The position numbers and the translations under genes were made by a program. A stretch of 64,000 nt of DNA, taken from NCBI GenBank assembly GCA_913774665.1, contig CAJYHN010000010.1, forward strand, positions 372,001 through 436,000. Direction: 5' to 3'. This document shows positions 1 through 64,000 of this stretch, one piece after another. Positions within the stretch are counted from its first letter, which is position 1. Each line of letters opens with the position of its first letter. Below the pieces are notes generated by a model, which saw only the letters and a list, made by a program, of their open reading frames with translations, did not search any database and was not told the DNA's origin. This stretch comes from an uncultured Microbacterium sp. Its GTDB lineage: Bacteria > Actinomycetota > Actinomycetes > Actinomycetales > Microbacteriaceae.

Positions 1-62
1 ACGCGTCCGAGGGCGAGAGGTCGTCCGTCACGCGTCGATCCTCTCAGCCCGTCGTCGCGAAC

Positions 63-103
63 GCCCGCGCTCCCGGCCGCCTTGACAGACCGGGAGCGCG
101 GGC
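63..103 (-). terminator. Hairpin after the UgpB-like gene
   Basis: A perfect 14-bp inverted repeat (63-76 with 90-103, loop of 13) lies 15 bases past the stop codon of the binding-protein gene. It has no T-run, as is common for GC-rich actinobacterial terminators. Bases 1-62 hold nothing I recognise. Confidence 0.6.
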
Positions 104-117
104 GGGGAGCTCCCGAC

Positions 118-1464
118 TCAGCCCGCCGCGGTGTTGTAGGCGGCGATCTGCGACGCGGCCTTCGTCTCGGCATCCGACATGGTCGAGGTCACGTCGGCTC
201 CCTCGGCGACCTGGGTGAACGCCCCGATGACGGTCGAGCGCAGCGAGGGGAAAGCACCCGTGCGGCAGCCCGCCGCGGCGTTCGACGCCGGAGTGTTCGC
301 CAGCTGGTCGGCCATCGCCTTCACGTTCGGGTCGGCGAGCGAGGCCGCCCCCGTCGCGGTGGAGGCCGCGCCCGTGTTCGACGCGAGATAACCGGTGGCC
401 TTCGCCCACGCCGCCTGCACCTCGGCCGAGTGAAGGAAGCTCACGAAGGCGTAGGCCGCGCGCTGCTGCGCGTCGGAGTGCCCGTCACCCGAGATCCAGA
501 GCGCGTTACCGCCGATGACCACGCCCGCGTCGTCGGACTCGGCGGTGGAGGGGAAGGCAGCGACCGCCGAGGCGGCCTTCGTCGGATCAGCCGTCGTATA
601 GGCGCCGGTCGAGGTGAGCATGATGCCCACCTTGCCGCTCGCGAAGGCCGAGACCATCGCGCTGTTGTCGGTGCCGGGGTTGAGCATCGTGCCGTCCTGG
701 AACAGCGTCTGCAGTCGCTGCATGAAGCCCACCTGCGTCGGCGAGGTGAGCTGCAGTCCGGTAACGCGGTCGGAGCCGCGACCGTTATCGGGGGTGCAGA
801 AGTCCACCCCGCCCGCCGCCGACATCTGCTCGATCATCCACGAGTCCGACATGTTCATCGTCAGGCCCGAGGCACCGGTCGCCGCGTGGATCTTCTCGGC
901 CCAAGAGGCCACCTCGGCGAGCGTGCGCGGCGGGGAGTCGGGATCCAGCCCCGAGCGCGTCACGAGGTCGCGATCGAGGTACATGACCGGCTGCGACACC
1001 GCGAACGGCATGGCGGCGAGCCCGCCCGCGCCATCGCCGTAGTACGCGCTGACCGCCGGCGGGAAGCTGTCGAGAGAGAACGAGGCGTCGCCCTCGGCGA
1101 GGGTCGAGAGGGGGACGGTCTTCTTCGAGTCGACCATGAAGCCCGTCGAGATGTCGTTCATCATCAGGACGTCGGGGGTCGTGCCCGACTGCACGGCGGC
1201 GGTGTACTTCGTCTGGGCGTCGGCGTACGACCCCTGGAACGAGGAGTCGACGGTGATCTCGCCGTCGTGCTCGCTGTTGAACTGCGACACGAGGGCGTCG
1301 AGCTCGGTCGCCGCCGGCCCGCTCATCTCGTGCCAGAACTGGAGGGTCACGGGACCGGAGTCGGCTCCGGAGGAGGATCCGGATGCCGTGCACCCGGCGA
1401 GGGCGAGGAGGAGGGCGGCTCCCGCGGCGGTCGCCGCGATCGTGGGGCGGGGGCGCAGAGACAT
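118..1464 (-). CDS. UgpB-like ABC transporter substrate-binding lipoprotein
   Basis: Extracellular solute-binding protein (family 1) of a carbohydrate-type importer, 448 residues. The signal peptide ends in a lipobox, L22-A-G-C25, so it should be a lipid-anchored binding protein on the outer face of the membrane. The FWHEMSG motif at residues 43-49 and the later segment ATGYLASN resemble the sn-glycerol-3-phosphate binder UgpB more than maltose or lactose binders; I judge this from remembered family sequences. It is the last gene of an operon whose two permeases lie directly upstream (26-base gap), and no ATPase gene is present, so a shared MsmK/UgpC-type ATPase must serve it. The in-frame reading continues far upstream of the chosen ATG, but the signal peptide fixes the start. 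The substrate is not known; the neighbouring phosphatase and 2H phosphoesterase suggest a phosphorylated polyol. Confidence 0.9.
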   Translation of the reverse strand: MSLRPRPTIAATAAGAALLLALAGCTASGSSSGADSGPVTLQFWHEMSGPAATELDALVSQFNSEHDGEITVDSSFQGSYADAQTKYTAAVQSGTTPDVLMMNDISTGFMVDSKKTVPLSTLAEGDASFSLDSFPPAVSAYYGDGAGGLAAMPFAVSQPVMYLDRDLVTRSGLDPDSPPRTLAEVASWAEKIHAATGASGLTMNMSDSWMIEQMSAAGGVDFCTPDNGRGSDRVTGLQLTSPTQVGFMQRLQTLFQDGTMLNPGTDNSAMVSAFASGKVGIMLTSTGAYTTADPTKAASAVAAFPSTAESDDAGVVIGGNALWISGDGHSDAQQRAAYAFVSFLHSAEVQAAWAKATGYLASNTGAASTATGAASLADPNVKAMADQLANTPASNAAAGCRTGAFPSLRSTVIGAFTQVAEGADVTSTMSDAETKAASQIAAYNTAAG

Positions 1465-1490
1465 GGGCTCGGGTTTCTTTCTGTCGGGTC

Positions 1491-2327
1491 TTATTTGAGA
1501 GCGCCGGCGGTGATCCCGCCGGCGAGGAAGCGCTGCGCGAACAGCACGAGGAGGAGAACGGGGAGGGTGACCATGGCCGCGCCGGCGAGCACCACGCCGA
1601 CGTCGGCGGCCTCGGCGCTCGAGAGTTGAGCGATGCCGACCTGGACGGTGCGGTTCTCGGGAGAGTTGGTCACGAGCAACGGCCAGAAGAAGCCGTTCCA
1701 TGCGGCGGTCGCGCTCACGAGCGTCACCGAGATGAGCGTCGGCTGCACGATCGGCAGCAGCATCGATCGAATGAAGCGGACGTGCCCCGCCCCGTCGAGA
1801 AGGGCGGCGTCGCGCAGCTCCCCCGGGAAGCTGAGGAACGCCTGGCGGAACAGGAAGATGCTCAGCGCTGAGGCCAGGAACGGCAGGAACACCGCCGGCA
1901 GGGTGTCGATCAGCCGCCACGACGAGATCGTCAGATAGTTCGCGATGAGGATCGTCTCGCCCGGCACCATCATGCTCGACAGGATCAGCAGGAAGAGGGC
2001 GCGCGTGCCCCGCAGCCCGCAGAAGACGAGGGCGTAGGCGGTGGCGATGCCGATGGCGACCTGGAAGAAGGTCTGCACCAGCGTCACCACGACGCTGTTG
2101 ACGAACTGGTGGCCGAGCGGGATGACCTGGGTGGCGCGGATCACGTTGTCGAGCGTCAGGTGGATGGGCAGCAGACCCTCGAGACCCTCGTCGAGCCAGG
2201 CGGTCGGCGTGAGCGCGCCCTCGAAGATGTAGTAGAGCGGGAAGCACACGACGATCACCGCGACGACGAGCCAGGCGTAGAGCAGGGCGCTCCGCACGCG
2301 CGCTCGGGCGGACATCGGCCGCGCCAT
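1491..2327 (-). CDS. Carbohydrate ABC transporter permease, MalG/UgpE type
   Basis: Inner-membrane permease of 278 residues with about six membrane segments, the first at residues 14-34. The cytoplasmic EAA loop that docks the ATPase is visible as RDAALLDGAGH. The start is the ATG that overlaps the stop of the upstream permease by one base (TGATG), which implies translational coupling. With the second permease and the UgpB-like lipoprotein it makes one importer lacking only its ATPase. Confidence 0.92.
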   Translation of the reverse strand: MARPMSARARVRSALLYAWLVVAVIVVCFPLYYIFEGALTPTAWLDEGLEGLLPIHLTLDNVIRATQVIPLGHQFVNSVVVTLVQTFFQVAIGIATAYALVFCGLRGTRALFLLILSSMMVPGETILIANYLTISSWRLIDTLPAVFLPFLASALSIFLFRQAFLSFPGELRDAALLDGAGHVRFIRSMLLPIVQPTLISVTLVSATAAWNGFFWPLLVTNSPENRTVQVGIAQLSSAEAADVGVVLAGAAMVTLPVLLLVLFAQRFLAGGITAGALK

Positions 2328-3271
2328 CAGTAGTTCACCCGCTTCTCGAGAACGCCGAACTGCACGAGCGAGAGGCCGAGCACGAGCAGGAACAGCACCA
2401 CTCCCACCGCCGCGGCGATGCCGAAGTTGGCGCTCCCCGCCCCGAACGCCGCCTGATAGATGGTGTAGACCAGCGTCGTGGTCGAATTCGACGGGCCTCC
2501 GCCGGTGAGGATCTGAATCTGCCCGAAGGTCGTCAACGCCTCGACGGCACCGGTCACCACGATGAAGAACAGCGTCGGCGTGATCAGCGGCAGCGAGATC
2601 GACCACAGCGTGCGCAGCGGACCCGCCCCGTCGAGGTGCGCCGCCTCGATCACGTCGGGATCGATCGCGCCGAACGCCCCGAGCAGCAGCAGCACCGTGA
2701 ATCCGAGCGATCCCCACACGGTGACGGCGATCACGCTCGGCATGGCCCACTGGGTACTGGTCAGCCACGGCACCGGTGTTCCCCCGAAGCGCGTGATCAC
2801 GGAGTTGACCAGCCCGCCGGCCGGAGCGAGCATCGCGGCGAAGGCGACGGAGGCCACCGAGACGGACGCCACGAGGGGTGAGGTCAGCAGGGCGCGGAAG
2901 ACGCGGATGCCGCGGAGCTTCGCCGTCAGCGGGATGACGATGAGCAGCCCGACGACGATGCGACCGACCACGACCGCGACGCAGAACACGGCCGTGCGCC
3001 AGAGCGTGTCGGCGAACTGCGGGTCGGTGAAGATCGTCGCGAAGTTCTTCGTTCCCACGAACCCGGCGGCCTGCCCGAAGATGTCGGTCCCCTGCGTGCT
3101 GAGCCAGACGACTCTGCCGAGGGGGTAGAAGACGAAGACGGCGAAGACCGCGAGAGCGGGGACCATCAGAGCGGCACCCACGCGTCGGTCGGCGCGCCGC
3201 CAGGCCAGGGTCGAGGCCGGCCGACGACGGTCGGCGAGCGTCGGCCGGCGGTCGAGTGTCGAGAGCGACAT
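2327..3271 (-). CDS. Carbohydrate ABC transporter permease, MalF/UgpA type
   Basis: First gene of the importer operon, 314 residues: a charged N-terminal stretch of about 35 residues, then six predicted membrane segments. The EAA loop reads IEAAHLDGAGPLRTLW. An AAAGGT ribosome site precedes the ATG. The palindrome AGGGAACGTTCCCT lies only 18 bases upstream of the start codon, where a bound repressor would block transcription of all three transport genes. It diverges from the inositol-phosphatase-family gene. Confidence 0.92.
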   Translation of the reverse strand: MSLSTLDRRPTLADRRRPASTLAWRRADRRVGAALMVPALAVFAVFVFYPLGRVVWLSTQGTDIFGQAAGFVGTKNFATIFTDPQFADTLWRTAVFCVAVVVGRIVVGLLIVIPLTAKLRGIRVFRALLTSPLVASVSVASVAFAAMLAPAGGLVNSVITRFGGTPVPWLTSTQWAMPSVIAVTVWGSLGFTVLLLLGAFGAIDPDVIEAAHLDGAGPLRTLWSISLPLITPTLFFIVVTGAVEALTTFGQIQILTGGGPSNSTTTLVYTIYQAAFGAGSANFGIAAAVGVVLFLLVLGLSLVQFGVLEKRVNY

Positions 3272-3289
3272 CGGCTACCTTTCCGTCAT

Positions 3290-3303
3290 AGGGAACGTTC
3301 CCT
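3290..3303. promoter_or_regulatory. LacI-type operator (AGGGAACGTTCCCT)
   Basis: A perfect 14-bp palindrome in the 159-base gap between the divergent permease and phosphatase genes. The same 14 bases recur as the core of an 18-bp palindrome at 4988-5005, next to a LacI gene. The central CG with A/T-flanked arms fits LacI-family operators. It lies at the likely transcription start of the permease operon; whether it also governs the phosphatase, whose start is 127 bases away, is open. Confidence 0.8.
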
Positions 3304-3430
3304 TTTTGATGACGGACCCACTCTGCGACACCACGAGAGACGGGGTCAAGGCGACCGGCGAGCGGTCGCCGAGCGTTCACGCGGCGTTCACGAGCACCTG
3401 AGTCAATCCCCCTGACCCCCGAGGAGACCC

Positions 3431-4261
3431 ATGACCACGCACCCCTCCCCCGACGACCTGCGCGCTCTGGCCGAGACGGCCGCGCGGACCGCCGCACCGG
3501 CCCTGCTCGCCGCTTTCCGCTCCGACATGAGCGTGTCGTTCAAACGCGACGTGCACGACGTCGTGACCGTCCACGACCGAGCCGCCGAGGCCACCATCGC
3601 CGAGATCCTTCAGGACGGGGCGCCCGGCTCGGTGATCCTGGGCGAGGAGACCGGCAGCTCCGGGGACGCCCCCCTGCGATGGATCATCGACCCGATCGAC
3701 GGCACCGCCAACTTCGCGCGCGGTCTGGCCTACTGGTGCATCTCGATCGCCGCCGAGCTCGACGGAGAGGTCGTCGCGGGAGTCGTGTTCGACCCCGTCG
3801 CCGACAACATGTTCTCCGCGGGCGCCGAGCTCGCCCACCTGAACGGTGCGCCGATGCGATCGGCATCCGGCCCCGCCGAGCTCTCGACCCTGCTCACCAG
3901 CTTTCCCGGGCAGCACGACGTCGACCTGCTCGGCGAGGGCGCCTTCGACCTGCTCGCCGAGATCACGCGCACGTACCAGCATCACCACAGCACGGGCAGC
4001 GGGGCTCTGAACCTCGCTCACGTCGCAGCCGGGTGGGCGGACGCCACGATGGGCTTCGACACCCACCCCTGGGACGTCGCCGCCGGAGCTCACATCCTGG
4101 AGCGGGCCGGTGGCACGTACACGGGCTTCCGTTCCGGCGTCGAGGTCGCTCGCGCCCAGGAGAGCCTCGACTACGTCGCCGAGGGAGCGGGCGGAGAGCA
4201 CGGAGTGCTCATCCGGCACCTGCGTTCCCTGTCCGGGCAGTGGATGCCGGCCGGGCGGTGA
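3431..4261 (+). CDS. Inositol monophosphatase family protein
   Basis: Mg-dependent phosphatase of the IMPase/FBPase superfamily, 276 residues, about the usual length. The metal-binding signatures are intact: GEETG (71-75), DPIDGTANF (87-95) and WDVAAG (214-219). No signal peptide, so cytoplasmic. A GAGGAG ribosome site precedes the ATG. The family covers inositol phosphatases, HisN-type histidinol phosphatases and CysQ-type nucleotidases, so the substrate cannot be read from sequence. Its position, divergent from a UgpB-like importer and facing a 2H phosphoesterase, suggests it releases phosphate from an imported polyol phosphate rather than acting in histidine synthesis. Confidence 0.9.
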   Translation: MTTHPSPDDLRALAETAARTAAPALLAAFRSDMSVSFKRDVHDVVTVHDRAAEATIAEILQDGAPGSVILGEETGSSGDAPLRWIIDPIDGTANFARGLAYWCISIAAELDGEVVAGVVFDPVADNMFSAGAELAHLNGAPMRSASGPAELSTLLTSFPGQHDVDLLGEGAFDLLAEITRTYQHHHSTGSGALNLAHVAAGWADATMGFDTHPWDVAAGAHILERAGGTYTGFRSGVEVARAQESLDYVAEGAGGEHGVLIRHLRSLSGQWMPAGR

Positions 4262-4267
4262 GAGAGA

Positions 4268-4295
4268 CCGGATGCCGCGACCGTGCGGCATCCGG
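4268..4295. terminator. Bidirectional hairpin between convergent genes
   Basis: An 11-bp perfect stem (CCGGATGCCGC with its complement, 6-base loop) sits between the ends of the convergent phosphatase and 2H phosphoesterase genes and can serve both. Confidence 0.6.
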
Positions 4296-4310
4296 ACTCT
4301 TCGGATCGGG

Positions 4311-4967
4311 CTACGCGCCGACGAGATTCCAGGTGCGCACGTGCTCCCACGTCATCGTCTGCCACCAGCGTCCCGACCAGTCGGGACTCGAGGTGCGGTA
4401 CATCACGACCGTGCGCCCAGAGAAGCCACCGGGGACGGGGACGTCGAGTTCGCGGATGAACTCCCCCACCTCTTCGTACAGATCGGGGCGCACGTACAGG
4501 TCGTGCGAGGCGAGCGAGAGGTGCCCGCGGTAGAGCTCCGGGACGAAGTCGTTGGGCAGGGGGTTGTTCATCGGCGAGCGGAACGGGGCGACCGTCGCCT
4601 CGATGTCACGAGCCAGGCTCACCAGGTCGTCGTTGACCGAGCCGTCGGGGTTCTCGCTCACGTCGTAGACGTAGCCCCGGCCCTGCGCCCGGACGCCGGC
4701 ATTGTGCACGGGGAAGGCCGAGCGCCGCTCGAGAAGGCCGGTCAGCGCGGCGATGACCGCGGGCTCCGAGAACCCGAACGGCTGACTGCCCACGAGGGTG
4801 GCGTGCGGGGGGAACGCACCCGCGGAGAGCAGGCCGTACTGCGCGCGGAGTTGGTCGGTCACCGTGGTCACCGCGCGGCAGGTCTTCGCGTCGGGACGCA
4901 GGTAGATGCCGTAGCGGAAGGGGTCGCTGTCGTCTCGGGGCAGCTTGTGGGCGATGTGGTCGTTCAT
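4311..4967 (-). CDS. 2H phosphoesterase superfamily protein (2'-5' RNA ligase/cyclic phosphodiesterase-like)
   Basis: A 218-residue cytoplasmic protein with the two H-x-T/S motifs that define the 2H phosphoesterase fold: HAT at 55-57 and HLS at 149-151. Family members hydrolyse or form cyclic phosphodiester bonds (2',3'-cyclic nucleotides, ADP-ribose cyclic phosphate, tRNA ends). The ATG at 4967 is chosen over an upstream in-frame start because a GGAGAG ribosome site precedes it and because the 18-bp operator at 4988-5005 would otherwise be coding. Its operator matches that of the UgpB-like importer, so I infer that it processes the same imported compound, perhaps by opening a cyclic phosphate. 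RNA repair is an alternative, but regulation by a LacI repressor argues against it. Confidence 0.8.
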   Translation of the reverse strand: MNDHIAHKLPRDDSDPFRYGIYLRPDAKTCRAVTTVTDQLRAQYGLLSAGAFPPHATLVGSQPFGFSEPAVIAALTGLLERRSAFPVHNAGVRAQGRGYVYDVSENPDGSVNDDLVSLARDIEATVAPFRSPMNNPLPNDFVPELYRGHLSLASHDLYVRPDLYEEVGEFIRELDVPVPGGFSGRTVVMYRTSSPDWSGRWWQTMTWEHVRTWNLVGA

Positions 4968-4987
4968 GCGGTCTCTCCGTGATGCCG

Positions 4988-5005
4988 ATAGGGAACGTTC
5001 CCTAT
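4988..5005. promoter_or_regulatory. LacI-type operator, 18-bp palindrome
   Basis: ATAGGGAACGTTCCCTAT, a perfect palindrome 20 bases upstream of the 2H phosphoesterase start and 67 bases past the stop of the LacI gene. Its 14-bp core is identical to the site at 3290-3303. Confidence 0.85.
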
Positions 5006-5072
5006 TGTGCGCGAAACGCCCACGGCGCCGTTGACGCCGCGGCATCCGGCGGGTGAACGGTCGGTGACGACC

Positions 5073-6143
5073 TCAGCGGGCGACGGCGGTGCGCCCCGGG
5101 ATCAGCTCTCCGTCGATCGCGTGGTGCGTCACCGTGGTGGCGAGTCCATCGATCTGATCGACGACCGCGTCGACCGACAGTCGGCCGATCGTCCGCAGCG
5201 GTTGGCGCCACGACGTCAGGCCCAGCAGCGAGGTCATGAACGGCGTGACGCCGTCGTAACCCGTCACCGACATCTCGGACGGAACGGCGATCCCGCGCAC
5301 GCGCAGCGCCTCGAGGGCCGCCACCGCCCAGGCATCGCTCGGCGCCATGAAGGTCGTCACCCCACCGGCCGCGAGCGCGGCCGCGACGATCGCGTCGGCC
5401 CCGTCGAAGCCCGGTCCGGCATCGTCGCCGCTGAAGGTGACGACGTCGACGCCCCGCTCGCGCAGGCGCTCCGCCATCGCGTGCGTGCGCCTCGATTGGG
5501 TGATCGAGAAGACCGGGGTGAACGTCATCACCGCCACCCGGCGATGCCCGAGGTCGGCCACGTGGTCGGCAAGGGCGCGACCACCGCCCACTTCGTCGCA
5601 GTACACGCTGCTGATCGTCGGATCCTCCTCCGGGCGCCCCGCGACGACCGCGGGAATGCGCCGTGCGAAGGGGGTGATGTCCTCGACGGGGAGGGCGCCG
5701 CTGCAGACGATCAGCCCCTCCACCCGCAGCGCCACGAGGGTCTCGAGAGCACGGCGCTCGTCGTCGACCGAGAAGGATCCGGCGCCGGTCGCCGTGACGA
5801 CCCGGTACCCGCGAGCCGCCGCCTGCTCTTGGAACGCGGTCAGCAGATGACCGTAGAACGGAGTCGACGCATCGCGGACGAAGACGCCGAGGGTGTGGCT
5901 GCGGTGGGCCGACATCCCCCGCGCGTGCGCGTTGGCGACGTACCCGAGGTCCGTCGCCGCTCTCCGGACCCGGTCGACGGTCTGCGCGGCGACCCCGGAC
6001 GCACCCGAGAGCGCCCGCGAGACCACCGACTTCGACACCCCCGCGGCCGCGGCCACATCGTGGATGGTGGGGGCGGACCCGGCCGGGCGGGGCGCGGCCC
6101 CACTGGCCGATCGGCGACGGTCGTCGGGGGTCTCGTCTCGCAC
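5073..6143 (-). CDS. LacI family transcriptional regulator
   Basis: A 356-residue repressor. A 25-residue arginine- and serine-rich tail precedes the DNA-binding helix-turn-helix (26-45, TIHDVAAAAGVSKSVVSRAL) and a periplasmic-binding-protein-like effector domain. Two copies of one palindrome, one just downstream of this gene and one before the transporter operon, are its likely targets. The effector is probably the imported compound or a breakdown product. It lies 105 bases upstream of the 2H gene on the same strand, but an operator and probable promoter separate them. I see no copy of the palindrome before its own start. Confidence 0.92.
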   Translation of the reverse strand: MRDETPDDRRRSASGAAPRPAGSAPTIHDVAAAAGVSKSVVSRALSGASGVAAQTVDRVRRAATDLGYVANAHARGMSAHRSHTLGVFVRDASTPFYGHLLTAFQEQAAARGYRVVTATGAGSFSVDDERRALETLVALRVEGLIVCSGALPVEDITPFARRIPAVVAGRPEEDPTISSVYCDEVGGGRALADHVADLGHRRVAVMTFTPVFSITQSRRTHAMAERLRERGVDVVTFSGDDAGPGFDGADAIVAAALAAGGVTTFMAPSDAWAVAALEALRVRGIAVPSEMSVTGYDGVTPFMTSLLGLTSWRQPLRTIGRLSVDAVVDQIDGLATTVTHHAIDGELIPGRTAVAR

Positions 6144-6199
6144 GCCTTCACGCTATCGGGCGACCGGCCGGATGGACCCCCCGGATGCCGTGCGCCGGG

Positions 6200-7165
6200 T
6201 CACTCCCCCAGGATCAGCCGCCTGATCGCGGCATCCTTCGAGCCGCCCAGCTCCATCGTCCGACCCCTGCGATAGAGCGAGAACACGCGCGGGTCGATGT
6301 AACTCGCCTTCGCCACGGCAGGCGTGTTCCCGAGCGCGTCGGCGGTGGCGCGCACCGCGCCGACCTCGGCCTTCTTGCGCTCGTTCTTCCCGCCCGTCGT
6401 CCCCGCCTTCGCGAGCGACTCGGCCGCGAGGATCGTGCCGCGCAGGGTGCGGAAGTCCTTCGCGCTGAACGGGCCACCCGTGAGGGAGCGGACGTACGCG
6501 TTCACGTCGCCGGGGGTCAGGGGAACGCGTCGGCGCCCGCGCTTGTAGCTCAACAGCGCCGCCCGCGAGCGCCCGAGGGCGAGTTCTTCGACGATGGATG
6601 CCAGCTCCGCATCGCGCAACGAGAGCTCGGCGCGCTTGCCGCTCTTGGCGGGGAACGACAGGCGGATCAGGTCGCCTTCCACCGTGGCATCCCGTCTCTG
6701 GAGAGTCGTGAGCCCCCTGCTCCCGTTCGTGACGAAGTATCGGGCGTTGCCCACGCGCGGGGCGACCAGGTCGAGGAAGCGGAACGACACCGCCAGCACC
6801 CGCTCGCGGTCGATCTCGGCGCGGCGGAGCGATTGCGTGACGCGGGCGCGCGCTCGGGGCAGTGCCTCGGCGAGCTGCAGGGCACGGGCGAACTTGCCCT
6901 TGTCCTGACGCTTCGACCAGTCCGCGTGGTACGTGTACTGCCGCCGCCCGGCCTCATCGGTGCCGACGGCCTGGATGTGCGCGTTGGGCTCGCGGGCGAT
7001 CCACACCTCGCGCCAGGCCGGGGGGATGACCAGCCCGCGCGCGCGTTCGGCCTCGCGTTCGGGTACGGCGGCCCCGGTGTGATCGACGAATCGGAAGCCC
7101 GAGCCGGAGCGCACCCGACGGTACCCGGGATCTTCGTAGGGGCGGACCCGGACGAGACGGGCCAT
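6200..7165 (-). CDS. DNA topoisomerase IB
   Basis: Poxvirus-type topoisomerase IB of 321 residues, which relaxes supercoils through a 3'-phosphotyrosyl intermediate. The catalytic tyrosine is Tyr289 in ASYIDPRVF. The N-terminal domain (RVRSGSGFRF) and the catalytic segment SAKDFRTLRGT match the family. It is followed upstream by a small SAP/Rho-N-like protein with a 4-base gap, so the two are probably co-transcribed. Such bacterial genes are accessory and not part of the core replication set. Confidence 0.94.
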   Translation of the reverse strand: MARLVRVRPYEDPGYRRVRSGSGFRFVDHTGAAVPEREAERARGLVIPPAWREVWIAREPNAHIQAVGTDEAGRRQYTYHADWSKRQDKGKFARALQLAEALPRARARVTQSLRRAEIDRERVLAVSFRFLDLVAPRVGNARYFVTNGSRGLTTLQRRDATVEGDLIRLSFPAKSGKRAELSLRDAELASIVEELALGRSRAALLSYKRGRRRVPLTPGDVNAYVRSLTGGPFSAKDFRTLRGTILAAESLAKAGTTGGKNERKKAEVGAVRATADALGNTPAVAKASYIDPRVFSLYRRGRTMELGGSKDAAIRRLILGE

Positions 7166-7169
7166 CGCG

Positions 7170-7439
7170 TCAGTGCGTGCGGAGCATGTCGATGAGCTCC
7201 GCCTTCTTCTTGCCCGAGTACCCGCTCAGCCCGAGCTCCTTCGCGCGCTTCTTCAACTCCGCGACCGTGCGATCCTCGTAGTTCTCGGCGTGCCCGCCCT
7301 TCTCGCCGATCGCGTCACGGCCTCGAGCGGCGGCGGCGTTGGAGATGCGCGCGGCCTTCTCTTTCGAGTCGCCCTGCTTCCGCAGCGCCTCGTACAGGTC
7401 GGGGTCCTTCAGGCTGTTCGATCCGCGCCCCTGCGGCAT
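7170..7439 (-). CDS. Small Rho-N/SAP-like domain protein
   Basis: An 89-residue basic protein. The N-terminal part (SLKDPDLYEALRKQG, then a KEKAARISNAAAA helix) is typical of small actinobacterial stress-associated proteins, and the C-terminal 35 residues (DRTVAELKKRAKELGLSGYS) form a Rho-N/SAP-like helix-extended-helix for nucleic acid binding. It is the first gene of a pair with topoisomerase IB, which fits a DNA-associated role. Its exact function is unknown. Confidence 0.85.
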   Translation of the reverse strand: MPQGRGSNSLKDPDLYEALRKQGDSKEKAARISNAAAARGRDAIGEKGGHAENYEDRTVAELKKRAKELGLSGYSGKKKAELIDMLRTH

Positions 7440-7535
7440 GGCCGTCTCCTTCCGTAAGGAATCCCGACGCTAGGGGCCGGCGACTCCCGCCGTACTCGGC
7501 TTGACAACCCGCCCGCGCTCCCTTCTCGAACGGGG

Positions 7536-7586
7536 TTGACCAACTCGAGATATATCGCGATACTCGAACCAACGCGATATATCGCG
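7536..7586 (+). promoter_or_regulatory. Promoter with PadR-type operator for the DUF4097-PadR operon
   Basis: TTGACC (7536-7541) and GATACT (7559-7564) are separated by exactly 17 bases. ATATCGCGATA-like sequence overlaps the -10 box, and a perfect 14-bp palindrome CGCGATATATCGCG follows at 7573-7586, 17 bases before the start codon. Alternating AT/CG palindromes of this kind are typical PadR operators, and the operon's second gene is a PadR regulator, so autoregulation is likely. Confidence 0.8.
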
Positions 7587-7603
7587 AGTGAGGAGAAACT
7601 GCC

Positions 7604-8449
7604 ATGGAGAAATGGATCGTCCACCCCGGCGAGACCCGCGTCATCGACGTCGACGCCCTGCGTGAGCTCAAGATCGGACTCGTCGGCGGCCAGGTCGACG
7701 TGATCGCCCACGACGAACCCGACGCCCGCATCGAGGTGCACGGCGTCACCGTGAAGGACCTGCGCATCGAGTTGGTCGACGGCCGCCTCGAGATCAACCA
7801 CCCCCAGCTGCGGTGGGACAACTTCCTCGAGGTGTTCCGCAACTTCGGAGCCGGTGGCCCGAAGGCCGAGGTCAGCGTCGCGGTGCCTCGCACCGTCGCC
7901 CTCACCCTCGGCGTGGTCAGCGCCAGCGCGCTCGTCTCGGGGCTCCACACCGATGTGCGCTTGAACACCGTCTCGGGCGACATCATCGTCGACGGCCTCA
8001 CGGGCGACGTGGACCTCAACGCCGTCTCGGGCGACGTACAGGTGCGTGAGCTCGACGGCGCCCTGAGCGCCAACAGCGTCTCGGGCGACGTCGCTGCCAC
8101 CGGCCGCATCACGAAGGCCTCGATCGACACGGTCTCGGGCGCCATGCTCGTCGACTCGACGGGACCGACACAGTCCGTCTCGCTCAACTCGGTCAGCGGC
8201 ACCGCCACGATCCGCCTCGACCGCTCGCTGCCCGCCAACTACGTGTCGCGGTCGGTCAGCGGCCGCGTGCAGATCGACGGCCAGGTGCGCTCCGGCAAGG
8301 GCCCGACCAACTTCACCGGGTCGACCGGCGCGCTCGCGGGCCAGTTCGTCGACGTGCGCGCCAACACCGTCTCGGGCGAGATCACGGTCCTGCGCCGCGG
8401 CATCTCGGGCCTGCGCCCCGAGGAGCTCGCCGGAGAGGAGGAGTGGTGA
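7604..8449 (+). CDS. DUF4097 family beta-strand repeat protein
   Basis: A 281-residue protein made mostly of a repeated beta-strand unit of about 20 residues with the signature N-x-V-S-G-D (for example LNTVSGDIIVDGL, LNAVSGDVQVREL, ANSVSGDVAATG). This is the solenoid of DUF4097 (adhesin-like, putative). There is no signal peptide or membrane segment, so it should be cytoplasmic. It shares a promoter with PadR and overlaps it by one base (TGATG). In many actinobacteria DUF4097 genes neighbour PadR regulators; the biochemical role is not established. Confidence 0.9.
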   Translation: MEKWIVHPGETRVIDVDALRELKIGLVGGQVDVIAHDEPDARIEVHGVTVKDLRIELVDGRLEINHPQLRWDNFLEVFRNFGAGGPKAEVSVAVPRTVALTLGVVSASALVSGLHTDVRLNTVSGDIIVDGLTGDVDLNAVSGDVQVRELDGALSANSVSGDVAATGRITKASIDTVSGAMLVDSTGPTQSVSLNSVSGTATIRLDRSLPANYVSRSVSGRVQIDGQVRSGKGPTNFTGSTGALAGQFVDVRANTVSGEITVLRRGISGLRPEELAGEEEW

Positions 8450-9054
8450 TGAGCCCCGTCTTCTCGCACGGCGATCTGCGCCTGTACATCCTGAGCCTGC
8501 TCGACGAGGCCCCGCGCCACGGCTACGACCTCATGCAGGCCCTCTCCGAGCGCACGGGCGGCACCTACTCGCCCTCCGCCGGCACCATCTACCCCCGACT
8601 CTCGAAGCTCGAAGAGGAGGGCCTGGTCACCAAGACCGTCGACGGCCGCAAGACCGTCTACGAGATCACGGATGCCGGTCGCGCCGAGGTCGCCGCGCGC
8701 ACGGGTGACCTCGAGGGGATCCAGGCCGGCCTCGCCGACAGCGTCCGCCTCATCGCGGACGAGGTGCGCGGCAGCGTCCGGGACGCGATGCGCAGCCTCC
8801 GCGCCGATCTGGCCGCCGCCTCGCGCGAGGAACGCGAGCAGGCGCAACCGACTCCGGCCGACGACCCGCGCTCCCGCAGCCGGGAACAGCTGTCGCGAGC
8901 CGATGCCGCCATCAACGAGTTCCGCGGGCGGGTGCGCTCCGAACTGCGCGCCTACGTGGCGCGCGGCGGGGAGCTCGCGGCATCCGGGGTCGACGACATC
9001 GAGGCGGCGCTGCGTCAGGCATCCGAGGCTGTCGCGCGAGCGATGCGCGGCTGA
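8449..9054 (+). CDS. PadR family transcriptional regulator
   Basis: A 201-residue regulator with a winged helix at about residues 5-85 (signature HGYDLMQALSER and SAGTIYPRLSKLEEEGLV) and a long charged C-terminal region that should form the dimerising helices. Two GTG codons precede the ATG in frame; the ATG is preferred because GGAGAGGAGGA lies at the proper distance and it overlaps the stop of the DUF4097 gene. It probably binds the palindrome at 7573-7586. PadR proteins often sense phenolics or antibiotics; the ligand is unknown. Confidence 0.93.
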   Translation: MSPVFSHGDLRLYILSLLDEAPRHGYDLMQALSERTGGTYSPSAGTIYPRLSKLEEEGLVTKTVDGRKTVYEITDAGRAEVAARTGDLEGIQAGLADSVRLIADEVRGSVRDAMRSLRADLAAASREEREQAQPTPADDPRSRSREQLSRADAAINEFRGRVRSELRAYVARGGELAASGVDDIEAALRQASEAVARAMRG

Positions 9055-9058
9055 GCCG

Positions 9059-9574
9059 TCACTCCCACGGCAGCTCGTCGGCGGCGTCGACCGGTTCTCC
9101 CTGCGGAACGACGAGAACCGGTCGGCGCTGCCGATGGCTCAGCCGTGCCGCCACCGAACCGGTGAGGAACTCGCGCAGCGATTCGCCGAGGCCGCGCTTG
9201 CGCGTACCGACGACGATGAGCGACGCGTCGATCTCGTCGGCGAGGTTGATCAGGGCCAGGGCGGGGTCTCCGATGATCTGGCGCACGCTCCACGTGACGG
9301 TGCTCTCGCCGAGGGCTTCGGCCGTCGCGCGGCGCACTTCGTCGAGGGCGGCCTTCGCCGCCGCCCCGGCCACGTCCACCGTGGAGGAGTGGACGTATCC
9401 GTCCGGATCTTCGAAGGCGACGAATCGCGTGGTGTCGACGTGGGCGACGATCAACTCGGCGTGCGAGAGGGCCGCGTAGTGGGCGGCCTCACGCACGATC
9501 CGGCTCGATTGCCCGGGGACGACGGCGGCGATCACCTTTCCGGCGCCGACGCTCGGGCGGGGCTGATCGGTCAT
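9059..9574 (-). CDS. Universal stress protein (UspA) family
   Basis: A 171-residue single-domain UspA protein. The C-terminal ATP-binding stretch is visible as VVGTRKRGLGESL followed by LTGSVAARLSH and VLVVPQG. The start at 9574 is preceded by GAGAGGAG; an upstream in-frame methionine lacks such a site. It converges on the PadR gene with a 4-base gap. Cytoplasmic, presumably induced by stress or growth arrest like its relatives. Confidence 0.92.
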   Translation of the reverse strand: MTDQPRPSVGAGKVIAAVVPGQSSRIVREAAHYAALSHAELIVAHVDTTRFVAFEDPDGYVHSSTVDVAGAAAKAALDEVRRATAEALGESTVTWSVRQIIGDPALALINLADEIDASLIVVGTRKRGLGESLREFLTGSVAARLSHRQRRPVLVVPQGEPVDAADELPWE

Positions 9575-9736
9575 GGAGGCTCCTCTCGACGACGGCCGCG
9601 GCCCGGTCACCGCCCCTCGACGGCTCGGCCGGAATGCGCCGTGATATCCTGGCTGTTACTCTTACCGGCTCGGTCCGGAACCGCAATACGCAGGGCCCAC
9701 AGTCGGCCCTCGACGTCGATCGTGAGGGGGTCTCGC

Positions 9737-9919
9737 ATGGGGCGTGGCCGTCAGAAGGCGAAGAACACCAAGATCGCCCGTGAGCTGAAGTACGACACCT
9801 ATTCGGTGAACTACTCGGCTCTCGAGCGCGAACTGGGTGCACCCGCTCCGGGTGAAGACGCGTACGTCGACAAGTGGGCCGACCAGTACAGCGACGAATA
9901 CGACAACGAGAAGGCCTGA
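9737..9919 (+). CDS. DUF3073 domain protein
   Basis: A 60-residue protein, basic at the N-terminus (MGRGRQKAKNTKIARELKY) and acidic at the C-terminus (DQYSDEYDNEKA). This whole-length pattern is the actinobacterial DUF3073 family, of unknown function. A GAGGGGG ribosome site supports the start. A strong hairpin follows about 80 bases downstream. Confidence 0.93.
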   Translation: MGRGRQKAKNTKIARELKYDTYSVNYSALERELGAPAPGEDAYVDKWADQYSDEYDNEKA

Positions 9920-10000
9920 CGCCTTCCCGATCGTTCTCGTCCCGCTCGTACCTCGGTGCCGCGGTCGTCTGATCGTCGTACCCGCAGAAGACAGGACGCC

Positions 10001-10032
10001 GAAGGGCGGCGACGTTTCCGTCGCCGCCCTTC
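10001..10032 (+). terminator. Terminator hairpin after DUF3073
   Basis: A perfect 13-bp stem (GAAGGGCGGCGAC with its complement, loop GTTTCC) in the 193-base gap between DUF3073 and the convergent transporter gene. Nothing else is visible in this gap. Confidence 0.75.
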
Positions 10033-10112
10033 GCTCGTCCGGCAGCTCCTGACGAACGCGGACGAATACCCCCTCCCCCGGCGTCGCCGCGCGCGGGGGA
10101 GAGTCTCGACCG

Positions 10113-11330
10113 TTACCAGGTTCGTCCGGTACGGCGCTCCCACGCCTCTTCGACGCTCTCGCGGCGCACCATGACGATCGCCGCAGGAATGACGAGCGCC
10201 AGAGCGACGCCGAGAAGCGAGAGACCCGCGGTCCACCCCCCGGTCACCTCGTGCGTCAGCCCGATGGCCAGCGGCATCAGAGCCGCGAAGGCATAGCCCA
10301 CGCTCTGCACGAACCCGCTCAGGGCCACCGTCGTCTCGTGCGAGCGCGTGCGCAGCCCGAACAGCACCAGCGCGAGGGGGAACATCAGGGGCGGGACGCC
10401 GAGGAGCACGACCCACAACACCGTCGCGGCCGCGGGGGCCACGATCAGCCCCACCACCCCCGTCACCCCGCACCCCACGGCGACCACGTAGAACGGTGTG
10501 GTGCGGCCGAGCCGCGCCACCAGCAGGGGTACGAGCAGCGACATCGGCAGGCCCATGAAGGAGAAGAGCGCGAGCAGTCCGCCGGCTTCCGCGGCATCCA
10601 CCCCGGCCACGTCGATGAGCAGGGGTGGCATCCACGCGAACATCCCGTAGGCGACCGAGGAGTTCACACCGAACGTGATCACGAGGGCCCACGTCTGCGG
10701 GAGGCGCACGAGCCGCGACAGGACGGCGGTGCGCGGCTCGTCGAGCGCGTCGCGACGCGACGCCCGCGCGCGCAGGCTCAGAGCGACCCAGGGGGCGACC
10801 GCGGCCAGCGCCACCACGGCCCACGTCGCGAACGAGCCGCGCCACCCCACGGCCTCGGCCAGGGGCACGGCGACCAGCGGCGGCGTGAACGTCGCCACCG
10901 CCATCGCGGTGCTGTAGACCGTCGTCATCAGCCCGATGCGCTCGGGGAAGTACTTCTTCACCACGGTCGGGATGAGCACGTTCGCGACCCCCACCGCCGC
11001 GAACACCCCGGCCGTCGCCCCGAGGAGCGACCAGGCATCCACCGCCGCCGCACGAAGCCCCAGCATGACCGCGGCCGTGATCGCGGCGACCAGCACCGAG
11101 CGCTCGAGCCCCAAGCGCCGCTCGATGGCCGGCGTCACCATTCCGGCGAGGGCGAACGCCACCGGAGGCGCCATGCCGATCAGGCCCACCACCACTGCCG
11201 GGAGCGGGAACTCCTCGCCGATGCGCGTCAGAAGAGGCGACAGCGACGCCACCGCGATGCGCAGGGTCAACGCCAGCAGCACGATCGCCGCAGCGACGAG
11301 GGCGATGGTTCCCGCGCTGCGGCGGGTCAA
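10113..11330 (-). CDS. MFS transporter, CynX/NimT type
   Basis: A major facilitator of about 405 residues with 12 membrane segments, resembling the CynX/NimT group (cyanate, 2-nitroimidazole), although substrates cannot be inferred. The likely start is a TTG sharing bases with the purF stop (TTGA), which would couple its translation to purF; no later start keeps the first membrane segment. The ribosome site is too close to be convincing, so the start is uncertain. As last gene of a purM-purF operon it might move a purine-related compound, but passenger genes are common here. Confidence 0.85.
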   Translation of the reverse strand: MTRRSAGTIALVAAAIVLLALTLRIAVASLSPLLTRIGEEFPLPAVVVGLIGMAPPVAFALAGMVTPAIERRLGLERSVLVAAITAAVMLGLRAAAVDAWSLLGATAGVFAAVGVANVLIPTVVKKYFPERIGLMTTVYSTAMAVATFTPPLVAVPLAEAVGWRGSFATWAVVALAAVAPWVALSLRARASRRDALDEPRTAVLSRLVRLPQTWALVITFGVNSSVAYGMFAWMPPLLIDVAGVDAAEAGGLLALFSFMGLPMSLLVPLLVARLGRTTPFYVVAVGCGVTGVVGLIVAPAAATVLWVVLLGVPPLMFPLALVLFGLRTRSHETTVALSGFVQSVGYAFAALMPLAIGLTHEVTGGWTAGLSLLGVALALVIPAAIVMVRRESVEEAWERRTGRTW

Positions 11331-12802
11331 GACTCCTGGCTGCCCTCGACCCAGGCGAGGTACTCCTCCGACACGGTTCCCGTGACGTAACGACCGTCGA
11401 AGCAGCTCATGTCGAGGTCGACCAGGTCGGTGCCCTCCATGATCGCGGCCTTGAGGTCGTCGACCTCCTGGTAGACCAGGTAGTCGCAGCCGAGCTCTTC
11501 GGCGATCTCGGGGATCGTCCGGCCGTGGGCGACGAGCTCGTGACGCGAGGGCATGTTGATGCCGTATACGTGGGGGTAGCGCACCGGCGGTGCCGCCGAG
11601 GCGAACGTCACGCTCTTGGCCCCGGCATCCCTCGCCATCTGGATGATCTCGCGGCTCGTGGTGCCGCGGACGATCGAGTCGTCGACGAGCAGCACGTTCT
11701 TGCCCTGGAACTCCGTCGACATCGCGTTGAGCTTCTGGCGCACGCTCTTCTTGCGCACCGCCTGCCCCGGCATGATGAAGGTGCGGCCGACGTAGCGGTT
11801 CTTGTAAAAGCCCTCGCGGTACTCGATGCCGAGCTTGCGGGCGACCTGCATGGCGGCGGGACGCGCGGAGTCGGGGATCGGCATGACCACGTCGATCGCG
11901 CCGGCCGGGGTGTACTTCGCCACGGTGTCGGCCAGGCGCTCGCCCATGCGCAGGCGCGTCTCGTAGACCGAGACCCCGTTCATGACCGAGTCGGGACGCG
12001 CGAGGTAGACGTACTCGAACGAGCACGGCGCGAGCGTCGGGTTCTCGGCGCACTGCTGCGCGTGGAGCGTGCCGTCGAGCGTGATGAACACCGCCTCGCC
12101 GGGGAGCACATCGCGCACGACCTCGAAGCCGGCGTTCTCGAGCACGAGCGACTCGGACGCCACGATGTACTCGTCGCGCGGCTCACCGCCCGGCACCTGA
12201 GCTGCCGGACGCTTGCCGAGGATGAGGGGGCGGATGCCGAAGGGGTCGCGGAACGCGAGCAGCCCGTAACCGGCGATGAGGGCGATCGAGGCGTACGAGC
12301 CCTCGACGCGCTCGTGCACGCGCGCGACCGCGCGGAACACCTGGGCGGGGTCGAGATCGGGACCGGTGATCTCGGACTGCAGCTCGGAACCGAGGATGTT
12401 CACCAGCAGCTCGGTGTCGCTGCTGGTGTTGAGGTGCCGGCGGTCCTTGTGGAAGAGCTCGGTGGTCAGCTCGCGCGTGTTCGTGAGATTGCCGTTGTGC
12501 ACCAGCACGATGCCGTAGGGCGCGTTGACGTAGAAGGGCTGGGCTTCTTCTTCGTTCGACGCGGTGCCCTTGGTGGCGTAGCGCACGTGGCCGAGACCGA
12601 TGTCGCCGAGCAGAGCGCGCATGTCGCGCGTGCGGAAGGCCTCGCGCACCTGACCGCGGGCCTTGTGGATGTGGAAGACCCCGCTGGACTCGGCCGTGGC
12701 CATGCCCGTCGAATCCTGTCCTCGATGCTGGAGGAGGAGAAGCGCGTCGTAGATCTCCTGGTTGACCGGGCCCTGCCCGGCCATGCCGACGATGCCGCAC
12801 AT
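11327..12802 (-). CDS. purF: Amidophosphoribosyltransferase
   Basis: First committed enzyme of purine synthesis: it makes 5-phosphoribosylamine from PRPP and glutamine. It has 491 residues with no long propeptide: MCGIVG puts the N-terminal nucleophile at Cys2. The glutaminase part shows LQHRGQDSTG and HNGNLTNT; the phosphoribosyltransferase part has the PRPP loop LLVDDSIVRGTT. Near the C-terminus only one cysteine appears (DMSCFDGRY) where Bacillus-type enzymes carry a C-x-x-C pair for their iron-sulphur cluster, so the cluster may be absent. It follows purM by 6 bases. Confidence 0.97.
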   Translation of the reverse strand: MCGIVGMAGQGPVNQEIYDALLLLQHRGQDSTGMATAESSGVFHIHKARGQVREAFRTRDMRALLGDIGLGHVRYATKGTASNEEEAQPFYVNAPYGIVLVHNGNLTNTRELTTELFHKDRRHLNTSSDTELLVNILGSELQSEITGPDLDPAQVFRAVARVHERVEGSYASIALIAGYGLLAFRDPFGIRPLILGKRPAAQVPGGEPRDEYIVASESLVLENAGFEVVRDVLPGEAVFITLDGTLHAQQCAENPTLAPCSFEYVYLARPDSVMNGVSVYETRLRMGERLADTVAKYTPAGAIDVVMPIPDSARPAAMQVARKLGIEYREGFYKNRYVGRTFIMPGQAVRKKSVRQKLNAMSTEFQGKNVLLVDDSIVRGTTSREIIQMARDAGAKSVTFASAAPPVRYPHVYGINMPSRHELVAHGRTIPEIAEELGCDYLVYQEVDDLKAAIMEGTDLVDLDMSCFDGRYVTGTVSEEYLAWVEGSQES

Positions 12803-12808
12803 GGGGTG

Positions 12809-13951
12809 TTAGCTCGCTCCGTTCGCCGGCGAGCCGGCATCCGCATAGGTTCCGACCAGGCGCACGGCGCCGCCGTCGACGCCCTTGGCGCCCTGTTCGT
12901 ACTCGCCCTCGGGGCGGGCCCCGTCGCGCACGACGCCGACCTGCCAGGTGGCGATGCCCTCGGCCTGCAGCGCCGCGGTCGCTGCATCGGCGACCTCGGG
13001 TGCGACGACCGCGAGGAAGCCGATGCCGAGGTTCCAGGTGCCCTCGGTGGCCGTGAGCTCGAGGCCGCCCATCTCCGCGAGCACGCGGAACACCGGCGAG
13101 GGGCTCCAGGTCGAGCGGTCGACGTCGACCCACGCGTCCTGCGGCAGCACACGCGCGAGGTTGGCGGCGATGCCGCCGCCCGTGACGTGGCTGAGGGAGT
13201 GGATGCCGGTGCCCACGGCCCCGTCGTCGAGCAGGCGCAGCAGGGGTGAGGTGTACAGGCGCGTGGGTTCGAGCAGCGCCTCGCCCCACGTGCCGCCGAG
13301 CTCGGCCGAGGCGGAGCCGTACGCGATGCCGGCACCAGTGATGATGTGGCGCACGAGCGAGTAGCCGTTGGAGTGCAGGCCGCTCGAGGCCAGCGCCAGC
13401 ACGACGTCGCCGCTGCGCACGCGATCTGCGCCGAGGATGCGGTCGGCCTCGACCACGCCGGTCGCCGCTCCCGCGACGTCGTAGTCGTCGATGCCCAGCA
13501 GGCCGGGGTGCTCGGCGGTCTCGCCGCCGACCAGCGCGGTGCCGGTCATCGCGCAGCCGCGCGCGATGCCCGCGACGATGTCGGCGATGCGCTGGGGTAC
13601 GACCTTGCCGCACGCGATGTAGTCGGTCATGAAGAGCGGGCGCGCGCCGACCACGACGATGTCGTCGACGACCATGCCGACGAGGTCCTCGCCGATCGTG
13701 TCGTGCTTGTCGATGGCCTGCGCGATCGCGACCTTCGTGCCGACACCGTCGGTGCTGGTCGCCAGCAGGGGGCGCGTGTAGTCGCGGAGCGCGGAGGCGT
13801 CGAAGAGACCGGCGAAACCGCCGACCCCGCCGAGCACCTCGGGCCCGTGCGTGCGACGCACCGCCGACTTCATCAGTTCGACGGCGAGATCTCCGGCGGC
13901 GGTATCGACGCCTGCGGCGGAGTACGGGTTTTCGTGGGGAGCGGAAGCCAC
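12809..13951 (-). CDS. purM: Phosphoribosylformylglycinamidine cyclo-ligase
   Basis: AIR synthetase, the fifth step of purine synthesis, 380 residues. Family segments include TDGVGTKVAIA, the VGGETAEHPG loop and GLHSNGYSLVR near the ATP/FGAM site. It is the first gene of an operon with purF (6-base gap) and the MFS transporter. A short hypothetical gene diverges from it 92 bases away, so promoters for both must lie in 13952-14043. Confidence 0.97.
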   Translation of the reverse strand: MASAPHENPYSAAGVDTAAGDLAVELMKSAVRRTHGPEVLGGVGGFAGLFDASALRDYTRPLLATSTDGVGTKVAIAQAIDKHDTIGEDLVGMVVDDIVVVGARPLFMTDYIACGKVVPQRIADIVAGIARGCAMTGTALVGGETAEHPGLLGIDDYDVAGAATGVVEADRILGADRVRSGDVVLALASSGLHSNGYSLVRHIITGAGIAYGSASAELGGTWGEALLEPTRLYTSPLLRLLDDGAVGTGIHSLSHVTGGGIAANLARVLPQDAWVDVDRSTWSPSPVFRVLAEMGGLELTATEGTWNLGIGFLAVVAPEVADAATAALQAEGIATWQVGVVRDGARPEGEYEQGAKGVDGGAVRLVGTYADAGSPANGAS

Positions 13952-14043
13952 CGCAACAGACTACCCGGGGCGGACACGCGCGGGCACCGCGCCCGCGACG
14001 CAAGGCCCGACCCGAGACCTCTCCCCGTCCTTACAATGACGCC

Positions 14044-14655
14044 ATGACGGGCGGTCAGCCGGAGTGGGTGATCCGCGAAGACGCGGCGCAAACGGTGCTC
14101 GTCGCGCTCTATCTGCGCCAGGTCCTCGGCATCCGGTCTCCCGACGAGCTCCCCGCTCTGCGTCGCGTGCCGCCCCCGTGGGTGGACGAGCGGACGCCTG
14201 CCGCGCACGCGCAGCTCGAACGCGAGTGGCGCGAGTACTGGGCGATGACGGTGGAGCCGCAGGCGCACCCCTCGCCCGTGCCCCTCGAGTTGATCGACGG
14301 TTTCGGCACGCTCGTCACTCTGCCCGTCGAGGGCTCGGACACCCTGCGCGCAGCCATCGGGGCGCACGCCGACGATGCGGTGGACTTCGCCCGGCTCGCT
14401 CACGATCGCTACGCGCGCGAGGCGGCAGCCCGGCCCGGGGTCTCGTACCGCGCCTACGCGAGCGCGATCGCCGCGCACGAGCGGGCGGTGGGGCGACGGG
14501 CGCACTCGTTCGAGCTGAACGTGCAGGTGCTTCCGCTGGCTCAGCGGGGCGTGTGGTGGATTGGTTCTCTGACCGTGGCGGTGACCGACGGTCTGCGCGG
14601 CGACGTGGCCGCCTTCGACACCGCGATCCACCCGATCATCGCCGAACTGGCGTGA
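14044..14655 (+). CDS. Conserved hypothetical protein
   Basis: A 203-residue soluble protein that I do not recognise. It has no signal peptide, membrane segment or clear motif. It is rich in alanine, arginine and acidic residues, with predicted helices around 15-35 and 95-150 and two tryptophans in VWWIGSLTVAV near the end. Codon use resembles that of its neighbours, and the divergent position from purM, with a start only 92 bases away, argues that it is a real gene. Confidence 0.75.
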   Translation: MTGGQPEWVIREDAAQTVLVALYLRQVLGIRSPDELPALRRVPPPWVDERTPAAHAQLEREWREYWAMTVEPQAHPSPVPLELIDGFGTLVTLPVEGSDTLRAAIGAHADDAVDFARLAHDRYAREAAARPGVSYRAYASAIAAHERAVGRRAHSFELNVQVLPLAQRGVWWIGSLTVAVTDGLRGDVAAFDTAIHPIIAELA

Positions 14656-14669
14656 GGGGGGACAGCCGG

Positions 14670-15005
14670 TCAGATGCCGTGCTGCTCGTGCTCGACGGTG
14701 ACCTGGCGGGTCCGGCCGCCGATGGTGCGCTCGAAGATCAGGGCGACGATCGCCCCCACCGCGACGCCCAGCACGACAAAGATCAGGGCCGTGAAGCCGA
14801 AGACCTGCACCTGCGAATAGACGACCTGCGTGTAGGGGCTGATGTCGGAACCGTCGATGAAGACGGTGAGCAGGAGGGCGACGAAGACGCCGAGGAACGC
14901 GCCGGCCGCCAGGAACACGCCGTACTTCGGGGCGCGACGGACCGTCAGCGTCTGGCGCTCATCGCGCGCGGCGGACGGTCGTTCGGGGGCGGGCTGCTCG
15001 GCCAT
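14670..15005 (-). CDS. Small two-segment membrane protein
   Basis: A 111-residue protein with a charged N-terminus of about 25 residues, two hydrophobic segments (about 30-50 and 70-92) and a charged tail (ERTIGGRTRQVTVEHEQ). The topology predicts both ends in the cytoplasm. Function unknown. It converges on the hypothetical gene 14044-14655. The 239 bases between its start and the next gene hold no open frame I trust. Confidence 0.8.
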   Translation of the reverse strand: MAEQPAPERPSAARDERQTLTVRRAPKYGVFLAAGAFLGVFVALLLTVFIDGSDISPYTQVVYSQVQVFGFTALIFVVLGVAVGAIVALIFERTIGGRTRQVTVEHEQHGI

Positions 15006-15244
15006 AGGACTATTGTCCCACCGCTGCGCCGTTTCGGGGTCGCTCTGTCTCGGCGTCGAGAGGGCCGGAAGCGCGCGGGGAGCCGTCCCGCGGGCGGCGT
15101 CCTGCCCGTAGGCGGAGTCCTCCTGCGAGAAGACCGACTCTGCGCGGGACCCGCGGTTCGCTCGAGTGTCGGTTCATCTCGCGCCGCGGGGGTCCGTTCG
15201 GGGCGTGGCCGCGGAGCGAGAGGGGGATGATCGCCAACCGCGGG

Positions 15245-15601
15245 CTACGGCCGCAGCGGCAGCAGCGCGCTCAGATCGGCACGAACCCCGGAGGCGACGA
15301 TGCGGCCGGCGGTCACGGCATCCGCCCACTTCTCCTGACCCGTGGCGACGGCGATCCACGTCGCGGCGTCGGTCTCGACGACGTTGGGCGGGGTGCCGCG
15401 GGTGTGCCGGGGGCCCTCGATGACCTGCACGGCGCCGAAGGGCGGCACGCGCATCTCGACCGAGTTGCCGGGGGCCTTCTCGACGAGCAGTTGCAGCAGG
15501 TACCGCACGGCCGTGGCGGTCGCCGGGCGCGCGGCGTCTCCGGCGGCGACCGCGGCGAGCGCGGCACGGCCGTCTCCGGTCTCGATGCGGCGGGGAGGCA
15601 T
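15245..15601 (-). CDS. Sterol carrier (SCP2-like) family protein
   Basis: A 118-residue cytoplasmic protein. The central and C-terminal parts ([18 protein letters not shown], then [19 protein letters not shown]) match the small actinobacterial SCP2-type lipid-binding fold found next to purine genes. The ATG at 15601 is chosen because an upstream extension has no ribosome site and would run into the motif array before purD. It diverges from purD. Confidence 0.85.
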
Positions 15602-15640
15602 GGCATCCACGCTACCCGGGGCAGTGCGCGTCGGCGCCGC

Positions 15641-15781
15641 GCGCAACTTCCCCCACGCCACGCACGATGAAGGTTACGCGCGCGTCCCGGCGTCGGCACC
15701 GGCACAACCTCAGCGATGCGCACAACCTCAGCTCCCCCACCGCCCGCGCGACGGAGGTTGCGCGGATCACGGAGGTTGCGC
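15641..15781. repeat. Array of short inverted motifs upstream of purD
   Basis: Six related 11-13 base motifs in 141 bases. GCACAACCTCAGC occurs at 15702-15714 and 15720-15732 (18 bases apart), and its inverted relative ACGGAGGTTGCGC occurs at 15751-15763 and 15769-15781 (again 18 apart). Two looser copies lie at 15641 and 15669. The two pairs face each other, ending about 60 bases before purD. Confidence 0.75.
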
Positions 15782-15842
15782 CCGCGCCGGGCCGGGAGAC
15801 CGCGACCCGAGCCCCGGCCCCGCTGCTCGATAGGCTGTCCGC

Positions 15843-17114
15843 GTGAGAATCCTGGTCCTCGGTTCGGGCGCGCGCGAGCACGCCATCATCCTCGCGCTGC
15901 GCTCCGAGGAGGAGTCGCACGCGATCTTCGCCGCCCCCGGCAACGCCGGGATCGCCCGCGAAGCGCACCTCGTCGACGTCGACCCGATGGATCCCACCGC
16001 CGTCCTGGCCTTCGCGAAGAACGAGGCGATCGACCTCGTCGTCGTCGGCCCCGAAGCGCCCCTCGTCGCCGGCGTCGCCGATCCGCTGCGCGCGCACGGC
16101 ATCCCCGTCTTCGGTCCGGGCAAGGCCGCGGCCCAGCTCGAGGGATCCAAGACCTACGCGAAGAGGATCATGGATGCCGCGGGCGTCCCCACCGGCGGAT
16201 CGGTCCGCGCGCAGGACGTCGCCGCCGTCGAGGCCGCCCTCGATCGCTTCGGCGCCCCCTACGTCGTCAAGGCCGACGGGCTCGCCGCGGGTAAGGGCGT
16301 CATCGTGACCTCCGACCGCGCCGCCGCCCTCGCGCACGCTGAGAGCTACCTGCCCAGCGGCGCGGTCCTCATCGAGGAGTACCTCTCGGGCCCCGAGGTC
16401 TCACTCTTCTTCCTGAGCGACGGCGACCGCGTCGCCCCCCTCAGCCCCGCCCAGGATTTCAAGCGCCTGCGCGACGGCGACGAGGGCCCCAACACCGGCG
16501 GCATGGGCGCCTACTCGCCGCTGCCCTGGCTGAGCGACCGCTTCGGCGATGAGGAGACGTTCGTCGACCTCGTCACGCACGAGATCGCCGAGCCTGTGAT
16601 CCGCCAGATGGATGCCGAGGGCACGCCCTTCATCGGACTGCTGTACGCGGGGCTCATCCTCACCGAGCAGGGCGTGAAGGTCATCGAGTTCAACGCCCGC
16701 TTCGGCGACCCCGAGACGCAGGTCGTCCTGCCGCGTCTTGTCGATCCGCTGTCGCGTCTGCTGCTGGCCGCGGCATCCGGAACGCTCGAGGACGAGCCGC
16801 GCCCGGCCTTCGCCGAGGCCACCGCGGTGACCGTCGTGCTCGCGAGCGAGGGCTACCCCGAAGCGCCGCTGACCGGACGGACGCTCACCGGCCTCGATGA
16901 GGCGGAGGAGGTCGACGGCGTCCACATCGCGCACGCCGCCACCGCGCTCCGCGACGGCGAGCTCGTCGCGACCGGCGGGCGCGTGCTGAGCGTGGTCGCG
17001 ACCGGCACGACCTTCCGCGAGGCGCGCGAGGCGGCGTACGCCGGGATCGAGCGGATCGGGCTCGAGGGCGGGCAGTTCCGCACCGACATCGCCGCGCGGG
17101 TCGCGCAGGACTGA
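15843..17114 (+). CDS. purD: Phosphoribosylamine-glycine ligase
   Basis: GAR synthetase, second step of purine synthesis, 423 residues, with an ATP-grasp fold. It begins MRILVLGSGAREHAI; further landmarks are VVVGPEAPLV, GPGKAAAQLEGSK and the metal and phosphate site around EFNARFGDPETQ. It is monocistronic, with the product used eventually by PurM. A patterned inverted-repeat region lies directly upstream. Confidence 0.97.
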   Translation: MRILVLGSGAREHAIILALRSEEESHAIFAAPGNAGIAREAHLVDVDPMDPTAVLAFAKNEAIDLVVVGPEAPLVAGVADPLRAHGIPVFGPGKAAAQLEGSKTYAKRIMDAAGVPTGGSVRAQDVAAVEAALDRFGAPYVVKADGLAAGKGVIVTSDRAAALAHAESYLPSGAVLIEEYLSGPEVSLFFLSDGDRVAPLSPAQDFKRLRDGDEGPNTGGMGAYSPLPWLSDRFGDEETFVDLVTHEIAEPVIRQMDAEGTPFIGLLYAGLILTEQGVKVIEFNARFGDPETQVVLPRLVDPLSRLLLAAASGTLEDEPRPAFAEATAVTVVLASEGYPEAPLTGRTLTGLDEAEEVDGVHIAHAATALRDGELVATGGRVLSVVATGTTFREAREAAYAGIERIGLEGGQFRTDIAARVAQD

Positions 17115-17151
17115 CGCGAGACGCCTCCCTCCCACCGGGGCACCGGCGGGG

Positions 17152-17511
17152 TCACACCCGCACGAGTAGCACCTGGAACCCGTCCGGGTCGAGGAACGCC
17201 GACGCGTTCTGCTGCCAGTACGGGTTCGCCGGCGTGATCTCGCGGCCCGTCAGACGAGCCGCGAGGCGCCGCAGCTCGGCGTCGTCGTCGAGGTACAGCA
17301 CGAGCAGGGATTCCGGGTCCGGTGTCGGAGCGGCCTGGCCCCCACCCGACGTGAACTCGAGGTGCGCCCCGGTCCCGGGCAGGTTGAAGAAGACCCCGTC
17401 GTACCCGGCGTGGTCGCGGAACTCCCCCCGCACGGGCAAGCCCAGGTCGTCGCGATAGAAGCGCACGATCTCGGAGAGGCGGTCGGTGTGACGTGCGAAG
17501 CGGACCTGCAT
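17152..17511 (-). CDS. VOC (glyoxalase/bleomycin-resistance) family protein
   Basis: A single vicinal-oxygen-chelate domain of 119 residues. The pattern DRLSEIVRFYRDDLGLPV at the start and ASAFLDPDGFQVLLVRV at the end are the paired beta-alpha-beta modules. One metal ligand position is HLEFTSGG; the C-terminal site has Gln where many enzymes have Glu. Substrate unknown. It converges on purD across 37 bases. Confidence 0.88.
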   Translation of the reverse strand: MQVRFARHTDRLSEIVRFYRDDLGLPVRGEFRDHAGYDGVFFNLPGTGAHLEFTSGGGQAAPTPDPESLLVLYLDDDAELRRLAARLTGREITPANPYWQQNASAFLDPDGFQVLLVRV

Positions 17512-17678
17512 GGGTTCATTCTGAGCGCCTAGCCGCTCGCGGTCGCTCCCCTCGATACGGGCGCTCACCCCGCGCCGCGCGTCGGCGAGGATGCGCGAGC
17601 GGGTGATCGGCCCGCACGGTGCGGCGCTTGTCGGGAACGAGGCGCAGGCGCCTCTCGTTCCGCTCTCCAGCTGCGTCG

Positions 17679-18140
17679 TCAGCCGGTGGACTCCCCGTAA
17701 CTGACGACACCCTTGCGGAGCAGGAAGCATCCGTACGGGCCCGGGTCGGACGTTCTGACGACGGCGAACGCATTGCGGGCTGCGGCATAGAACTCGAACC
17801 GTTCCAGGGCTTCCACTCCGACCGGACGGTTCTCGGCGCGGTCGAGCACCTGCTGGAACGCGTCGTGGATGGGCATGATCCGATCCGGGTCTCCGACGAC
17901 GGACATGCGGGTGACGGGGCTCGGCACGAAGGTGTCCAGCGGCATCAGCTGAAGGATCGCGGCCGCCGTGTCCACCAGGCCGCTTCCGGACACGTTCACC
18001 ACGCTCCCGTGGACGGTGTGCCGCGCGATGGACGCGGCCGGGTGATTCACATCGCAGAGGAGGATGTCATCGCCGTGTCCCATCGACATGAGCACCCCCA
18101 GCAACTCGGCGTTGATGAGGCGGTCGATTCCCTTGAGCAT
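17679..18140 (-). CDS. RbsD/FucU family sugar mutarotase
   Basis: A 153-residue protein that interconverts sugar anomers to supply the form used by the next enzyme. MLKGIDRLINAELL and MGHGDDILLCDVNHP match the FucU end of the family, as does the C-terminal PYGCFLLRKGVV, so an L-fucose-like or other sugar is more likely than ribose. It is the last gene of the ABC importer operon. The ATG aligning with the family start is used; a GTG nine bases upstream is possible. Confidence 0.9.
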   Translation of the reverse strand: MLKGIDRLINAELLGVLMSMGHGDDILLCDVNHPAASIARHTVHGSVVNVSGSGLVDTAAAILQLMPLDTFVPSPVTRMSVVGDPDRIMPIHDAFQQVLDRAENRPVGVEALERFEFYAAARNAFAVVRTSDPGPYGCFLLRKGVVSYGESTG

Positions 18141-18154
18141 GAGTGGCACCGTCG

Positions 18155-18167
18155 TTTCGTTACGAAA
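18155..18167. promoter_or_regulatory. Possible operator before the mutarotase gene
   Basis: TTTCGT and ACGAAA arms separated by one base, between the hairpin after the permease and the mutarotase start. Similar TTTCG-containing sequence occurs in the divergent region near 22985. It may be a DeoR site giving the last gene its own control. Confidence 0.35.
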
Positions 18168-18173
18168 TGAATC

Positions 18174-18205
18174 GGGGTGGGAGGGCGCGTGCGCTCTCCC
18201 ACCCC
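18174..18205 (-). terminator. Hairpin between permease and mutarotase genes
   Basis: GGGGTGGGAG pairs with CTCCCACCCC, with an inner GC stem and a GT loop. It can end or slow transcription after the permease gene, or stabilise the upstream message. Confidence 0.6.
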
Positions 18206-18214
18206 GTGGATGGT

Positions 18215-19258
18215 TCAGTGGTGGGCTGCGATCCGCGCGTTGATCTGGTCGAACGCGACGGCGACCAGGATGAGCAGACCGATCGCGATCTGGAGATAGA
18301 ACGAGTTGACGGCCAGCAGGTTGCCGCCGTTGTTCAGGACGCCGATCAGCAGCGCCCCGGCGGCAGCACCGAGCGCGCTACCGCGAGCCCCGGCGAGGCT
18401 GGCGCCTCCGATGACGCAGGCGGCGATGGCCTGCAGTTCGAATCCGATTCCCGCGGTGGGCACGCCGGCTCCGAGGCGAGAAGTCAGCAGTACGCCACCG
18501 AGCGCGGAGAGGAGGCCCGCGACGCCGTACACGGTGATGGTGACGGCGCGAACGGGGACGCCCGCCAGACGCGCGGCCTCCGGGTTGGAGCCGACGGCGT
18601 AGACATACCGACCGAAGATCGTCCGCTTCAACACGAACACGGCGATCGCGGTGATGGCGAGGAAGATGAGGAGCAGATTCGGGATGCCGAACACGACGCC
18701 GTTGGCGATCTGCTGGAAGTCCCCCGGCAGACCCTGGATGGTGTTGGCATCCGTGATGACGAGGACGACGCCTCGAGCGATTCCCAGCATGCCGAGGGTG
18801 GCGATGAAGGGTGGGAGCGAGAAGCGCGTGACGAGCACCCCGGTGAGGATGCCGAGCACCAGTCCGACGAGTGCACCCAGGAGGAGCGCCACGATGATGG
18901 GGACGCCTGCGACGAGGAGCTGAGCGGTGACGGCTCCGGCGAGGCCGACGACGGAACCGACGGAGAGGTCGATCCCGCCGATCAGGATGACCAGCAGTTG
19001 GCCGATGGCGAGGATTCCGTAGATGGAGACCTGCCGGGCGAGGTTGGCGAGGTTGTTGGCGGTGAGGAAGTCGTCGCTCGCGAGGGTGAGTGCACCGAAG
19101 ACGACCAGGAGCACGATGAGAACGCCGCTCTCGCGCCCGGCGATGCTCCCGAGGGTGCGCACGGTGGGCTTCGACGCTGACGTCGCGCGTGCGTCACCGT
19201 GCTGCACCGAGCGGATGGTGGTGGTCTCGATGGGTTCGCGCCACAGCAGTTTAGGCAT
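18215..19258 (-). CDS. Ribose-type sugar ABC transporter permease
   Basis: A 347-residue RbsC/BPD_transp_2 permease with eight to ten membrane segments after a 50-residue soluble N-terminus. Family landmarks are GGIDLSVGSVVGL and the C-terminal CVIGGASLAGARGS. The ATG at 19258 overlaps the end of the ATPase gene by eight bases. It forms an importer with the ATPase and binding protein upstream. Confidence 0.93.
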   Translation of the reverse strand: MPKLLWREPIETTTIRSVQHGDARATSASKPTVRTLGSIAGRESGVLIVLLVVFGALTLASDDFLTANNLANLARQVSIYGILAIGQLLVILIGGIDLSVGSVVGLAGAVTAQLLVAGVPIIVALLLGALVGLVLGILTGVLVTRFSLPPFIATLGMLGIARGVVLVITDANTIQGLPGDFQQIANGVVFGIPNLLLIFLAITAIAVFVLKRTIFGRYVYAVGSNPEAARLAGVPVRAVTITVYGVAGLLSALGGVLLTSRLGAGVPTAGIGFELQAIAACVIGGASLAGARGSALGAAAGALLIGVLNNGGNLLAVNSFYLQIAIGLLILVAVAFDQINARIAAHH

Positions 19259-20858
19259 TGGGTACTTCCTCGATGTTCTGCCGGGTGACCGGCACGTGTG
19301 TGACAGGGAGGACCGGGTGCATCGCACCTGATCCTGAAGAAGGGGAGTCGTCGCTGGCTCCACTTGCGAGGCGAAGGACGTCCTCCTCGGAGGCGCCACG
19401 GTCAAGCTCGCCGGCGACCGCGCCGTCCGCCAGCACGATGATGCGGTCGGCGAGACCCAGAAGCTCGGGGAGGTAGGACGAGACGACGATGACGGCGAGT
19501 CCCCGACGCGCGAGATCGTTGATGACGTCGTACAGCTCGCCCTTGGCACCCACATCGATGCCCTTGGTCGGCTCGTCGAACATGATGACCTTGGGTTTCG
19601 TCAGCAGCCACCTCGCGAGAAGGACTTTCTGCTGATTGCCGCCGGAGAGGGTGGAGACGGGTTGGTCGTAGGAGCCGGCGCGGATGCGGAGACTGTCCAG
19701 AAGGGTGTCCGCTTCCGCGGCAGCAGCTTTGCTGGGGAGGATGCTCGAGCGCGTCCCGCTCCTGAGACTGGCGATGGTCACGTTCTCGCGGATGGACAGC
19801 TCCGGCAGCAGCCCGAGCACCTTTCGGTCCTCGGTGAGCAGAGCCATACCGGCACGCATCATGCTGGCAGGTGCATCGGGGTGGATGACCCGGCCATCGA
19901 CACGGACCTCCCCGGCCACGGGCGGCTCGGCACCGAAGAGGCTGAGCAGGAGTTCGCTGCGGCCTGATCCGAGAAGGCCGCCGATGCCGAGAATCTCACC
20001 TCCGCGCACCTCGAGGTCGACGGCGGGGCTGTCCGGAGTCCGTCTGAGCCCCGTGACCTGGAGCCGGGCTTCCGTCGTCGACCGCTCCTCGTCGGAGTAC
20101 AACGAGGAGACTTCGCGACCGACCATGGCCCGGATGAGACGGTCTTCGTCGTAATCGCTCATCGGTCCGCTCTCGGAGAGCTCTCCGTCTCGGAGGACGG
20201 TGACCCAATCGCCGATCGCGAACATCTCTTCCAGACGATGGCTCACGTAGAGGATCGCGACACCCTGGCGCTGGAAGGCGCGGATCTGTTCGAGAAGGCG
20301 CTCGGATTCGGCCTCGGTGAGCGCTGTGGTCGGTTCATCGAAGACGATGACCTCGACGGTGTCCGCCGTGGCGACTTTCGCGACCTCGACGAGCTGTTTC
20401 GTGGCCGCCGACAGACGCTCCACCACAGCGTCCGGAGAGACGTCGTGCAAGCCCACCTCATCCAGCGCCCTCCTGCTGCGCGCGTGCAGCTCCCGGCTGT
20501 CGACGACTCCGGCCCGAGAGGGCAGCCGCCCCATGAAGAGGTTCTCCGCGACCGAGAGGTGCGGCAGCAGGCTCAGTTCCTGGTAGACCGCCTGCACTCC
20601 GGACGACCGCAGGCCCGCCGGGGTGGCGTGCGTGACGGGGTCGCCGTTGATGAGGTACTCCCCCGCGTCACGTGAGACGGCGCCGGTCAGGATCTTGATG
20701 AGGGTCGACTTCCCCGCCCCGTTCTCGCCGGCGAGGCAATGCACCTGTCCGGGGACGAGTGCGAGCGAGACGCCGTTCAGGGCTTGGACCGAGCCGTATG
20801 CCTTCGAGACACCGTCGAGTCGTAGAACGACACTGCCCTCGGGTTCGCGGATGCTCAT
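19251..20858 (-). CDS. Ribose-type sugar ABC transporter ATP-binding protein
   Basis: A 535-residue RbsA-like ATPase with two nucleotide-binding domains. The first has Walker A GENGAGKST, a degenerate signature (LSAATKQLVEVAKV) and VIVFDEPTTAL; the second has the canonical signature LSGGNQQKVLLARWL and VIMFDEPTKGID but a modified Walker A (GLLGSGRSELL). This asymmetry is normal for the family. The start overlaps the binding-protein stop (ATGA). Long in-frame reading upstream is not coding, being antisense or frame-shadow of the binding protein. Confidence 0.95.
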   Translation of the reverse strand: MSIREPEGSVVLRLDGVSKAYGSVQALNGVSLALVPGQVHCLAGENGAGKSTLIKILTGAVSRDAGEYLINGDPVTHATPAGLRSSGVQAVYQELSLLPHLSVAENLFMGRLPSRAGVVDSRELHARSRRALDEVGLHDVSPDAVVERLSAATKQLVEVAKVATADTVEVIVFDEPTTALTEAESERLLEQIRAFQRQGVAILYVSHRLEEMFAIGDWVTVLRDGELSESGPMSDYDEDRLIRAMVGREVSSLYSDEERSTTEARLQVTGLRRTPDSPAVDLEVRGGEILGIGGLLGSGRSELLLSLFGAEPPVAGEVRVDGRVIHPDAPASMMRAGMALLTEDRKVLGLLPELSIRENVTIASLRSGTRSSILPSKAAAAEADTLLDSLRIRAGSYDQPVSTLSGGNQQKVLLARWLLTKPKVIMFDEPTKGIDVGAKGELYDVINDLARRGLAVIVVSSYLPELLGLADRIIVLADGAVAGELDRGASEEDVLRLASGASDDSPSSGSGAMHPVLPVTHVPVTRQNIEEVPNA

Positions 20859-21898
20859 CCGTTGGTCTTCGCCGTCTGCGGTTCGAGGAGCGACGTGATC
20901 GCGGGATCGCTCATGTTGTCGCGATCGACGACGGCGACGCCGGGGTCGAGGTTGGCCGGCGGAATTCGTCCCTGGGTGGACATCGCCGCTTCGACGACGC
21001 CCTGGTAGCCGAGGAACCACGGGTTCTGGACGATGAGAGCGTCGATGGTGCCCTCGTTCAGGGCCGCGACTTCGGCGGGGTCGGAGTCGAAGGCCACGAC
21101 GGCGATGTTGTCCGTCGCGTTGTTGTCTTTGATCGCCGTGGCCGCGCCCACTCCGGAGCTGTTGTTGTCGGCGAACACACCGACCAGGTCGGGGTTGGCC
21201 GAGATGGCGTCGTTGACCTGGGCGGCGGCGGTTCCGATGTCGTTGTTGTTGTAGCTCAGCAGACTCGTCGAGTCGATGTTGGGGCAGTTCTTGGCCAGAC
21301 CGGCACGGAAACCGGCATCCCGGTCCTGGTTGGCCTCGATGCCGGCGATGGGAGATTCGACCAGCACCTTGCCGGTGGTCTTGCCGCTGGCGGTGAGAAG
21401 TTCGCACATGCGTTCTCCGCCGGCGCTGCCGGCGAGGGCGTTGTTGGTCCCGATGTGGCCCTCGATGTCGGCGGTGACCTTGGTGTCGGCGGTGATGACC
21501 TTGATCCCCGCCTGGCGCGCCGCATCGATGGAGGCGTTGAGCGCTTCACTCGAGCTCGGGGCGATCACGATCGCATCGACGCCGCGCGAGACGGAGTTCT
21601 CGACGAGCTGCACCTGACCGGCGATGTCGGTCTCCGAGGTGGGGCCGAACGAGGCCACGTCGATGCCGTAGTCGGTCGCGGCCGCTTCCGAGCCCGCCAG
21701 CAGGGTCTGCCAGTAGGCCGAGTCGCTGGCTCGGATGATGACGTCCACGCGGACACCGGATGCGGCGCCGGCCGCGCCGTCGCCGCCCTGCGCGCGGTCG
21801 CCGACGGTGGCCCGTCCACCGACGACACCCCCCACGACGCAGACCAGGGCGATTGCCGTGACGAGGGACAGGGAGAAGACAGTTCTGGATCGCGCCAT
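20855..21898 (-). CDS. Sugar ABC transporter substrate-binding protein (ribose type)
   Basis: A 347-residue periplasmic-binding-protein type 1 domain protein. The pattern DVIIRASDSAYWQTLLAG, IVIAPSSSEAL and VFADNNSSGVG is that of rhamnose/ribose binders. An N-terminal hydrophobic segment (about 8-28) is present but has no lipobox: the only cysteine there, in ALVCVVGG, follows valine, so the protein may stay anchored by an uncleaved helix. It lies between the isomerase gene and the ATPase gene. Confidence 0.9.
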   Translation of the reverse strand: MARSRTVFSLSLVTAIALVCVVGGVVGGRATVGDRAQGGDGAAGAASGVRVDVIIRASDSAYWQTLLAGSEAAATDYGIDVASFGPTSETDIAGQVQLVENSVSRGVDAIVIAPSSSEALNASIDAARQAGIKVITADTKVTADIEGHIGTNNALAGSAGGERMCELLTASGKTTGKVLVESPIAGIEANQDRDAGFRAGLAKNCPNIDSTSLLSYNNNDIGTAAAQVNDAISANPDLVGVFADNNSSGVGAATAIKDNNATDNIAVVAFDSDPAEVAALNEGTIDALIVQNPWFLGYQGVVEAAMSTQGRIPPANLDPGVAVVDRDNMSDPAITSLLEPQTAKTNG

Positions 21899-21997
21899 TG
21901 CGGAGCACCTTTGCGTGTGAGAAGTGAGAGGAGAAACGGATGGGGGGAAAGCGGGCGGGGATCGACGCGTCCTCAGCTGGACGCGCCGATCAGTCGC

Positions 21998-22942
21998 TCA
22001 GTTCGACGCGGGCACCGGGGCCGACAGAAGCAGGTTGCGGAGGTTCTGGGAGGCGATACCGTCGGCCTCAGCGATGACCGACGTGATGTGGTCCACGCCG
22101 ACGGCGTCGATTTTCGCCATCAGGAGCTCGACGGTGGCGCGGTTCGTCTCCGCTTCGTCCTGGGCGTTCTCGCGGATGGGGAAGGTGTCGAAGTAGATGA
22201 CGTCGTCGTAGCCGTACTTGCGCAGGTAGTAGAGGAACTCCAGCGTCTCGAACGGGTGGATCGAGCCGATCATGAGTCCGTCGTCGTGATCGTTGTTGCC
22301 GTCGTTGAGGTGGACGCCCCAGAGCTTGCCCTCTTCGAGGAGCAGCGCGGCTCCGAAGCCGGGGGCGTCGCCTGCCATCAGCATGTGCGCGAAGTCGAGG
22401 GTCGCGCCCACGTTGGGGCGATCGATGAGGCGCAGAATGTGCAGGGTCTGCCCGACGCTGCGGATCACGGAGTGCACACGCTCCTCGTACGGCTTGTACT
22501 CGATGCTGATGCGCACGTCCGGGCGGTAGTCCGCGAGCTCTTGGAACGCCTCGACGATGCGTCCCAGATCCTTGGCGTAGTCCTTCTGGAAGGTGTAGTC
22601 GAACCCGTCGTAGCCGAGCCACACGGTCACCAGGTCGCTGCCGCCGAGTGCGGCGGCATCGATGCCTCGCTTGGTCAATTCGATCGCTTCGCGCCGGGTG
22701 GACTCTTCCCGGTTGCTGTACTCGCCGTGCACGAAGTCGCGACGGAACCGCATGGCGACGCTGTTGAGCGTCAGCCCCAACTCATCGAGCACGGGCTTCA
22801 TCTCCTCCGGCGAGACCATGTTGAAGTGCTCGGGGTAGTTGAGGTCGACGTAGTCGATACCCCGCGTCTTGCTGATGCGGTGGAGGGCGGCGACGGTGTC
22901 GCCGTCCGTGATGAACGAGTTGATGCGCGTGGCGAACTTCAT
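21998..22942 (-). CDS. TIM-barrel sugar isomerase/epimerase
   Basis: A 314-residue member of the AP-endonuclease-2/xylose-isomerase-like family. Metal-binding residues are visible as E148 (SIEYK), D183 (TLDFAH) and H211 (VHLND), followed by HDDGLMIGSIHPFETL. It should convert the imported aldose to a ketose, which the divergent PfkB kinase then phosphorylates. The ATG at 22942 has almost no ribosome site, but a consensus promoter places the predicted transcription start at or next to it, so the message is probably leaderless. A TTG 27 bases upstream is less likely. Confidence 0.88.
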   Translation of the reverse strand: MKFATRINSFITDGDTVAALHRISKTRGIDYVDLNYPEHFNMVSPEEMKPVLDELGLTLNSVAMRFRRDFVHGEYSNREESTRREAIELTKRGIDAAALGGSDLVTVWLGYDGFDYTFQKDYAKDLGRIVEAFQELADYRPDVRISIEYKPYEERVHSVIRSVGQTLHILRLIDRPNVGATLDFAHMLMAGDAPGFGAALLLEEGKLWGVHLNDGNNDHDDGLMIGSIHPFETLEFLYYLRKYGYDDVIYFDTFPIRENAQDEAETNRATVELLMAKIDAVGVDHITSVIAEADGIASQNLRNLLLSAPVPASN

Positions 22943-22950
22943 GAGTGTGA

Positions 22951-22979
22951 AGGTAGGCAATGGTGACAAGCGATGTCAA
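22951..22979 (-). promoter_or_regulatory. Promoter of the ribose-type ABC operon, probably leaderless
   Basis: On the minus strand, TTGACA (22974-22979) and CTACCT (22951-22956) lie 17 bases apart. Only eight bases separate the -10 box from the isomerase ATG, so transcription should start within a base or two of the start codon. Confidence 0.65.
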
Positions 22980-23120
22980 CTATTTTCATTTCGCGTCATT
23001 TACGTCGACATGAGATCCTCTCGTCGAAGCTCGAGACACTCAGGTTTGAAAATTTTTGTCATTCCTGGCATCCTCCCCAAGGGTCACTCCGACGAGGGAG
23101 CCCGTAAGGAGACGCATCGC

Positions 23121-24026
23121 ATGGTGGTTCCCGTGGTCACGGTGATCGGCAGCATCAACTACGACCTGATCGTCCAGCAGGATCGCCTGCCGCACCGCGG
23201 TGAGACCATCGCCGCCACGGGTCTTCGCGGCGACTTCGGCGGCAAAGGGGCCAACCAGGCGGTGCAGGCCGCCCGGCTCGGGGCGCACGTCCTCTTCATC
23301 GGTTCGGCCGGCGACGACGACTACGGCAGCCGAAGCCGCGAGAACCTCAGGACCCAGGGGATCGACTGTCGGCTCAACGAGTCGCCGTCTGCCACGGGTC
23401 TCGGCATCGTGCATGTCGTGGACGGGGGCGAGGTCTACGCAACCATCGTCGAAGGCGCGAACGCTGACGTGACCGCCGAGTGGGTCGATCGCAACGCCGA
23501 TGCGATCGACCGCGCCCGCGTCGTCATCCTCCAGAACGAGGTGCCGAACGAAGCGAATGAGAGAGCTGCGCTCATCGCCCACCGCTCACAAATCCCGGTG
23601 ATCCTGAACGCCGCTCCCGCGCGCCCCCTCTCTCCGGGCCTCCTCCACGCCTGCACGTGGATGGTGGTCAACGAGGACGAGGCGACGACATACCTCGGCC
23701 ACGCTCTCGGTGATCCGCACGACGACGCGGCCATGCGCGCCACGCTCGCCCTCCTGACGCGACTGTGCCCGAACATCGTCCTGACCCTGGGCGGGCATGG
23801 GTGCTACGTCGCACAGGGCGCCCGTGCGCACTTCATTCCCGCCGTGACCGTGGAGGCTGTGGACACCACGGGCGCGGGAGACTCGTTCATCGGCGCGTTC
23901 GCGGTCAGTATCGCCGAAGGAATTGACCCGTTCCGCTCCGCGGAGATCGCTACCGTCATCGCCTCGCAGACCGTTCGAGGACTGGGCGCGCAGGCGAGTA
24001 TGCCACGGCGTATTGTCAAGGACTGA
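23121..24026 (+). CDS. PfkB family sugar kinase (ribokinase-like)
   Basis: A 301-residue ribokinase-superfamily kinase. Signature 1 appears as GGKGANQAVQAARLG and signature 2 as DTTGAGDSFIGAF, whose aspartate is the catalytic base. The start is fixed by AAGGAG eight bases upstream; the open frame continues further up but through the promoter region. It diverges from the isomerase-ABC operon and is followed by the DeoR regulator after one base. It phosphorylates the sugar delivered by that importer; no aldolase is present here. Confidence 0.93.
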   Translation: MVVPVVTVIGSINYDLIVQQDRLPHRGETIAATGLRGDFGGKGANQAVQAARLGAHVLFIGSAGDDDYGSRSRENLRTQGIDCRLNESPSATGLGIVHVVDGGEVYATIVEGANADVTAEWVDRNADAIDRARVVILQNEVPNEANERAALIAHRSQIPVILNAAPARPLSPGLLHACTWMVVNEDEATTYLGHALGDPHDDAAMRATLALLTRLCPNIVLTLGGHGCYVAQGARAHFIPAVTVEAVDTTGAGDSFIGAFAVSIAEGIDPFRSAEIATVIASQTVRGLGAQASMPRRIVKD

Positions 24027-24027
24027 G

Positions 24028-24801
24028 ATGCGCGCATTTGACCGGCAAGAGTTGATCCTCGATCGCGTCGCCGCGGGGCAGCCGATTCTCATCGAAGCCC
24101 TCGTGGAGGCGACCGGAGCATCGGCATCCACCGTTCGACGCGACATTCACGCGCTCGAGAACGCGGGGCAGGTGGTGAGCCTGCGAGGCGGCGCCATCCG
24201 CGCCGCCGATCGAGCGGCCGAGATCCCGGCCGCCCTGAAATCTCGCATCAACCGCGACGAGAAGATCGCGATCGCACGCAGAGCCGCCGGCATGGTGCGC
24301 GCGGGAGACACCATCTACGTCGACTCGGGCACATCCCTCACCGAGTTCATGCTGGCCCTGCCCGCGATCGAGGTGCACGTCATCACGACGAACACCCACG
24401 TCTTGGGAATGACGTTCGGGACGGGTGTCTCCGTCACGGCCCTCGGGGGTGACTACCTCCCCGCCATCGGCTCGATCGCCGGAACGATCACGGACCGGCA
24501 ATTGCAGGATCTCTACTTCGACCGCGCCTTCATCGGCGTGACCGGCCTGCACCGGGACGCGGGAGTGACCACGTTCGACATCCGAGAAGCGAACAAGAAG
24601 GCCATCGTGCAGTCGCACAGCCGGGACACGGTGGTCCTGGCCGACAGCAGTAAATTCGACGTCATTTCCCTGTGCCGATCGTTCGCCCTCTCGGACTGCA
24701 CGGTGGTGAGCGACCGTTTTGCACCCCTGCTCGAGGAGGCGAAAGACTTCGTCATCGCTCCCGCGATCGGTTCGGGGACCGCTGCAGACGGCGGCGCCTG
24801 A
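24028..24801 (+). CDS. DeoR/GlpR family transcriptional regulator
   Basis: A 257-residue regulator with an N-terminal DeoR helix-turn-helix (about 20-45, EALVEATGASASTVRRDI) and the sugar-phosphate sensor domain (DTIYVDSGTSLTEFM, ITTNTHV, ALGGDY). It is co-transcribed with the kinase, whose product is a plausible effector. Its targets are probably the divergent promoters in 22943-23120. Confidence 0.94.
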   Translation: MRAFDRQELILDRVAAGQPILIEALVEATGASASTVRRDIHALENAGQVVSLRGGAIRAADRAAEIPAALKSRINRDEKIAIARRAAGMVRAGDTIYVDSGTSLTEFMLALPAIEVHVITTNTHVLGMTFGTGVSVTALGGDYLPAIGSIAGTITDRQLQDLYFDRAFIGVTGLHRDAGVTTFDIREANKKAIVQSHSRDTVVLADSSKFDVISLCRSFALSDCTVVSDRFAPLLEEAKDFVIAPAIGSGTAADGGA

Positions 24802-24853
24802 AGAGCCGACCGGCGCGCGCCTCGCGGCGCCTCAATCCCCCGAGCGTGGACGC

Positions 24854-25339
24854 CTAACGCGACTCCTGGTCGCCCAGCTGACGCGCCGCGGTCACGAGAC
24901 GCGTGAGGAGCCTCGCGGCGTGGTTCGCATCGGCCTCGGTCCAGTCCGCCGTCAGCTGCGAGATGAGGTCGTCCCCGACTCGGTAGAGCTCACGGGTGAC
25001 GCGCCTGCCCTCCCCTGTCAGGCGGAGGAGGATCGCCCGGGCATCGGCGGGATCGGGTATGAGCTCGACGAACCCGCGGTCTGACAGCTGTGCGGCCGCC
25101 TTGGTGATGCTCGGGGCTCCGACGCCGATCGCTCGCGCGAGGATTCCGGGACGCGTCGCGCCACGAAACCCGAGCTCCCAGAGGACTCGGCCGTGCGCAC
25201 CGCTCAGACCCTGCAGGGCGTCGTTGCTCAGACGCGACCTGAACTCAGCCGCGCTCCACAGTTCCACGAGTGTCGCCAAGGGAAGGGCGATCGGATTCCG
25301 ATATCCGAGATCGCCGGCATCCTCGAGATTCGCCCGCAC
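24854..25339 (-). CDS. MarR family transcriptional regulator
   Basis: A regulator of about 161 residues with the winged helix of the MarR family (ILARAIGVGAPSITKAAAQL, then LSDRGFVELIPDPADAR). The open frame reaches a TTG at 25384, only 15 bases from the divergent SDR start, which leaves no room for promoters. I therefore prefer the GTG at 25339, though neither has a good ribosome site. It most likely controls the divergent SDR gene. Confidence 0.82.
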   Translation of the reverse strand: MRANLEDAGDLGYRNPIALPLATLVELWSAAEFRSRLSNDALQGLSGAHGRVLWELGFRGATRPGILARAIGVGAPSITKAAAQLSDRGFVELIPDPADARAILLRLTGEGRRVTRELYRVGDDLISQLTADWTEADANHAARLLTRLVTAARQLGDQESR

Positions 25340-25399
25340 ACATCCACGGTACTCGGCGTACTGTGTGCTCAGAATAGTTTCCAAAGGAAAGGAAATTTC

Positions 25400-26155
25400 A
25401 TGTCATTCGATGGCAAAGTCGCGATCGTGACGGGCGGGGCCTCCGGAATCGGCGAGGCGACCGCGAAACTGCTCGCCGAGAGAGGGGCACGCGTCCTGGT
25501 CGCCGATGTGTCGGATGCCGCGGGAGCTCGCGTCGTGAGCGACATCGAGAACTCGGGTGGATCGGCGCGATACCTTCACGTCGACGTGTCGAGTCGAGAC
25601 GACGCACGGAAGATGGTGCATCACGCGATCGAAACCTGGGGCGACCTGCACCTCGCAGCCAACGTCGCGGGTATCGGCCAGACGCCTTCTCGTCTGCACG
25701 ACATGGCCGAGAGCACCTGGGACCTCATCATGAACATCGATCTCAAGGGCATGTGGCACTGCATGGCCGCCGAGATCGAGCACTTCCTGAGCCGCGACGG
25801 CGGCGCGATCGTGAACGTCGCGTCCGGCGCAGGGATGAGGGCGACGGTCGGACAGCCCGCCTACGGCATCGCGAAGGCCGGCGTCATTCAGATGACGCGA
25901 CAGGGAGCGCTGGAATACGCCAAGGACGGCATCCGCGTGAACTCGGTCGCACCCGGACTCATCGACACACCCGCGGTCAAAGCCCTGCCCGACGATGTCC
26001 GTGCCCTGTACGCCGCGGGTCAGCCCGGCGGCCGGATGGGCGAGCCTCTGGAGATCGCGCAGACGATCGCCTGGCTGCTTTCCGACGAGGCGTCCTTCGT
26101 CTCGGGGCTGAATCACCTGACGGACGGCGGATGGTTTCAGATGTCACCGGCGTGA
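25400..26155 (+). CDS. SDR family oxidoreductase
   Basis: A classical short-chain dehydrogenase of 251 residues using NAD(P)H. It shows TGGASGIG for cofactor binding, NVAG in the core, the catalytic serine in VNVASGAG and YGIAK for the Tyr-Lys pair. An acidic residue after strand 2 (VLVADVSD) suggests NAD preference. AAAGGAAAGG precedes the ATG. It diverges from the MarR gene and overlaps the convergent DUF4345 gene by 12 bases at the 3' end. Confidence 0.94.
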   Translation: MSFDGKVAIVTGGASGIGEATAKLLAERGARVLVADVSDAAGARVVSDIENSGGSARYLHVDVSSRDDARKMVHHAIETWGDLHLAANVAGIGQTPSRLHDMAESTWDLIMNIDLKGMWHCMAAEIEHFLSRDGGAIVNVASGAGMRATVGQPAYGIAKAGVIQMTRQGALEYAKDGIRVNSVAPGLIDTPAVKALPDDVRALYAAGQPGGRMGEPLEIAQTIAWLLSDEASFVSGLNHLTDGGWFQMSPA

Positions 26156-26584
26156 GTTCTCGGGGTCACGGGGAGGAAGAGCCCACCGTCTGCTGTGCCA
26201 CCACAGCAGGGCAGGGAGCACAACCAGCTCCACGACGAGGGCGACGATGAACGGTCCCGGCCACCCATCGATGAGAAGAGACACGAGACGCCCCACGCCT
26301 CCCGCGATACCGCAGATCACGACGATCCTCGTCACGGCGCGTCGCGCCACCGGTTGACGCAACGACCACCACAAGACGCACCCGAGCGAGAACCAGACCC
26401 CGCTCAGGAAGCGGTACTCGCTGCTCGTGGAGGGTGAGATCTGCTGCGGCGCGGCCCCGGTCACAGGACCGAGGACGACTCCGATGCCACCCCCCGCGAC
26501 GCCGATCGCACCGACCAGGATCAACAACCCGAACAGGAGCTTCGGCATCCGGTGCGCCTTCTCGTCCGGCTGCGGTGTGTCCAC
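26144..26584 (-). CDS. DUF4345 family membrane protein
   Basis: A 146-residue protein with four hydrophobic segments. EYRFLSGVWFSLGCVLWW and the later GGVGRLVSLLIDGWPGP fit DUF4345, of unknown function. The GTG at 26584 gives the longest form; an ATG at 26548 before MPKLLFG, with GAGAAGG upstream, is as likely. It converges on and overlaps the SDR gene. Confidence 0.8.
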   Translation of the reverse strand: MDTPQPDEKAHRMPKLLFGLLILVGAIGVAGGGIGVVLGPVTGAAPQQISPSTSSEYRFLSGVWFSLGCVLWWSLRQPVARRAVTRIVVICGIAGGVGRLVSLLIDGWPGPFIVALVVELVVLPALLWWHSRRWALPPRDPENSRR

Positions 26585-26692
26585 CGCATCAATCTACGGG
26601 TCGCCACCACACGGCCGACAATGCGTCGGACTGCGTTTCGACGCACTCCGGCGCGTCGAACCGGTCGGCCGGCACATGCGTCGGGGCTTCAC

Positions 26693-26725
26693 CGAACGCG
26701 GCGGGTCCACCACCCGCCGCGTTCG
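26693..26725. other. Strong hairpin between divergent genes
   Basis: A perfect 14-bp stem (CGAACGCGGCGGGT with its complement, loop CCACC) in the 270-base gap between the divergent DUF4345 and hydrolase-remnant genes. It looks like a terminator, but no gene here ends towards it. I see no other feature in 26585-26854. Confidence 0.6.
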
Positions 26726-26854
26726 CGGTGCACCGGCTCAAGAAAAGAGTGCGACCCCACGGCACGGAGGGGGAAACCTCACTGTCCCCTCCGCAGCGAT
26801 CCCGCGGCGCGGGTCACCCGACAGGGAGACGGATCGACGCCTTAGCCTCGAGGA

Positions 26855-27274
26855 GTGATCGCTCTCGAGACCGGCGCCGGTCGTCCCCTGATCGCCCTCC
26901 ACGGCTTCGGTGTCGACCACCGCATCATGCTCCCCCTGGAGCAGATGACGAGCGGGATGCCGTGGCGACGGATCTACATCGACCTGCCGTGGACCCCCGC
27001 CGCATCGGCGACGGCATCGAGCGCGCGGGAGGTCGCCGCCGGTGTGCTCGCCGAGATCGACGAGCATCTGAAGGGCGAGCCGTTCGCCGTCATCGGCAAC
27101 CAGGATGACGTCGTCGGGTACGAAGACGGTCTCGCCCTGCGGGCGCACTACCCGCGCGGCAGCTTCGTCGTGGTGGACGGAGCCGGTCACAACGTGCACC
27201 TCGAACGCCCCGAGCTGACGGGGGCGGCCGTCCGCGACTGGCTCGAACGCATGGACGGCGAGGCGGCGCCGTGA
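26855..27274 (+). pseudogene. Alpha/beta hydrolase with internal deletion
   Basis: An open frame of 139 residues that joins the two ends of an alpha/beta hydrolase of normally 250 or more. The N-terminal half has the oxyanion segment LIALHGFGVDH and strand 5 up to EPFAVIGN, where G-x-S-x-G should follow. Instead it jumps in frame to QDDVVGYEDGLALRAHYPRG and the catalytic histidine in DGAGHNVHLERPE. The nucleophile serine and the cap region are missing, so it should be inactive as a hydrolase. GTG start, with GTGA overlap to the methyltransferase. Confidence 0.75.
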
Positions 27275-27855
27275 ACGCCTACGACACCCGCGCCGAGGAA
27301 TACATCGCGGCACTCGGATCAATGGATGCCGTACACCCGGTGGACCGCACGATCGTCGACGCGTGGGCCGCGGGGCTCACGGGTTCGGTGCTCGACGCGG
27401 GCTGCGGTCCCGGCCACTGGACGGCGCATCTCGCCGGGTCGGGACTCGACGTGCGCGGCGTCGACCTCGCACCGCGGTTCGTGGAGCACGCGCGAGGGAC
27501 GCATCCCGGCATCCGCTTCGACCTCGGCACCATCGACGAGCTCGAGCAGGCCGACGGCGGGCTCGGTGGCATCCTGTCGTGGTTCTCGACGATTCATCAC
27601 GCGCCCGACGCCGTCTCGACGCCCCTGCGCGAGTTCGCGCGCACGGTCCGTCCCGGCGGGGGTCTGCTGCTCGGCTTCTTCGTCGGGAGGGTGCTCGAGC
27701 CCTTCGATCACGCCGTCAGGCGCGCCTGGCGGTGGCCGGTCGACGACCTGTCGGAGAGGGTGGATGCCGCCGGCTTCGACATCGTCGAGACGCACGTGCG
27801 CGCGACGCGGGGTGCTCGACGCGTGGGTGCTCTGGCGTGCGAGCGACGGGCATGA
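27271..27855 (+). CDS. SAM-dependent class I methyltransferase
   Basis: A 194-residue Rossmann methyltransferase. Motif I is LDAGCGPGHWT, motif II ends in VRGVDLAP and motif III is around LREFARTVRPGGGLLLGFF. The GTG start shares bases with the stop of the hydrolase remnant (GTGA). Substrate unknown; small-molecule type (Methyltransf_11/25). Confidence 0.9.
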   Translation: MNAYDTRAEEYIAALGSMDAVHPVDRTIVDAWAAGLTGSVLDAGCGPGHWTAHLAGSGLDVRGVDLAPRFVEHARGTHPGIRFDLGTIDELEQADGGLGGILSWFSTIHHAPDAVSTPLREFARTVRPGGGLLLGFFVGRVLEPFDHAVRRAWRWPVDDLSERVDAAGFDIVETHVRATRGARRVGALACERRA

Positions 27856-27915
27856 CGAGGGTCGCGATCGCCGCCCCCGCACTTCCGAGCCGCCCCGGCA
27901 TCGCCGTGGCGACTT

Positions 27916-28680
27916 CTACGTCAAGACCGTGACGGTCGGGCCCGCGTCGACGAGCACGGCCTCACCGCTCGCGCGCCGCGGCTGTTCGGTCAGCAGGTCG
28001 ACGGCCACCCGGGCGACGTCCTCGACCGGGGTGAGCCGCCCGCTCGGGGCGAAGCCCGCGGCGAAGCCGGCCTTCTCGTCGGACCCGCCGCCGGTCAGGC
28101 GGTCGACCATCGGCGTGTCGACGACCCACGGGCAGAGCGTGTAGACGTCGATGCCCTGCTCGGCGAGGAGGGGAGCGGCACTGCGCCCGGCCGCCACGAC
28201 ACCGGCCTTCGCCGCGGCGTACGGCACCGCGATCGGCACGGGCAGCACCGTGCCGACGAACGACGCGGCGTTGACGATCACGCCACCCCGGCTCATGTGC
28301 GACGACGCGTGGCGCAACCCCGACAGGACGCTGAGGAGATTGGCGTCGATGACCTCGCGCAACGCGTCGACGCTCCACGTCTCCATCGGCCCGATGGGCC
28401 CCTCGACCCCCGCGATCGAGAACCAGAAGTCGATCGGACGAATGGATGCCGCGACTCGGGCGAGCTCCGCCACGTCGGCGTCGCGCGTGACATCCGCGAC
28501 GACGAAACGGGCGCTCCCCCCGGCGTCCGTGATGGAGGTGACGACGGCATGGCCACGATCTGCGTTGCGTCCCGAGACCACCACGTCGGCACCGGCGGCG
28601 GCGGCGCGGCGAGCGATGGCGGCTCCGATTCCACTGGTGGCGCCGGTGACGACCGCGGTGCGGCCGGAGAGCTCGTTCAT
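27916..28680 (-). CDS. SDR family oxidoreductase
   Basis: A 254-residue short-chain dehydrogenase. It has TGATSGIG, SGRNADR after strand 2 (NADP-type arginine), SIAG in place of the usual NAG, serine in VNAASFVG and YAAAK. It is the last gene of an operon with a macrolide-type glycosyltransferase, a TetR regulator and a membrane protein, which suggests xenobiotic or natural-product modification. Confidence 0.93.
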   Translation of the reverse strand: MNELSGRTAVVTGATSGIGAAIARRAAAAGADVVVSGRNADRGHAVVTSITDAGGSARFVVADVTRDADVAELARVAASIRPIDFWFSIAGVEGPIGPMETWSVDALREVIDANLLSVLSGLRHASSHMSRGGVIVNAASFVGTVLPVPIAVPYAAAKAGVVAAGRSAAPLLAEQGIDVYTLCPWVVDTPMVDRLTGGGSDEKAGFAAGFAPSGRLTPVEDVARVAVDLLTEQPRRASGEAVLVDAGPTVTVLT

Positions 28681-28737
28681 GGGAAGGGGTTCCTTTCTGT
28701 CGATGGAGGGGAAGAGAGCGGCGTGCGAGCCGAGAGC

Positions 28738-30024
28738 TCACGAGCGCGAGGCGAGCATCGCCTCGACGTCGTCGACGAGTCCCGCCGCACCACGGGCGAC
28801 CGCGATCGCGTCACCCACCCGACGCGCGCGGGCGGCGTAGCTCTGGTCGGCGAGGATCCGCTGCACGGCCGCGCGGATGGCATCCGGAGTCGGGCGACCC
28901 GTGCGCAGATTCACGCCCACGCCGGCGTGCTGCACGCGGGCGGAGGTCTCGACCTTGTCTTCGGAGTCGCCGGCGATGACGATCGGCACCCCGTGGCGCA
29001 TCGCGTGGTGAAGACCCCCGTATCCGCCGTTCGTGACCAGCACGCTCGTGCGGGCGAGCAGTTCGTCGTAGGGCAGGTAGCTCGCGGCGAAGGAGTTGGC
29101 AGGCAGGGGCGGGAGCGCCTCGAGGGGGCGCCCGCCGGTGGTCACGGCGACCTGCACGGGCAGGTCGGCGAGGGCCGCGAGCGTGGGCTCGACGACCTCG
29201 CTGAAGTCCGTGTTGGCCACGGTGCCCTGCGTGACATGCACGAGAGGGAGGGCAGGGTCGAGGTCGTCGAACCACGCCGGCGCCGGCGTGGGTTGCGTAG
29301 CGGCCGTGGCCATCGGCCCGTAGAAGCGCAGGTTCTCCGGGGCGTCGGAGCGGGCGTACTCGAACTCGGGCACCGTGAATTGAGCGAGCAGGTCGCTGCG
29401 CGAGAGCACGTCCATGAAGAACGCCCCGTCCAAGCCCGGAGCTCCCACCCCGGCGAGGAAGAGGTCCATCGAGCGATGCACGGGCCGCAGAACGATCTTC
29501 GACGTCGCACTCAGCAGACGATTGCGCAGCCGGTTCAGAACCGGCTGGCGAAGCGGTGTGATCCCGAGGCCGTAAGGCGGGGTGTCACGGCTGGAGTACC
29601 CCGCGGCCGTGATGCCGCACATCACCGTGAGAGGGCGGTCGCAGCGCTGCCGCGCGAACAGGGTCTGCACCCCCAGGAAGAGCATGTCGTGGAATACGAC
29701 ATCGGCTGGCTCCTCCGCGAGGAGGTGCTCCAGGGTGGCAGCGGCGGGTCCCGCGGGGTCGAGGAAGGCCCGCTCGACGCCCCGGTTGATGGTCGCGAGA
29801 CCCCGCTCGCGCGTGTCGTCTCCCGTTCCGATGTCGTCGAGCGTGTCGGCTTCGGGCGGGAGGGGAACGAACCGGATGCCGGCAGCCTCGACCATCGAAC
29901 GGTATCGGGCACCGGTGAGCAGGCGCACATCCCACCCGCGTCGCCGGAGTTCCCGGGCGACGACGAGGAGTGGGCCGACGTGGCCGACGGCGGGCATGCT
30001 GCAGATGAGGGCGGAGGGGGTCAT
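28738..30024 (-). CDS. GT1-family glycosyltransferase (macrolide-type)
   Basis: A 428-residue GT-B glycosyltransferase of the MGT/UGT group. The N-terminal acceptor domain begins SALICSMPAVGHVGPLL, and the C-terminal donor-binding motif is TNGGYGGLHHAMRHGVPIV. Such enzymes transfer a sugar from a nucleotide donor to macrolides, flavonoids or terpenoids, often inactivating them. It lies behind TetR in the same operon (33-base gap). Confidence 0.93.
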   Translation of the reverse strand: MTPSALICSMPAVGHVGPLLVVARELRRRGWDVRLLTGARYRSMVEAAGIRFVPLPPEADTLDDIGTGDDTRERGLATINRGVERAFLDPAGPAAATLEHLLAEEPADVVFHDMLFLGVQTLFARQRCDRPLTVMCGITAAGYSSRDTPPYGLGITPLRQPVLNRLRNRLLSATSKIVLRPVHRSMDLFLAGVGAPGLDGAFFMDVLSRSDLLAQFTVPEFEYARSDAPENLRFYGPMATAATQPTPAPAWFDDLDPALPLVHVTQGTVANTDFSEVVEPTLAALADLPVQVAVTTGGRPLEALPPLPANSFAASYLPYDELLARTSVLVTNGGYGGLHHAMRHGVPIVIAGDSEDKVETSARVQHAGVGVNLRTGRPTPDAIRAAVQRILADQSYAARARRVGDAIAVARGAAGLVDDVEAMLASRS

Positions 30025-30057
30025 GTTCCTGTCTTCCGAGGCGACCCCGCCGACGAT

Positions 30058-30696
30058 CTACACGAGGTGGTCGGCGAGGCGGACGAGTTGGGCGGTGAGC
30101 CACGCCCGGTAGGCCGCGACATCCCAGCCGCGGGCGACCGTGAAGTGCGTCCACGGGTCGGGGCCGGTGATCAGCCCGAGCACGTCGGCGGCGATCGCGA
30201 CCTGATCGACGCGGATGCGTCCGCGCTGCAGAAACCAGCCGGCCGCGATGGTCATGTCACGGTGGCGGCGCATCTCCAGGTCGAGGTACGCGGCCCGGAC
30301 GTCGGGATCGCTGTCGGCCGCGGCGAGCATCGCCCGCACGACGGCCGCGGACCTCTGGTTCGCCTCGATGAGGAAGTCGACGTACCGCTCGATCGCCGTG
30401 TCGGTGTCGGCTTCGCCCATGATGGCGACGAGCTCAGGGCGTTCGGCGAGGGAATGCCGCCCCTCGTCGCCCGCGAACGTGCGCTCGAACGCGGCGATGA
30501 GAAGGGCGTGCTTGGGGCCGTTCAGGTGCACCGTCGGGATCGACACCCCCGCCTCGGCCGCGATGGCCTTGATGGAGGTCGCGACGTATCCGTCCTTCAC
30601 GAAGAGCCGCTTCGCCGCATCGACGATGTTCGCGCGCGTCGCGGCGGCATCCGCCTGTCGCTTGGGGGACTGATAGCTGCGGGGCACGTCCCTCAC
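30058..30696 (-). CDS. TetR family transcriptional regulator
   Basis: A 212-residue regulator. Its helix-turn-helix is at about residues 20-62 (ANIVDAAKRLFVKDGYVA and IKAIAAEAGVSIPTVH); the rest is a helical ligand domain. The GTG at 30696 starts one base after the stop of the upstream membrane-protein gene. The palindrome at 31405-31418 before the operon is its likely operator, giving autoregulation together with the glycosyltransferase and SDR. Confidence 0.92.
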   Translation of the reverse strand: MRDVPRSYQSPKRQADAAATRANIVDAAKRLFVKDGYVATSIKAIAAEAGVSIPTVHLNGPKHALLIAAFERTFAGDEGRHSLAERPELVAIMGEADTDTAIERYVDFLIEANQRSAAVVRAMLAAADSDPDVRAAYLDLEMRRHRDMTIAAGWFLQRGRIRVDQVAIAADVLGLITGPDPWTHFTVARGWDVAAYRAWLTAQLVRLADHLV

Positions 30697-30697
30697 G

Positions 30698-31336
30698 CTA
30701 CTTCGCCGCGGCGCTGCCCGCCCGAGCGATGAGGAGTCCCGCGACGATCTGCGCTCCGGTCGACACGAAGTACATCGTGGTCGTCAGCGCCTCGATCGAG
30801 CTGTTGTTCACCACGACCCCGAGTGCGAAGCCGACGAGCGCGAGCACGAGGATCGCCCAGCGCGCCGCGCCCGTGAACACCCGGGCCCGCACGATGACGA
30901 TGCCACCGACGAGCAGCAGCACGCCCTGCACAGCGCTCATCCCGAAGAGGAAGGCCATCGCGCCGCCGCCGGGTTCCGCGGTCGGCATCAGATACGCCGC
31001 GAGCAGGTACAGGCTCTGGTTCGCAAGGAAGAAGGCGCCGAAGCCGAGCAGCGCGATCTTGCCGATGAGAGACGAGCCCACGGCGCCCTGACCGTCGCCA
31101 CGGCCGAGGGCGAGCGGGAACATCGCCACAACGTGGGCGAGCGTGCTGGCGAGGAACAGCACCCAGAAGGCCGTCGCCGGGCCCGAGCCAGCAGACACGT
31201 CAGTCCCGATTTCGAGGGCAGTGGCGGCGGTCAGCAGCACGCCTCCGGCGAGGATCAGGATGCCGGCAGCCCGGGGCCACGACAGGCGCGGGATGTTCTC
31301 GGGAGCCGGATGCACGGCGGTGGCGGGAGCGGTCAT
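30698..31336 (-). CDS. Six-helix membrane protein
   Basis: A 212-residue protein with six predicted membrane helices and no family that I recognise; conserved polar spots include FFLANQSLYLLAAY and VVNNSSIEALTTTMYF. It is the first gene of the TetR-glycosyltransferase-SDR operon. AAGGAG precedes the ATG at 31336; an upstream in-frame extension would cross the operator and is rejected. Confidence 0.85.
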   Translation of the reverse strand: MTAPATAVHPAPENIPRLSWPRAAGILILAGGVLLTAATALEIGTDVSAGSGPATAFWVLFLASTLAHVVAMFPLALGRGDGQGAVGSSLIGKIALLGFGAFFLANQSLYLLAAYLMPTAEPGGGAMAFLFGMSAVQGVLLLVGGIVIVRARVFTGAARWAILVLALVGFALGVVVNNSSIEALTTTMYFVSTGAQIVAGLLIARAGSAAAK

Positions 31337-31402
31337 GGGTGACTCCTTCAGGCGGGGGAGAGGTTCGCGACCGGGGTGCGAGTCATCCCGATCCACGTAT
31401 TG

Positions 31403-31418
31403 ACTATACACGTGTATA
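31403..31418 (-). promoter_or_regulatory. TetR-type operator over a -10 box
   Basis: TATACACGTGTATA (31405-31418) is a perfect 14-bp palindrome. On the minus strand TATAGT (31403-31408) overlaps it as a -10 element, about 65 bases before the first gene. I find no good -35 box. Confidence 0.7.
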
Positions 31419-31652
31419 ACTGAATTTGCGGGTGGCGACGGGGCGTTCCACGCCTCACCCGCGATTAGTTATGACCCACCCCTCGCCGTCGCACATCTTC
31501 GTTACGGTCCGACCGCAGCGACATGGCGACAGCGAGATCGCCTCACTAGCGTCGCGACAGAGCCCGCGCCGGACGGTATCCGGTTGCTCTTCCCCCTTCC
31601 CGAGCGCGGCGTGGACGCGATCGGGTCTCCTCACCCCACCGAAGGGCCATAG
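31419..31652. other. Intergenic region before the SipW/RCC1 operon
   Basis: The gap between the start codons at 31336 and 31653 is 316 bases. Apart from the operator above it holds no convincing gene; the promoter for the rightward operon must be here, but I cannot place its boxes. Confidence 0.5.
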
Positions 31653-32279
31653 ATGAACCCGCACCCCGCCGCTCCCTGCGTGACGGTCGTTCCCGCGACG
31701 ACCTCGCAGCAGCTGGCCTCAACGGGCGCAGACGCGACCCTGACGCTGTGGCTCGTCGCCGCGGCCGCGATCGCGGTGGCCGCGGGAATCGTGTTCCTCG
31801 TGCACGCGCGTCGTCGTCACCCCCTCGGAACAGCCTCGGTTGCCGCCGGGCTGGCGGTGCTGCTGGGCCTGTGGATCGTCCCGCTGGACGCCCCTCCGTC
31901 GCACGCGGAGTCCGCGTCGTGTTCGCTCATCGCGCTCAGCCACCTCGAGCGCGGCGACAGCGCTGCCACCTCGAATCTGCTGCCGGGAGAACGCGTCCAG
32001 GTCCTTCGCGTCACGGTGAGCAACGTCACCGGGATGCCGATCCGCGTGCGCGCCGCCCTCGCGTCGAGCACGGGTGCTTCGGGTGCCTTCATCGCCGCGC
32101 TCTCCACGGGTTCGTCCGCCACCGTGACCGGCCCACTGTCGTCGCGCCCCACAACGACGGCCGTCACGGTCGCCCCCGGCGATCAGGTTGCGGCGACGGT
32201 GTGGGTGGAAGTTCCCGACGGCGCTCAGCCGGGGGCGACCGCCACCTTCGACACCGTCTTCACCGCCACCTCGGACTGA
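31653..32279 (+). CDS. Secreted protein with N-terminal LAxTG-like sorting motif
   Basis: A 208-residue protein of unusual layout. Residues 21-25 read LASTG, followed by a hydrophobic helix (28-50) and HARRRHP, exactly the order of a C-terminal sortase signal, yet here near the N-terminus. A second helix (59-78) ends in PPSHAES, a plausible signal peptidase site at 84-85. The remaining 120 residues are a Ser/Thr/Ala-rich beta domain with one cysteine and no membrane segment. It opens the operon that encodes TasA-like, RCC1 and SipW proteins, so the mature domain may be exported by that peptidase. A fusion of two genes is possible. Confidence 0.8.
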   Translation: MNPHPAAPCVTVVPATTSQQLASTGADATLTLWLVAAAAIAVAAGIVFLVHARRRHPLGTASVAAGLAVLLGLWIVPLDAPPSHAESASCSLIALSHLERGDSAATSNLLPGERVQVLRVTVSNVTGMPIRVRAALASSTGASGAFIAALSTGSSATVTGPLSSRPTTTAVTVAPGDQVAATVWVEVPDGAQPGATATFDTVFTATSD

Positions 32280-32325
32280 TCCTCACCACGCCCATCCCGT
32301 TCCAGCCGTTCACCTAGGAGAACCC

Positions 32326-32868
32326 ATGTCCCACAGCACCCGTTCCTCTCGCCGCCTCCGCATCGCCGGCGCGTGCGCCGCCGCCGCCCTGCTCCTCGCC
32401 GGAGGCGGATACGCCCTCACGGGTGCCGCCTTCACCGACCAGCAGTCGGTCAACGGCAACACCGTCGGAACCGCCTCACTCAAGATCGGCACTCCCGTCG
32501 CCACCCCCGTGAAGACGCAGAACCTGACCCCCGGCGGGAGCGCGACCACCCCGAACGTCCTGACCTTCACGAACGGGGGAACCGTGCCCTTCACCTACCA
32601 GGTGACCCTCGCCAACGTGGCGGCGGGCACCGGAGCATCCAGCAACCTCCTGAAGTGGATCCCCGTGACCATCTCGGACGGCACGACGAAGGAGACCGGG
32701 ACCCTCGCAGCCCCTCCCACGCTGAAGTCGAAGAGTGCCTTCGGAACCTCCGCCACAGGGGCCATCTCGGTGACGGTCGGTCTCGACGCGAACGCCGACA
32801 ACAGTGCGCAGAACAACACCGCCGGCTTCGACCTCGTCGTCACCGCCTCGCAGGTTCCCGCTTCCTGA
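32326..32868 (+). CDS. TasA/camelysin-like SipW-dependent secreted protein
   Basis: A 180-residue exported protein. After a basic N-terminus and helix (13-34), the junction GAAFTDQQSVNGNTVGTASL is the pattern of SipW-cognate substrates such as TasA and CalY, in which cleavage is before the F-T/S-D segment. The mature part is a jelly-roll-like beta domain with no cysteine. TasA relatives form biofilm fibres in Bacillus. The start follows AGGAG. A SipW-type peptidase lies four genes downstream. Confidence 0.85.
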   Translation: MSHSTRSSRRLRIAGACAAAALLLAGGGYALTGAAFTDQQSVNGNTVGTASLKIGTPVATPVKTQNLTPGGSATTPNVLTFTNGGTVPFTYQVTLANVAAGTGASSNLLKWIPVTISDGTTKETGTLAAPPTLKSKSAFGTSATGAISVTVGLDANADNSAQNNTAGFDLVVTASQVPAS

Positions 32869-32951
32869 ACCGCCCCGCCGAAGTGCCGCCGGGCCGCCTC
32901 GCGTCTCGGCGGCGCTTCGTGGTTCCGATCGATCGACGAAAGACACCTCTC

Positions 32952-34523
32952 GTGAACAGGTCCCGCCTCGCCCTCGCCTCCCTGCTGCTGCTCGTCGTCG
33001 GCTTCGGCGGGACGATGAGCTCCACGAGCGCGTCGTTCACCGCCGCCGCATCGACCCCCGCCAACAGCATCAACACCGGGGCGCTCGAGGACCCGCAGCC
33101 CAACGCCGACCCCGTCACCTTCGACAGCGTGACCCTCACCTGGAACGCCGCGCCCACCGGAGGTGCGACCCCGACGTATTCGGTCACCCGCAGCAACGCC
33201 GACGGAACCGATCCCACCACCATCTACACGGGAGCGGACACCACCTATACCGACCGCGGCGACATCCCCGCGGAACTGAAGTCGCGAGACATCATCGCGG
33301 TCTCGACTGGTGGCTTTCACTCCCTCGCTCTCGACTCCGATCACAACGTCTACGCCTGGGGATGGAACGGCAACGGGCAACTCGGCACCGGCGACCGAAT
33401 CAACCGGGCGACACCCACCCGAATCAGCTTCCCCACCGGGGTCACCATCACCTCCCTCGCCGCCGGCGGCCTGCACTCCCTCGCTCTCGGCTCCGACCAC
33501 AACGTCTACGCCTGGGGATGGAACGGCAACGGGCTCCTCGGCACCGGCGACCGGATCGACCGGACGACTCCCACCCGAATCGGCTTCCCCACCGGGGCCG
33601 CCATCACCTCCCTCGTCGCGGGCTCGAGCCACTCCCTCGCCCTCGACTCCGACCACAACGTCTACGCCTGGGGAGATAACGGCAACGGAAAACTGGGCAC
33701 CGGCGACCGAAACGACCGGATGACACCCACCGCCATCACCTTCCCCACCGGGGTCACCATCACCTCCCTCGCCGCCGGCACCAATCACTCCCTCGCCCTC
33801 ACCACCGACCACGCCGTCTACGCCTGGGGAGACAACAGCAATGGACAACTCGGAACCGGCGACCGGGACAGCCGGACGACACCCACCGCCATCACCTTCC
33901 CCACCGGTATCTCCATCACCTCCCTCGCCGCCGGCAGGAATCACTCCCTCGCTCTCGACGCCGACCACAACGTCTACGCCTGGGGATGGAACGGCTACGG
34001 ACAACTCGGTACCGGCGACCGGACCGGCAAGCCGACTCCCACCCCCATCACCTTCCCCACCGGGGTCACCATCGCCTCCATCGGAGCGAGCAACGATCAT
34101 TCCCTGGCGACGGACACCGCCCACAACGCCTACGCCTGGGGAAACAACGGCAACAAACAACTCGGCACCGGCGGCCGAATCGACCGGACGACACCCACCC
34201 GAATCACTTTCCCCACCGGGGTCACCATCACCTCCCTCGCCGCCGGCAGCTATCAGTCCCTCGCCCTCACCACCGACCACAACGTCTACGCGTGGGGAAG
34301 CAACGCTTACGGGCAACTCGGCACCGGCGACCGCACCGATCGACCGACCCCCGCCCCCGTGGATATGACCTACCGCGCCTGTCCCGCCCGATCAGTCCTC
34401 CGCGCCGACGGAACGACCTGCTCCCTCCGGAGCGATCACAGTTACCGCTACACCGTCACCACGACCCTCGGCGGCTGGACGCACACGAGCGTCCCCCTCA
34501 TCGTCCCCATCCTGGCGCGATGA
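32952..34523 (+). CDS. Secreted RCC1-repeat protein
   Basis: A 523-residue protein. A signal segment (about 5-30) ends in TSASFTAAASTPANSINTGAL, again like a SipW substrate. A fibronectin-III-like domain follows (about 50-105), then seven RCC1 blades of exactly 52 residues (YAWG...LGTGDR), nearly identical to one another, enough for one seven-bladed propeller. The C-terminal 50 residues hold two cysteines and YRYTVTTTLGGW. The GTG start sits at the edge of the signal; longer reading upstream would overlap the TasA-like gene. Extracellular binding or adhesion is my inference. Confidence 0.88.
   Translation: MNRSRLALASLLLLVVGFGGTMSSTSASFTAAASTPANSINTGALEDPQPNADPVTFDSVTLTWNAAPTGGATPTYSVTRSNADGTDPTTIYTGADTTYTDRGDIPAELKSRDIIAVSTGGFHSLALDSDHNVYAWGWNGNGQLGTGDRINRATPTRISFPTGVTITSLAAGGLHSLALGSDHNVYAWGWNGNGLLGTGDRIDRTTPTRIGFPTGAAITSLVAGSSHSLALDSDHNVYAWGDNGNGKLGTGDRNDRMTPTAITFPTGVTITSLAAGTNHSLALTTDHAVYAWGDNSNGQLGTGDRDSRTTPTAITFPTGISITSLAAGRNHSLALDADHNVYAWGWNGYGQLGTGDRTGKPTPTPITFPTGVTIASIGASNDHSLATDTAHNAYAWGNNGNKQLGTGGRIDRTTPTRITFPTGVTITSLAAGSYQSLALTTDHNVYAWGSNAYGQLGTGDRTDRPTPAPVDMTYRACPARSVLRADGTTCSLRSDHSYRYTVTTTLGGWTHTSVPLIVPILAR
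33290..34357 (+). repeat. Seven tandem 156-bp RCC1-coding units
   Basis: The TAC codon of each YAWG lies at 33351, 33507, 33663, 33819, 33975, 34131 and 34287, a spacing of exactly 156 bases each time. Units are highly similar at DNA level, so recombination could change their number. Confidence 0.9.
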
Positions 34524-34650
34524 TCTCTCTCTGCCAGCAGGAGCATCAGCGTCGAGATCAGGATGCCGGCGGCCGGGACACGCGGCACCCGGCGGCATGA
34601 CGCACTCAGGCGATCACGACACGTGCCCTCATAGAGGAAGAAGCAGCCGC

Positions 34651-35115
34651 ATGATCCTTCGCTCGACAATCACCCCTCCCCGTTCCCCCGTGCCGGCCAT
34701 CGACGGAGACAAGCGTGTGTGGGCATGGGGCACCCCGGCATCCGGAGCGCTCGGCAACGGCGTGCGCGACGGCGACGTGGTCGACCACCCCATCGAGACA
34801 GCAGACGGCCTCCGCGCCGACTCCGTCGCCGCGGGCTCGATCTTCTCGATGGCGGTCGGTTCGGGCACCGTATGGGGCTGGGGCAAGAACTCCTCCGGCC
34901 AACTCGGCACAGGCGAGACGACGCAGCGGACTGTACCGGCCGTCGCTACAACGACCGAGGGCCTGATGGCATGCCCCATCGGCTCCGTACCGGTGGACGA
35001 CGGATCGGCCTGCAGCCTCGCCTCCGGAACGATGTACGACTACACCGTGACGACTACTCTCGGACGTTGGACCGCGTCGAGCGGCGTCGCCTCCCTCCGG
35101 GCGGGATTGCGGTGA
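34651..35115 (+). CDS. RCC1-like fragment lacking a signal peptide
   Basis: A 154-residue protein with two RCC1-type units (RVWAWGTPASGALGNG and TVWGWGKNSSGQLGTGE) and a C-terminal module with the same layout as in the previous gene (CP...CSL, then YDYTVTTTLGRW). It has no signal peptide and too few blades for a propeller. GAGGAAG precedes the ATG. It may be a decayed paralogue or a reservoir of C-terminal sequence; it is still open and overlaps the next gene (GTGA). Confidence 0.65.
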   Translation: MILRSTITPPRSPVPAIDGDKRVWAWGTPASGALGNGVRDGDVVDHPIETADGLRADSVAAGSIFSMAVGSGTVWGWGKNSSGQLGTGETTQRTVPAVATTTEGLMACPIGSVPVDDGSACSLASGTMYDYTVTTTLGRWTASSGVASLRAGLR

Positions 35116-35252
35116 GGGTCACGCGACGCGCCACCAGGCACGCGTCAGCCCGGAAGACGCTTCGGGTGATGCTGCTGTCGACGCTCCTGCTCGCCGCCCA
35201 CGGCTGGACGCACCTCAGCGACCCTCTCACCGTCTCCCCCGAGACTCGATGA
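35112..35252 (+). CDS. 46-residue basic membrane protein
   Basis: A small protein with a basic N-terminus (RVTRRATRHASARKTLR) and one hydrophobic helix (about 19-34). Its GTG start shares bases with the previous stop, and its own stop shares bases with the SipW start (ATGA). Such double coupling argues strongly that it is translated. It might be an accessory subunit or regulator of the peptidase; no family recognised. Confidence 0.65.
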   Translation: MRVTRRATRHASARKTLRVMLLSTLLLAAHGWTHLSDPLTVSPETR

Positions 35253-35818
35253 CCCCCGTGCCCCGCTTCGCACGCGTGCCCGCTCCCCTCGTCGCTCTGA
35301 GATGGGGCATGCTGGCCCTTCTCTTCGCCCTTCTCGCCATCCCCGTCGCGGTACCGACGCTCACCGGCGATCAGTGGATCGTCGTCAAGGGCGGGTCCAT
35401 GACGCCCGTCCTGCAGATCGGCGACGTCATCGTCGTCGACCCGCACGGACCGACGGGCGTGGGCGACGTCGTGACCGTACGGCATCCTGATTCCTCGCTC
35501 GTCACCCATCGCATCATCGGGGAAGACCATGACGGGTCTTTTCTCCTGCGGGGGGATGCCAACACCGTGACCGACCCGGACCCGGTCGCTCGCAGCGAGG
35601 TCGTCGGAAAGGTGACCGCCGTCATCTCTTCTCCGTGGTCGACGATGCTGCGCGCCTGCACGAGCACGGTCGGCAGAGTGACGCTGATCGGCGCGATCCT
35701 TCTGCTGCTTTTCACCCCGTCCGTTCTCGCTCGTTCCGACAATCGCGGCCAGACTGAGGGGATGAACCGGGAATCCCGTCGCGGCCGTTCGCGATCGCGC
35801 TTCTCCTCGTCCACGTGA
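35249..35818 (+). CDS. SipW-type signal peptidase I
   Basis: A 189-residue membrane peptidase of the ER/archaeal type. The catalytic serine is Ser50 in VKGGSMTPVLQIGD, and His87 in LVTHRII stands where bacterial SPase I has lysine. One helix at 18-38 and another at about 143-160 anchor it, with the active site outside. SipW in Bacillus processes TasA and YqxM; here two or three proteins upstream carry matching signals. It is coupled to its neighbours by ATGA and GTGA overlaps. Confidence 0.92.
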   Translation: MTPVPRFARVPAPLVALRWGMLALLFALLAIPVAVPTLTGDQWIVVKGGSMTPVLQIGDVIVVDPHGPTGVGDVVTVRHPDSSLVTHRIIGEDHDGSFLLRGDANTVTDPDPVARSEVVGKVTAVISSPWSTMLRACTSTVGRVTLIGAILLLLFTPSVLARSDNRGQTEGMNRESRRGRSRSRFSSST

Positions 35819-36423
35819 GGAGGGCCGACGCCGCCGCCCGCACTCGGCGGCGCATCCTGCAGGCTGCGGCCGAGCTCTTCAGCGAGAACGGATACGGCCA
35901 GACGACCCTGCAGGCCATCGCCGACCGAGCAGGCGTGTCGGTGGAGAGCGTCGGCTTGGCGGGCCCCAAGCGAAGGCTCGTCTTCGCCGCCTTCCAGATG
36001 GCCTTCGCCGGTCACGGGACGGCATTCCCTCTCACGGGCGAGCCCGCCTACGTCGATCTGGCGAAGCGGATGCCGCCGCCCCAGGTCCTCGACGAGTACG
36101 TCGCCCTGCTGGCCGCGGCGATCGCCCGCACGCATCGACTGTGGCGCGCGCTGCACACGGCGGCGGACGTCGATCCGCGGGCGGCGCAGATGCTCGATCA
36201 GCTCCGGGCCGAAAGGCGCCGCGAGTTCGAACGATCCGCTCAGATGCTCGTCGACCTCGGTTTCGCCCCCGCCGGACGCATCGAAGACCTGGTGCGGGAG
36301 TTCTACGCGCTCGCATCGCACGAAGCCTTCGGCGTCCTTCACACCGAGTGCGGCATGACAGCCGAGCAGTTCGGCGAGAGGCTCCGACGCGAACTCCCGC
36401 GCCTGGCCAGCGTCCTGCCCTGA
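35815..36423 (+). CDS. TetR family transcriptional regulator
   Basis: A 202-residue regulator with the usual N-terminal helix-turn-helix (RRRILQAAAELFSENGYG, then LQAIADRAGVSVESVG). The GTG start overlaps the SipW stop (GTGA), so it is part of the surface-protein operon and may regulate it. A fragment of a drug-exporter gene lies immediately downstream, so it may instead be an orphan of a lost TetR-exporter pair. Confidence 0.9.
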   Translation: MRRADAAARTRRRILQAAAELFSENGYGQTTLQAIADRAGVSVESVGLAGPKRRLVFAAFQMAFAGHGTAFPLTGEPAYVDLAKRMPPPQVLDEYVALLAAAIARTHRLWRALHTAADVDPRAAQMLDQLRAERRREFERSAQMLVDLGFAPAGRIEDLVREFYALASHEAFGVLHTECGMTAEQFGERLRRELPRLASVLP

Positions 36424-36480
36424 AGCGTCTCGAACAGAACCCCGCACCGGGCGGCGGGAACGGCCGGAGCGCCGAGACCG

Positions 36481-36562
36481 CAGCACGCCCCGGCATCCGC
36501 AGCCCCCGGCAGGGTCGCCTCGAGACGCGCCTGCACGAACGTGGCGAAGGATGCCGAACCGA
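36481..36562 (-). pseudogene. Fragment duplicated from the DHA2 exporter gene
   Basis: These 82 bases match 37801-37882 inside the DHA2 exporter gene with 7 mismatches and no gap. In the exporter's frame they read as a fragment such as ARLEATLPGAADAG, against ARLEANLPGAADAG in the intact gene. No start or stop context is left. The rest of 36424-36593 shows at most faint similarity. Confidence 0.75.
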
Positions 36563-36593
36563 CTCTCGCGCACGCCACCTCGCGCGGGTTCGC

Positions 36594-37007
36594 TCAGTCC
36601 TCCTCGGGTCTCCAGGCCCGCACCTGACCGATTGCGGCGCGCCACCCCCAGACATTGACGCGTGCACCGATGACGCCGCTGTCGGTGAAGTTGTTCGGCA
36701 GCGACGTCGGAACGACAGGAGTGTTCGCCACGATCTCGAGCAGCCCGTCCGTGAACAGCTCCTTGCCCATGAGGGCCTGGGCGACGACGGGAAGCCCCTC
36801 CACGTCGCCCGCGCACGGTGAAGCCTCCCCGCGCCACGGCAGAACGCCGGCGACGAACGCCGATCGACTCACCGGACCCGAGCGCCGGAGCGACACGACG
36901 TGCAGCGCGCCCCACGCGGAGTCGTCGAGAGGAACCGCGATGACATCGCCCTCGCGCATCGTCACGGTCGTGCGCGGACGGTGAGGAAGAACGCGCTGCC
37001 GGGCCAT
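36594..37007 (-). CDS. Hypothetical protein, possibly Imm26-like
   Basis: A 137-residue soluble protein. The stretch EGDVIAVPLDDSAWGALHVV faintly recalls the start of immunity-protein-26 domains, but I would not assign it. It ends with a tryptophan-rich NVWGWRAAIGQVRAW. GGGGGA lies directly before the ATG; a second ATG 48 bases in is possible. It diverges from the PH-domain gene. Confidence 0.65.
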   Translation of the reverse strand: MARQRVLPHRPRTTVTMREGDVIAVPLDDSAWGALHVVSLRRSGPVSRSAFVAGVLPWRGEASPCAGDVEGLPVVAQALMGKELFTDGLLEIVANTPVVPTSLPNNFTDSGVIGARVNVWGWRAAIGQVRAWRPEED

Positions 37008-37142
37008 TCCCCCATCCTGCCGTGGAGACGGCGTAAGGGGTGCGCGCCACAGACGCCACCCACCTTCTCGTCGGCCGAGTGTGACGGCGTAAGGTTCTCA
37101 CGGCGGCGCCCGTGCACCGCGAACGTGTGGGGGGGTAATCGA

Positions 37143-37454
37143 ATGCGGCACCGGAACGCGCGCGAACGTCTCGCCGCGGCGCTCCTGCCCGGGGAGGTCC
37201 CCCTCGTCACGGTCGTCGCCGACACGTCGCCGGCTACCTCCGAAGGAGTGCTCGCGGTCACTCCCACGCGCGTCGTCTACACCGCGAAGAACGACAGCTG
37301 GGCGATGGAACTGCACCGCGTGACGAGTGTCTTCTCTGAGCAGGAGTATTCGCGCGGTCTCATCCGCATCGAGTCGCCCGAGACCCGACACTTCACCGCT
37401 GATGCGTCCGACGCGCAGCGGGTCGTCGCCGCGCTTCGCGCCGGACGTCCGTAG
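37143..37454 (+). CDS. Small PH-like domain protein
   Basis: A 103-residue protein. The strand pattern GVLAVTPTRVVYTAKNDSWA, then MELHRVTSVFSE and a final helix (DAQRVVAALRAG) is that of short bacterial PH-like (YokE/bPH) domains. A G-rich ribosome site precedes the ATG. Function unknown. It lies between the two copies of the 82-base repeat. Confidence 0.75.
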   Translation: MRHRNARERLAAALLPGEVPLVTVVADTSPATSEGVLAVTPTRVVYTAKNDSWAMELHRVTSVFSEQEYSRGLIRIESPETRHFTADASDAQRVVAALRAGRP

Positions 37455-37546
37455 GGGCGGCATCCTCGCGTCCGGAGCACAGGATCCTCCCGGGGCCGCA
37501 CGATCGAGTCCGCGGTATCCGAGACGCATCCCTCCCGGTGAAACGC

Positions 37547-37582
37547 CGAACGCCGCCGCCCCTCGAGGGACGACGGCGTTCG
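37547..37582. terminator. Bidirectional hairpin between convergent genes
   Basis: CGAACGCCG pairs with CGGCGTTCG, and an inner CCCTCGAGGG palindrome caps the structure. It lies between the PH-domain and exporter stops. Confidence 0.6.
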
Positions 37583-37592
37583 ATCGCGCGGG

Positions 37593-39152
37593 TTACTCCC
37601 CCGCTGCAGCGGGAGCCGCCTGAGCCGCCCGGGCAGGCGCGGCATCGCGCGGAGCGCCGTGCGAGCGGATCATCGACGGCCGACGCATGAACAGCACCAC
37701 GATCAGGCCGACTCCGATCACGACGATCGGCAGGATGAGCGACTGCCCCATGGCCTGCGAGAACCCGCCGACCACCTGCGGCGGCAACGCACCGCCACCG
37801 AAGCTCGCCCCGGCATCCGCGGCCCCCGGCAGGTTCGCCTCGAGACGCGCCTGCATGAACGCGGCGATGGATGCCGAACCGATCACCGATCCGACGGTGC
37901 GGGTGGTGTTGTAGATGCCGGCGCCGGCTCCCGCCTGACGCGGGGGGAGGTTGCGCGTGGCGGTGGTGGCGAGAGGACCCCACATGCCCGCGTTCCCGAC
38001 GCCCATCAGCGCCGAGGGGATGAGGAACATCCAGATCGGCGCGTCGTTGAGGATCAGCGCGACGTAGATGCCGAGCGAACCACCCACCAGCAGCAGACCG
38101 GGGACCAGCAGGAAGCGGGGGTCCGTGCGGTCGAGCAGCTTGCCGGCGAACGGGGCGAGGACACCCGAGAGGATCGCGAGCGGAACGAGCAGCAGCGCCG
38201 ACTCGGTGGGCGTGAGGCCGCGGGCGAGCTGCAGGTAGAACATCTGCGGCAGCGCCATGCTCGTCACGGTGAACCCGACGGCCGCGATCGCGAAGTTGGC
38301 GACCGAGAAGTTGCGGTCCTTGAAGAGGTCGAGCGGGACGAGGGGTTCGCCCGTGCTGCGTCCCTGCGTCCAGATGAAGACGCCCATCACGACGACACCG
38401 GCGATGACCATCGCCCAGATCCACGCGGCCCACGCGTAGTGCTCGCCCTCCTGGAGCCCGAAGACGATGAGGAACAGGCCGATCGCGCTGAGAACGACGC
38501 CCAGAATGTCGAACTTGTGCGCCGTCCGGGGCAGCTGGGGCACGAGGATCACCGCGGCGACGAAGCCGATGATGCCTACGGGGATGTTGATGAAGAAGAT
38601 CCACTCCCACCCGAGGCCGTCGACGAGCAGGCCGCCCGCGAGGGGGCCGACGAGCGTCGCGACGCCGGCGGTCGCTCCCCACAGGCCCATGGCCGCGCCG
38701 CGGTTCTGCGGCGGGAAGGTGCGGGTGATGACGGCCATCGTCTGCGGGGTCATGAGGGCCGCGCCCAGGCCCTGCACGGCGCGAGCCGCGATGAGCACCT
38801 CGAGCGAGGGCGCGAGGCCGCACGCGAGAGAGGCGAGCGTGAAGATCGCGAGGCCCGTGAGGTAGATGTTCTTCGGGCCGAAGCGGTCGCCGAGGCGGCC
38901 CGTGATCAGCAGCGGAACCGCGTAGGTCAGCAGGTAGGCGCTGGTGACCCACACGACGTTGTCGAGGTTGTTCGTGTTCGGGTCGAGGGCGGCCTTGATC
39001 GCGGGGTTGGCGACCGAGACGATCGTGGTGTCGACCAGGATCATGAAGAACCCGATGACCAGGGCCCAGAGGGCCGGCCAGGGGCTCTTCGCGGGGGTCT
39101 TGAAGGACCCCGTCGAGGGGGATGCCGCGGACGCGGCGCGGGAATCGGTCAT
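37593..39152 (-). CDS. DHA2 family multidrug MFS exporter (EmrB/QacA type)
   Basis: A 519-residue drug:proton antiporter with 14 membrane segments. Motif A is seen as GRLGDRFGPKNIYLTG, and the acidic residue in helix 1 as ILVDTTIVSVANPAI. The C-terminal 30 residues are rich in Ala and Pro. GAAGGAG precedes the ATG, which overlaps the stop of the PadR gene (ATGA), so both are made from one message and PadR probably represses it. Confidence 0.94.
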   Translation of the reverse strand: MTDSRAASAASPSTGSFKTPAKSPWPALWALVIGFFMILVDTTIVSVANPAIKAALDPNTNNLDNVVWVTSAYLLTYAVPLLITGRLGDRFGPKNIYLTGLAIFTLASLACGLAPSLEVLIAARAVQGLGAALMTPQTMAVITRTFPPQNRGAAMGLWGATAGVATLVGPLAGGLLVDGLGWEWIFFINIPVGIIGFVAAVILVPQLPRTAHKFDILGVVLSAIGLFLIVFGLQEGEHYAWAAWIWAMVIAGVVVMGVFIWTQGRSTGEPLVPLDLFKDRNFSVANFAIAAVGFTVTSMALPQMFYLQLARGLTPTESALLLVPLAILSGVLAPFAGKLLDRTDPRFLLVPGLLLVGGSLGIYVALILNDAPIWMFLIPSALMGVGNAGMWGPLATTATRNLPPRQAGAGAGIYNTTRTVGSVIGSASIAAFMQARLEANLPGAADAGASFGGGALPPQVVGGFSQAMGQSLILPIVVIGVGLIVVLFMRRPSMIRSHGAPRDAAPARAAQAAPAAAGE

Positions 39153-39769
39153 GGTGTGGTCTCCTTCGAGACGCGTTTCTTCGTGAAGTGTTCGGGGATC
39201 TCGTCGGGACCCCAGGCGAGGGAGCCGTCGACGAGGCGCGCACGCAGGGCGTCCTGCCACGCGAGTTCGGCGTCGAGAAGTGCGGCTTGGCGCTGCACCT
39301 CGACCATGAACTGGCCGGGAACGCCGCGCAGGGCGGCCCCGTCCAGACCGCTGCGGTGCTCGTGCGCCGAGGCGACGAGCAGGGCACGGCGTCGGTCGAG
39401 CAGGGCGACCACTTCGTCGCGCTCGAGGTTGTGTGCCTCGGCGAGCGCGACGCGGAAGTCCGCCGCTCGCTCGATCTGCGGCAGTTCGGTGCGCACCCAC
39501 TCGTCGACCGCCTGTCGGCCGGCGTCGAGCAGGGTGTAGGTGGTGCGTTCGGGGCGGTTGCCGTGGCGGTCGACGCCGACCTCGGCGAGCAGCCCGTCGC
39601 GTTCGAGACGCGCGACCGTGTGGTACATCGTCCCCTTCTGCAGGGGTACGAGGCGATCGTCCTTGCGCTCGCGCAGCAGGCGCACGAGCTCGTAGGTGTG
39701 CATGTCGCCCTCGCGCAGCGTCGCGAGGATCATGACGGCGACCGGGGTGAGGCGGCTGTGTTCCGGCAT
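39149..39769 (-). CDS. PadR family transcriptional regulator
   Basis: A 206-residue regulator with the PadR winged helix (VAVMILATLREGDMHTYELV and MYHTVARLERDGLL) and a C-terminal dimerisation domain (Vir_act_alpha_C type). The ATG at 39769 is preferred to one at 39790 because AGGAGGGG lies just upstream. It is transcribed with the drug exporter and probably binds the operator at 39796-39813. Confidence 0.92.
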   Translation of the reverse strand: MPEHSRLTPVAVMILATLREGDMHTYELVRLLRERKDDRLVPLQKGTMYHTVARLERDGLLAEVGVDRHGNRPERTTYTLLDAGRQAVDEWVRTELPQIERAADFRVALAEAHNLERDEVVALLDRRRALLVASAHEHRSGLDGAALRGVPGQFMVEVQRQAALLDAELAWQDALRARLVDGSLAWGPDEIPEHFTKKRVSKETTP

Positions 39770-39795
39770 CCACCCCTCCTCATGGTCCATGTCGA

Positions 39796-39813
39796 ATAGT
39801 CCACATGGACTAT
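39796..39813. promoter_or_regulatory. PadR operator before the exporter operon
   Basis: ATAGTCCA and TGGACTAT arms separated by CA, 26 bases upstream of the PadR start. On the minus strand the site overlaps a TATAGT -10-like element, so binding would block transcription. Confidence 0.65.
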
Positions 39814-39932
39814 ACGCGCTTTAGCGACGTGGTGCGAACCCGTCGACCGGATCGAGCGCACGGCAGAAGTCAACGACGAGGCGGCGCCCGCCAGGGGGGA
39901 CTTGCGTGCGCGCGCATTCCCGCTGCAGGAAC

Positions 39933-39966
39933 GACGAATGCCCCGTGCCGAGCGGCACGGGGCATT
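39933..39966 (-). terminator. Terminator of the Frc-like operon
   Basis: A perfect 16-bp stem with a 2-base loop, starting 13 bases past the kinase stop. It is the strongest hairpin near the operon end. Confidence 0.8.
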
Positions 39967-39978
39967 CGCGGGGGGGCG

Positions 39979-40656
39979 TCAGTCGGCGGTGAGCACCCGA
40001 CCGCTCGCGCCGGACACGATCAGATCGGCACGCCCGCGGGTGGCCTCGATCATGACCGCGTTGACGCCGTCGACCTCGCGCGCCCACGCGAGCGCAGCCT
40101 GCGGGGATCGCCCTCCCCGCACGTGACGCTCGACGAGTCGCGCCTCGCGCTGGTCGGCGGGGGTGTCGCAGAACCACACCTCGTCCAGCGCCTCGCGCAC
40201 GCCCGCCCACGGCTCGTCGCCGACGAGCAGATAGTTGCCCTCGACGACGACGATGCGCGCCGACGGCTCGATCGCGATCTCGCCCGCGACGCCCTCGTCG
40301 ACCTCCCGCCGGAAGCTCGGCGCGTACACCGTGTGCCCCGTCTCGCGACGCACCCTCTCGAGCAGCGCGAGGAAGCCCCACCCGTCGAAGGTGTCGAGCG
40401 CCCCCTTGCGATCACGCCGACCGAGCCTGTCGAGCGACGCGTTCGCGAGATGGAACCCGTCCATCGGAAGCGCCGCGGCCCCACCGCCGCGGCGCTCGTT
40501 CAGTTCCGCCACGATCGCGGCGGCCAGGGTCGTCTTACCGCCGCCCGGGCTGCCGGCGATGCCCAGCAGATAGCGGCCGTCCGCGGCGCCGGCAGCCCGT
40601 TCGATGCGGTCGACCAGGTCGGCGACGGCGGAGGAGGGCGGGCCCTCAGGCGCCAT
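39979..40656 (-). CDS. P-loop sugar/nucleoside kinase (FrcK-like)
   Basis: A 225-residue kinase of the uridine/pantothenate-kinase superfamily. Walker A is GIAGSPGGGKTT; MDGFHLAN and VVEGNYLLVGDEPW match the group that includes fructose-operon FrcK and YggC. It overlaps epimerase A by 11 bases and ends the operon. I infer phosphorylation of the ketose made by the epimerases. Confidence 0.88.
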   Translation of the reverse strand: MAPEGPPSSAVADLVDRIERAAGAADGRYLLGIAGSPGGGKTTLAAAIVAELNERRGGGAAALPMDGFHLANASLDRLGRRDRKGALDTFDGWGFLALLERVRRETGHTVYAPSFRREVDEGVAGEIAIEPSARIVVVEGNYLLVGDEPWAGVREALDEVWFCDTPADQREARLVERHVRGGRSPQAALAWAREVDGVNAVMIEATRGRADLIVSGASGRVLTAD

Positions 40657-41515
40657 GACCCGCTTCGATCTGCATCGACATGAATGACAGGGCGTGCCGC
40701 GCGAGGGCCGGGCCGTCGTTCCACAGGTTGCGCCAGATCGCGAGGTCGTTCGACAGGGTCGGCGAGACGACGGCCGACGAGAACGACTCGAACGTGATCG
40801 GGCCGGTGTAGTCGATGTCGGCGAGGGCGTGGAAGAACGCGGTGAAGTCGAGGTGTCCCGAGCCCAGGTAACCGCGGTGGTTCTCGCCGATGTGCACATA
40901 CCCCAGACGGTCGCCGACCAGGTGCACGGGGCGGACCAGGTCGTCCTCCTCGATGTTCATGTGGTACGTGTCGAGGTGGATCAGGACGTTGTCGTGGCCG
41001 ATGTCGTCGGCCAGGCGCAGGGCATCGGCGGCGGTGTTGATGACGTTCGTCTCGTAGCGGTTGCAGATCTCGAGCCCGAGCGTCATGCCCTTGCCCTGCG
41101 CCTCGACGGCGAGGTCCTTCAGGGTCGCCACGACGTTGGCCCGGCCGGCGGCGCTGAGCTGGTGCCCGTACTTGCCGAGCGCGCTGTACAGCGCACCCGT
41201 GAAGTGCGTGCCACCGAGATCGTGGGTGATCTGCAGCGAGTCGTGCAGCAGCTTCGCCCCGCGCTCGACCACCTGCGGGTCGTCGCTCGAGACGTCGGCG
41301 GCGAATGCGAGGCCGCGCGAGCACACGATGCCCAGACCCGCGGACTCGAGCTTGGCGCGCGCATCGGCGACGTCGAGGTTGGTCGCGTCGTGGAGCGAGA
41401 GCTCGAGGATGTCGTACCCGGCGGCGCGGGTCTGGTCGATGATGACGCTCATGTCGTCGGGCGTCGTACCGCCCGCGAAGACGAGGGCGTGGACGCCGAG
41501 GGAGTTGGTGACCAT
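40646..41515 (-). CDS. Allulose/tagatose 3-epimerase-family enzyme A
   Basis: A 289-residue TIM-barrel ketose epimerase. The four metal ligands are E149 (LEICNRYE), D182 (LDTYHMNIEE), H208 (HIGENHRG) and E243 (FESFS), one position off those known for clostridial D-allulose 3-epimerase. The family moves the C3 hydroxyl of free ketoses. It is paralogous to the next gene. Confidence 0.92.
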   Translation of the reverse strand: MVTNSLGVHALVFAGGTTPDDMSVIIDQTRAAGYDILELSLHDATNLDVADARAKLESAGLGIVCSRGLAFAADVSSDDPQVVERGAKLLHDSLQITHDLGGTHFTGALYSALGKYGHQLSAAGRANVVATLKDLAVEAQGKGMTLGLEICNRYETNVINTAADALRLADDIGHDNVLIHLDTYHMNIEEDDLVRPVHLVGDRLGYVHIGENHRGYLGSGHLDFTAFFHALADIDYTGPITFESFSSAVVSPTLSNDLAIWRNLWNDGPALARHALSFMSMQIEAGHGA

Positions 41516-41552
41516 GGGATGAGTTCTTTCGTGGAAGGTCGAACGGGGAGGA

Positions 41553-42419
41553 TCAGGAGGCGACGGTTTCGGCCAGTCGCGCCCTCAGGAAGGCGAGCGA
41601 CGTGGCGGCGAGTTCGTCGGGGTCGGACCAGAGCGGATGCCACAGCCCGATGTCGATGGCGGAGGTCTCACCGATGACGATGGGCGAGAAGGTCTCGACC
41701 GTGATCGGGCCGGTGAACTCCGCCGCCGCCAGGGCGGCGAGAAGCGCGGTCCAGTCGATGGTTCCGGTGCCGAGCCGGCCGCGGTGACTCTCGCTGGCGT
41801 GCAGGTAGCCGAGGCGCCGTCCGGCCGTCTCCACGGCTGCCGACAGGCTCTGCTCCTCCATCGCCGCGTGGAACGTGTCGAGGTGGACCACGGCGTTGGG
41901 CGCGCCCAGGTCGTCGACGAACCGCGCCGTCTGCGCGGCGGTGTTGAGCAGGTTGGACTCGTAGCGGTTGACGTACTCGACCCCGAGGGTCACGCCCGCT
42001 CCCGCGCCGACCGCGGCGACCCGCCGCAGCACGTCGAGCGAGCGCTCCCGCGCCTCGGTGGTGGGAAGGCGGTCGTAGCGGCCCATCGCCGAGAACACCA
42101 CCCCGCCGACGAACGTCGCGCCGATGTCGGCGGCGAAGTGCATCGCCTCGGAGAGGCGGTGCTCTCCGCGGGCGCGCCGGGCGGGGTCGGCATCCGAGAT
42201 GTCATCCGAGAACGACAGCGCGAGCGAGACCGCGGCGTCGATGCCGTGCCGCGAGAGGGCCCGCACGGTATCGCCCGCGTCGAGCTCGTCGCGGTCGATC
42301 GCGGGGATCTCGATGAGGTCGTACCCCGCGGCGGCGGCCGCCCCGACGGCACGGTCGGCCGCGACGGGACTCCAGTCGAACCCCCACACACCCGCATGGA
42401 TGCCGAAGCGCTGTGCCAT
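41553..42419 (-). CDS. Allulose/tagatose 3-epimerase-family enzyme B
   Basis: A 288-residue paralogue of enzyme A with ligands E148 (VEYVNRYE), D181 (LDTFHAAMEE), H207 (HASESHRG) and E242 (VETFS). The segment between D and H differs most, so the two may act on different ketoses or at different carbons. It starts four bases after the ATPase stop. An upstream in-frame methionine inside the ATPase gene is not used. Confidence 0.92.
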   Translation of the reverse strand: MAQRFGIHAGVWGFDWSPVAADRAVGAAAAAGYDLIEIPAIDRDELDAGDTVRALSRHGIDAAVSLALSFSDDISDADPARRARGEHRLSEAMHFAADIGATFVGGVVFSAMGRYDRLPTTEARERSLDVLRRVAAVGAGAGVTLGVEYVNRYESNLLNTAAQTARFVDDLGAPNAVVHLDTFHAAMEEQSLSAAVETAGRRLGYLHASESHRGRLGTGTIDWTALLAALAAAEFTGPITVETFSPIVIGETSAIDIGLWHPLWSDPDELAATSLAFLRARLAETVAS

Positions 42420-42423
42420 CGCC

Positions 42424-43191
42424 TCAGGCGGCCTTCGCGCCGGTGATGAGCGCGACGAGCTCATCGCCGTCGGTCTGGGCGGCGCGGCGTTCGGCGACGG
42501 CGAGACCGCCGCGCATGACCCACACGTGATCCGACAAGCGCAGCACCTGGTCGAAGTTGTGGCTGATGAGCAGCACCGCGACGCCCTGTTCCTTGAGCTT
42601 GCGGATGATGCCCTCCACGCGCGCGGTCTCTTGCACGCCCAGGGCGGCGGTGGGCTCGTCCATGATGACGATGGACCCTCCCCAGCCGGCCGCGCGGGCG
42701 ATCGACACCGCCTGGCGCTGTCCGCCCGACAGGCGTCGCACCCGACTGGTGACCGGGGGCACGTTGACCGCCAGGTCGGAGACGAGTTCTTGCGCGGTGG
42801 CCCGCATCGCCTTGCGGTCGAGGAAGCGGAACGGGCCGAAACCCGTCGTCTTCTCGCGCCCGAGGAAGAAGTTCTGCCAGACGGTCAGGTCCTCGACCAG
42901 GGCCAGGTTCTGCTGCACGGTCTCGATCCCGTGCTCGCGCGCGGCGAGCGGGGTGTCGAGGTGGACGTCGCGGCCGTCGAGCGTGATGGTGCCCGAGTCG
43001 GGACGATGGATGCCGGAGAGGCACCGCACGAGCGTGGACTTGCCGGCGCCGTTGTCGCCGATGAGGGCCGTGACCTCGCCGCGACGCATGGTCATCGAGG
43101 CGCCGCGCAGGGCGTGGACGCCGCCGAAGGACTTGGTGATGTTCTCGGCGGAGAGGACGATGTCGTTTCCGCCCGGGATGTCAGTGGTCAT
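42424..43191 (-). CDS. Fructose-type sugar ABC transporter ATP-binding protein
   Basis: A 255-residue single-domain ATPase like FrcA, unlike the double-domain RbsA. Walker A GDNGAGKST, signature RLSGGQRQAVSIAR, Walker B IVIMDEPTAAL and the H-loop histidine in LLISHNFDQ are all present. Its start overlaps the permease stop (ATGA). Confidence 0.95.
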   Translation of the reverse strand: MTTDIPGGNDIVLSAENITKSFGGVHALRGASMTMRRGEVTALIGDNGAGKSTLVRCLSGIHRPDSGTITLDGRDVHLDTPLAAREHGIETVQQNLALVEDLTVWQNFFLGREKTTGFGPFRFLDRKAMRATAQELVSDLAVNVPPVTSRVRRLSGGQRQAVSIARAAGWGGSIVIMDEPTAALGVQETARVEGIIRKLKEQGVAVLLISHNFDQVLRLSDHVWVMRGGLAVAERRAAQTDGDELVALITGAKAA

Positions 43192-44183
43192 TTCTTCTGG
43201 AACCTCGTGAGAAGGGCGGCGAGCACGACGACGAGGCCGACGGCGAGCGGCTGGTAGAACTGCGAGACGCCGACGAGCGTCAGTCCGTTGCTGAGGGCGG
43301 TGAGCAGCAGCGCACCCAGCACGGGGCCGACGATCTTTCCGCGGCCGCCGGTGAGGGCGACACCGCCCAGGACGACGGCGGCGATGGAGTTGAGCAGGTA
43401 CTGGGTGTTGATGGCGGGTTCGGCGGCACCGATGCGGGCGACGAGGAGGATGGATGCCAGGCCCGCGAGCATCGCCGCGAGCACGTACACCGCGATGCGC
43501 ACGCGCGCCGCGTTGATGCCGTTGGCGACGGCCGCCTCTTCGCTGCCGCCGATGGCCTGCACGTGCAGTCCGAACCGGGTGCGGAACATCACGACGCCGA
43601 AGACGACGGCGATCACGACCGCGATGAGGAACGGGAAGCCGAAGATACCGATCGAGCCGGCGGTCAGGCGCAGCAGCTCGGGGCTGGTGAACGAGATCGG
43701 CTTGCCCTGGGTGAGGATGAGCGCCAGGCCCGTCGCGACCGAGAGCGTTCCGAGGGTGGCGATGAAGTCGGTGACCTTGCCGGTCGCGATGAGCAGACCG
43801 TTGGCCACGCCGACCAGGCCCGAGACGACGATCGCGAGGACGGCCGAGGGCCAGAAGCCCAAACCGGCCTGCCACGCGAGGCCGAAGCCGACCGCGCCGA
43901 GCGTCATGGTGGCCGAGATCGACAGGTCGATGCCGCCCGTGGTGATGACGAAGGCCTGCGCGACCGCCAGGATCACCAGGATCGCCGAGGCGATGAGCAT
44001 CGCCTGGATGTTGCCGAGGGTGAGGAAGGAGGGGCTGAGGATCGCGAAGACGATCACGAGGAGGACGAGCCCGACGGGGGCGGCGTTCTCTGCCCAGAAG
44101 CTGAGACTGCGCGCGTCCCGCCCCAGTGCCGCGAAGCGGGAGGGGGGAACGTCGAGCGTCGTCGTTGTCAACGGAGTTGTCAT
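43188..44183 (-). CDS. Fructose/ribose-type sugar ABC transporter permease
   Basis: A 331-residue BPD_transp_2 permease with about nine membrane segments. GGIDLSISATMTL and VVLGGVALTGGRGK are the family landmarks. It is coupled to the ATPase and separated from the binding-protein gene by a hairpin. Confidence 0.94.
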   Translation of the reverse strand: MTTPLTTTTLDVPPSRFAALGRDARSLSFWAENAAPVGLVLLVIVFAILSPSFLTLGNIQAMLIASAILVILAVAQAFVITTGGIDLSISATMTLGAVGFGLAWQAGLGFWPSAVLAIVVSGLVGVANGLLIATGKVTDFIATLGTLSVATGLALILTQGKPISFTSPELLRLTAGSIGIFGFPFLIAVVIAVVFGVVMFRTRFGLHVQAIGGSEEAAVANGINAARVRIAVYVLAAMLAGLASILLVARIGAAEPAINTQYLLNSIAAVVLGGVALTGGRGKIVGPVLGALLLTALSNGLTLVGVSQFYQPLAVGLVVVLAALLTRFQKK

Positions 44184-44218
44184 GACGGAGCGGACTTTCT
44201 CGAAGAAGGGGAGGGGGA

Positions 44219-44246
44219 GCCGGGACGGAGCGCACTCCGCCCCGGC
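44219..44246 (-). promoter_or_regulatory. Intra-operon hairpin after the binding-protein gene
   Basis: A 12-bp stem with one mismatch and a 4-base loop in the 76-base gap between binding-protein and permease genes. Such hairpins commonly lower downstream expression so that binding protein exceeds permease. Confidence 0.55.
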
Positions 44247-44259
44247 GTGCCGGCCGGTG

Positions 44260-45294
44260 TCAGCCGAGCAGGTCGGCGAGGGGGTTGGTGAACTCCTCGA
44301 ACGGCTGCGGGAACTTCGCGATGGCGTCGGAGGCGTTCTTCTCGGTGACGAGGGCGGTCGGGGACTCGACGTTGGAGGGGAGCGTGCCGCCCTTGACGGC
44401 GACCTCGCACGCCTGCACGCCCAGCTGACCGATCGCGAAGGGGTACTGCGCGACGGTCGCGGACAGGCCGCCCGCGGCCACCGACTCGAGGGCGTCCTTG
44501 TTGCCGTCGACGCTGACGACGACGATCTTGCCCGTCTTGCCCGCGTTCTCGACGGCCTTGACGATGCCGAGGCCCATATCGTCGTTGGCCGCGAAGAACG
44601 CCGCGATGTCGGGGTTGGCGGCGATGATGTCGGTGGCCTTGGTCAGGGCGAGCTCGCGCTTCCAGTCCGCGGCTTCCTCCTGGACGACCTGGAGGCCGCT
44701 TGCCGCGGCCTTGAAGCCGTCGATGCGCGCCGCGCTCGTGACGTTGCCCGCGACGCCACCGATGATGGCGACCTTGGCGCCCGCGGCGACCTTGCCCGCG
44801 ACGAATTCGCCGGCCTTGCCGCCGGCAGCCTCGTTGTCGGTGCCGACGTAGGTGGCGGGGGTGACGCCGGCGGCGGAGGCGGCGTCGGCGTCGAGGGGCT
44901 GGTCGATGTTGACGACCGGGGTGCCCTTCGCGGCGATCGGCGCGAGCGCCTGGACGAGGTTCGTGCCGCTGATGGGGTTGATGATGAAGCAGCCCATGTC
45001 CTGGCCGGCGAGGGTCGTCAGCTTGTCGGCCTGCCCGGTGGTGTCCGCCGTGTCGGCGGCCGCCTGCACCGAGACGTTCACGCCGTCGGTCGAGGCGGTG
45101 TCGGTGATGCCGTCCTGCATCGCCTGGAAGAACGGGTTGTCGAGTCCCTTGATCACGGCGGCGATCGACGACGAGCCGGAGCCGCCCGCCGGAGAGCCTG
45201 CGGGGGATGAACATCCCGCGAGCGAGATCGCGAGGGCCGCAGCAGGCGCGGCCAGGAAGATGAGGCGGCGCTTCTGAGCGTTGGTGCGGAACAT
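44260..45294 (-). CDS. Fructose-type sugar-binding lipoprotein (FrcB-like)
   Basis: A 344-residue binding lipoprotein; lipobox SLAGC at about residue 27. The mature part has the pattern IKGLDNPFFQAMQDGI, INPISGTNLVQALAPI and NDDMGLGIVKAV of the PBP type-1 sugar binders. It is the first gene of the operon, divergent from the ROK gene. The ATG at 45294 follows GAAGGACAGAG; one nine codons earlier lacks a site. Confidence 0.94.
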   Translation of the reverse strand: MFRTNAQKRRLIFLAAPAAALAISLAGCSSPAGSPAGGSGSSSIAAVIKGLDNPFFQAMQDGITDTASTDGVNVSVQAAADTADTTGQADKLTTLAGQDMGCFIINPISGTNLVQALAPIAAKGTPVVNIDQPLDADAASAAGVTPATYVGTDNEAAGGKAGEFVAGKVAAGAKVAIIGGVAGNVTSAARIDGFKAAASGLQVVQEEAADWKRELALTKATDIIAANPDIAAFFAANDDMGLGIVKAVENAGKTGKIVVVSVDGNKDALESVAAGGLSATVAQYPFAIGQLGVQACEVAVKGGTLPSNVESPTALVTEKNASDAIAKFPQPFEEFTNPLADLLG

Positions 45295-45351
45295 CTCTGT
45301 CCTTCGAGTTGGGGGCACCACTGCGTGCCAGTAACGTCAATGTAGCGCCCC

Positions 45352-45401
45352 TTTCGGTTACCCACAACACAAAAGATGGTGATCTTTGAGGTTTCGGTTA
45401 C
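45352..45401. promoter_or_regulatory. Direct repeats TTTCGGTTAC in the ROK/Frc divergent promoter
   Basis: TTTCGGTTAC occurs at 45352-45361 and 45392-45401, 40 bases (about four helical turns) apart, in the 138-base gap between the divergent starts. It is a likely ROK regulator site. Confidence 0.6.
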
Positions 45402-45432
45402 GATGTGATCACGCTGACGAGGAGGTGACGCG

Positions 45433-46599
45433 ATGACGGAGCTGGGATCGCACGAGAGCGACGTGCTGGGGCTCTTCCGCGAGCACGGTTCGCTCAGTCG
45501 CACCGACGTCATCACCCTGTCCGGGCTGTCACGATCGACCATCAACCAGCGCCTCACCGCGCTCACGGCCGCGGGGCTGCTGCAGCCCCTCGAGGGCGGA
45601 GAGTCCACCGGCGGGCGCCCCTCGAGCCGGTTCGCCTTCCGCGCCGATCGCGCCGTGATCCTGTGCGCCGACATCGGCGCGACCGGCTTCACCGCCGCGG
45701 CCTGCGACCTGAGCGGAACCCCGCTCGCGCAGACCGAGGTCGCCATCGACGTCTGGGAGGGTCCGGAGCCCGTCCTCGGCGCGATCCTCGAGGCCTTCCG
45801 ATCGCTCCGCCCCGACGCCGACGTCTGGGCCATCGCCATCGGCGTCCCCGGGCCGGTCGAGTTCGCCGCGCACCGCGTCGTGAACCCTCCGATCATGACC
45901 GGGTGGGATCGCTTCGACATCGCGGGGTGGTTCGCCCCGGCCTACGCCGCGCCCGTGATCGTCGAGAACGACGCCAACGCCCGCGCGGTCGCCGAGGCCC
46001 GGCATCATCGCCTCGACAACGTCATCGCCCTCAAGCTCGGAACGGGCATCGGTGCCGGACTGGTCTTCAACGGACAGATCATCCGTGGCGACAAGGGCGC
46101 GGCCGGCGACATCGGCCACACCCGCGCGGTCATCGTGGAGTCGCCCGCGCGCGAGTGCCGCTGCGGCAGCTTCGACTGCGTCGAGGCCTACGCCGGCGGG
46201 TGGGCGATCGAACGCGAACTCGATCAGGCGGGACGATCGGTCCACGGCGTCCGCGACATCGTCGAACTGGTCCAGAGGGGCGATATCGACGCCGTGCGTC
46301 GGGTCCGCGGTGCCGGACGCGTGATCGGCGATGCGATCGCCGACCTCGTCAGCATCCTCAACCCCCGCGCCATCGCCCTGTCGGGCCAGCTCGCCGAGTG
46401 CGACGAGGTGCTGATGTCCGGCATCCGGGAACGCGTCTACCAGCGCGCGACGCCGCTCGTCACGCGCGACCTGGTGATCGCGCGCTCCGACCTGGGCGCC
46501 CTCGCCGGCGTCATCGGTCTGGCCCTCATCTCGAGCGACGCGATCCTGCGCCCGGCCTCTCTCGACGAGATCCTCCGGCGTGCGACCGCCCCGGTCTGA
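45433..46599 (+). CDS. ROK family transcriptional regulator
   Basis: A 388-residue regulator. A winged helix (about 15-60, LSRTDVITLSGLSRSTINQR) precedes a ROK domain with DIGATG and the zinc-binding ECRCGSFDCVEAY. It diverges from the Frc-like operon, as FrcR does in rhizobia, and probably represses it until the sugar binds. Confidence 0.93.
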   Translation: MTELGSHESDVLGLFREHGSLSRTDVITLSGLSRSTINQRLTALTAAGLLQPLEGGESTGGRPSSRFAFRADRAVILCADIGATGFTAAACDLSGTPLAQTEVAIDVWEGPEPVLGAILEAFRSLRPDADVWAIAIGVPGPVEFAAHRVVNPPIMTGWDRFDIAGWFAPAYAAPVIVENDANARAVAEARHHRLDNVIALKLGTGIGAGLVFNGQIIRGDKGAAGDIGHTRAVIVESPARECRCGSFDCVEAYAGGWAIERELDQAGRSVHGVRDIVELVQRGDIDAVRRVRGAGRVIGDAIADLVSILNPRAIALSGQLAECDEVLMSGIRERVYQRATPLVTRDLVIARSDLGALAGVIGLALISSDAILRPASLDEILRRATAPV

Positions 46600-46608
46600 C
46601 CGCTCGAC

Positions 46609-48339
46609 TCAGCTCTTCTCGAGCGTCGTCGTGACAGCCGGCTCCGTCGACTCGGTCTGCTCCGAGCGACGGCGACGCCACGGTGCCGGCAGACCGAAGA
46701 TCCCGCGCTGATTCGGCTCCTCCACCTCGAGCCCGTAGTGCTCGCCGATCGAGTCGCGCAACTGCGCGCGCTCCGCCTTGTCGTAGGCCTTCATCTCGCG
46801 GCGGAACGCCACGACCGTCGCCCAGCAGATCGCGAGCAGCACGACGCTGAACGGCAGCGCGATGCTGATCGCGGCGGTCTGCAGCGCCTGCAAGCCTCCG
46901 GCGATGAGCAGCGCGAACGCGATCACGGCGGTGGCGAGGGCGAAGAACACGCGCACCCAGTTCTTCGGCTCCTGTTCGCCGCCGGTGGCGATCATGCTCA
47001 TCACGAGCGCGCCGGAGTCTGCCGAGGTCACGAAGAACACCGCGATGAGGACCAGGAATCCCACGATCAGCACCACCGAGCCCGGAATGCCCTCGAGCAT
47101 CTGGAAGAGCGCCGTCGAGACGTCGACCGATCCATCCGCCCCCGTGTAGGAGGCCGTGCCGGTCAGCTCGCCGTAGATCGCGGTCCCGCCGAGCACGGTG
47201 AACCACAGGATGCCGACGAGCGTGGGCACCAGGATCACACCGACGACGAACTCGCGCACGGTGCGGCCGCGCGAGATGCGCGCGATGAAGATGCCGACGA
47301 AGGGCGCCCACGAGATCCACCAGCCCCAGTAGAACGCGGTCCACGCGCCCTGCCAGGCGACACCGTCGTCGCCCGCGTACGCGCTGACGGTGAACGAGAG
47401 GCCGACGAAGCTCTGGATGTAGTTGCCGATCGACTGCACGACGTCGCGCAGCAGGAACTCGGTGGGGCCGACGAAGAGGAGGAACAGCAACAGGACGCCG
47501 GCCAGCACGAGGTTGATGTTCGAGAGCCACTTCATGCCCTTGCCGACACCCGAGAGCACCGAGAACAGCACGAGCCCGGTGATGATGCCGATGATCACGG
47601 CCTGGCTGACGATCGTCGTGGGCACGACCCCGAGGAAGTCCAGGCCCGCGCTGATCTGGATGACGCCGAGACCGAGCGAGGTCGCCACCCCGAACAGGGT
47701 GCCGACGAGGGCCGCCACGTCGATCGCGTTGCCCCAGCCGCCCTGCACCAGACGGGCGCCGAGGATCGGCTCCAGCGCCCAGCGGATGGTGCGCGGGCGG
47801 CGACGGCGGTGGAAGGCGTAGGCAAGAGCCAGCCCCAGCACGACGTAGATCGACCAGGCGTGCACGCCCCAGTGCAGGAAGGTCTGCGACATCGCCTGCT
47901 GCGCGAGCTCGGCGGGGGTGCCGGTCACCCCGGGGCGCGGCGAGACGAAGTGGGTGAGGGGCTCGCTCACCCCGTAGAACACGAGGCCGATCCCCATGCC
48001 GGCGGCGAAGAGCAGCGCGAACCACGACATGGTCGAGAACTCGGGCTCGTCGTCGTCCTGACCCAGCTTGATGTTGCCGAAGCGGCTGAAGCCCATCGCC
48101 AGGGCGAACACCACGAAGAAGGCCGCGATGAGCACGTAGTACCAGTTGAAGGTCGAGACGATCACCGTCTGGACGCTGGTGAAGGTGGCCTCCGCTGCCG
48201 CGGGGAAGAACAGCGCGAATGCGATGAACGCCAGGGCGATGATCGCGGCCGGCCAGAACACCCACCCGCGGATCGTCTTGTGACCACTCCCCAGGTGGGG
48301 GTCGACGGATACCGCGTTATCGGAGGCTGCATCGGTCAT
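46609..48339 (-). CDS. BCCT family betaine/carnitine/choline transporter
   Basis: A 576-residue secondary transporter with 12 helices and a charged C-terminal tail of about 60 residues. The substrate-box tryptophans are seen in FYWGWWISWAPFVG. The tail can sense osmolality in BetP-type members. Substrate probably glycine betaine. It stands alone, convergent with the ROK gene. Confidence 0.95.
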   Translation of the reverse strand: MTDAASDNAVSVDPHLGSGHKTIRGWVFWPAAIIALAFIAFALFFPAAAEATFTSVQTVIVSTFNWYYVLIAAFFVVFALAMGFSRFGNIKLGQDDDEPEFSTMSWFALLFAAGMGIGLVFYGVSEPLTHFVSPRPGVTGTPAELAQQAMSQTFLHWGVHAWSIYVVLGLALAYAFHRRRRPRTIRWALEPILGARLVQGGWGNAIDVAALVGTLFGVATSLGLGVIQISAGLDFLGVVPTTIVSQAVIIGIITGLVLFSVLSGVGKGMKWLSNINLVLAGVLLLFLLFVGPTEFLLRDVVQSIGNYIQSFVGLSFTVSAYAGDDGVAWQGAWTAFYWGWWISWAPFVGIFIARISRGRTVREFVVGVILVPTLVGILWFTVLGGTAIYGELTGTASYTGADGSVDVSTALFQMLEGIPGSVVLIVGFLVLIAVFFVTSADSGALVMSMIATGGEQEPKNWVRVFFALATAVIAFALLIAGGLQALQTAAISIALPFSVVLLAICWATVVAFRREMKAYDKAERAQLRDSIGEHYGLEVEEPNQRGIFGLPAPWRRRRSEQTESTEPAVTTTLEKS

Positions 48340-48436
48340 CTTTCGAGGCTAGCCAGGCGCCTCCCGCGGTCCCGGGGGCAGGCGCCGTGCGCGCCGGTGT
48401 GGAACAATCCGCGCGGGTGCGTCGCGCGCGCACCCG

Positions 48437-48450
48437 CAATAATGAGCGGG
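48437..48450 (+). promoter_or_regulatory. Possible leaderless promoter of purC
   Basis: AATAAT (48438-48443) resembles a -10 box and ends six bases before the GTG start of purC, which has only a weak GAGCGG ribosome site. No clear -35 box is visible. Confidence 0.35.
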
Positions 48451-49379
48451 TGACCTCCGCCCCTCCCCTCGAGCTCGCCGGCTGGCGCCACGTCTACTCC
48501 GGCAAGGTGCGCGATCTCTACGTGCCCGCCGAGACGGCCCCCGACGCCGCTCCCGCGCATCTCCTCGTCGTCGCGAGCGACCGGGTGAGCGCCTTCGACC
48601 AGGTGCTCGAACCCGGCATCCCCGACAAGGGGGAACTGCTGACGACGCTGAGCCTGTGGTGGTTCGATCAGCTCGCCGGCGCCGACGGCGGGTCGTCGAT
48701 CCCGAACCACCTCGTCCCCGATCACCGCCTCGAGGGCGGTGACACGGCCAGTCTCATCCCGGATGCCGTGCGGGGGCGCGCGATGCTCGTGCGCTCGCTC
48801 GACATGCAGCCGATCGAGTGCGTCGTTCGCGGCTACCTCACCGGCTCGGGCTGGGCGGAATACCAGGCCGAGGGGACGGTCTGCGGCATCCCTCTGCCCA
48901 AAGGCCTGCAGGACGGCGACCGCCTGCCGGAACCGCTCTACACGCCGGCGTTCAAGGCGCCGATGGGCGAGCATGACGAGAACATCACCTTCGAGCGCTC
49001 GGTCGAGCTCGTCGGGGCCGAGACGGCCACGGCCCTGCGCGACCTGTCGCTCGAGATCTACCGCCGCGCGTCCGCGACGGCGGAGGCCCGCGGGCTGATC
49101 CTCGCCGACACGAAGTTCGAGTTCGGCTACGACTCCGAGGGCGTGCTGACCCTGGCCGACGAGGTGCTGACCTCGGACTCGTCCCGATACTGGGATGCCG
49201 AGGCCTGGCGCACCGGCTCCACCCCCGCCGAGCGCATGGCGAGCTTCGACAAGCAGATCGTCCGCAACTGGCTCGCCGCGCACTGGGACAAGCAGGGCGA
49301 GCCCCCCGCTCTCCCCGCCGAGATCGTCGACCGCACCCGCGAGCGCTACGCGACCCTGCTGCGCCTGCTCACCGCCTGA
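48450..49379 (+). CDS. purC: Phosphoribosylaminoimidazole-succinocarboxamide synthase
   Basis: SAICAR synthetase, 309 residues, which joins CAIR and aspartate with ATP. YSGKVRDLY is the N-terminal nucleotide loop; VRGYLTGSGW and ILADTKFEFG are family signatures. The GTG at 48450 aligns with the family start; an earlier in-frame start adds 21 unsupported residues. Monocistronic. Confidence 0.97.
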   Translation: MTSAPPLELAGWRHVYSGKVRDLYVPAETAPDAAPAHLLVVASDRVSAFDQVLEPGIPDKGELLTTLSLWWFDQLAGADGGSSIPNHLVPDHRLEGGDTASLIPDAVRGRAMLVRSLDMQPIECVVRGYLTGSGWAEYQAEGTVCGIPLPKGLQDGDRLPEPLYTPAFKAPMGEHDENITFERSVELVGAETATALRDLSLEIYRRASATAEARGLILADTKFEFGYDSEGVLTLADEVLTSDSSRYWDAEAWRTGSTPAERMASFDKQIVRNWLAAHWDKQGEPPALPAEIVDRTRERYATLLRLLTA

Positions 49380-49423
49380 GTCCGCCGGTCCCCCGTGGCA
49401 CCCCGGCCGCGCACTCGACCACC

Positions 49424-49455
49424 GAGATGACCCGCCTTCCCTGAGATGACCCGCC
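49424..49455. repeat. Short direct repeat after purC
   Basis: GAGATGACCCGCC occurs at 49424-49436 and 49443-49455, in the 151-base gap between purC and the NCS2 permease. Significance unknown. Confidence 0.6.
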
Positions 49456-49530
49456 GTTTCCCTCAGCGGCGTGTGACCTCGGAGAAGGCGCGAGATCTCG
49501 GCATCCACCCCCCACCCCCCGAGGAGACAC

Positions 49531-50868
49531 ATGTTCCGTTGGAAGCTGCACGGCGATGGGCGCACCGTCGCTCCGGGAGCGGTCGTCGCCCCGGGCGAGC
49601 GTCTGAACTGGGGCGCGACGGTCGCGATCGGCCTCCAGCACGTCATCGCGATGTTCGGTGCCACCTTCCTCGTGCCGGTGCTCACGAAGTTCCCCGTGTC
49701 GACGACCCTGCTGTTCTCGGGAGTCGGCACGCTGCTGTTCCTGCTCGTCACGCGCAATCGCCTCCCCAGCTACCTGGGGTCGTCGTTCGCATTCATCGCC
49801 CCGATCACCGCGGCGACCGCGATCGGGGGAACCGGATCCGCTCTCGCGGGCATCGTGGCCGTCGGCGTCCTGCTCGCCGTCGTCGGCGTCCTGGTGCAGG
49901 TCGCCGGTCTCGGGTGGGTCGACAAGGTCATGCCGCCCGTGGTCGCGGGCGCGATCGTCGCCTTGATCGGGTTCAATCTCGCCCCGGTCGCCTGGCAGAA
50001 TTTTCAGCTGCAGCCGCTGCCCGGCACCATCACGCTGGTCGCCGTGATCCTCTTCAGCGTCCTGTTCCGCGGATTCCTCGGGCGCATCTCGATCTTCCTC
50101 GGCGTCATCGTCGGATACCTCGCGACGGTCATCGTCCAGGCCGCCACGGGCGAGACGCTGATCGATTTCGCCGCGGTCGAGGCCGCACCGTGGGTCGGTC
50201 TGCCCGTGTTTCAGTTCCCGAACTTCGCGACGCCGCAGACTTGGTCGGTCATCGCGATGTTCCTCCCCGTCGTCCTGGTGCTCGTGGCCGAGAACGTCGG
50301 GCACGTGCGCGGCGTGGCGGCGATGACGGATGCCACGGCCAACCGCTCCACCGGACGCGCCCTCATCGCCGACGGTGTCGCCACGACCCTCGCCGGAACC
50401 TTCGGCGGCTCGGGAACAACCACCTACGGCGAGAACATCGGCGTCATGGCCGCGACCCGCGTCTACTCGACCGCGGTGTACTGGGTCGCCGGCATCGCCG
50501 CGATCGTGCTGAGCCTCTCGCCGAAGGTCGGCGCGGTGTTCAACACCATCCCGCCCGGGGTGCTCGGTGGCGTGACCACGGCCCTTTACGGCCTGATCGG
50601 CATCATCGGCATCAAGATCTGGGTCGACAACCGCGTCGACTTCTCGCGCCCGGTCAATCAGTACACGGGAGCGGTGGCCCTGGTGCTCGCAATCGCCGGG
50701 TTCACGATGCAGTGGGGCGACTTCCAGCTCGGCGCCATCGTGCTCGGCTCCGTCGCGGCGCTGCTGATCTACCACCTCGGCAACGCGATCGCCCGCGCCC
50801 GTAAGACCGGCGCCGACGACGGCGGCCCGATCCCCGCGGTGGGTCCTCTGGGCGGCGACCCGAGCTGA
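49531..50868 (+). CDS. NCS2 uracil/xanthine permease
   Basis: A 445-residue nucleobase:proton symporter with 14 segments (UraA/PyrP group). LQHVIAMFGATFLVP and VAENVGHVRGVAAMT, with the substrate-binding acidic residue, and GGSGTTTYGENIGVMA are characteristic. GAGGAG precedes the ATG. The neighbouring purC hints at purines, but the UraA-like motifs fit uracil. Confidence 0.93.
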   Translation: MFRWKLHGDGRTVAPGAVVAPGERLNWGATVAIGLQHVIAMFGATFLVPVLTKFPVSTTLLFSGVGTLLFLLVTRNRLPSYLGSSFAFIAPITAATAIGGTGSALAGIVAVGVLLAVVGVLVQVAGLGWVDKVMPPVVAGAIVALIGFNLAPVAWQNFQLQPLPGTITLVAVILFSVLFRGFLGRISIFLGVIVGYLATVIVQAATGETLIDFAAVEAAPWVGLPVFQFPNFATPQTWSVIAMFLPVVLVLVAENVGHVRGVAAMTDATANRSTGRALIADGVATTLAGTFGGSGTTTYGENIGVMAATRVYSTAVYWVAGIAAIVLSLSPKVGAVFNTIPPGVLGGVTTALYGLIGIIGIKIWVDNRVDFSRPVNQYTGAVALVLAIAGFTMQWGDFQLGAIVLGSVAALLIYHLGNAIARARKTGADDGGPIPAVGPLGGDPS

Positions 50869-50905
50869 CCCGCCGGGGTCCCGGCATCCGGTGCTCGAGA
50901 TCACC

Positions 50906-50964
50906 CGATCGGCTCGAGCGCACACGTTCCGAACGCTGCGGAGCGTGTGCGCTCGAGCCGATCG
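50906..50964 (+). terminator. 21-bp perfect hairpin after the NCS2 gene
   Basis: Arms 50906-50926 and 50944-50964 are perfect inverted repeats (ends CGATCGGCT and AGCCGATCG) with a 17-base loop, 38 bases past the stop. It is much longer than the other terminators here and could be a mobile or regulatory repeat. Confidence 0.7.
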
Positions 50965-50990
50965 TGTGTTCTCGCGCGCGTTCGGGGCGC

Positions 50991-51004
50991 GGGGGGGGGG
51001 GGGG
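50991..51004 (+). repeat. Run of 14 G upstream of nhaA
   Basis: An uninterrupted G homopolymer 82 bases before the nhaA start, in the only promoter region nhaA can have. Confidence 0.85.
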
Positions 51005-51086
51005 CGCTCGCGCCGACGGTAGGATGGGGGGCGGTGTGTCGGGAAGTCTGGTCGACGATCTGTTGATCGACCCCGGGAGGGATGCC

Positions 51087-52418
51087 ATGACCGCCGAACA
51101 CACCCGCGCGCCGAGTTGGCCCGGATACGCCGAAGTCCACCGCGTCACCACGCTGCTCCGCCGCGAATCCGTCGGCGGCATGCTGCTGGTGGTCGCCGCG
51201 ATCGTCGCCATCGTCTGGGCGAACTCCCCCGCCTCCGACGCGTACTTCGCGCTGCGCGACATCCGCTTCGGCTACGAGCCGTGGCACCTCGACCTGAGCC
51301 TGGGAACGTGGGCGGCCGACGGCCTGCTCGCGGTGTTCTTCTTCATGGTCGGCCTCGAGCTCAAGCGCGAGATCGTCAGCGGCAGCCTGCGCCGCTTCGG
51401 CACGGCGATCGTCCCGGTCACGGCGGCGTTCGCGGGCGTCGCCGTCCCGGCCCTCATCTACGTCGCGATCGTACACACGCAGCCGAGCCTGCTGGCCGGC
51501 TGGGCGATCCCGACGGCGACCGACATCGCCTTCGCCGTCGCCGTGCTCGCCCTGGTCGGCTCGCACCTGCCCGGGCCGCTTCGCATCTTCCTGCTGACCC
51601 TCGCGGTCGTCGACGACCTCATCGCCATCGCGATCATCGCGATCTTCTACACCGGTGACATCTCGCTGCTGCCGTTGGCGGTGTTCGCCGCCCTCGTCGT
51701 CGTCTACGGCGTGATCGCGCACAGGTGCCGCGCCTGGTTCTCGCGCCACGCGTGGGGCGCGTGGGTCGTGCTGCTGCCGATCGGCTTCGCCGCGTGGGCC
51801 TTCCTGCACGCCTCGGGCGTGCACGCCACGATCGCCGGCGTCGCGCTCGCCTTCACCATCCCGGTCGCCGCGTCGAAGCGGCAGCCCGAGCACCATGGCA
51901 TGGACCTCGCCGAGCAGTTCGAGCACCGCTTCCGCCCGCTCTCCAGCGGTATCGCGGTACCGATCTTCGCGTTCTTCGCCGCGGGTGTCGCGGTCGGCGG
52001 GGGCGAGGGCATCGTGCGTGCGCTCACCGATCCCGTGACCATCGGCGTCGTCGCCGGGCTCGTGTTCGGCAAGCCGATCGGCATCCTGCTCGGGGTGCGC
52101 ATTCTCACCCTCGTCACGAAGGTGCGGCTCGATCCCGCCCTCAGGTGGGTCGACCTCGCCGGAGTCGGACTGCTCGCCGGCATCGGATTCACCGTGTCTC
52201 TGCTCATCGCCGAGCTGAGCTTCCCCGAGGGCTCGCCGCACACCGACGACGCGAAGATCGCGATCATGGCGGCCTCGCTGCTGGCATCCGTCCTCGCCTC
52301 CGCCGTACTGCTCGTGCGCAACCGCCGTTACAAGCAGCTGGAGCAGGACGAAGCGGTGGATGCCGACGGCGACGACGTCCCCGACGTGTACCAGCGGCCG
52401 CGGCCCGACGCCCGCTGA
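51087..52418 (+). CDS. nhaA: Na+/H+ antiporter NhaA
   Basis: A 443-residue sodium:proton antiporter. The two active-site aspartates are in LTLAVVDDLIAIA, and ATDIAFAVAVLAL is the helix-4 unwound region. It has about 12 segments and a charged 30-residue tail. GGGAGGG precedes the ATG; longer in-frame reading upstream is G-run and promoter sequence. Confidence 0.95.
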   Translation: MTAEHTRAPSWPGYAEVHRVTTLLRRESVGGMLLVVAAIVAIVWANSPASDAYFALRDIRFGYEPWHLDLSLGTWAADGLLAVFFFMVGLELKREIVSGSLRRFGTAIVPVTAAFAGVAVPALIYVAIVHTQPSLLAGWAIPTATDIAFAVAVLALVGSHLPGPLRIFLLTLAVVDDLIAIAIIAIFYTGDISLLPLAVFAALVVVYGVIAHRCRAWFSRHAWGAWVVLLPIGFAAWAFLHASGVHATIAGVALAFTIPVAASKRQPEHHGMDLAEQFEHRFRPLSSGIAVPIFAFFAAGVAVGGGEGIVRALTDPVTIGVVAGLVFGKPIGILLGVRILTLVTKVRLDPALRWVDLAGVGLLAGIGFTVSLLIAELSFPEGSPHTDDAKIAIMAASLLASVLASAVLLVRNRRYKQLEQDEAVDADGDDVPDVYQRPRPDAR

Positions 52419-52447
52419 GCGGGCCCGGCGCCGACGCGGGGGCCGGT

Positions 52448-52620
52448 GCGGCGTCACGCCGGGCCTGGCCCCGCGCCGACGCGGCGTCACGCCGGGCCTG
52501 GCCCCGCGCCGACGCGGCGTCACGCCGGGCCTGGCCCCGCGCCGCCGCCGCGTCACGCCGGGCCCGCGCCGCCGCCGCGTCACGTCGGGCCCGCGCCGGG
52601 GCCGGACCGCCGCCGCGTCA
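52448..52620. repeat. 33-bp tandem array between nhaA and mprF
   Basis: Three copies of a 33-base unit containing GCGTCACGCCGGGCC start at 52448, 52481 and 52514. Shorter degenerate copies with GCGTCACGCCGGGCCC follow to about 52620. The array fills the gap between two convergent stops. There are no spacers, so it is a minisatellite and not CRISPR. Confidence 0.85.
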
Positions 52621-52646
52621 CGCCGCCCGCACCCCGCCCGCGCCCC

Positions 52647-55184
52647 TCAGCGCCCCGCCGCCTCCCGTGACCGGCGGAGCGAGGTGGCCAGCTGCGCCGC
52701 CGACCGCAGGGTGAGTCCCGGGATGTAGCAGCGCACGAGAGCGATGGCGATGGCGGGGATCTGCGTGGCATCCGGATAGATCATCCACAGCGGCGTGAAG
52801 TCGGGCTGGAACTTCTTCTTGAAGTTCGCGAGCGAGCGGAACCCGTAGGCCGGCTCGAGAAGGGCGCTGATCACGTCCAACCCGCGATCGAGGGGACCGC
52901 GCGCACCCTCGTCGCCGACCGAGTGTCGAGCGAGAGGAGAGCCCGAGAGGCTCATCACGGTCATCCCGTCCTCGCGCAGTCGTTCGACGGCGTTGCCGAT
53001 GAGGAATTCCATGACGCCCGGCATGGCGTCGTCGCGCCGGCGCATGACGTCGAGGGCGTATCCGGCGATCGCCCCGTCGCGGTGGATCGGGATCCAGCTC
53101 GTGAACGCCGTGATGCGCCCCGAGCCGTCGCGCGCGACGAGCAGGCGCACCTCGGGGTCGTCGAGCTGGTCTGTCGAGCCCAGGGTGAAGCCCATCTCGG
53201 GGATCGTCTTGTCCGAGACCCACGCCTCGGAGATCGCGCGGATCTGGCCGCGGTCGAAAAATGACAGCTCGCTCCACCGCGCCCACCGCGCGATCAGTCC
53301 CTCACGCGCGGCGCGGTTGGTGGCCGTGCGCACATCCTGGCGCTTCTTTCCCGCGGGCGTCCACGTCTGCGGGTCGAGGAAGGCCTCCTCGGCCACCTGC
53401 AGCGCCGACCACCCGAGGGGGGCGAGTCGCTCGCGCTCGGCCTCGTCGACGCTGTAGAAGATCGGTGTCCACCCCTGCTCCTCGCAGAAGGCGACGAACC
53501 CCGTACCGACGGAGGGGTCGTCCCGGTCGGGCCCGAAGGCACCCCCGAGGGTCACGGCGAACCCTCCGCGGACCCGGTAGGCGATCGCGGCCTCGGCCTC
53601 GGCCGCGAACCAGTACACGTTGCCCTCCCAGAGGGTCATGTGACCGAGGGTGTCGCCTGAGCCCGCGGCGAGCAGCGATCGCGCGCGCTCGCGATCCGGA
53701 GCGGCCTCGGCAGCCCCCGAGCGCACGATGAAGCGGGCGGTCGCGGCGACCACGCTCGCCCAGAACAGCAGCGGGGGCATGTACCAGACGGCCTGCGCGA
53801 ACCCGGTCATGGGCACGAACACGAGCGCCTCGGGCGGAAGGAGCGACGGCGGAACCAGGCGCAGGGGCAGCGTCGCGAGGACAGTCGTCACGTTCGGCCA
53901 CGGACGGAAGTCGGCGGATGCCACGAGGATCCCGATCAACGCCACGGCCAGGGACCCGGCACCGGCGATCGCGACGGTCCGCACGAACGCCCGACGGACA
54001 GCGGAGGTCGAGCGCACCTGCACGGCCGAGCGGAAGCGGATGAGCAGCGTGGCGACGAGGAGCGGGAGGGCGGCACCCACGACCATGCCGACGACCGTCT
54101 GCCAGACGTCGGCGACGTCGTAGGCGGCGCGCACGGTCGCGAGCTGCTCGAGCGTGTCGGTCTCGCTCAGCATCAGCAGGATGCTCATCGCGACGAAGGT
54201 GAGGGCGTTGATCACCACGGCCAGGTGGAGGGCACCCCGTCGACCCCGCAGGATCCCCCACGCCGCGATGAGCAGCACCAGCTGGGGAAGCGCGGCGATC
54301 CACCCCGAGGCGGGCTGGAGCTCGGTGTACGTCGAGACGAAGCTCGGGCACGGAGCGCCCGTCGAACCGATCGCGCAGACGAGCCCGTCGGCCACGTTCA
54401 GGGGGTCGTACGACAGCCAGCTGTAGACCGACAGCACACCCGCCCCCGAACCCCAGAGGGTCGCGATGACCGGTCCGATGGCGGTGATGGCGGTGAGCGC
54501 GGCGAGCAGCACGCGCTTTTCGCGGAGAGAGCTGCGCGGAATTCCGACCGCCCGCGTCCCGCCGAGCACGAGCCCGGTCGCCATGCCCACGGGCAGGGCG
54601 ATGAGTGTGTACAGGTCCGACGCCGAGGCGGCGTACAAGAACATCGTCACGGCGAGGACGACCCCGCCGATGCGGATGCGACGGCGCCACAGCGGCGATG
54701 CGAAGCAGCTCGCGGCGATCGCGACGCACAGCAGCGCCGCGATGGGCGGCGCTCCGGTGTCGGGGGTGACGTTCAGCGAGACCTCGGGGATGACGTTGTC
54801 TTCGAACCACCCGATGACCTCGCCGATCGTGCAGACGAGGAGCCCGCCGCCCACGAAGGCGGCGAGCATCCGACGCGTCCCCAGGAGCCCCTCGGCCAGG
54901 CCGCAGACGACCAGGGTCAGCACGACGGTCGCGAGGAGCACGAGCGGGTCGTCGACGCGCACCAGGGCGAGCAGCATGTCGCGCAGGTCGAACGGGCCCG
55001 CCTCGAACGTGCTCTGCGTGACGATGGTGATCACGCTGACGACCAGGATCGCCAGCGTCACCCCGAGCGTCCCGGGGCGGCGCCGGATGAGCCCGGGGAC
55101 ATCCCCTCGAAGAACGCGGCGCTCGGGCTGCGCCGCCGTCGTCACCGCGGGCGCTGCCTGCACCGTGTCCATCACCGCGACCAT
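52647..55184 (-). CDS. MprF-like phosphatidylglycerol lysyltransferase/flippase
   Basis: An 845-residue membrane protein. About 12 helices occupy residues 35-500, and a C-terminal DUF2156 double-GNAT domain (about 520-830) contains GRITAFTSWIPIHRDG and MEFLIGNAVERLREDG. MprF modifies phosphatidylglycerol with an amino acid from tRNA and flips it outward, lowering the negative surface charge. The amino acid is unknown. GGGGAGG fixes the ATG. It follows a CPA1 antiporter on the same strand. Confidence 0.9.
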   Translation of the reverse strand: MVAVMDTVQAAPAVTTAAQPERRVLRGDVPGLIRRRPGTLGVTLAILVVSVITIVTQSTFEAGPFDLRDMLLALVRVDDPLVLLATVVLTLVVCGLAEGLLGTRRMLAAFVGGGLLVCTIGEVIGWFEDNVIPEVSLNVTPDTGAPPIAALLCVAIAASCFASPLWRRRIRIGGVVLAVTMFLYAASASDLYTLIALPVGMATGLVLGGTRAVGIPRSSLREKRVLLAALTAITAIGPVIATLWGSGAGVLSVYSWLSYDPLNVADGLVCAIGSTGAPCPSFVSTYTELQPASGWIAALPQLVLLIAAWGILRGRRGALHLAVVINALTFVAMSILLMLSETDTLEQLATVRAAYDVADVWQTVVGMVVGAALPLLVATLLIRFRSAVQVRSTSAVRRAFVRTVAIAGAGSLAVALIGILVASADFRPWPNVTTVLATLPLRLVPPSLLPPEALVFVPMTGFAQAVWYMPPLLFWASVVAATARFIVRSGAAEAAPDRERARSLLAAGSGDTLGHMTLWEGNVYWFAAEAEAAIAYRVRGGFAVTLGGAFGPDRDDPSVGTGFVAFCEEQGWTPIFYSVDEAERERLAPLGWSALQVAEEAFLDPQTWTPAGKKRQDVRTATNRAAREGLIARWARWSELSFFDRGQIRAISEAWVSDKTIPEMGFTLGSTDQLDDPEVRLLVARDGSGRITAFTSWIPIHRDGAIAGYALDVMRRRDDAMPGVMEFLIGNAVERLREDGMTVMSLSGSPLARHSVGDEGARGPLDRGLDVISALLEPAYGFRSLANFKKKFQPDFTPLWMIYPDATQIPAIAIALVRCYIPGLTLRSAAQLATSLRRSREAAGR

Positions 55185-55303
55185 CGGTCCTCCCCGAGCG
55201 TGCGCATGCCGACCACCGGCATCCTCTCCATGCTCGCGAGACTCCGCGCCCGGCACATCAGCCGGTCGGCCCCGACGGTGGGCCGATCGGGTGATCCGAC
55301 CGA

Positions 55304-56515
55304 TCAGGAGGCGGCGGCGACCCGCGCCGGCCAGAACCGTCGCACCAGCAGCGGGCCCGCGACACCGTGCAGCACGACGCTGCCGAGCACCACCATGCAG
55401 GTCGCCGCCAGGACGAGGAAGCCCTCCTCCCCGGGAAGCGCGTTCGCGGCGATGAGGCCGAAGACGATGGATGCCGCGCCCCGGGGCCCCATGGCGGCGA
55501 CGAAGAACCGCTCCTTCCGGGTGGCCTCGCTGCCGATCAGGGCCAGCAGCACGGGGAAGAACCGTCCCACCGTCAGTGCCACGAGGGCGAGGACGATCGC
55601 GGGCCACCAGTCGTAGGTTTCGCTCAACAGCACGATCGAGGCGAACCCGAAGGCCAGCCACAGCAGCAGGTTGAGCAGCCACGACAGGTCGTCGAGCAGC
55701 GAGATCTCGGCGGACGGGATCCCGGTCGCTCCGCGGGTCAGGCGCACGGCGACGCCCGCGACGAAGACGGCGACGAACCCGTTGCCCTGCAGGAGGACCG
55801 CGAGACCGAACACGATCAGCGGCGTCGCGATGAAGGCGATGCGCATGCTCTGCGCCTCGGTCCATCCCCGGCCGTCGGCGAAGCGCATCGCTCCCCCGAT
55901 CGCCGCGCCCGCGACGGCCCCGACGAGGATCGCGATGAGCCCCGCCGGTGCGGCCACCGCGAACGCTCGACCGGCGTCGCTCGTCGACCCCGCGGAGGCG
56001 AACGCCACCGCTCCGAGCAGGAGGGGCGAGACCAGGCCGTCGTTGTAGCCGCTCTCGACGTTGAGCCACCGCCGCACCCGCGCCGGGACGCGGCCGTCGC
56101 GCACGATCGAGGTCTCGGGCGAGAAGTCGGCCGGTACCGAGATGCACGCGATCGCGAGGATCACCGCCACCGACAGCCCCAGCGGCAGCACCAGTCCGAC
56201 CGCGAGAACGAGGATGAGCGAAAGCGGGAGGCCGATCCCCAGCAGGCGCGCGGGAACACCGGTGAAGTGCGAGCGGATCGAGCCCCGCACCTCGAGCGCG
56301 TCGACGAAGAGCAGGTAGGCGAGCACGATCTCGGCGAAGAACAGCGTGGCCTTCGACTCCACGAAGAGCTCGCCCTGCACCGGCAGCAGCGCGCCGCCGA
56401 GCAGCCCCAGCCCGGTCATGACGATCGGTCCGTTGACCGTGGCCTTGCGGAACACACGACTCCACAGGGCCCAGACGAGCAGCGAGAGACCGACGACGAG
56501 CAGGGGGACGGACAC
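55304..56515 (-). CDS. CPA1-type cation:proton antiporter
   Basis: A 403-residue antiporter with about 12 helices. The conserved aspartate pair region appears as NVESGYNDGLVSPLLLG, and MGPRGAASIVFGLIA is the late helix. The GTG at 56515 has AGGAG eight bases upstream; upstream reading lacks family similarity. Probably co-transcribed with the MprF-like gene (119-base gap). Confidence 0.9.
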   Translation of the reverse strand: MSVPLLVVGLSLLVWALWSRVFRKATVNGPIVMTGLGLLGGALLPVQGELFVESKATLFFAEIVLAYLLFVDALEVRGSIRSHFTGVPARLLGIGLPLSLILVLAVGLVLPLGLSVAVILAIACISVPADFSPETSIVRDGRVPARVRRWLNVESGYNDGLVSPLLLGAVAFASAGSTSDAGRAFAVAAPAGLIAILVGAVAGAAIGGAMRFADGRGWTEAQSMRIAFIATPLIVFGLAVLLQGNGFVAVFVAGVAVRLTRGATGIPSAEISLLDDLSWLLNLLLWLAFGFASIVLLSETYDWWPAIVLALVALTVGRFFPVLLALIGSEATRKERFFVAAMGPRGAASIVFGLIAANALPGEEGFLVLAATCMVVLGSVVLHGVAGPLLVRRFWPARVAAAS

Positions 56516-56667
56516 GATGGGACTCCTGGATGAGGGAGGGGACGGGAGCCAGTCTGATCGACGCGGCATCGCGCATCCCGGGGCTGATCGGCTACCGTCC
56601 GCGTCTGGTCGGGTAGATCGCACGCGCCCCCTGTCTCGGCGGCCCCCGGAGTGCCTAGCCTGGTCGC

Positions 56668-57339
56668 ATGGCATCCACCGCCTCTCCGGTCATCCGCGTC
56701 GCCGTCATCGACGACGAGGCGCTCATCCGCTCGGGCTTCTCGCACATCCTCAGCGCCGCCGGCGACATCGACGTCGTGGCGACCGCGGACGGCGTCCACG
56801 CCATGGAGGTCCTCGCCGAGGCCCGCCCCGACGTGGTGCTCCTCGACATCCGGATGCCGGGACGAAACGGTCTCGAGGTGCTCCGCGACATCCGTTCGGC
56901 GGGGTGGGACATGACGGTGGCGATCCTCACCACCTTCGACTCGGACGATCACATCGCCTCGGCCCTCGACGCGGGCGCGGCGGGGTTTCTCGTCAAAGAC
57001 ACCGATCCACGCCAACTCCCCCAGCTCGTGCGCACGCTGCACGGCGGCGGGGTCGTGTTCTCACCGACCGTCAGCCGCGCGGTGGTGGCCGGGTACCTGC
57101 GCCCGGAGCCGGCCGCCGACACCCACCTGATCGACGCCCTGAGTCCGCGCGAGCGCGAGATCCTCGTGCAGCTGGGTCGGGGGCTGTCGAACATCCAGAT
57201 CGGAGCGGCGATGTTCCTCAGCCCCGCCACCGTCAAGGCGCACATCAGCACGATCCTCGGCAAGCTCCAGGTCGACGGTCGCGTGCAGGCGGCCCTCGTG
57301 GCCGAACGCGCGGGGCTGCTCCGCGACGAGGAGGCGTGA
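56668..57339 (+). CDS. NarL/LuxR-type response regulator
   Basis: A 223-residue regulator. Receiver domain: acidic IDDEA, phospho-aspartate in VVLLDIRMPG and lysine in FLVKDTDP. LuxR helix-turn-helix at about 150-210 (LSPREREILVQLGRG, IGAAMFLSPATVKAHIS). Coupled to its kinase by TGATG. It diverges from the antiporter-MprF operon 153 bases away, which may be a target. Confidence 0.95.
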   Translation: MASTASPVIRVAVIDDEALIRSGFSHILSAAGDIDVVATADGVHAMEVLAEARPDVVLLDIRMPGRNGLEVLRDIRSAGWDMTVAILTTFDSDDHIASALDAGAAGFLVKDTDPRQLPQLVRTLHGGGVVFSPTVSRAVVAGYLRPEPAADTHLIDALSPREREILVQLGRGLSNIQIGAAMFLSPATVKAHISTILGKLQVDGRVQAALVAERAGLLRDEEA

Positions 57340-58424
57340 TGAGGCGTCGCGATGTGCTGATCGACCTCGGGCTGGTCGCCGTCGCCGCTCTCGACGGCGT
57401 GCTCGGGCTCTACACCACCGACGTGCTCGAGCTGGTGCTGACGCTCGTCGGGGCCGCGGGTCTGCTCCTGCGCCGGAGGCTGCCGCTGCTCTCGCTCGCC
57501 CTGGCTCTACCCGCCCTCTTCCTCACCGGAGGGCCGATCGCCTCGGTCATCGCCCTGTACACGGTCGCGAGCGCGGCGACGGGGATCGTCTGGCTCGTCG
57601 CCGCGACCGCCATCACCTTCTTGGGGCTGGGTCTGTCGTGGGACACCTTCACCTCGGTCAACGACCACGTCCTCGCGATCGTCTACGCCACGATGACGTC
57701 GGGGGGCGCCGTGGCGCTCGGTCGCCTTCGCCGCAACCAGAGCCGGCTCTCCGCCAGCCTCGACGAGCTCCGTCGAGCGCGGGCGGACGAGAACCGACGC
57801 GTTGCGCGCGAGGCGGTGGCTGAGGAGAGAGCGCACCTCGCGCGCGAGATGCACGACGTCGTCTCGCACCAGGTGAGCTTGATCACCGTCCAGGCGGGCG
57901 CTCTGATGGTGCGCGCGAACGACCCCGAGGTGGCCGAGACGGCCGACACGATCCGCACCCTCGCCTCCACGACCCTCGCGGAGTTGCGCCAGATGCTGCT
58001 CGTCCTCCGCGCCGACGGCCCCGAGGCCGCCCCGCTCGGGCCGCAGCCGACGCTGCGTCATCTCGACGAGATCCTGCATCCCGTCGATCTCGAGGTCGAC
58101 GCCCGCATCGACCTGCGCGAAGGTCTTCCCCCGGCGACGCAGCGCGCCGTGTATCGCACGATCCAGGAGGGACTCACGAACGTGCGCAAGCACGCCCCCG
58201 GGGCGCGCGTCGAGGTCACGGCCACCAGCACCGACACGGGCGCCGTGCACGTCGCCCTCCGCAACGCCGCCTCACCCGGGCCCCGCCTCGACCCCGCTCC
58301 GACGGCCCGGCTCGGACACCTGGGGTTGTCCGAGCGCGCGCACATGCTGGGCGGGTCGTTCCGCGCGGGCCCTCTCGCCGACGGCGGTTACGAGATCGAC
58401 CTGCGCCTGCCCGCCGCGCCCTGA
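57339..58424 (+). CDS. Sensor histidine kinase (HisKA_3)
   Basis: A 361-residue kinase with four to five membrane segments (5-150) with almost no outside loop, so it probably senses the membrane itself. Dimerisation/phosphotransfer box: EERAHLAREMHDVVSHQVS; ATP domain: QEGLTNVRKHAPGA and LGHLGLSERAHMLGG. It pairs with the regulator in one operon. Confidence 0.94.
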   Translation: MRRRDVLIDLGLVAVAALDGVLGLYTTDVLELVLTLVGAAGLLLRRRLPLLSLALALPALFLTGGPIASVIALYTVASAATGIVWLVAATAITFLGLGLSWDTFTSVNDHVLAIVYATMTSGGAVALGRLRRNQSRLSASLDELRRARADENRRVAREAVAEERAHLAREMHDVVSHQVSLITVQAGALMVRANDPEVAETADTIRTLASTTLAELRQMLLVLRADGPEAAPLGPQPTLRHLDEILHPVDLEVDARIDLREGLPPATQRAVYRTIQEGLTNVRKHAPGARVEVTATSTDTGAVHVALRNAASPGPRLDPAPTARLGHLGLSERAHMLGGSFRAGPLADGGYEIDLRLPAAP

Positions 58425-58432
58425 TCGCGCTC

Positions 58433-59446
58433 TCAGGCCGAGGCGCGCTCCACGACCTCGATCGGGAGGATCGTGGCGTGCGCCGCGGGACGCCCGGCGA
58501 GGATGTCGAGCAGAACGGTCGCCATGTGCCGGCCCTGCGTCAGCGAGGGCTGGCGGACCGTCGTCAGCGCCGGGGCGACGGACGTCGCCACCGCGGAATC
58601 GTCGAAGCCGACGACGGCGACGTCGCGGCCGGGCTCGAGTCCGTTGTCGCGCAAGACGCCGTAGACGCCGCGCGCCATGAGGTCGCTCGCGACGAAGACC
58701 GCCTCTGGGCGGACCCCGCTCGAAAGGATCCGCGTCATCGCGAGGGCTCCGCCCATCTCGGTGAAGTCGCCGTTCTCTACGGCTACGGGGTCGATGCCCG
58801 CCTCCGCCATCGCGTTGCGGAAACCCTGCAGGCGATCGATGCCCGCGGGCATGTCGGACGGGCCCGACACCGTCGCCACACGGCGGTGGCCGCGTGCGAG
58901 CAGGTAGGCCGTGGCCACGCGCCCGCCTTCGACGTTGTCGACGTCGACGTAGTAGTCGTCGGCGCGGATGCGGGAGGGCCGACCGCCGTAGACGACGGGC
59001 ACGACGTCGGCCACCCGGTCGAGGAAGGTGTCGCTCGTGTGGTGCGAGGCGACGATCGCCCCGTCGACGCTCCCGCTGCGGAGGTAACCGAGCGCCTTGG
59101 CGCTGGCGTCATCGCTCGCGATGAGCATGTTCATGATGTAGTCGGACTCCCCGACCACCTCGCCGATCCCCGCCACGATCGAGGCGAAGAACGGGTCGCC
59201 GAAGAACCGGTCGGTCTGTTCCGGGATGACCAACGCGATGGCTCGGGTCTGCCTGCTCGCGAGCGACCGCGCCGCACGGTTGGGCACGTACTGCAGCTCG
59301 TCGATCGCCCGGCGGACGGCCTCGAGAGCCGACGGCGAGACGGCGGTGGATCCGTTGACGACCCGTGACACCGTCGACCTCGAGACCCCGGCACGTGCCG
59401 CGACCTCTTCGATCGTGGCCGCGCCGCGCACAGCTGCGAGATCCAT
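58433..59446 (-). CDS. LacI family transcriptional regulator
   Basis: A 337-residue repressor with helix-turn-helix TIEEVAARAGVSRSTVSRVV (about 10-29), a hinge and a sugar-sensing domain. AAGGAGGGAG precedes the ATG. The GAGCGCTC core at 59499-59506 is like actinobacterial CebR/BglR sites, which fits control of beta-glucoside use and perhaps of the GH1 gene 2.3 kb away. Confidence 0.93.
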   Translation of the reverse strand: MDLAAVRGAATIEEVAARAGVSRSTVSRVVNGSTAVSPSALEAVRRAIDELQYVPNRAARSLASRQTRAIALVIPEQTDRFFGDPFFASIVAGIGEVVGESDYIMNMLIASDDASAKALGYLRSGSVDGAIVASHHTSDTFLDRVADVVPVVYGGRPSRIRADDYYVDVDNVEGGRVATAYLLARGHRRVATVSGPSDMPAGIDRLQGFRNAMAEAGIDPVAVENGDFTEMGGALAMTRILSSGVRPEAVFVASDLMARGVYGVLRDNGLEPGRDVAVVGFDDSAVATSVAPALTTVRQPSLTQGRHMATVLLDILAGRPAAHATILPIEVVERASA

Positions 59447-59851
59447 CGCTCTCCCTCCTTCGGGCCTCGGCAAGGCGACCTCATCCTCGTGTGGGCGAGA
59501 GCGCTCCGTCCTGATGCGAGCGTAGTGCGGGCGGCCGCGAGCGTCGGCCTCCCTGGGCCAGGAAGGGAGGTGAATCGGCGGATGACGTCGAGCGAGCCCG
59601 CCCGTGAGTCGCGAGAATACGCCGAGTCCCCCTCGCCGGGGCACGAGGGAGAGGGGATTCCCGTGCTGATCCAGAGGAGCGCCCCTGCCCGGTGACCACG
59701 ACGGAGCCGCTCGCGACTCCGCCCGTCCGACGAGCTTTCACCGGCGCACGTTCCTGGCCGGCGCAGGTACGCGCAGAACAGGGTTCGGCGCGCGAGGCAG
59801 GGCACGGTGCGCGAGGTAAGGGTTCGACGCGCGAGGCGGGCACGGCGCGAT
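59447..59851. other. 405-base intergenic region
   Basis: It holds the LacI promoter area with an 8-bp GAGCGCTC palindrome (59499-59506) and, at about 59787-59850, an imperfect tandem repeat of GCGCGAGG words. I see no credible gene. Confidence 0.55.
59499..59506. promoter_or_regulatory. Possible LacI/CebR-like operator core
   Basis: GAGCGCTC inside AGAGCGCTCC, 52 bases upstream of the LacI start. It is only a half-length match to the TGGGAGCGCTCCCA consensus known for CebR. Confidence 0.4.
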
Positions 59852-61477
59852 TCAGAAGGGTGGCGGGTCTGAGCCGTACCTGCCGCCGATGGGTGAGGTC
59901 CAGGTGGTGTCACCGTCCGCGGGATGGTCGATGTCCCAGTGACTCTCGTGTCGAAGGCGGTGGTGATGGCGGCATTTGGGGTCGAGATTGTCGTCGTCGG
60001 TGGTTCCGCCGTCTGCCCAGGCGGTGAGGTGGTCGATGTCGCAATCGCGTGCGGTGCGGTTGCATCCGGGAAAAACGCAGGTGGGCGAGGTGATGCCGAG
60101 CCACCGGCGCAGCGCGACGGGAACCCGGTACGTTCGCCGGTCGAGCACGAGGGGTGCGCTGGTGACGGGGTGGGTGAGCAGCCGGATCCACGAGGTCGCG
60201 GTCCCCGCGAGGCGGCGCGCGGTGTCGAGGTCGATGGGACCGTAGCCCTCGAGGGTCGCCGGTGCGGTGTCGTGCCCGAGGAGGGTGAGGGCGGGGATCG
60301 TGACGATCACGGTCGCCGGCGGGGCGGAGCGGAACGTGCGTGGGGCGTCCGGGGCGGGATCGGCCGACGACGCGGGCTGAGCAGCTGGGGGCGGGGCGTC
60401 TGCGGGCGGGGGCGCCGTCGCATGCGCCGTGCCGTCGGTCATCGTGATGAGGTCGGCGAACGCGTCGGCGCGGAGCTGGGCGAGGGTGCGTTCTTCTTCG
60501 GGGGCGACGCGCAGGTGCCGGGCAGCCTGATCCAGCCGGGACATGACCGCCCGCGCGCGGTCGGCGGGCAGCAGAGCGTGCAGGGATGCCATGCCGTCCA
60601 GCTCCGCTCTCATCCACACCCCCCGGTCTTCTGCGGCGCGGCGGTGGCGGGCCTCGATCGACTCGGCATGCACGCGTTCTCGGATGACGCGGGCCGTGAC
60701 GGCGAACTTCGCCGGGGTCAGCACCAGCGCCGGCGGACACGCCTCATCGTCGAAACGCTGAAACGCGTCGGCATCGCCGGCGGGCAGGGTCGAGGCCAGT
60801 CGGGCCGCGTCGACGGCGTGTTTCTCAGAGATACGCCCCTCCACGAAAGCCGTCCAGAGCTTCGGGCACCCCACCGCGAGCGTCCGGGCGTGAGCGGCGC
60901 GCGTGCGCACCGTCTGCTCCGACACGTGCAGACGTACCGCGATCTCTGCCACCGCGGCGCGTTCGGCGAGATCGACTCGGTCACGCCGCACCGCGCCCGG
61001 GGTGCGACCCCGGCGATCTTGCCAGGCTCGGTCGATCGTGGGGTCGGGCCCGACCCACGGGGTCGGGTCGAACGAGGCGTCGTCGAGGATCGCCAGGATC
61101 AGGCGGTACTCCTCGGCGGTCGCCCGCTGCCGCTCCGCGACGACGACCTCCAGGTGTCCCAGCCGCGCATCGAGGTCTGACACCGCCAGCGTCGGGCCAT
61201 CGAGCGGATACATGAGAGCGTCCCACTCCCACGCGTCGAGGTCAGCGTGACGGTCGAGGGAAACAGACCCGTGTGACTCACCCGACGCGGGAGACGCCGA
61301 TGCCCCACCGCAGGTCGCCGCGGCCCCGGCATCCGTCCCCCACTCCACATCGCCGCTTTCCCGGAACGCCGCCCACTGTGCCTCGAACTCCAGCTCGTCA
61401 TCGCTCGGCCACGGCGCTCCGTCGCACTCCCGGAGCACCGGCGTCGGCCGGTTCGCGGAAGGTGCGGTGCGGGTCAT
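59852..61477 (-). CDS. DUF222/HNH endonuclease domain protein (13E12 type)
   Basis: A 541-residue protein. A DUF222 helical region spans about 90-330, a Pro/Ala-rich linker about 365-390, and a C-terminal HNH domain has CVFPGCNRTARDCDIDH, then NLDPKCRHHHRLRH. These are multicopy in actinobacterial genomes and of uncertain function; mobility has been suspected. All HNH residues are intact. Confidence 0.92.
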   Translation of the reverse strand: MTRTAPSANRPTPVLRECDGAPWPSDDELEFEAQWAAFRESGDVEWGTDAGAAATCGGASASPASGESHGSVSLDRHADLDAWEWDALMYPLDGPTLAVSDLDARLGHLEVVVAERQRATAEEYRLILAILDDASFDPTPWVGPDPTIDRAWQDRRGRTPGAVRRDRVDLAERAAVAEIAVRLHVSEQTVRTRAAHARTLAVGCPKLWTAFVEGRISEKHAVDAARLASTLPAGDADAFQRFDDEACPPALVLTPAKFAVTARVIRERVHAESIEARHRRAAEDRGVWMRAELDGMASLHALLPADRARAVMSRLDQAARHLRVAPEEERTLAQLRADAFADLITMTDGTAHATAPPPADAPPPAAQPASSADPAPDAPRTFRSAPPATVIVTIPALTLLGHDTAPATLEGYGPIDLDTARRLAGTATSWIRLLTHPVTSAPLVLDRRTYRVPVALRRWLGITSPTCVFPGCNRTARDCDIDHLTAWADGGTTDDDNLDPKCRHHHRLRHESHWDIDHPADGDTTWTSPIGGRYGSDPPPF

Positions 61478-61549
61478 GGCGAAACGCTATCGCCGACCTC
61501 CGACATTGAGACGAGGGAGCCGACCGAGGCGAGCCGCCCCTCCGTGGTC

Positions 61550-61668
61550 GAGGCTCGCGCGCGATCAAGGCCCGCGCGCGATCAGGGCTTTCGCGTGATC
61601 AATGCTCGCGCGCGATCGCGGCTCGCGCAGGATCGAGGCTTTCGCGTGATCAAGGCTCGCGCGTGATC
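61550..61668. repeat. Seven tandem 17-bp units, each ending in GATC
   Basis: Units start at 61550, 61567, 61584, 61601, 61618, 61635 and 61652, with consensus close to GAGGCTCGCGCGCGATC. Units 3 and 6 share the variant GGCTTTCGCGTGATC. The array lies between the HNH gene start and the GH1 gene stop. Confidence 0.9.
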
Positions 61669-61734
61669 GAGCCCCCGTCCATGCCGGGGCCGGCTCCTGC
61701 GCGACAGGCGCCCGACCTCCCGGAGGGTCGAACG

Positions 61735-63189
61735 TCAGCCGACGGTCGCCGACTCCAGCGCACGCTCTGCGATCACCCGCGCGTACGCGAGACCCGAGTC
61801 CTTGATCGTCCGCTCCTGCGTGGCGTAGTCGACGTAGACGATGCCGAAGCGCTTCTCGTAGCCCCAGGCCCACTCGTAGTTGTCCATCAGCGACCAGTAG
61901 AAGTAGCCGCGCACATCGACGCCCTTGTCCACGGCATCCAGAACCGCTCCGAGGTGCGCTTCGACGAACTCCACGCGCTCGACGTCGTGCACGCGAGCCT
62001 CGCCGCCGTCGGTGACGAGCTCGTCGTCGTACGACGCGCCGTTCTCGGTGACGTAGAGCGCCACGCCCGCGTCGGCGGAGTACTCCTCGCTCACCCGCTC
62101 GAGCAGGCGGGTGAGCCCCTCGGGCTGCACCTCCCAGTGCATGTTCGTGCGGGCGAGACCGCGGTCGTGCCAGTAGAGGTTCTCGTGGGCCGGGAAGGGC
62201 TTGCCGACCGCGCGCGGGGTCGGCGCGTCGCCCGCGGGCGGGTCCACCTCGGGAGCCGTGCCCCCGACGAACTCGCCGTGGTAGTAGTTCACGCCGAGCG
62301 AGTCGATGGGAGTCGAGATGACGTCGAGATCTCCGGGCTGCACGGCCTCCTGCCAGCGCGCCACCGCCTCGGCATCCGTCTTGCGGAAATCCTTGATGAT
62401 GTCGGCCGGGTACTCCCCGCGGAACACCGGGTCGAGGAACCACCGGTTGAACTGCCCGTCGACGCGGCGCGCAGCGTCGAGGTCGGCGGGGTTGGTCGGG
62501 TCGACGGCATCCGCCACGGTGAGATTCAGCGTGAGTCCGAGGTTGAGCGACGAGTCACGGGAGCGCAGTTCGCGCACAGTCTGCCCGTGACCCAGCAGCA
62601 GATGGTGGGCGGCGAGCATGCCCTCGGCCTGGGAGTAGTGACCCGGAGCGTGGATGCCCGCGGTGTAGCTGAGGAACGACGAGCACCACGGCTCGTTCAG
62701 GGTGGTCCACACGTCGACGCGGTCGCCGAGGGCGTCGTGCATGTCGAGCGCGTACTCCGTGAAGCGGTCGCTCGTCTCCCGGACGGTCCACCCGCCCTTG
62801 TCCTGCAGCGCCTGCGGAAGGTCCCAGTGATAGAGGGTGAGCCAGGGCAGGATGCCGGCATCCAGCAGCTCGTCGACGAGGCGCTTGTAGAAGTCCACGC
62901 CCTTCGCGTTCAGCTCTCCTCCGTCGGGGCGCACGCGCGACCACGAGGTCGAGAAGCGGTACGTCTGCAGGCCGAGCTTCTTCATCAGCTGCACGTCACC
63001 GGCGTACCGGTGGTAGTGATCGCACGCGACATCGCCGTTGTCGGCGTTGATCACGGCATCGGGCACACGGCTGAACGCGTCCCAGATGGAGGCCGTGCGG
63101 CCGTCTTCGAAGGCCGCACCCTCGATCTGGTAGGCCGCGGTGGCGGCGCCGAAGAGGAAGCCTCCGGGGAACGAACGGGAGTGGGACAT
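61735..63189 (-). CDS. GH1 beta-glucosidase
   Basis: A 484-residue cytoplasmic glycoside hydrolase of family 1, which hydrolyses beta-glucosides such as cellobiose. Acid/base glutamate in TLNEPW, nucleophile glutamate in YVTENGASYDD, and FLFGAATAAYQIEGA at the start. GGAAGGA precedes the ATG. The ABC permease upstream on the same strand (29-base gap) makes it part of a beta-oligosaccharide uptake operon. Confidence 0.96.
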   Translation of the reverse strand: MSHSRSFPGGFLFGAATAAYQIEGAAFEDGRTASIWDAFSRVPDAVINADNGDVACDHYHRYAGDVQLMKKLGLQTYRFSTSWSRVRPDGGELNAKGVDFYKRLVDELLDAGILPWLTLYHWDLPQALQDKGGWTVRETSDRFTEYALDMHDALGDRVDVWTTLNEPWCSSFLSYTAGIHAPGHYSQAEGMLAAHHLLLGHGQTVRELRSRDSSLNLGLTLNLTVADAVDPTNPADLDAARRVDGQFNRWFLDPVFRGEYPADIIKDFRKTDAEAVARWQEAVQPGDLDVISTPIDSLGVNYYHGEFVGGTAPEVDPPAGDAPTPRAVGKPFPAHENLYWHDRGLARTNMHWEVQPEGLTRLLERVSEEYSADAGVALYVTENGASYDDELVTDGGEARVHDVERVEFVEAHLGAVLDAVDKGVDVRGYFYWSLMDNYEWAWGYEKRFGIVYVDYATQERTIKDSGLAYARVIAERALESATVG

Positions 63190-63218
63190 GGATCGGGTTC
63201 CTTCCGTGGGCGCGAGGG

Positions 63219-64000
63219 TCATCCCTTGACCGCCCCTTGCATGATGCCACTGACCAGCTGTTTGCCCGCGAAGACGAACAGCACCAGCAGCGGGACCGTC
63301 GACAGCAGCACGCCCGCGAGGACCTTCGAGTAGTCGACGAAGTAGTTGGACTGCAGGAGCGACAGGGCCACCGGCAGCGTCGGGTTCTGGCGATCGAGCA
63401 CGATGAACGGCCAGAAGAAGTTGTTCCACGCGCTCACGAACGTGAACAGTCCGAGCATCGCGGCGGCCGGGCGCGCGGCGGGCACGCCCACCGTGAGGAA
63501 CGTGCGGAACGAGGTCGCGCCATCGACGCGTGCGGCCTCGATGAGCTCGTCGGGGACGGCCTGGCGCAGGTACTGCGTCATCCAGAACACCCCGAATGCG
63601 CTCGTGAGCGCCGGAACGATGATGGCCCCGAGCTGACCTGTCCACCCGAGCTCGCTGAAGAGGATGTACAGCGGCACCACGCCGAGCTGCATGGGCACTG
63701 CCATCGTGCCGACCACGAAGAGCAGCAGCCAGGGGCCGCCGCGGAACCGCAGCTTCGCGAACGCCCACCCCGCCAGCGTCGAGAAGAAGACGACGGATGC
63801 CGCGATGATCCCGGAACTGATCACCGAGTTCATCAGCGCGGGCCAGAAGTTGACCGCCGGGTCGCCCATGACGGCCGCGGCGTTGGCGAGGAAGTTCCCA
63901 CCCGGGATCCACGACATGTTCGGGTCGCGGACGGTGGAGGCGTCGCCCGACCCGATCAGCAGCGACCAGTAGAACGGGAACACGCTGGCCAGCAGCACGG
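63219..64000 (-). CDS. Carbohydrate ABC transporter permease (partial)
   Basis: The MalG-type permease continues past the right edge; at least 260 residues are here, probably lacking only a short N-terminus. The EAA loop reads LIEAARVDGATSF. It should form an importer with genes outside the window and feed the GH1 enzyme. Confidence 0.92.
   Translation of the reverse strand, partial: VLLASVFPFYWSLLIGSGDASTVRDPNMSWIPGGNFLANAAAVMGDPAVNFWPALMNSVISSGIIAASVVFFSTLAGWAFAKLRFRGGPWLLLFVVGTMAVPMQLGVVPLYILFSELGWTGQLGAIIVPALTSAFGVFWMTQYLRQAVPDELIEAARVDGATSFRTFLTVGVPAARPAAAMLGLFTFVSAWNNFFWPFIVLDRQNPTLPVALSLLQSNYFVDYSKVLAGVLLSTVPLLVLFVFAGKQLVSGIMQGAVKG

Follow-up and report, generated by a model that had tools for sequence, protein, structure and literature searches.

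A SipW gene set in Microbacteriaceae with RCC1 propeller proteins, a TasA-superfamily protein and a putative wall anchor bearing an N-terminal sorting signal

Seven plus-strand genes, A to G, span positions 31653..36423 of the window, the 64,000-nucleotide stretch of an uncultured Microbacterium sp. analysed here, and their coordinates were confirmed on the window sequence. With a palindrome, they are laid out as follows.

31405..31418, no strand: perfect 14-bp palindrome TATACACGTGTATA between the divergent genes, read from the sequence
31653..32279, plus strand: gene A, 208 aa; tail with Cys9, LASTG, TM1, RRR, TM2/signal, Cys90, TasA-like domain
32326..32868, plus strand: gene B, TasA-superfamily protein by family profile, SipW-type signal (GAAFTDQQS)
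32952..34523, plus strand: gene C, SipW-type signal (SASFTAAAS), seven RCC1 repeats, probable split Fn3-like domain
34651..35115, plus strand: gene D, what appears to be left of a second RCC1 gene, with two repeats; signal absent; longer ORF from 34597
35112..35252, plus strand: gene E, ORF of 46 aa, probably left over from a third RCC1-type gene
35249..35818, plus strand: gene F, SipW-type (ER-type) signal peptidase, Ser50/His87
35815..36423, plus strand: gene G, TetR-family regulator

The last four genes overlap by GTGA (D/E, 35112-35115; F/G, 35815-35818) or ATGA (E/F, 35249-35252), just as an earlier note on this DNA had read them, and the TetR identity that it gave to the last gene is confirmed by a TetR_N score of 41.2 bits (cut-off 24). 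G probably controls the operon; G-like copies, 73% identical, adjoin A in the genomes G318 and G356. The palindrome TATACACGTGTATA is a possible TetR-type operator, and its counterpart in G016 is imperfect. A sigma-70 scan of the operon gave 0 promoters. The G016 contig, NZ_CAJYPF010000159.1 (uncultured Microbacterium), was returned together with five distant matches by a named-genome search with SipW. Identity to G016 is 86% for A, 93% for B, 89% for SipW and 95% for the TetR, 73% over 298 aa for C and 77% over 153 aa for D.

Both residues of the Ser50/His87 dyad given earlier for the SipW-type peptidase F are present, and the protein scores 69.2 bits under TIGR02228 (cut-off 51.85) and matches SEC11A (E 0.0025). 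It lies below the cut-off of the Bacillus SipW equivalog NF046067 (51.0 bits; cut-off 190). In a midpoint-rooted tree of 42 SipW rows, from loci chosen by the analyst, the A-locus SipWs stand on one side of a split with support of 99/98; one row labelled "other" (L129, 25% filled) belongs to an A contig.

Gene C encodes the RCC1 substrate proposed earlier, with seven repeats (PF00415, 335.6 bits; cut-off 21.7), and halves of an Fn3-like domain probably flank these repeats, the N half before and the C half after. Judged against G016, genes D and E appear to be what deletions have left of RCC1 genes, and on that comparison most of two genes is lost from the RCC1 array in this genome. The D counterpart in G016 is about 555 aa long with a SipW-type signal, relative to which the window D is shorter by about 1.2 kb through an in-frame deletion and, from its called start at 34651, has no signal sequence. 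The "third exported protein" of the earlier note is ambiguous. A is predicted to be an exported membrane protein; D has no visible signal. The 5′ part of E aligns with the beginning of sipW in G016, with 128 extra bases in the window (35170-35297), and its last residues resemble, by eye, the C-terminal end of C; the protein matched no family at E-values up to 1. The alignment, the insert and the C-like tail point to E as probably the leftover of another RCC1 gene, and the former reading of it as a working small membrane protein is given up.

SipW-type signals occur in 23 of 27 RCC1 frames at A loci and in 1 of 26 RCC1 frames elsewhere, by a pattern that was shaped on A-locus proteins and applied to 27 of the 28 A-locus frames (the C-terminal piece of a giant was omitted) and to all 26 others. 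The giant RCC1 frame of G165 carries an ordinary signal. Of 23 RCC1 frames examined at A loci, 0 have a C-terminal sorting signal. The YVTN propellers of L134 and L135 carry C-terminal signals of their own, LAVTG and LATTG, and so do not need A for anchoring.

The signal ends quoted earlier, GAAFTDQQS in B and SASFTAAAS in C, were both found. Their assignment to the SipW type is favoured by the RCC1 frame counts and by TIGR04088 (SipW-cognate signal), which at E up to 1 matches 9 of the 17 members of the B family (best 6e-6), the window B not among them. PF12389 (TasA/camelysin) matches 6 of the 17 at the same threshold (best 7.1e-5). Taken alone, the window B and the window C match neither model at E up to 1, and B matches 0 Pfam families at that threshold. 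The B-family profile (A3) matches the TasA structures 5of1 (E 3.5e-5) and 8aur (E 3.8e-5) and, at the level of sequence profiles, archaeal bundling protein X, AbpX (PDB 9rhp, E 1.6e-4); hhalign E-values throughout refer to one target. By family profile homology B belongs to the TasA superfamily, in agreement with the TasA-like substrate claimed before, and we infer that it may polymerise into a fibre.

Peptidase and substrates proved to be conserved together. This and the type of the signals were the two points on which the earlier note had said it could be refuted, and both results favour it. Among 21 stretches with an A relative, B was found in 17, an RCC1 or YVTN propeller in 16, SipW in 15 and all four in 14, and the SipW clade matches; the counts are based on stop-to-stop frames, the home-made gene caller having missed short Ig parts and long RCC1 frames. 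Besides Microbacterium, three other genera carry the set of A, B, propeller and SipW (L202, L203, L204-L206). No propeller was found in L207 and no SipW in L131 or L128 (contig end), and A stands alone at L208, L210, L212 and on the 4.2-kb contig L211. At RCC1 loci outside the A set, A, B and SipW were not found nearby in 20 of 21, a comparison for which 20 RCC1 places were fetched out of more listed. An RCC1 gene lies within the canonical SipW cluster L048, and the SipW-RCC1 pairing is therefore not exclusive to the A-type locus. Thirteen stretches were fetched for a B match. A is present in L127-L132, L134 and L135; for L136 it is located in the adjacent stretch L209; and it was not found in L133, L137, L138 and L139. 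The company of A and B in L127-L132, L134 and L135 is thus partly selected, because these stretches were fetched for B; their RCC1 and SipW company was not selected.

Close B orthologues, and the operon with them, were found in 2 of 366 genus genomes. An apparently near-unique operon (B-only search, 2 of 149 genomes) was overturned by the distant relatives that profile searches returned. Because the A searches of 366 and 299 genomes scored at most 8 or 10 candidates per genome, the A counts from them are lower bounds; the matches in 334 of 366 and 226 of 299 genomes were mostly short, largely transmembrane and uncounted, and the rows kept cover most of the model. Beyond the family, no full-length match to A was found in 184 order and 178 phylum genomes, with up to 16 or 17 candidates scored per genome. 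A plasmid location was considered and dropped; one A relative gave no match and SipW one archaeal record. Among the papers covered by a literature search, none combined SipW with RCC1 or SipW with Microbacterium.

Absent from the earlier note is the N-terminal sorting signal of A. The N terminus of the window A reads LASTG (residues 21-25), a TM and RRR, in the element order of a sortase substrate; the signal spans residues 21-55 of 208 and is N-terminal, with none at the C terminus. Behind RRR lies TM2/signal with an AxA-like site. Across 20 members the Gly of the motif is invariant and Leu and Thr are nearly invariant, while the surrounding tail is variable; three members depart from L[APSG]xTG (TALTG, MAVTG and LPQLG). 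The first ten rows were found partly by an L[PA]xTG search, and because L[PA]xTG itself served as the search, their motif is selected; the ten rows added later by profile comprise four with L[AP]xTG, three with L[SG]xTG and three with neither. Three sorting-signal models match 13, 11 and 10 of the 20 at E up to 1 (best 7.6e-7, 2.4e-9 and 3e-5), and the window A is under the cut-offs of NF058582 (24.5 bits; cut-off 27) and PF00746 (12.8 bits; cut-off 20). NF058583 (small LAXTG proteins) was tried as a split form of A and dropped, with 0 of 150 genomes over the cut-off.

Lys and Arg are absent from the short, putatively outer tail in 16 of the 20 members. One Cys in this tail and one at the start of the TasA-like domain are found in 20 of 20 aligned members; Cys was no criterion in any A search, and the start codons of a few rows (L203, L132, L206) were picked knowing its position. 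The alignment (A2) omits L135, a near-copy of L134, and the A of L209 and L212. Homology of the A domain extends to B (98.0%, E 1.7e-13) and also to the canonical C-terminally anchored companions (91.1%, E 1.1e-6); shuffled targets reached at most 0.5%. A class E sortase is encoded in the genome (239.7 bits; cut-off 160), and a class F sortase is also present. These features mark A as a candidate wall anchor whose sorting signal is N-terminal.

We consider it reasonably probable that the locus encodes a dedicated SipW system building a propeller-bearing surface structure. B and the RCC1 protein would cross the membrane with their SipW-type signals and be cut by their own SipW, a step proposed from the signals and the gene partnership. 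B, by its homology, would be the structural subunit, perhaps of a filament. The RCC1 propeller, probably set in the Fn3-like domain, could be the variable, outward binding part; as suggested earlier, it may be what is displayed, and cells may use it as an adhesin. The link to the wall would be A, with its short tail outside the cell. For this last step a two-piece wall anchor is a tentative proposal, in which A would be a reversed sortase substrate. LASTG would be cut by a sortase, the simplest candidate being the class E enzyme of the genome, and that sortase would join the A tail to peptidoglycan, thereby fixing a peptide of only about 20 residues; an ordinary signal peptidase would cut A behind TM2; and one disulfide, Cys9-Cys90, would hold the freed TasA-like domain to the tail fixed in the wall. 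The motif, the signs of topology and the two cysteines are present, and each of these reactions is proposed from them.

It is also possible, with similar reserve, that A is an ordinary two-span membrane protein whose LAxTG-like stretch stays uncut, a TapA- or CapP-like chaperone or base in which the cysteines merely staple tail to domain. The TasA-like domain common to A and B, as base and subunit could share, is consistent with this, as are the poor motifs in three members, the window A scores under the model cut-offs and the Pfam matches of the operon, which include no sortase. The near-invariant Leu and Thr and invariant Gly within a variable tail (in 20 members, ten of them found partly via the motif) argue against it, together with the 10 to 13 of 20 members matched by sorting-signal models and the observation that all 7 N-terminal L[PA]xTG modules among 991 called proteins are A proteins. 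That the RCC1 proteins are instead BLIP-II-like binders or inhibitors, exported by SipW and secreted outside any fibre with B as another secreted product, seems unlikely to us. Secreted bacterial RCC1-type propellers with binding roles do exist, BLIP-II being one (PMC9218822), and the 23 A-locus RCC1 frames examined are without C-terminal sorting signals, yet these proteins are regularly encoded beside a TasA-superfamily protein and the putative wall anchor A. Still less do we expect the window locus to be a decaying, no longer working copy in a working family: D has lost its signal and E is a fragment, but the frames of A, B, C and SipW are open and have G016 orthologues, and the deletion in D is in frame.

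To our knowledge, TasA-type fibres with SipW have been studied mainly in Bacillus and Clostridium. SipW and TasA build biofilm fibres in Bacillus, and the tapA-sipW-tasA operon of Bacillus subtilis provides the TasA fibre and TapA, a chaperone or anchor. Like that system, the present locus has SipW, a TasA-superfamily subunit with a SipW-type signal and a further protein alongside; unlike it, A combines an N-terminal sorting signal with a TasA-like domain, RCC1 or YVTN propellers come as additional cargo, a TetR is present and SipW is under the Bacillus cut-off. The B. subtilis system is a subject of PMC9674648 and PMC10151520. The sipW-bsaABCRSD operon of Clostridium perfringens is likewise self-contained: besides SipW it encodes a subunit that polymerises, regulators and other putative secreted proteins, and a putative sortase gene adjoins it; its control is two-component, and the passages considered mention neither a propeller nor an N-terminal LPXTG protein (PMC7395162). 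CapP-TasA-CalY of Bacillus cereus also pairs TasA-type subunits with a chaperone-like partner, and is described as sortase-independent, with no propeller mentioned in the abstract (PMC13082335).

Canonical SipW clusters of the same genus (L042, L043, L048, L051, L054, L213) contain SipW, SipW-signal proteins and a sorting-signal companion whose C-terminal LPxTG/LAxTG follows a domain homologous to that of A. In A, unlike these companions, the module order is reversed and a Cys pair is present, and the two SipW groups lie across the tree split. An N-terminal LPXTG described as recognised by sortase A occurs in Gram-positive M26 IgA1 metalloproteases (PMC9637739). A differs from these in its length of about 200 aa, its tail of about 20 residues and its Cys pair; an M26 region was matched neither in the window A nor among the 25 of 52 families listed for the 20 members.

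The Microbacteriaceae gene set looks built to put propeller repeat proteins on the surface and brings its own peptidase, a subunit of the fibre type and a putative protein for anchoring in the wall. Being compact and actinobacterial, and having a separate SipW clade, a TasA-superfamily protein and propellers that can be exchanged (RCC1 or YVTN), it would be a simple model for variable binding heads and wall tethering. If the two-piece reading of A is true, TasA-type filaments bearing propellers would have A as their base in Microbacteriaceae, and display on the cell wall would here take a form that is reversible and sensitive to redox conditions. Should the sorting signal and the Cys pair work as proposed, this mode of surface anchoring would be testable by two point changes.

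The operon comprises seven + strand genes at 31653-36423 of the window (G000:C10:372001-436000; genome 3.58 Mb): a putative anchor (A), a TasA-like protein (B), an RCC1-repeat gene (C), two probable RCC1 remnants (D and E), a SipW signal peptidase (F) and a TetR regulator (G), which would control the operon. The overlaps GTGA, ATGA and GTGA described in the earlier note among the final four genes are present, and the peptidase is indeed of the SipW type, with Ser50 and His87 and a score that passes the TIGR02228 cut-off. The closest relative at this locus is G016, an uncultured Microbacterium (contig NZ_CAJYPF010000159.1) of the same genus, with identities of 86% for A, 93% for B, 89% for SipW and 95% for TetR. 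Its operon encodes two RCC1 proteins, of 367 aa and ~555 aa, the longer one with a SipW-type signal. A divergent pair encoding a membrane protein and a second TetR adjoins the operon in the window (30058-31336, - strand), and relatives of this pair also adjoin a SipW gene in genome G318.

Two of the seven genes, D and E, appear to be remnants. D is the window copy of the second G016 RCC1 gene with ~1.2 kb missing (the alignment skips from G016 position 5863 to 7069); it retains two RCC1 repeats, and no signal sequence was found in it. The 128 bases between D and SipW are present in the window and absent from G016. The earlier note had taken E for a small membrane protein, a reading we replace: its beginning resembles the G016 peptidase gene and its final stretch the C-terminal end of C, which suggests that it is what is left of another, third gene of the RCC1 type.

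Counting this genome, 13 of the 366 genus genomes gave matches to B, and many of the matching stretches carry A, B, RCC1 and SipW together. The A profile matched with near-full model coverage in at least 11 of the 366 genus genomes and matched in at least 7 of 299 family genomes, this genome counted in each, the other family genomes being spread over five further genera; the G649 row of the A search spans columns 4-156 of 218 only. Among 21 profile-scanned stretches chosen for having A, B was present in 17, RCC1 in 15 (YVTN without RCC1 in one more), SipW in 15 and all four kinds in 14. At 21 RCC1 loci outside this set, neither A, B nor SipW was found near RCC1 in the 20 fetched stretches; the exception, L048, has SipW with a canonical companion, that is, a neighboring protein with a C-terminal LPxTG/LAxTG sorting signal. 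Peptidase and substrates, which the earlier note had joined in one system, are conserved together: 14/21 A stretches hold A, B, a propeller and SipW, and in 20/21 other RCC1 loci no SipW was found within the fetched stretch. Gene order in L203 is that of the window (A-B-RCC1-SipW) and in L202 is B-A-RCC1-SipW, while larger clusters occur at L204, L205 and L206, of which L205 and L206 are adjoining halves of a single region. By profile, L208, L210, L211 (just 4.2 kb) and L212 have A only, with no B, propeller or SipW. The A-type proteins at L208:8847-9422, L210:3932-4507 and L212:8139-8960 have the N-terminal signal and the cysteines; those in L208 and L210 adjoin SAYWT-type exported proteins.

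The SipW-cognate signals proposed for the substrates are supported by sequence pattern, and SipW would cleave them. A hydrophobic stretch followed by a G-A-x-F-T-like pattern occurs in 23/27 RCC1 frames at A loci (the exceptions being D, two frames with GAWFM and a giant G165 frame with an ordinary signal) versus 1/26 elsewhere, where several RCC1 proteins have, by eye, twin-arginine-like or ordinary starts. The single outside case is L048 (L048:8493-13039, G080), an RCC1 protein with a SipW-type signal in a canonical SipW cluster whose companion ends in a C-terminal LATTG. In the B family (n=17) A34, F36 and T37 are invariant, and the TIGR04088 model picks up 9/17 members at E up to 1; window B and window C singly gave no match to this model.

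In a tree, 42 SipW sequences divide 21 versus 21 (support 99/98). One side holds all 19 rows labelled as A-locus, the fragment of L129, which is an A contig, and the paralogue L037 of this genome; the other holds the remaining 21, three from this genome. We take the former, from the tree, as a subfamily travelling with B and propellers. L037:8795-12937 (G000:C8) is a paralogous set in which SipW and a relative of B accompany a tandem pair of YVTN-type propeller proteins. The first of the pair carries an AYFTAQ-type signal, and nothing at this locus matched A. Two further SipW domains of this genome (L038:8637-10337 and L039:9181-10431) are fused to extra C-terminal parts, one LamG-like by eye and one ending LPATG-TM-RR.

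By profile comparison B is a member of the TasA superfamily, since its profile matches the solved structures of Bacillus TasA (5of1, E 3.5e-5; 8aur, E 3.8e-5) and of archaeal bundling protein X (9rhp, E 1.6e-4). A precedent for SipW operons as fibre makers exists in Bacillus and in the Clostridium perfringens sipW-bsa case, in which sipW and bsaA are required for pellicles and BsaA forms polymers (PMC7395162). B may polymerise into fibres.

C has seven RCC1 repeats in the window versus four in G016, and its gene contains a tandem repeat (period 156 bases, 6.5 copies, 81% matches), as expected from blade gain and loss; single-blade amplification is a known habit of propellers (PMC9218822). Ahead of the repeats Pfam recognises an N-terminal Fn3 half (E 0.025), and the ends of C joined without the repeats match one Fn3 (positions 8-82 of 84, E 0.0017, 19.0 bits, below the cut-off of 25). 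The same trial on the second G016 RCC1 protein gave no match. C is likely a propeller inserted in an Fn3-like domain, and would be displayed and engaged in binding. By eye, the C-terminal ends of 23 A-locus RCC1 frames resemble one another, most of them having a Y-x-V/R stretch and two cysteines; a C-terminal sorting signal was found in 0/23. The YVTN-type frames L134:11016-13325 and L135:9509-11458, which adjoin A, B and SipW, end in their own LAVTG and LATTG. The giant open RCC1 frame of G165 runs from L209:1-10434 (-) across into L136:10322-18001 (-), ~6038 codons by coordinates, with 52 repeat matches in the L209 part and 39 in the L136 part (49 and 38 in a separate scan), and also adjoins A, B and SipW.

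Anchoring may fall to A. Its N terminus consists of MNPHPAAPCVTVVPATTSQQLASTG, a hydrophobic stretch, RRR, a second hydrophobic stretch and SHAESASC, followed by the domain, and an in-frame TAG stands directly before the start ATG. Sorting-signal models match residues 11-55 of window A with scores under cut-offs; in 20 A members, at E up to 1, LAXTG_small matched 13/20, LAVTG 11/20 and LPXTG_anchor 10/20. The motif is L[AP]xTG in 14/20 and L[SG]xTG in 3/20, the remainder being TALTG, MAVTG and LPQLG. The tail, the short segment N-terminal to the motif, is without Lys or Arg in 16/20. All 20 aligned members, window A included, have a single tail cysteine and a second cysteine located over 60 residues beyond the motif (64-95 residues; 20 frames), a pair that could form a disulfide. 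Class E sortases are linked with LAXTG signals, and one is encoded in this genome. The A domain shows homology to B (98.0%, E 1.7e-13; 30 shuffled targets at most 0.5%) and to six canonical companions (91.1%, E 1.1e-6; 30 shuffled targets at most 0.1%). The sorting signal of the companions is C-terminal, whereas that of A is N-terminal; A therefore has their parts in opposite order. IgA1 metalloproteases, with an N-terminal LPXTG, provide a precedent (PMC9637739), the only such case by titles and counts among the open-access matches listed. One cluster of genome G150 has an RCC1 gene flanked by two different A proteins (L132:966-1583 and 3263-3892). In G000 a single frame (L141:283-1923, C12) encodes a BcsZ-like endoglucanase region followed by a class F sortase domain.

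SipW together with RCC1, or with Microbacterium, was not found in the open-access papers searched, weak evidence of absence given that coverage. The gene set, its signals, families and conservation, and the motif and cysteines of A describe an operon that we file as a variant within the SipW/TasA systems, new as such.
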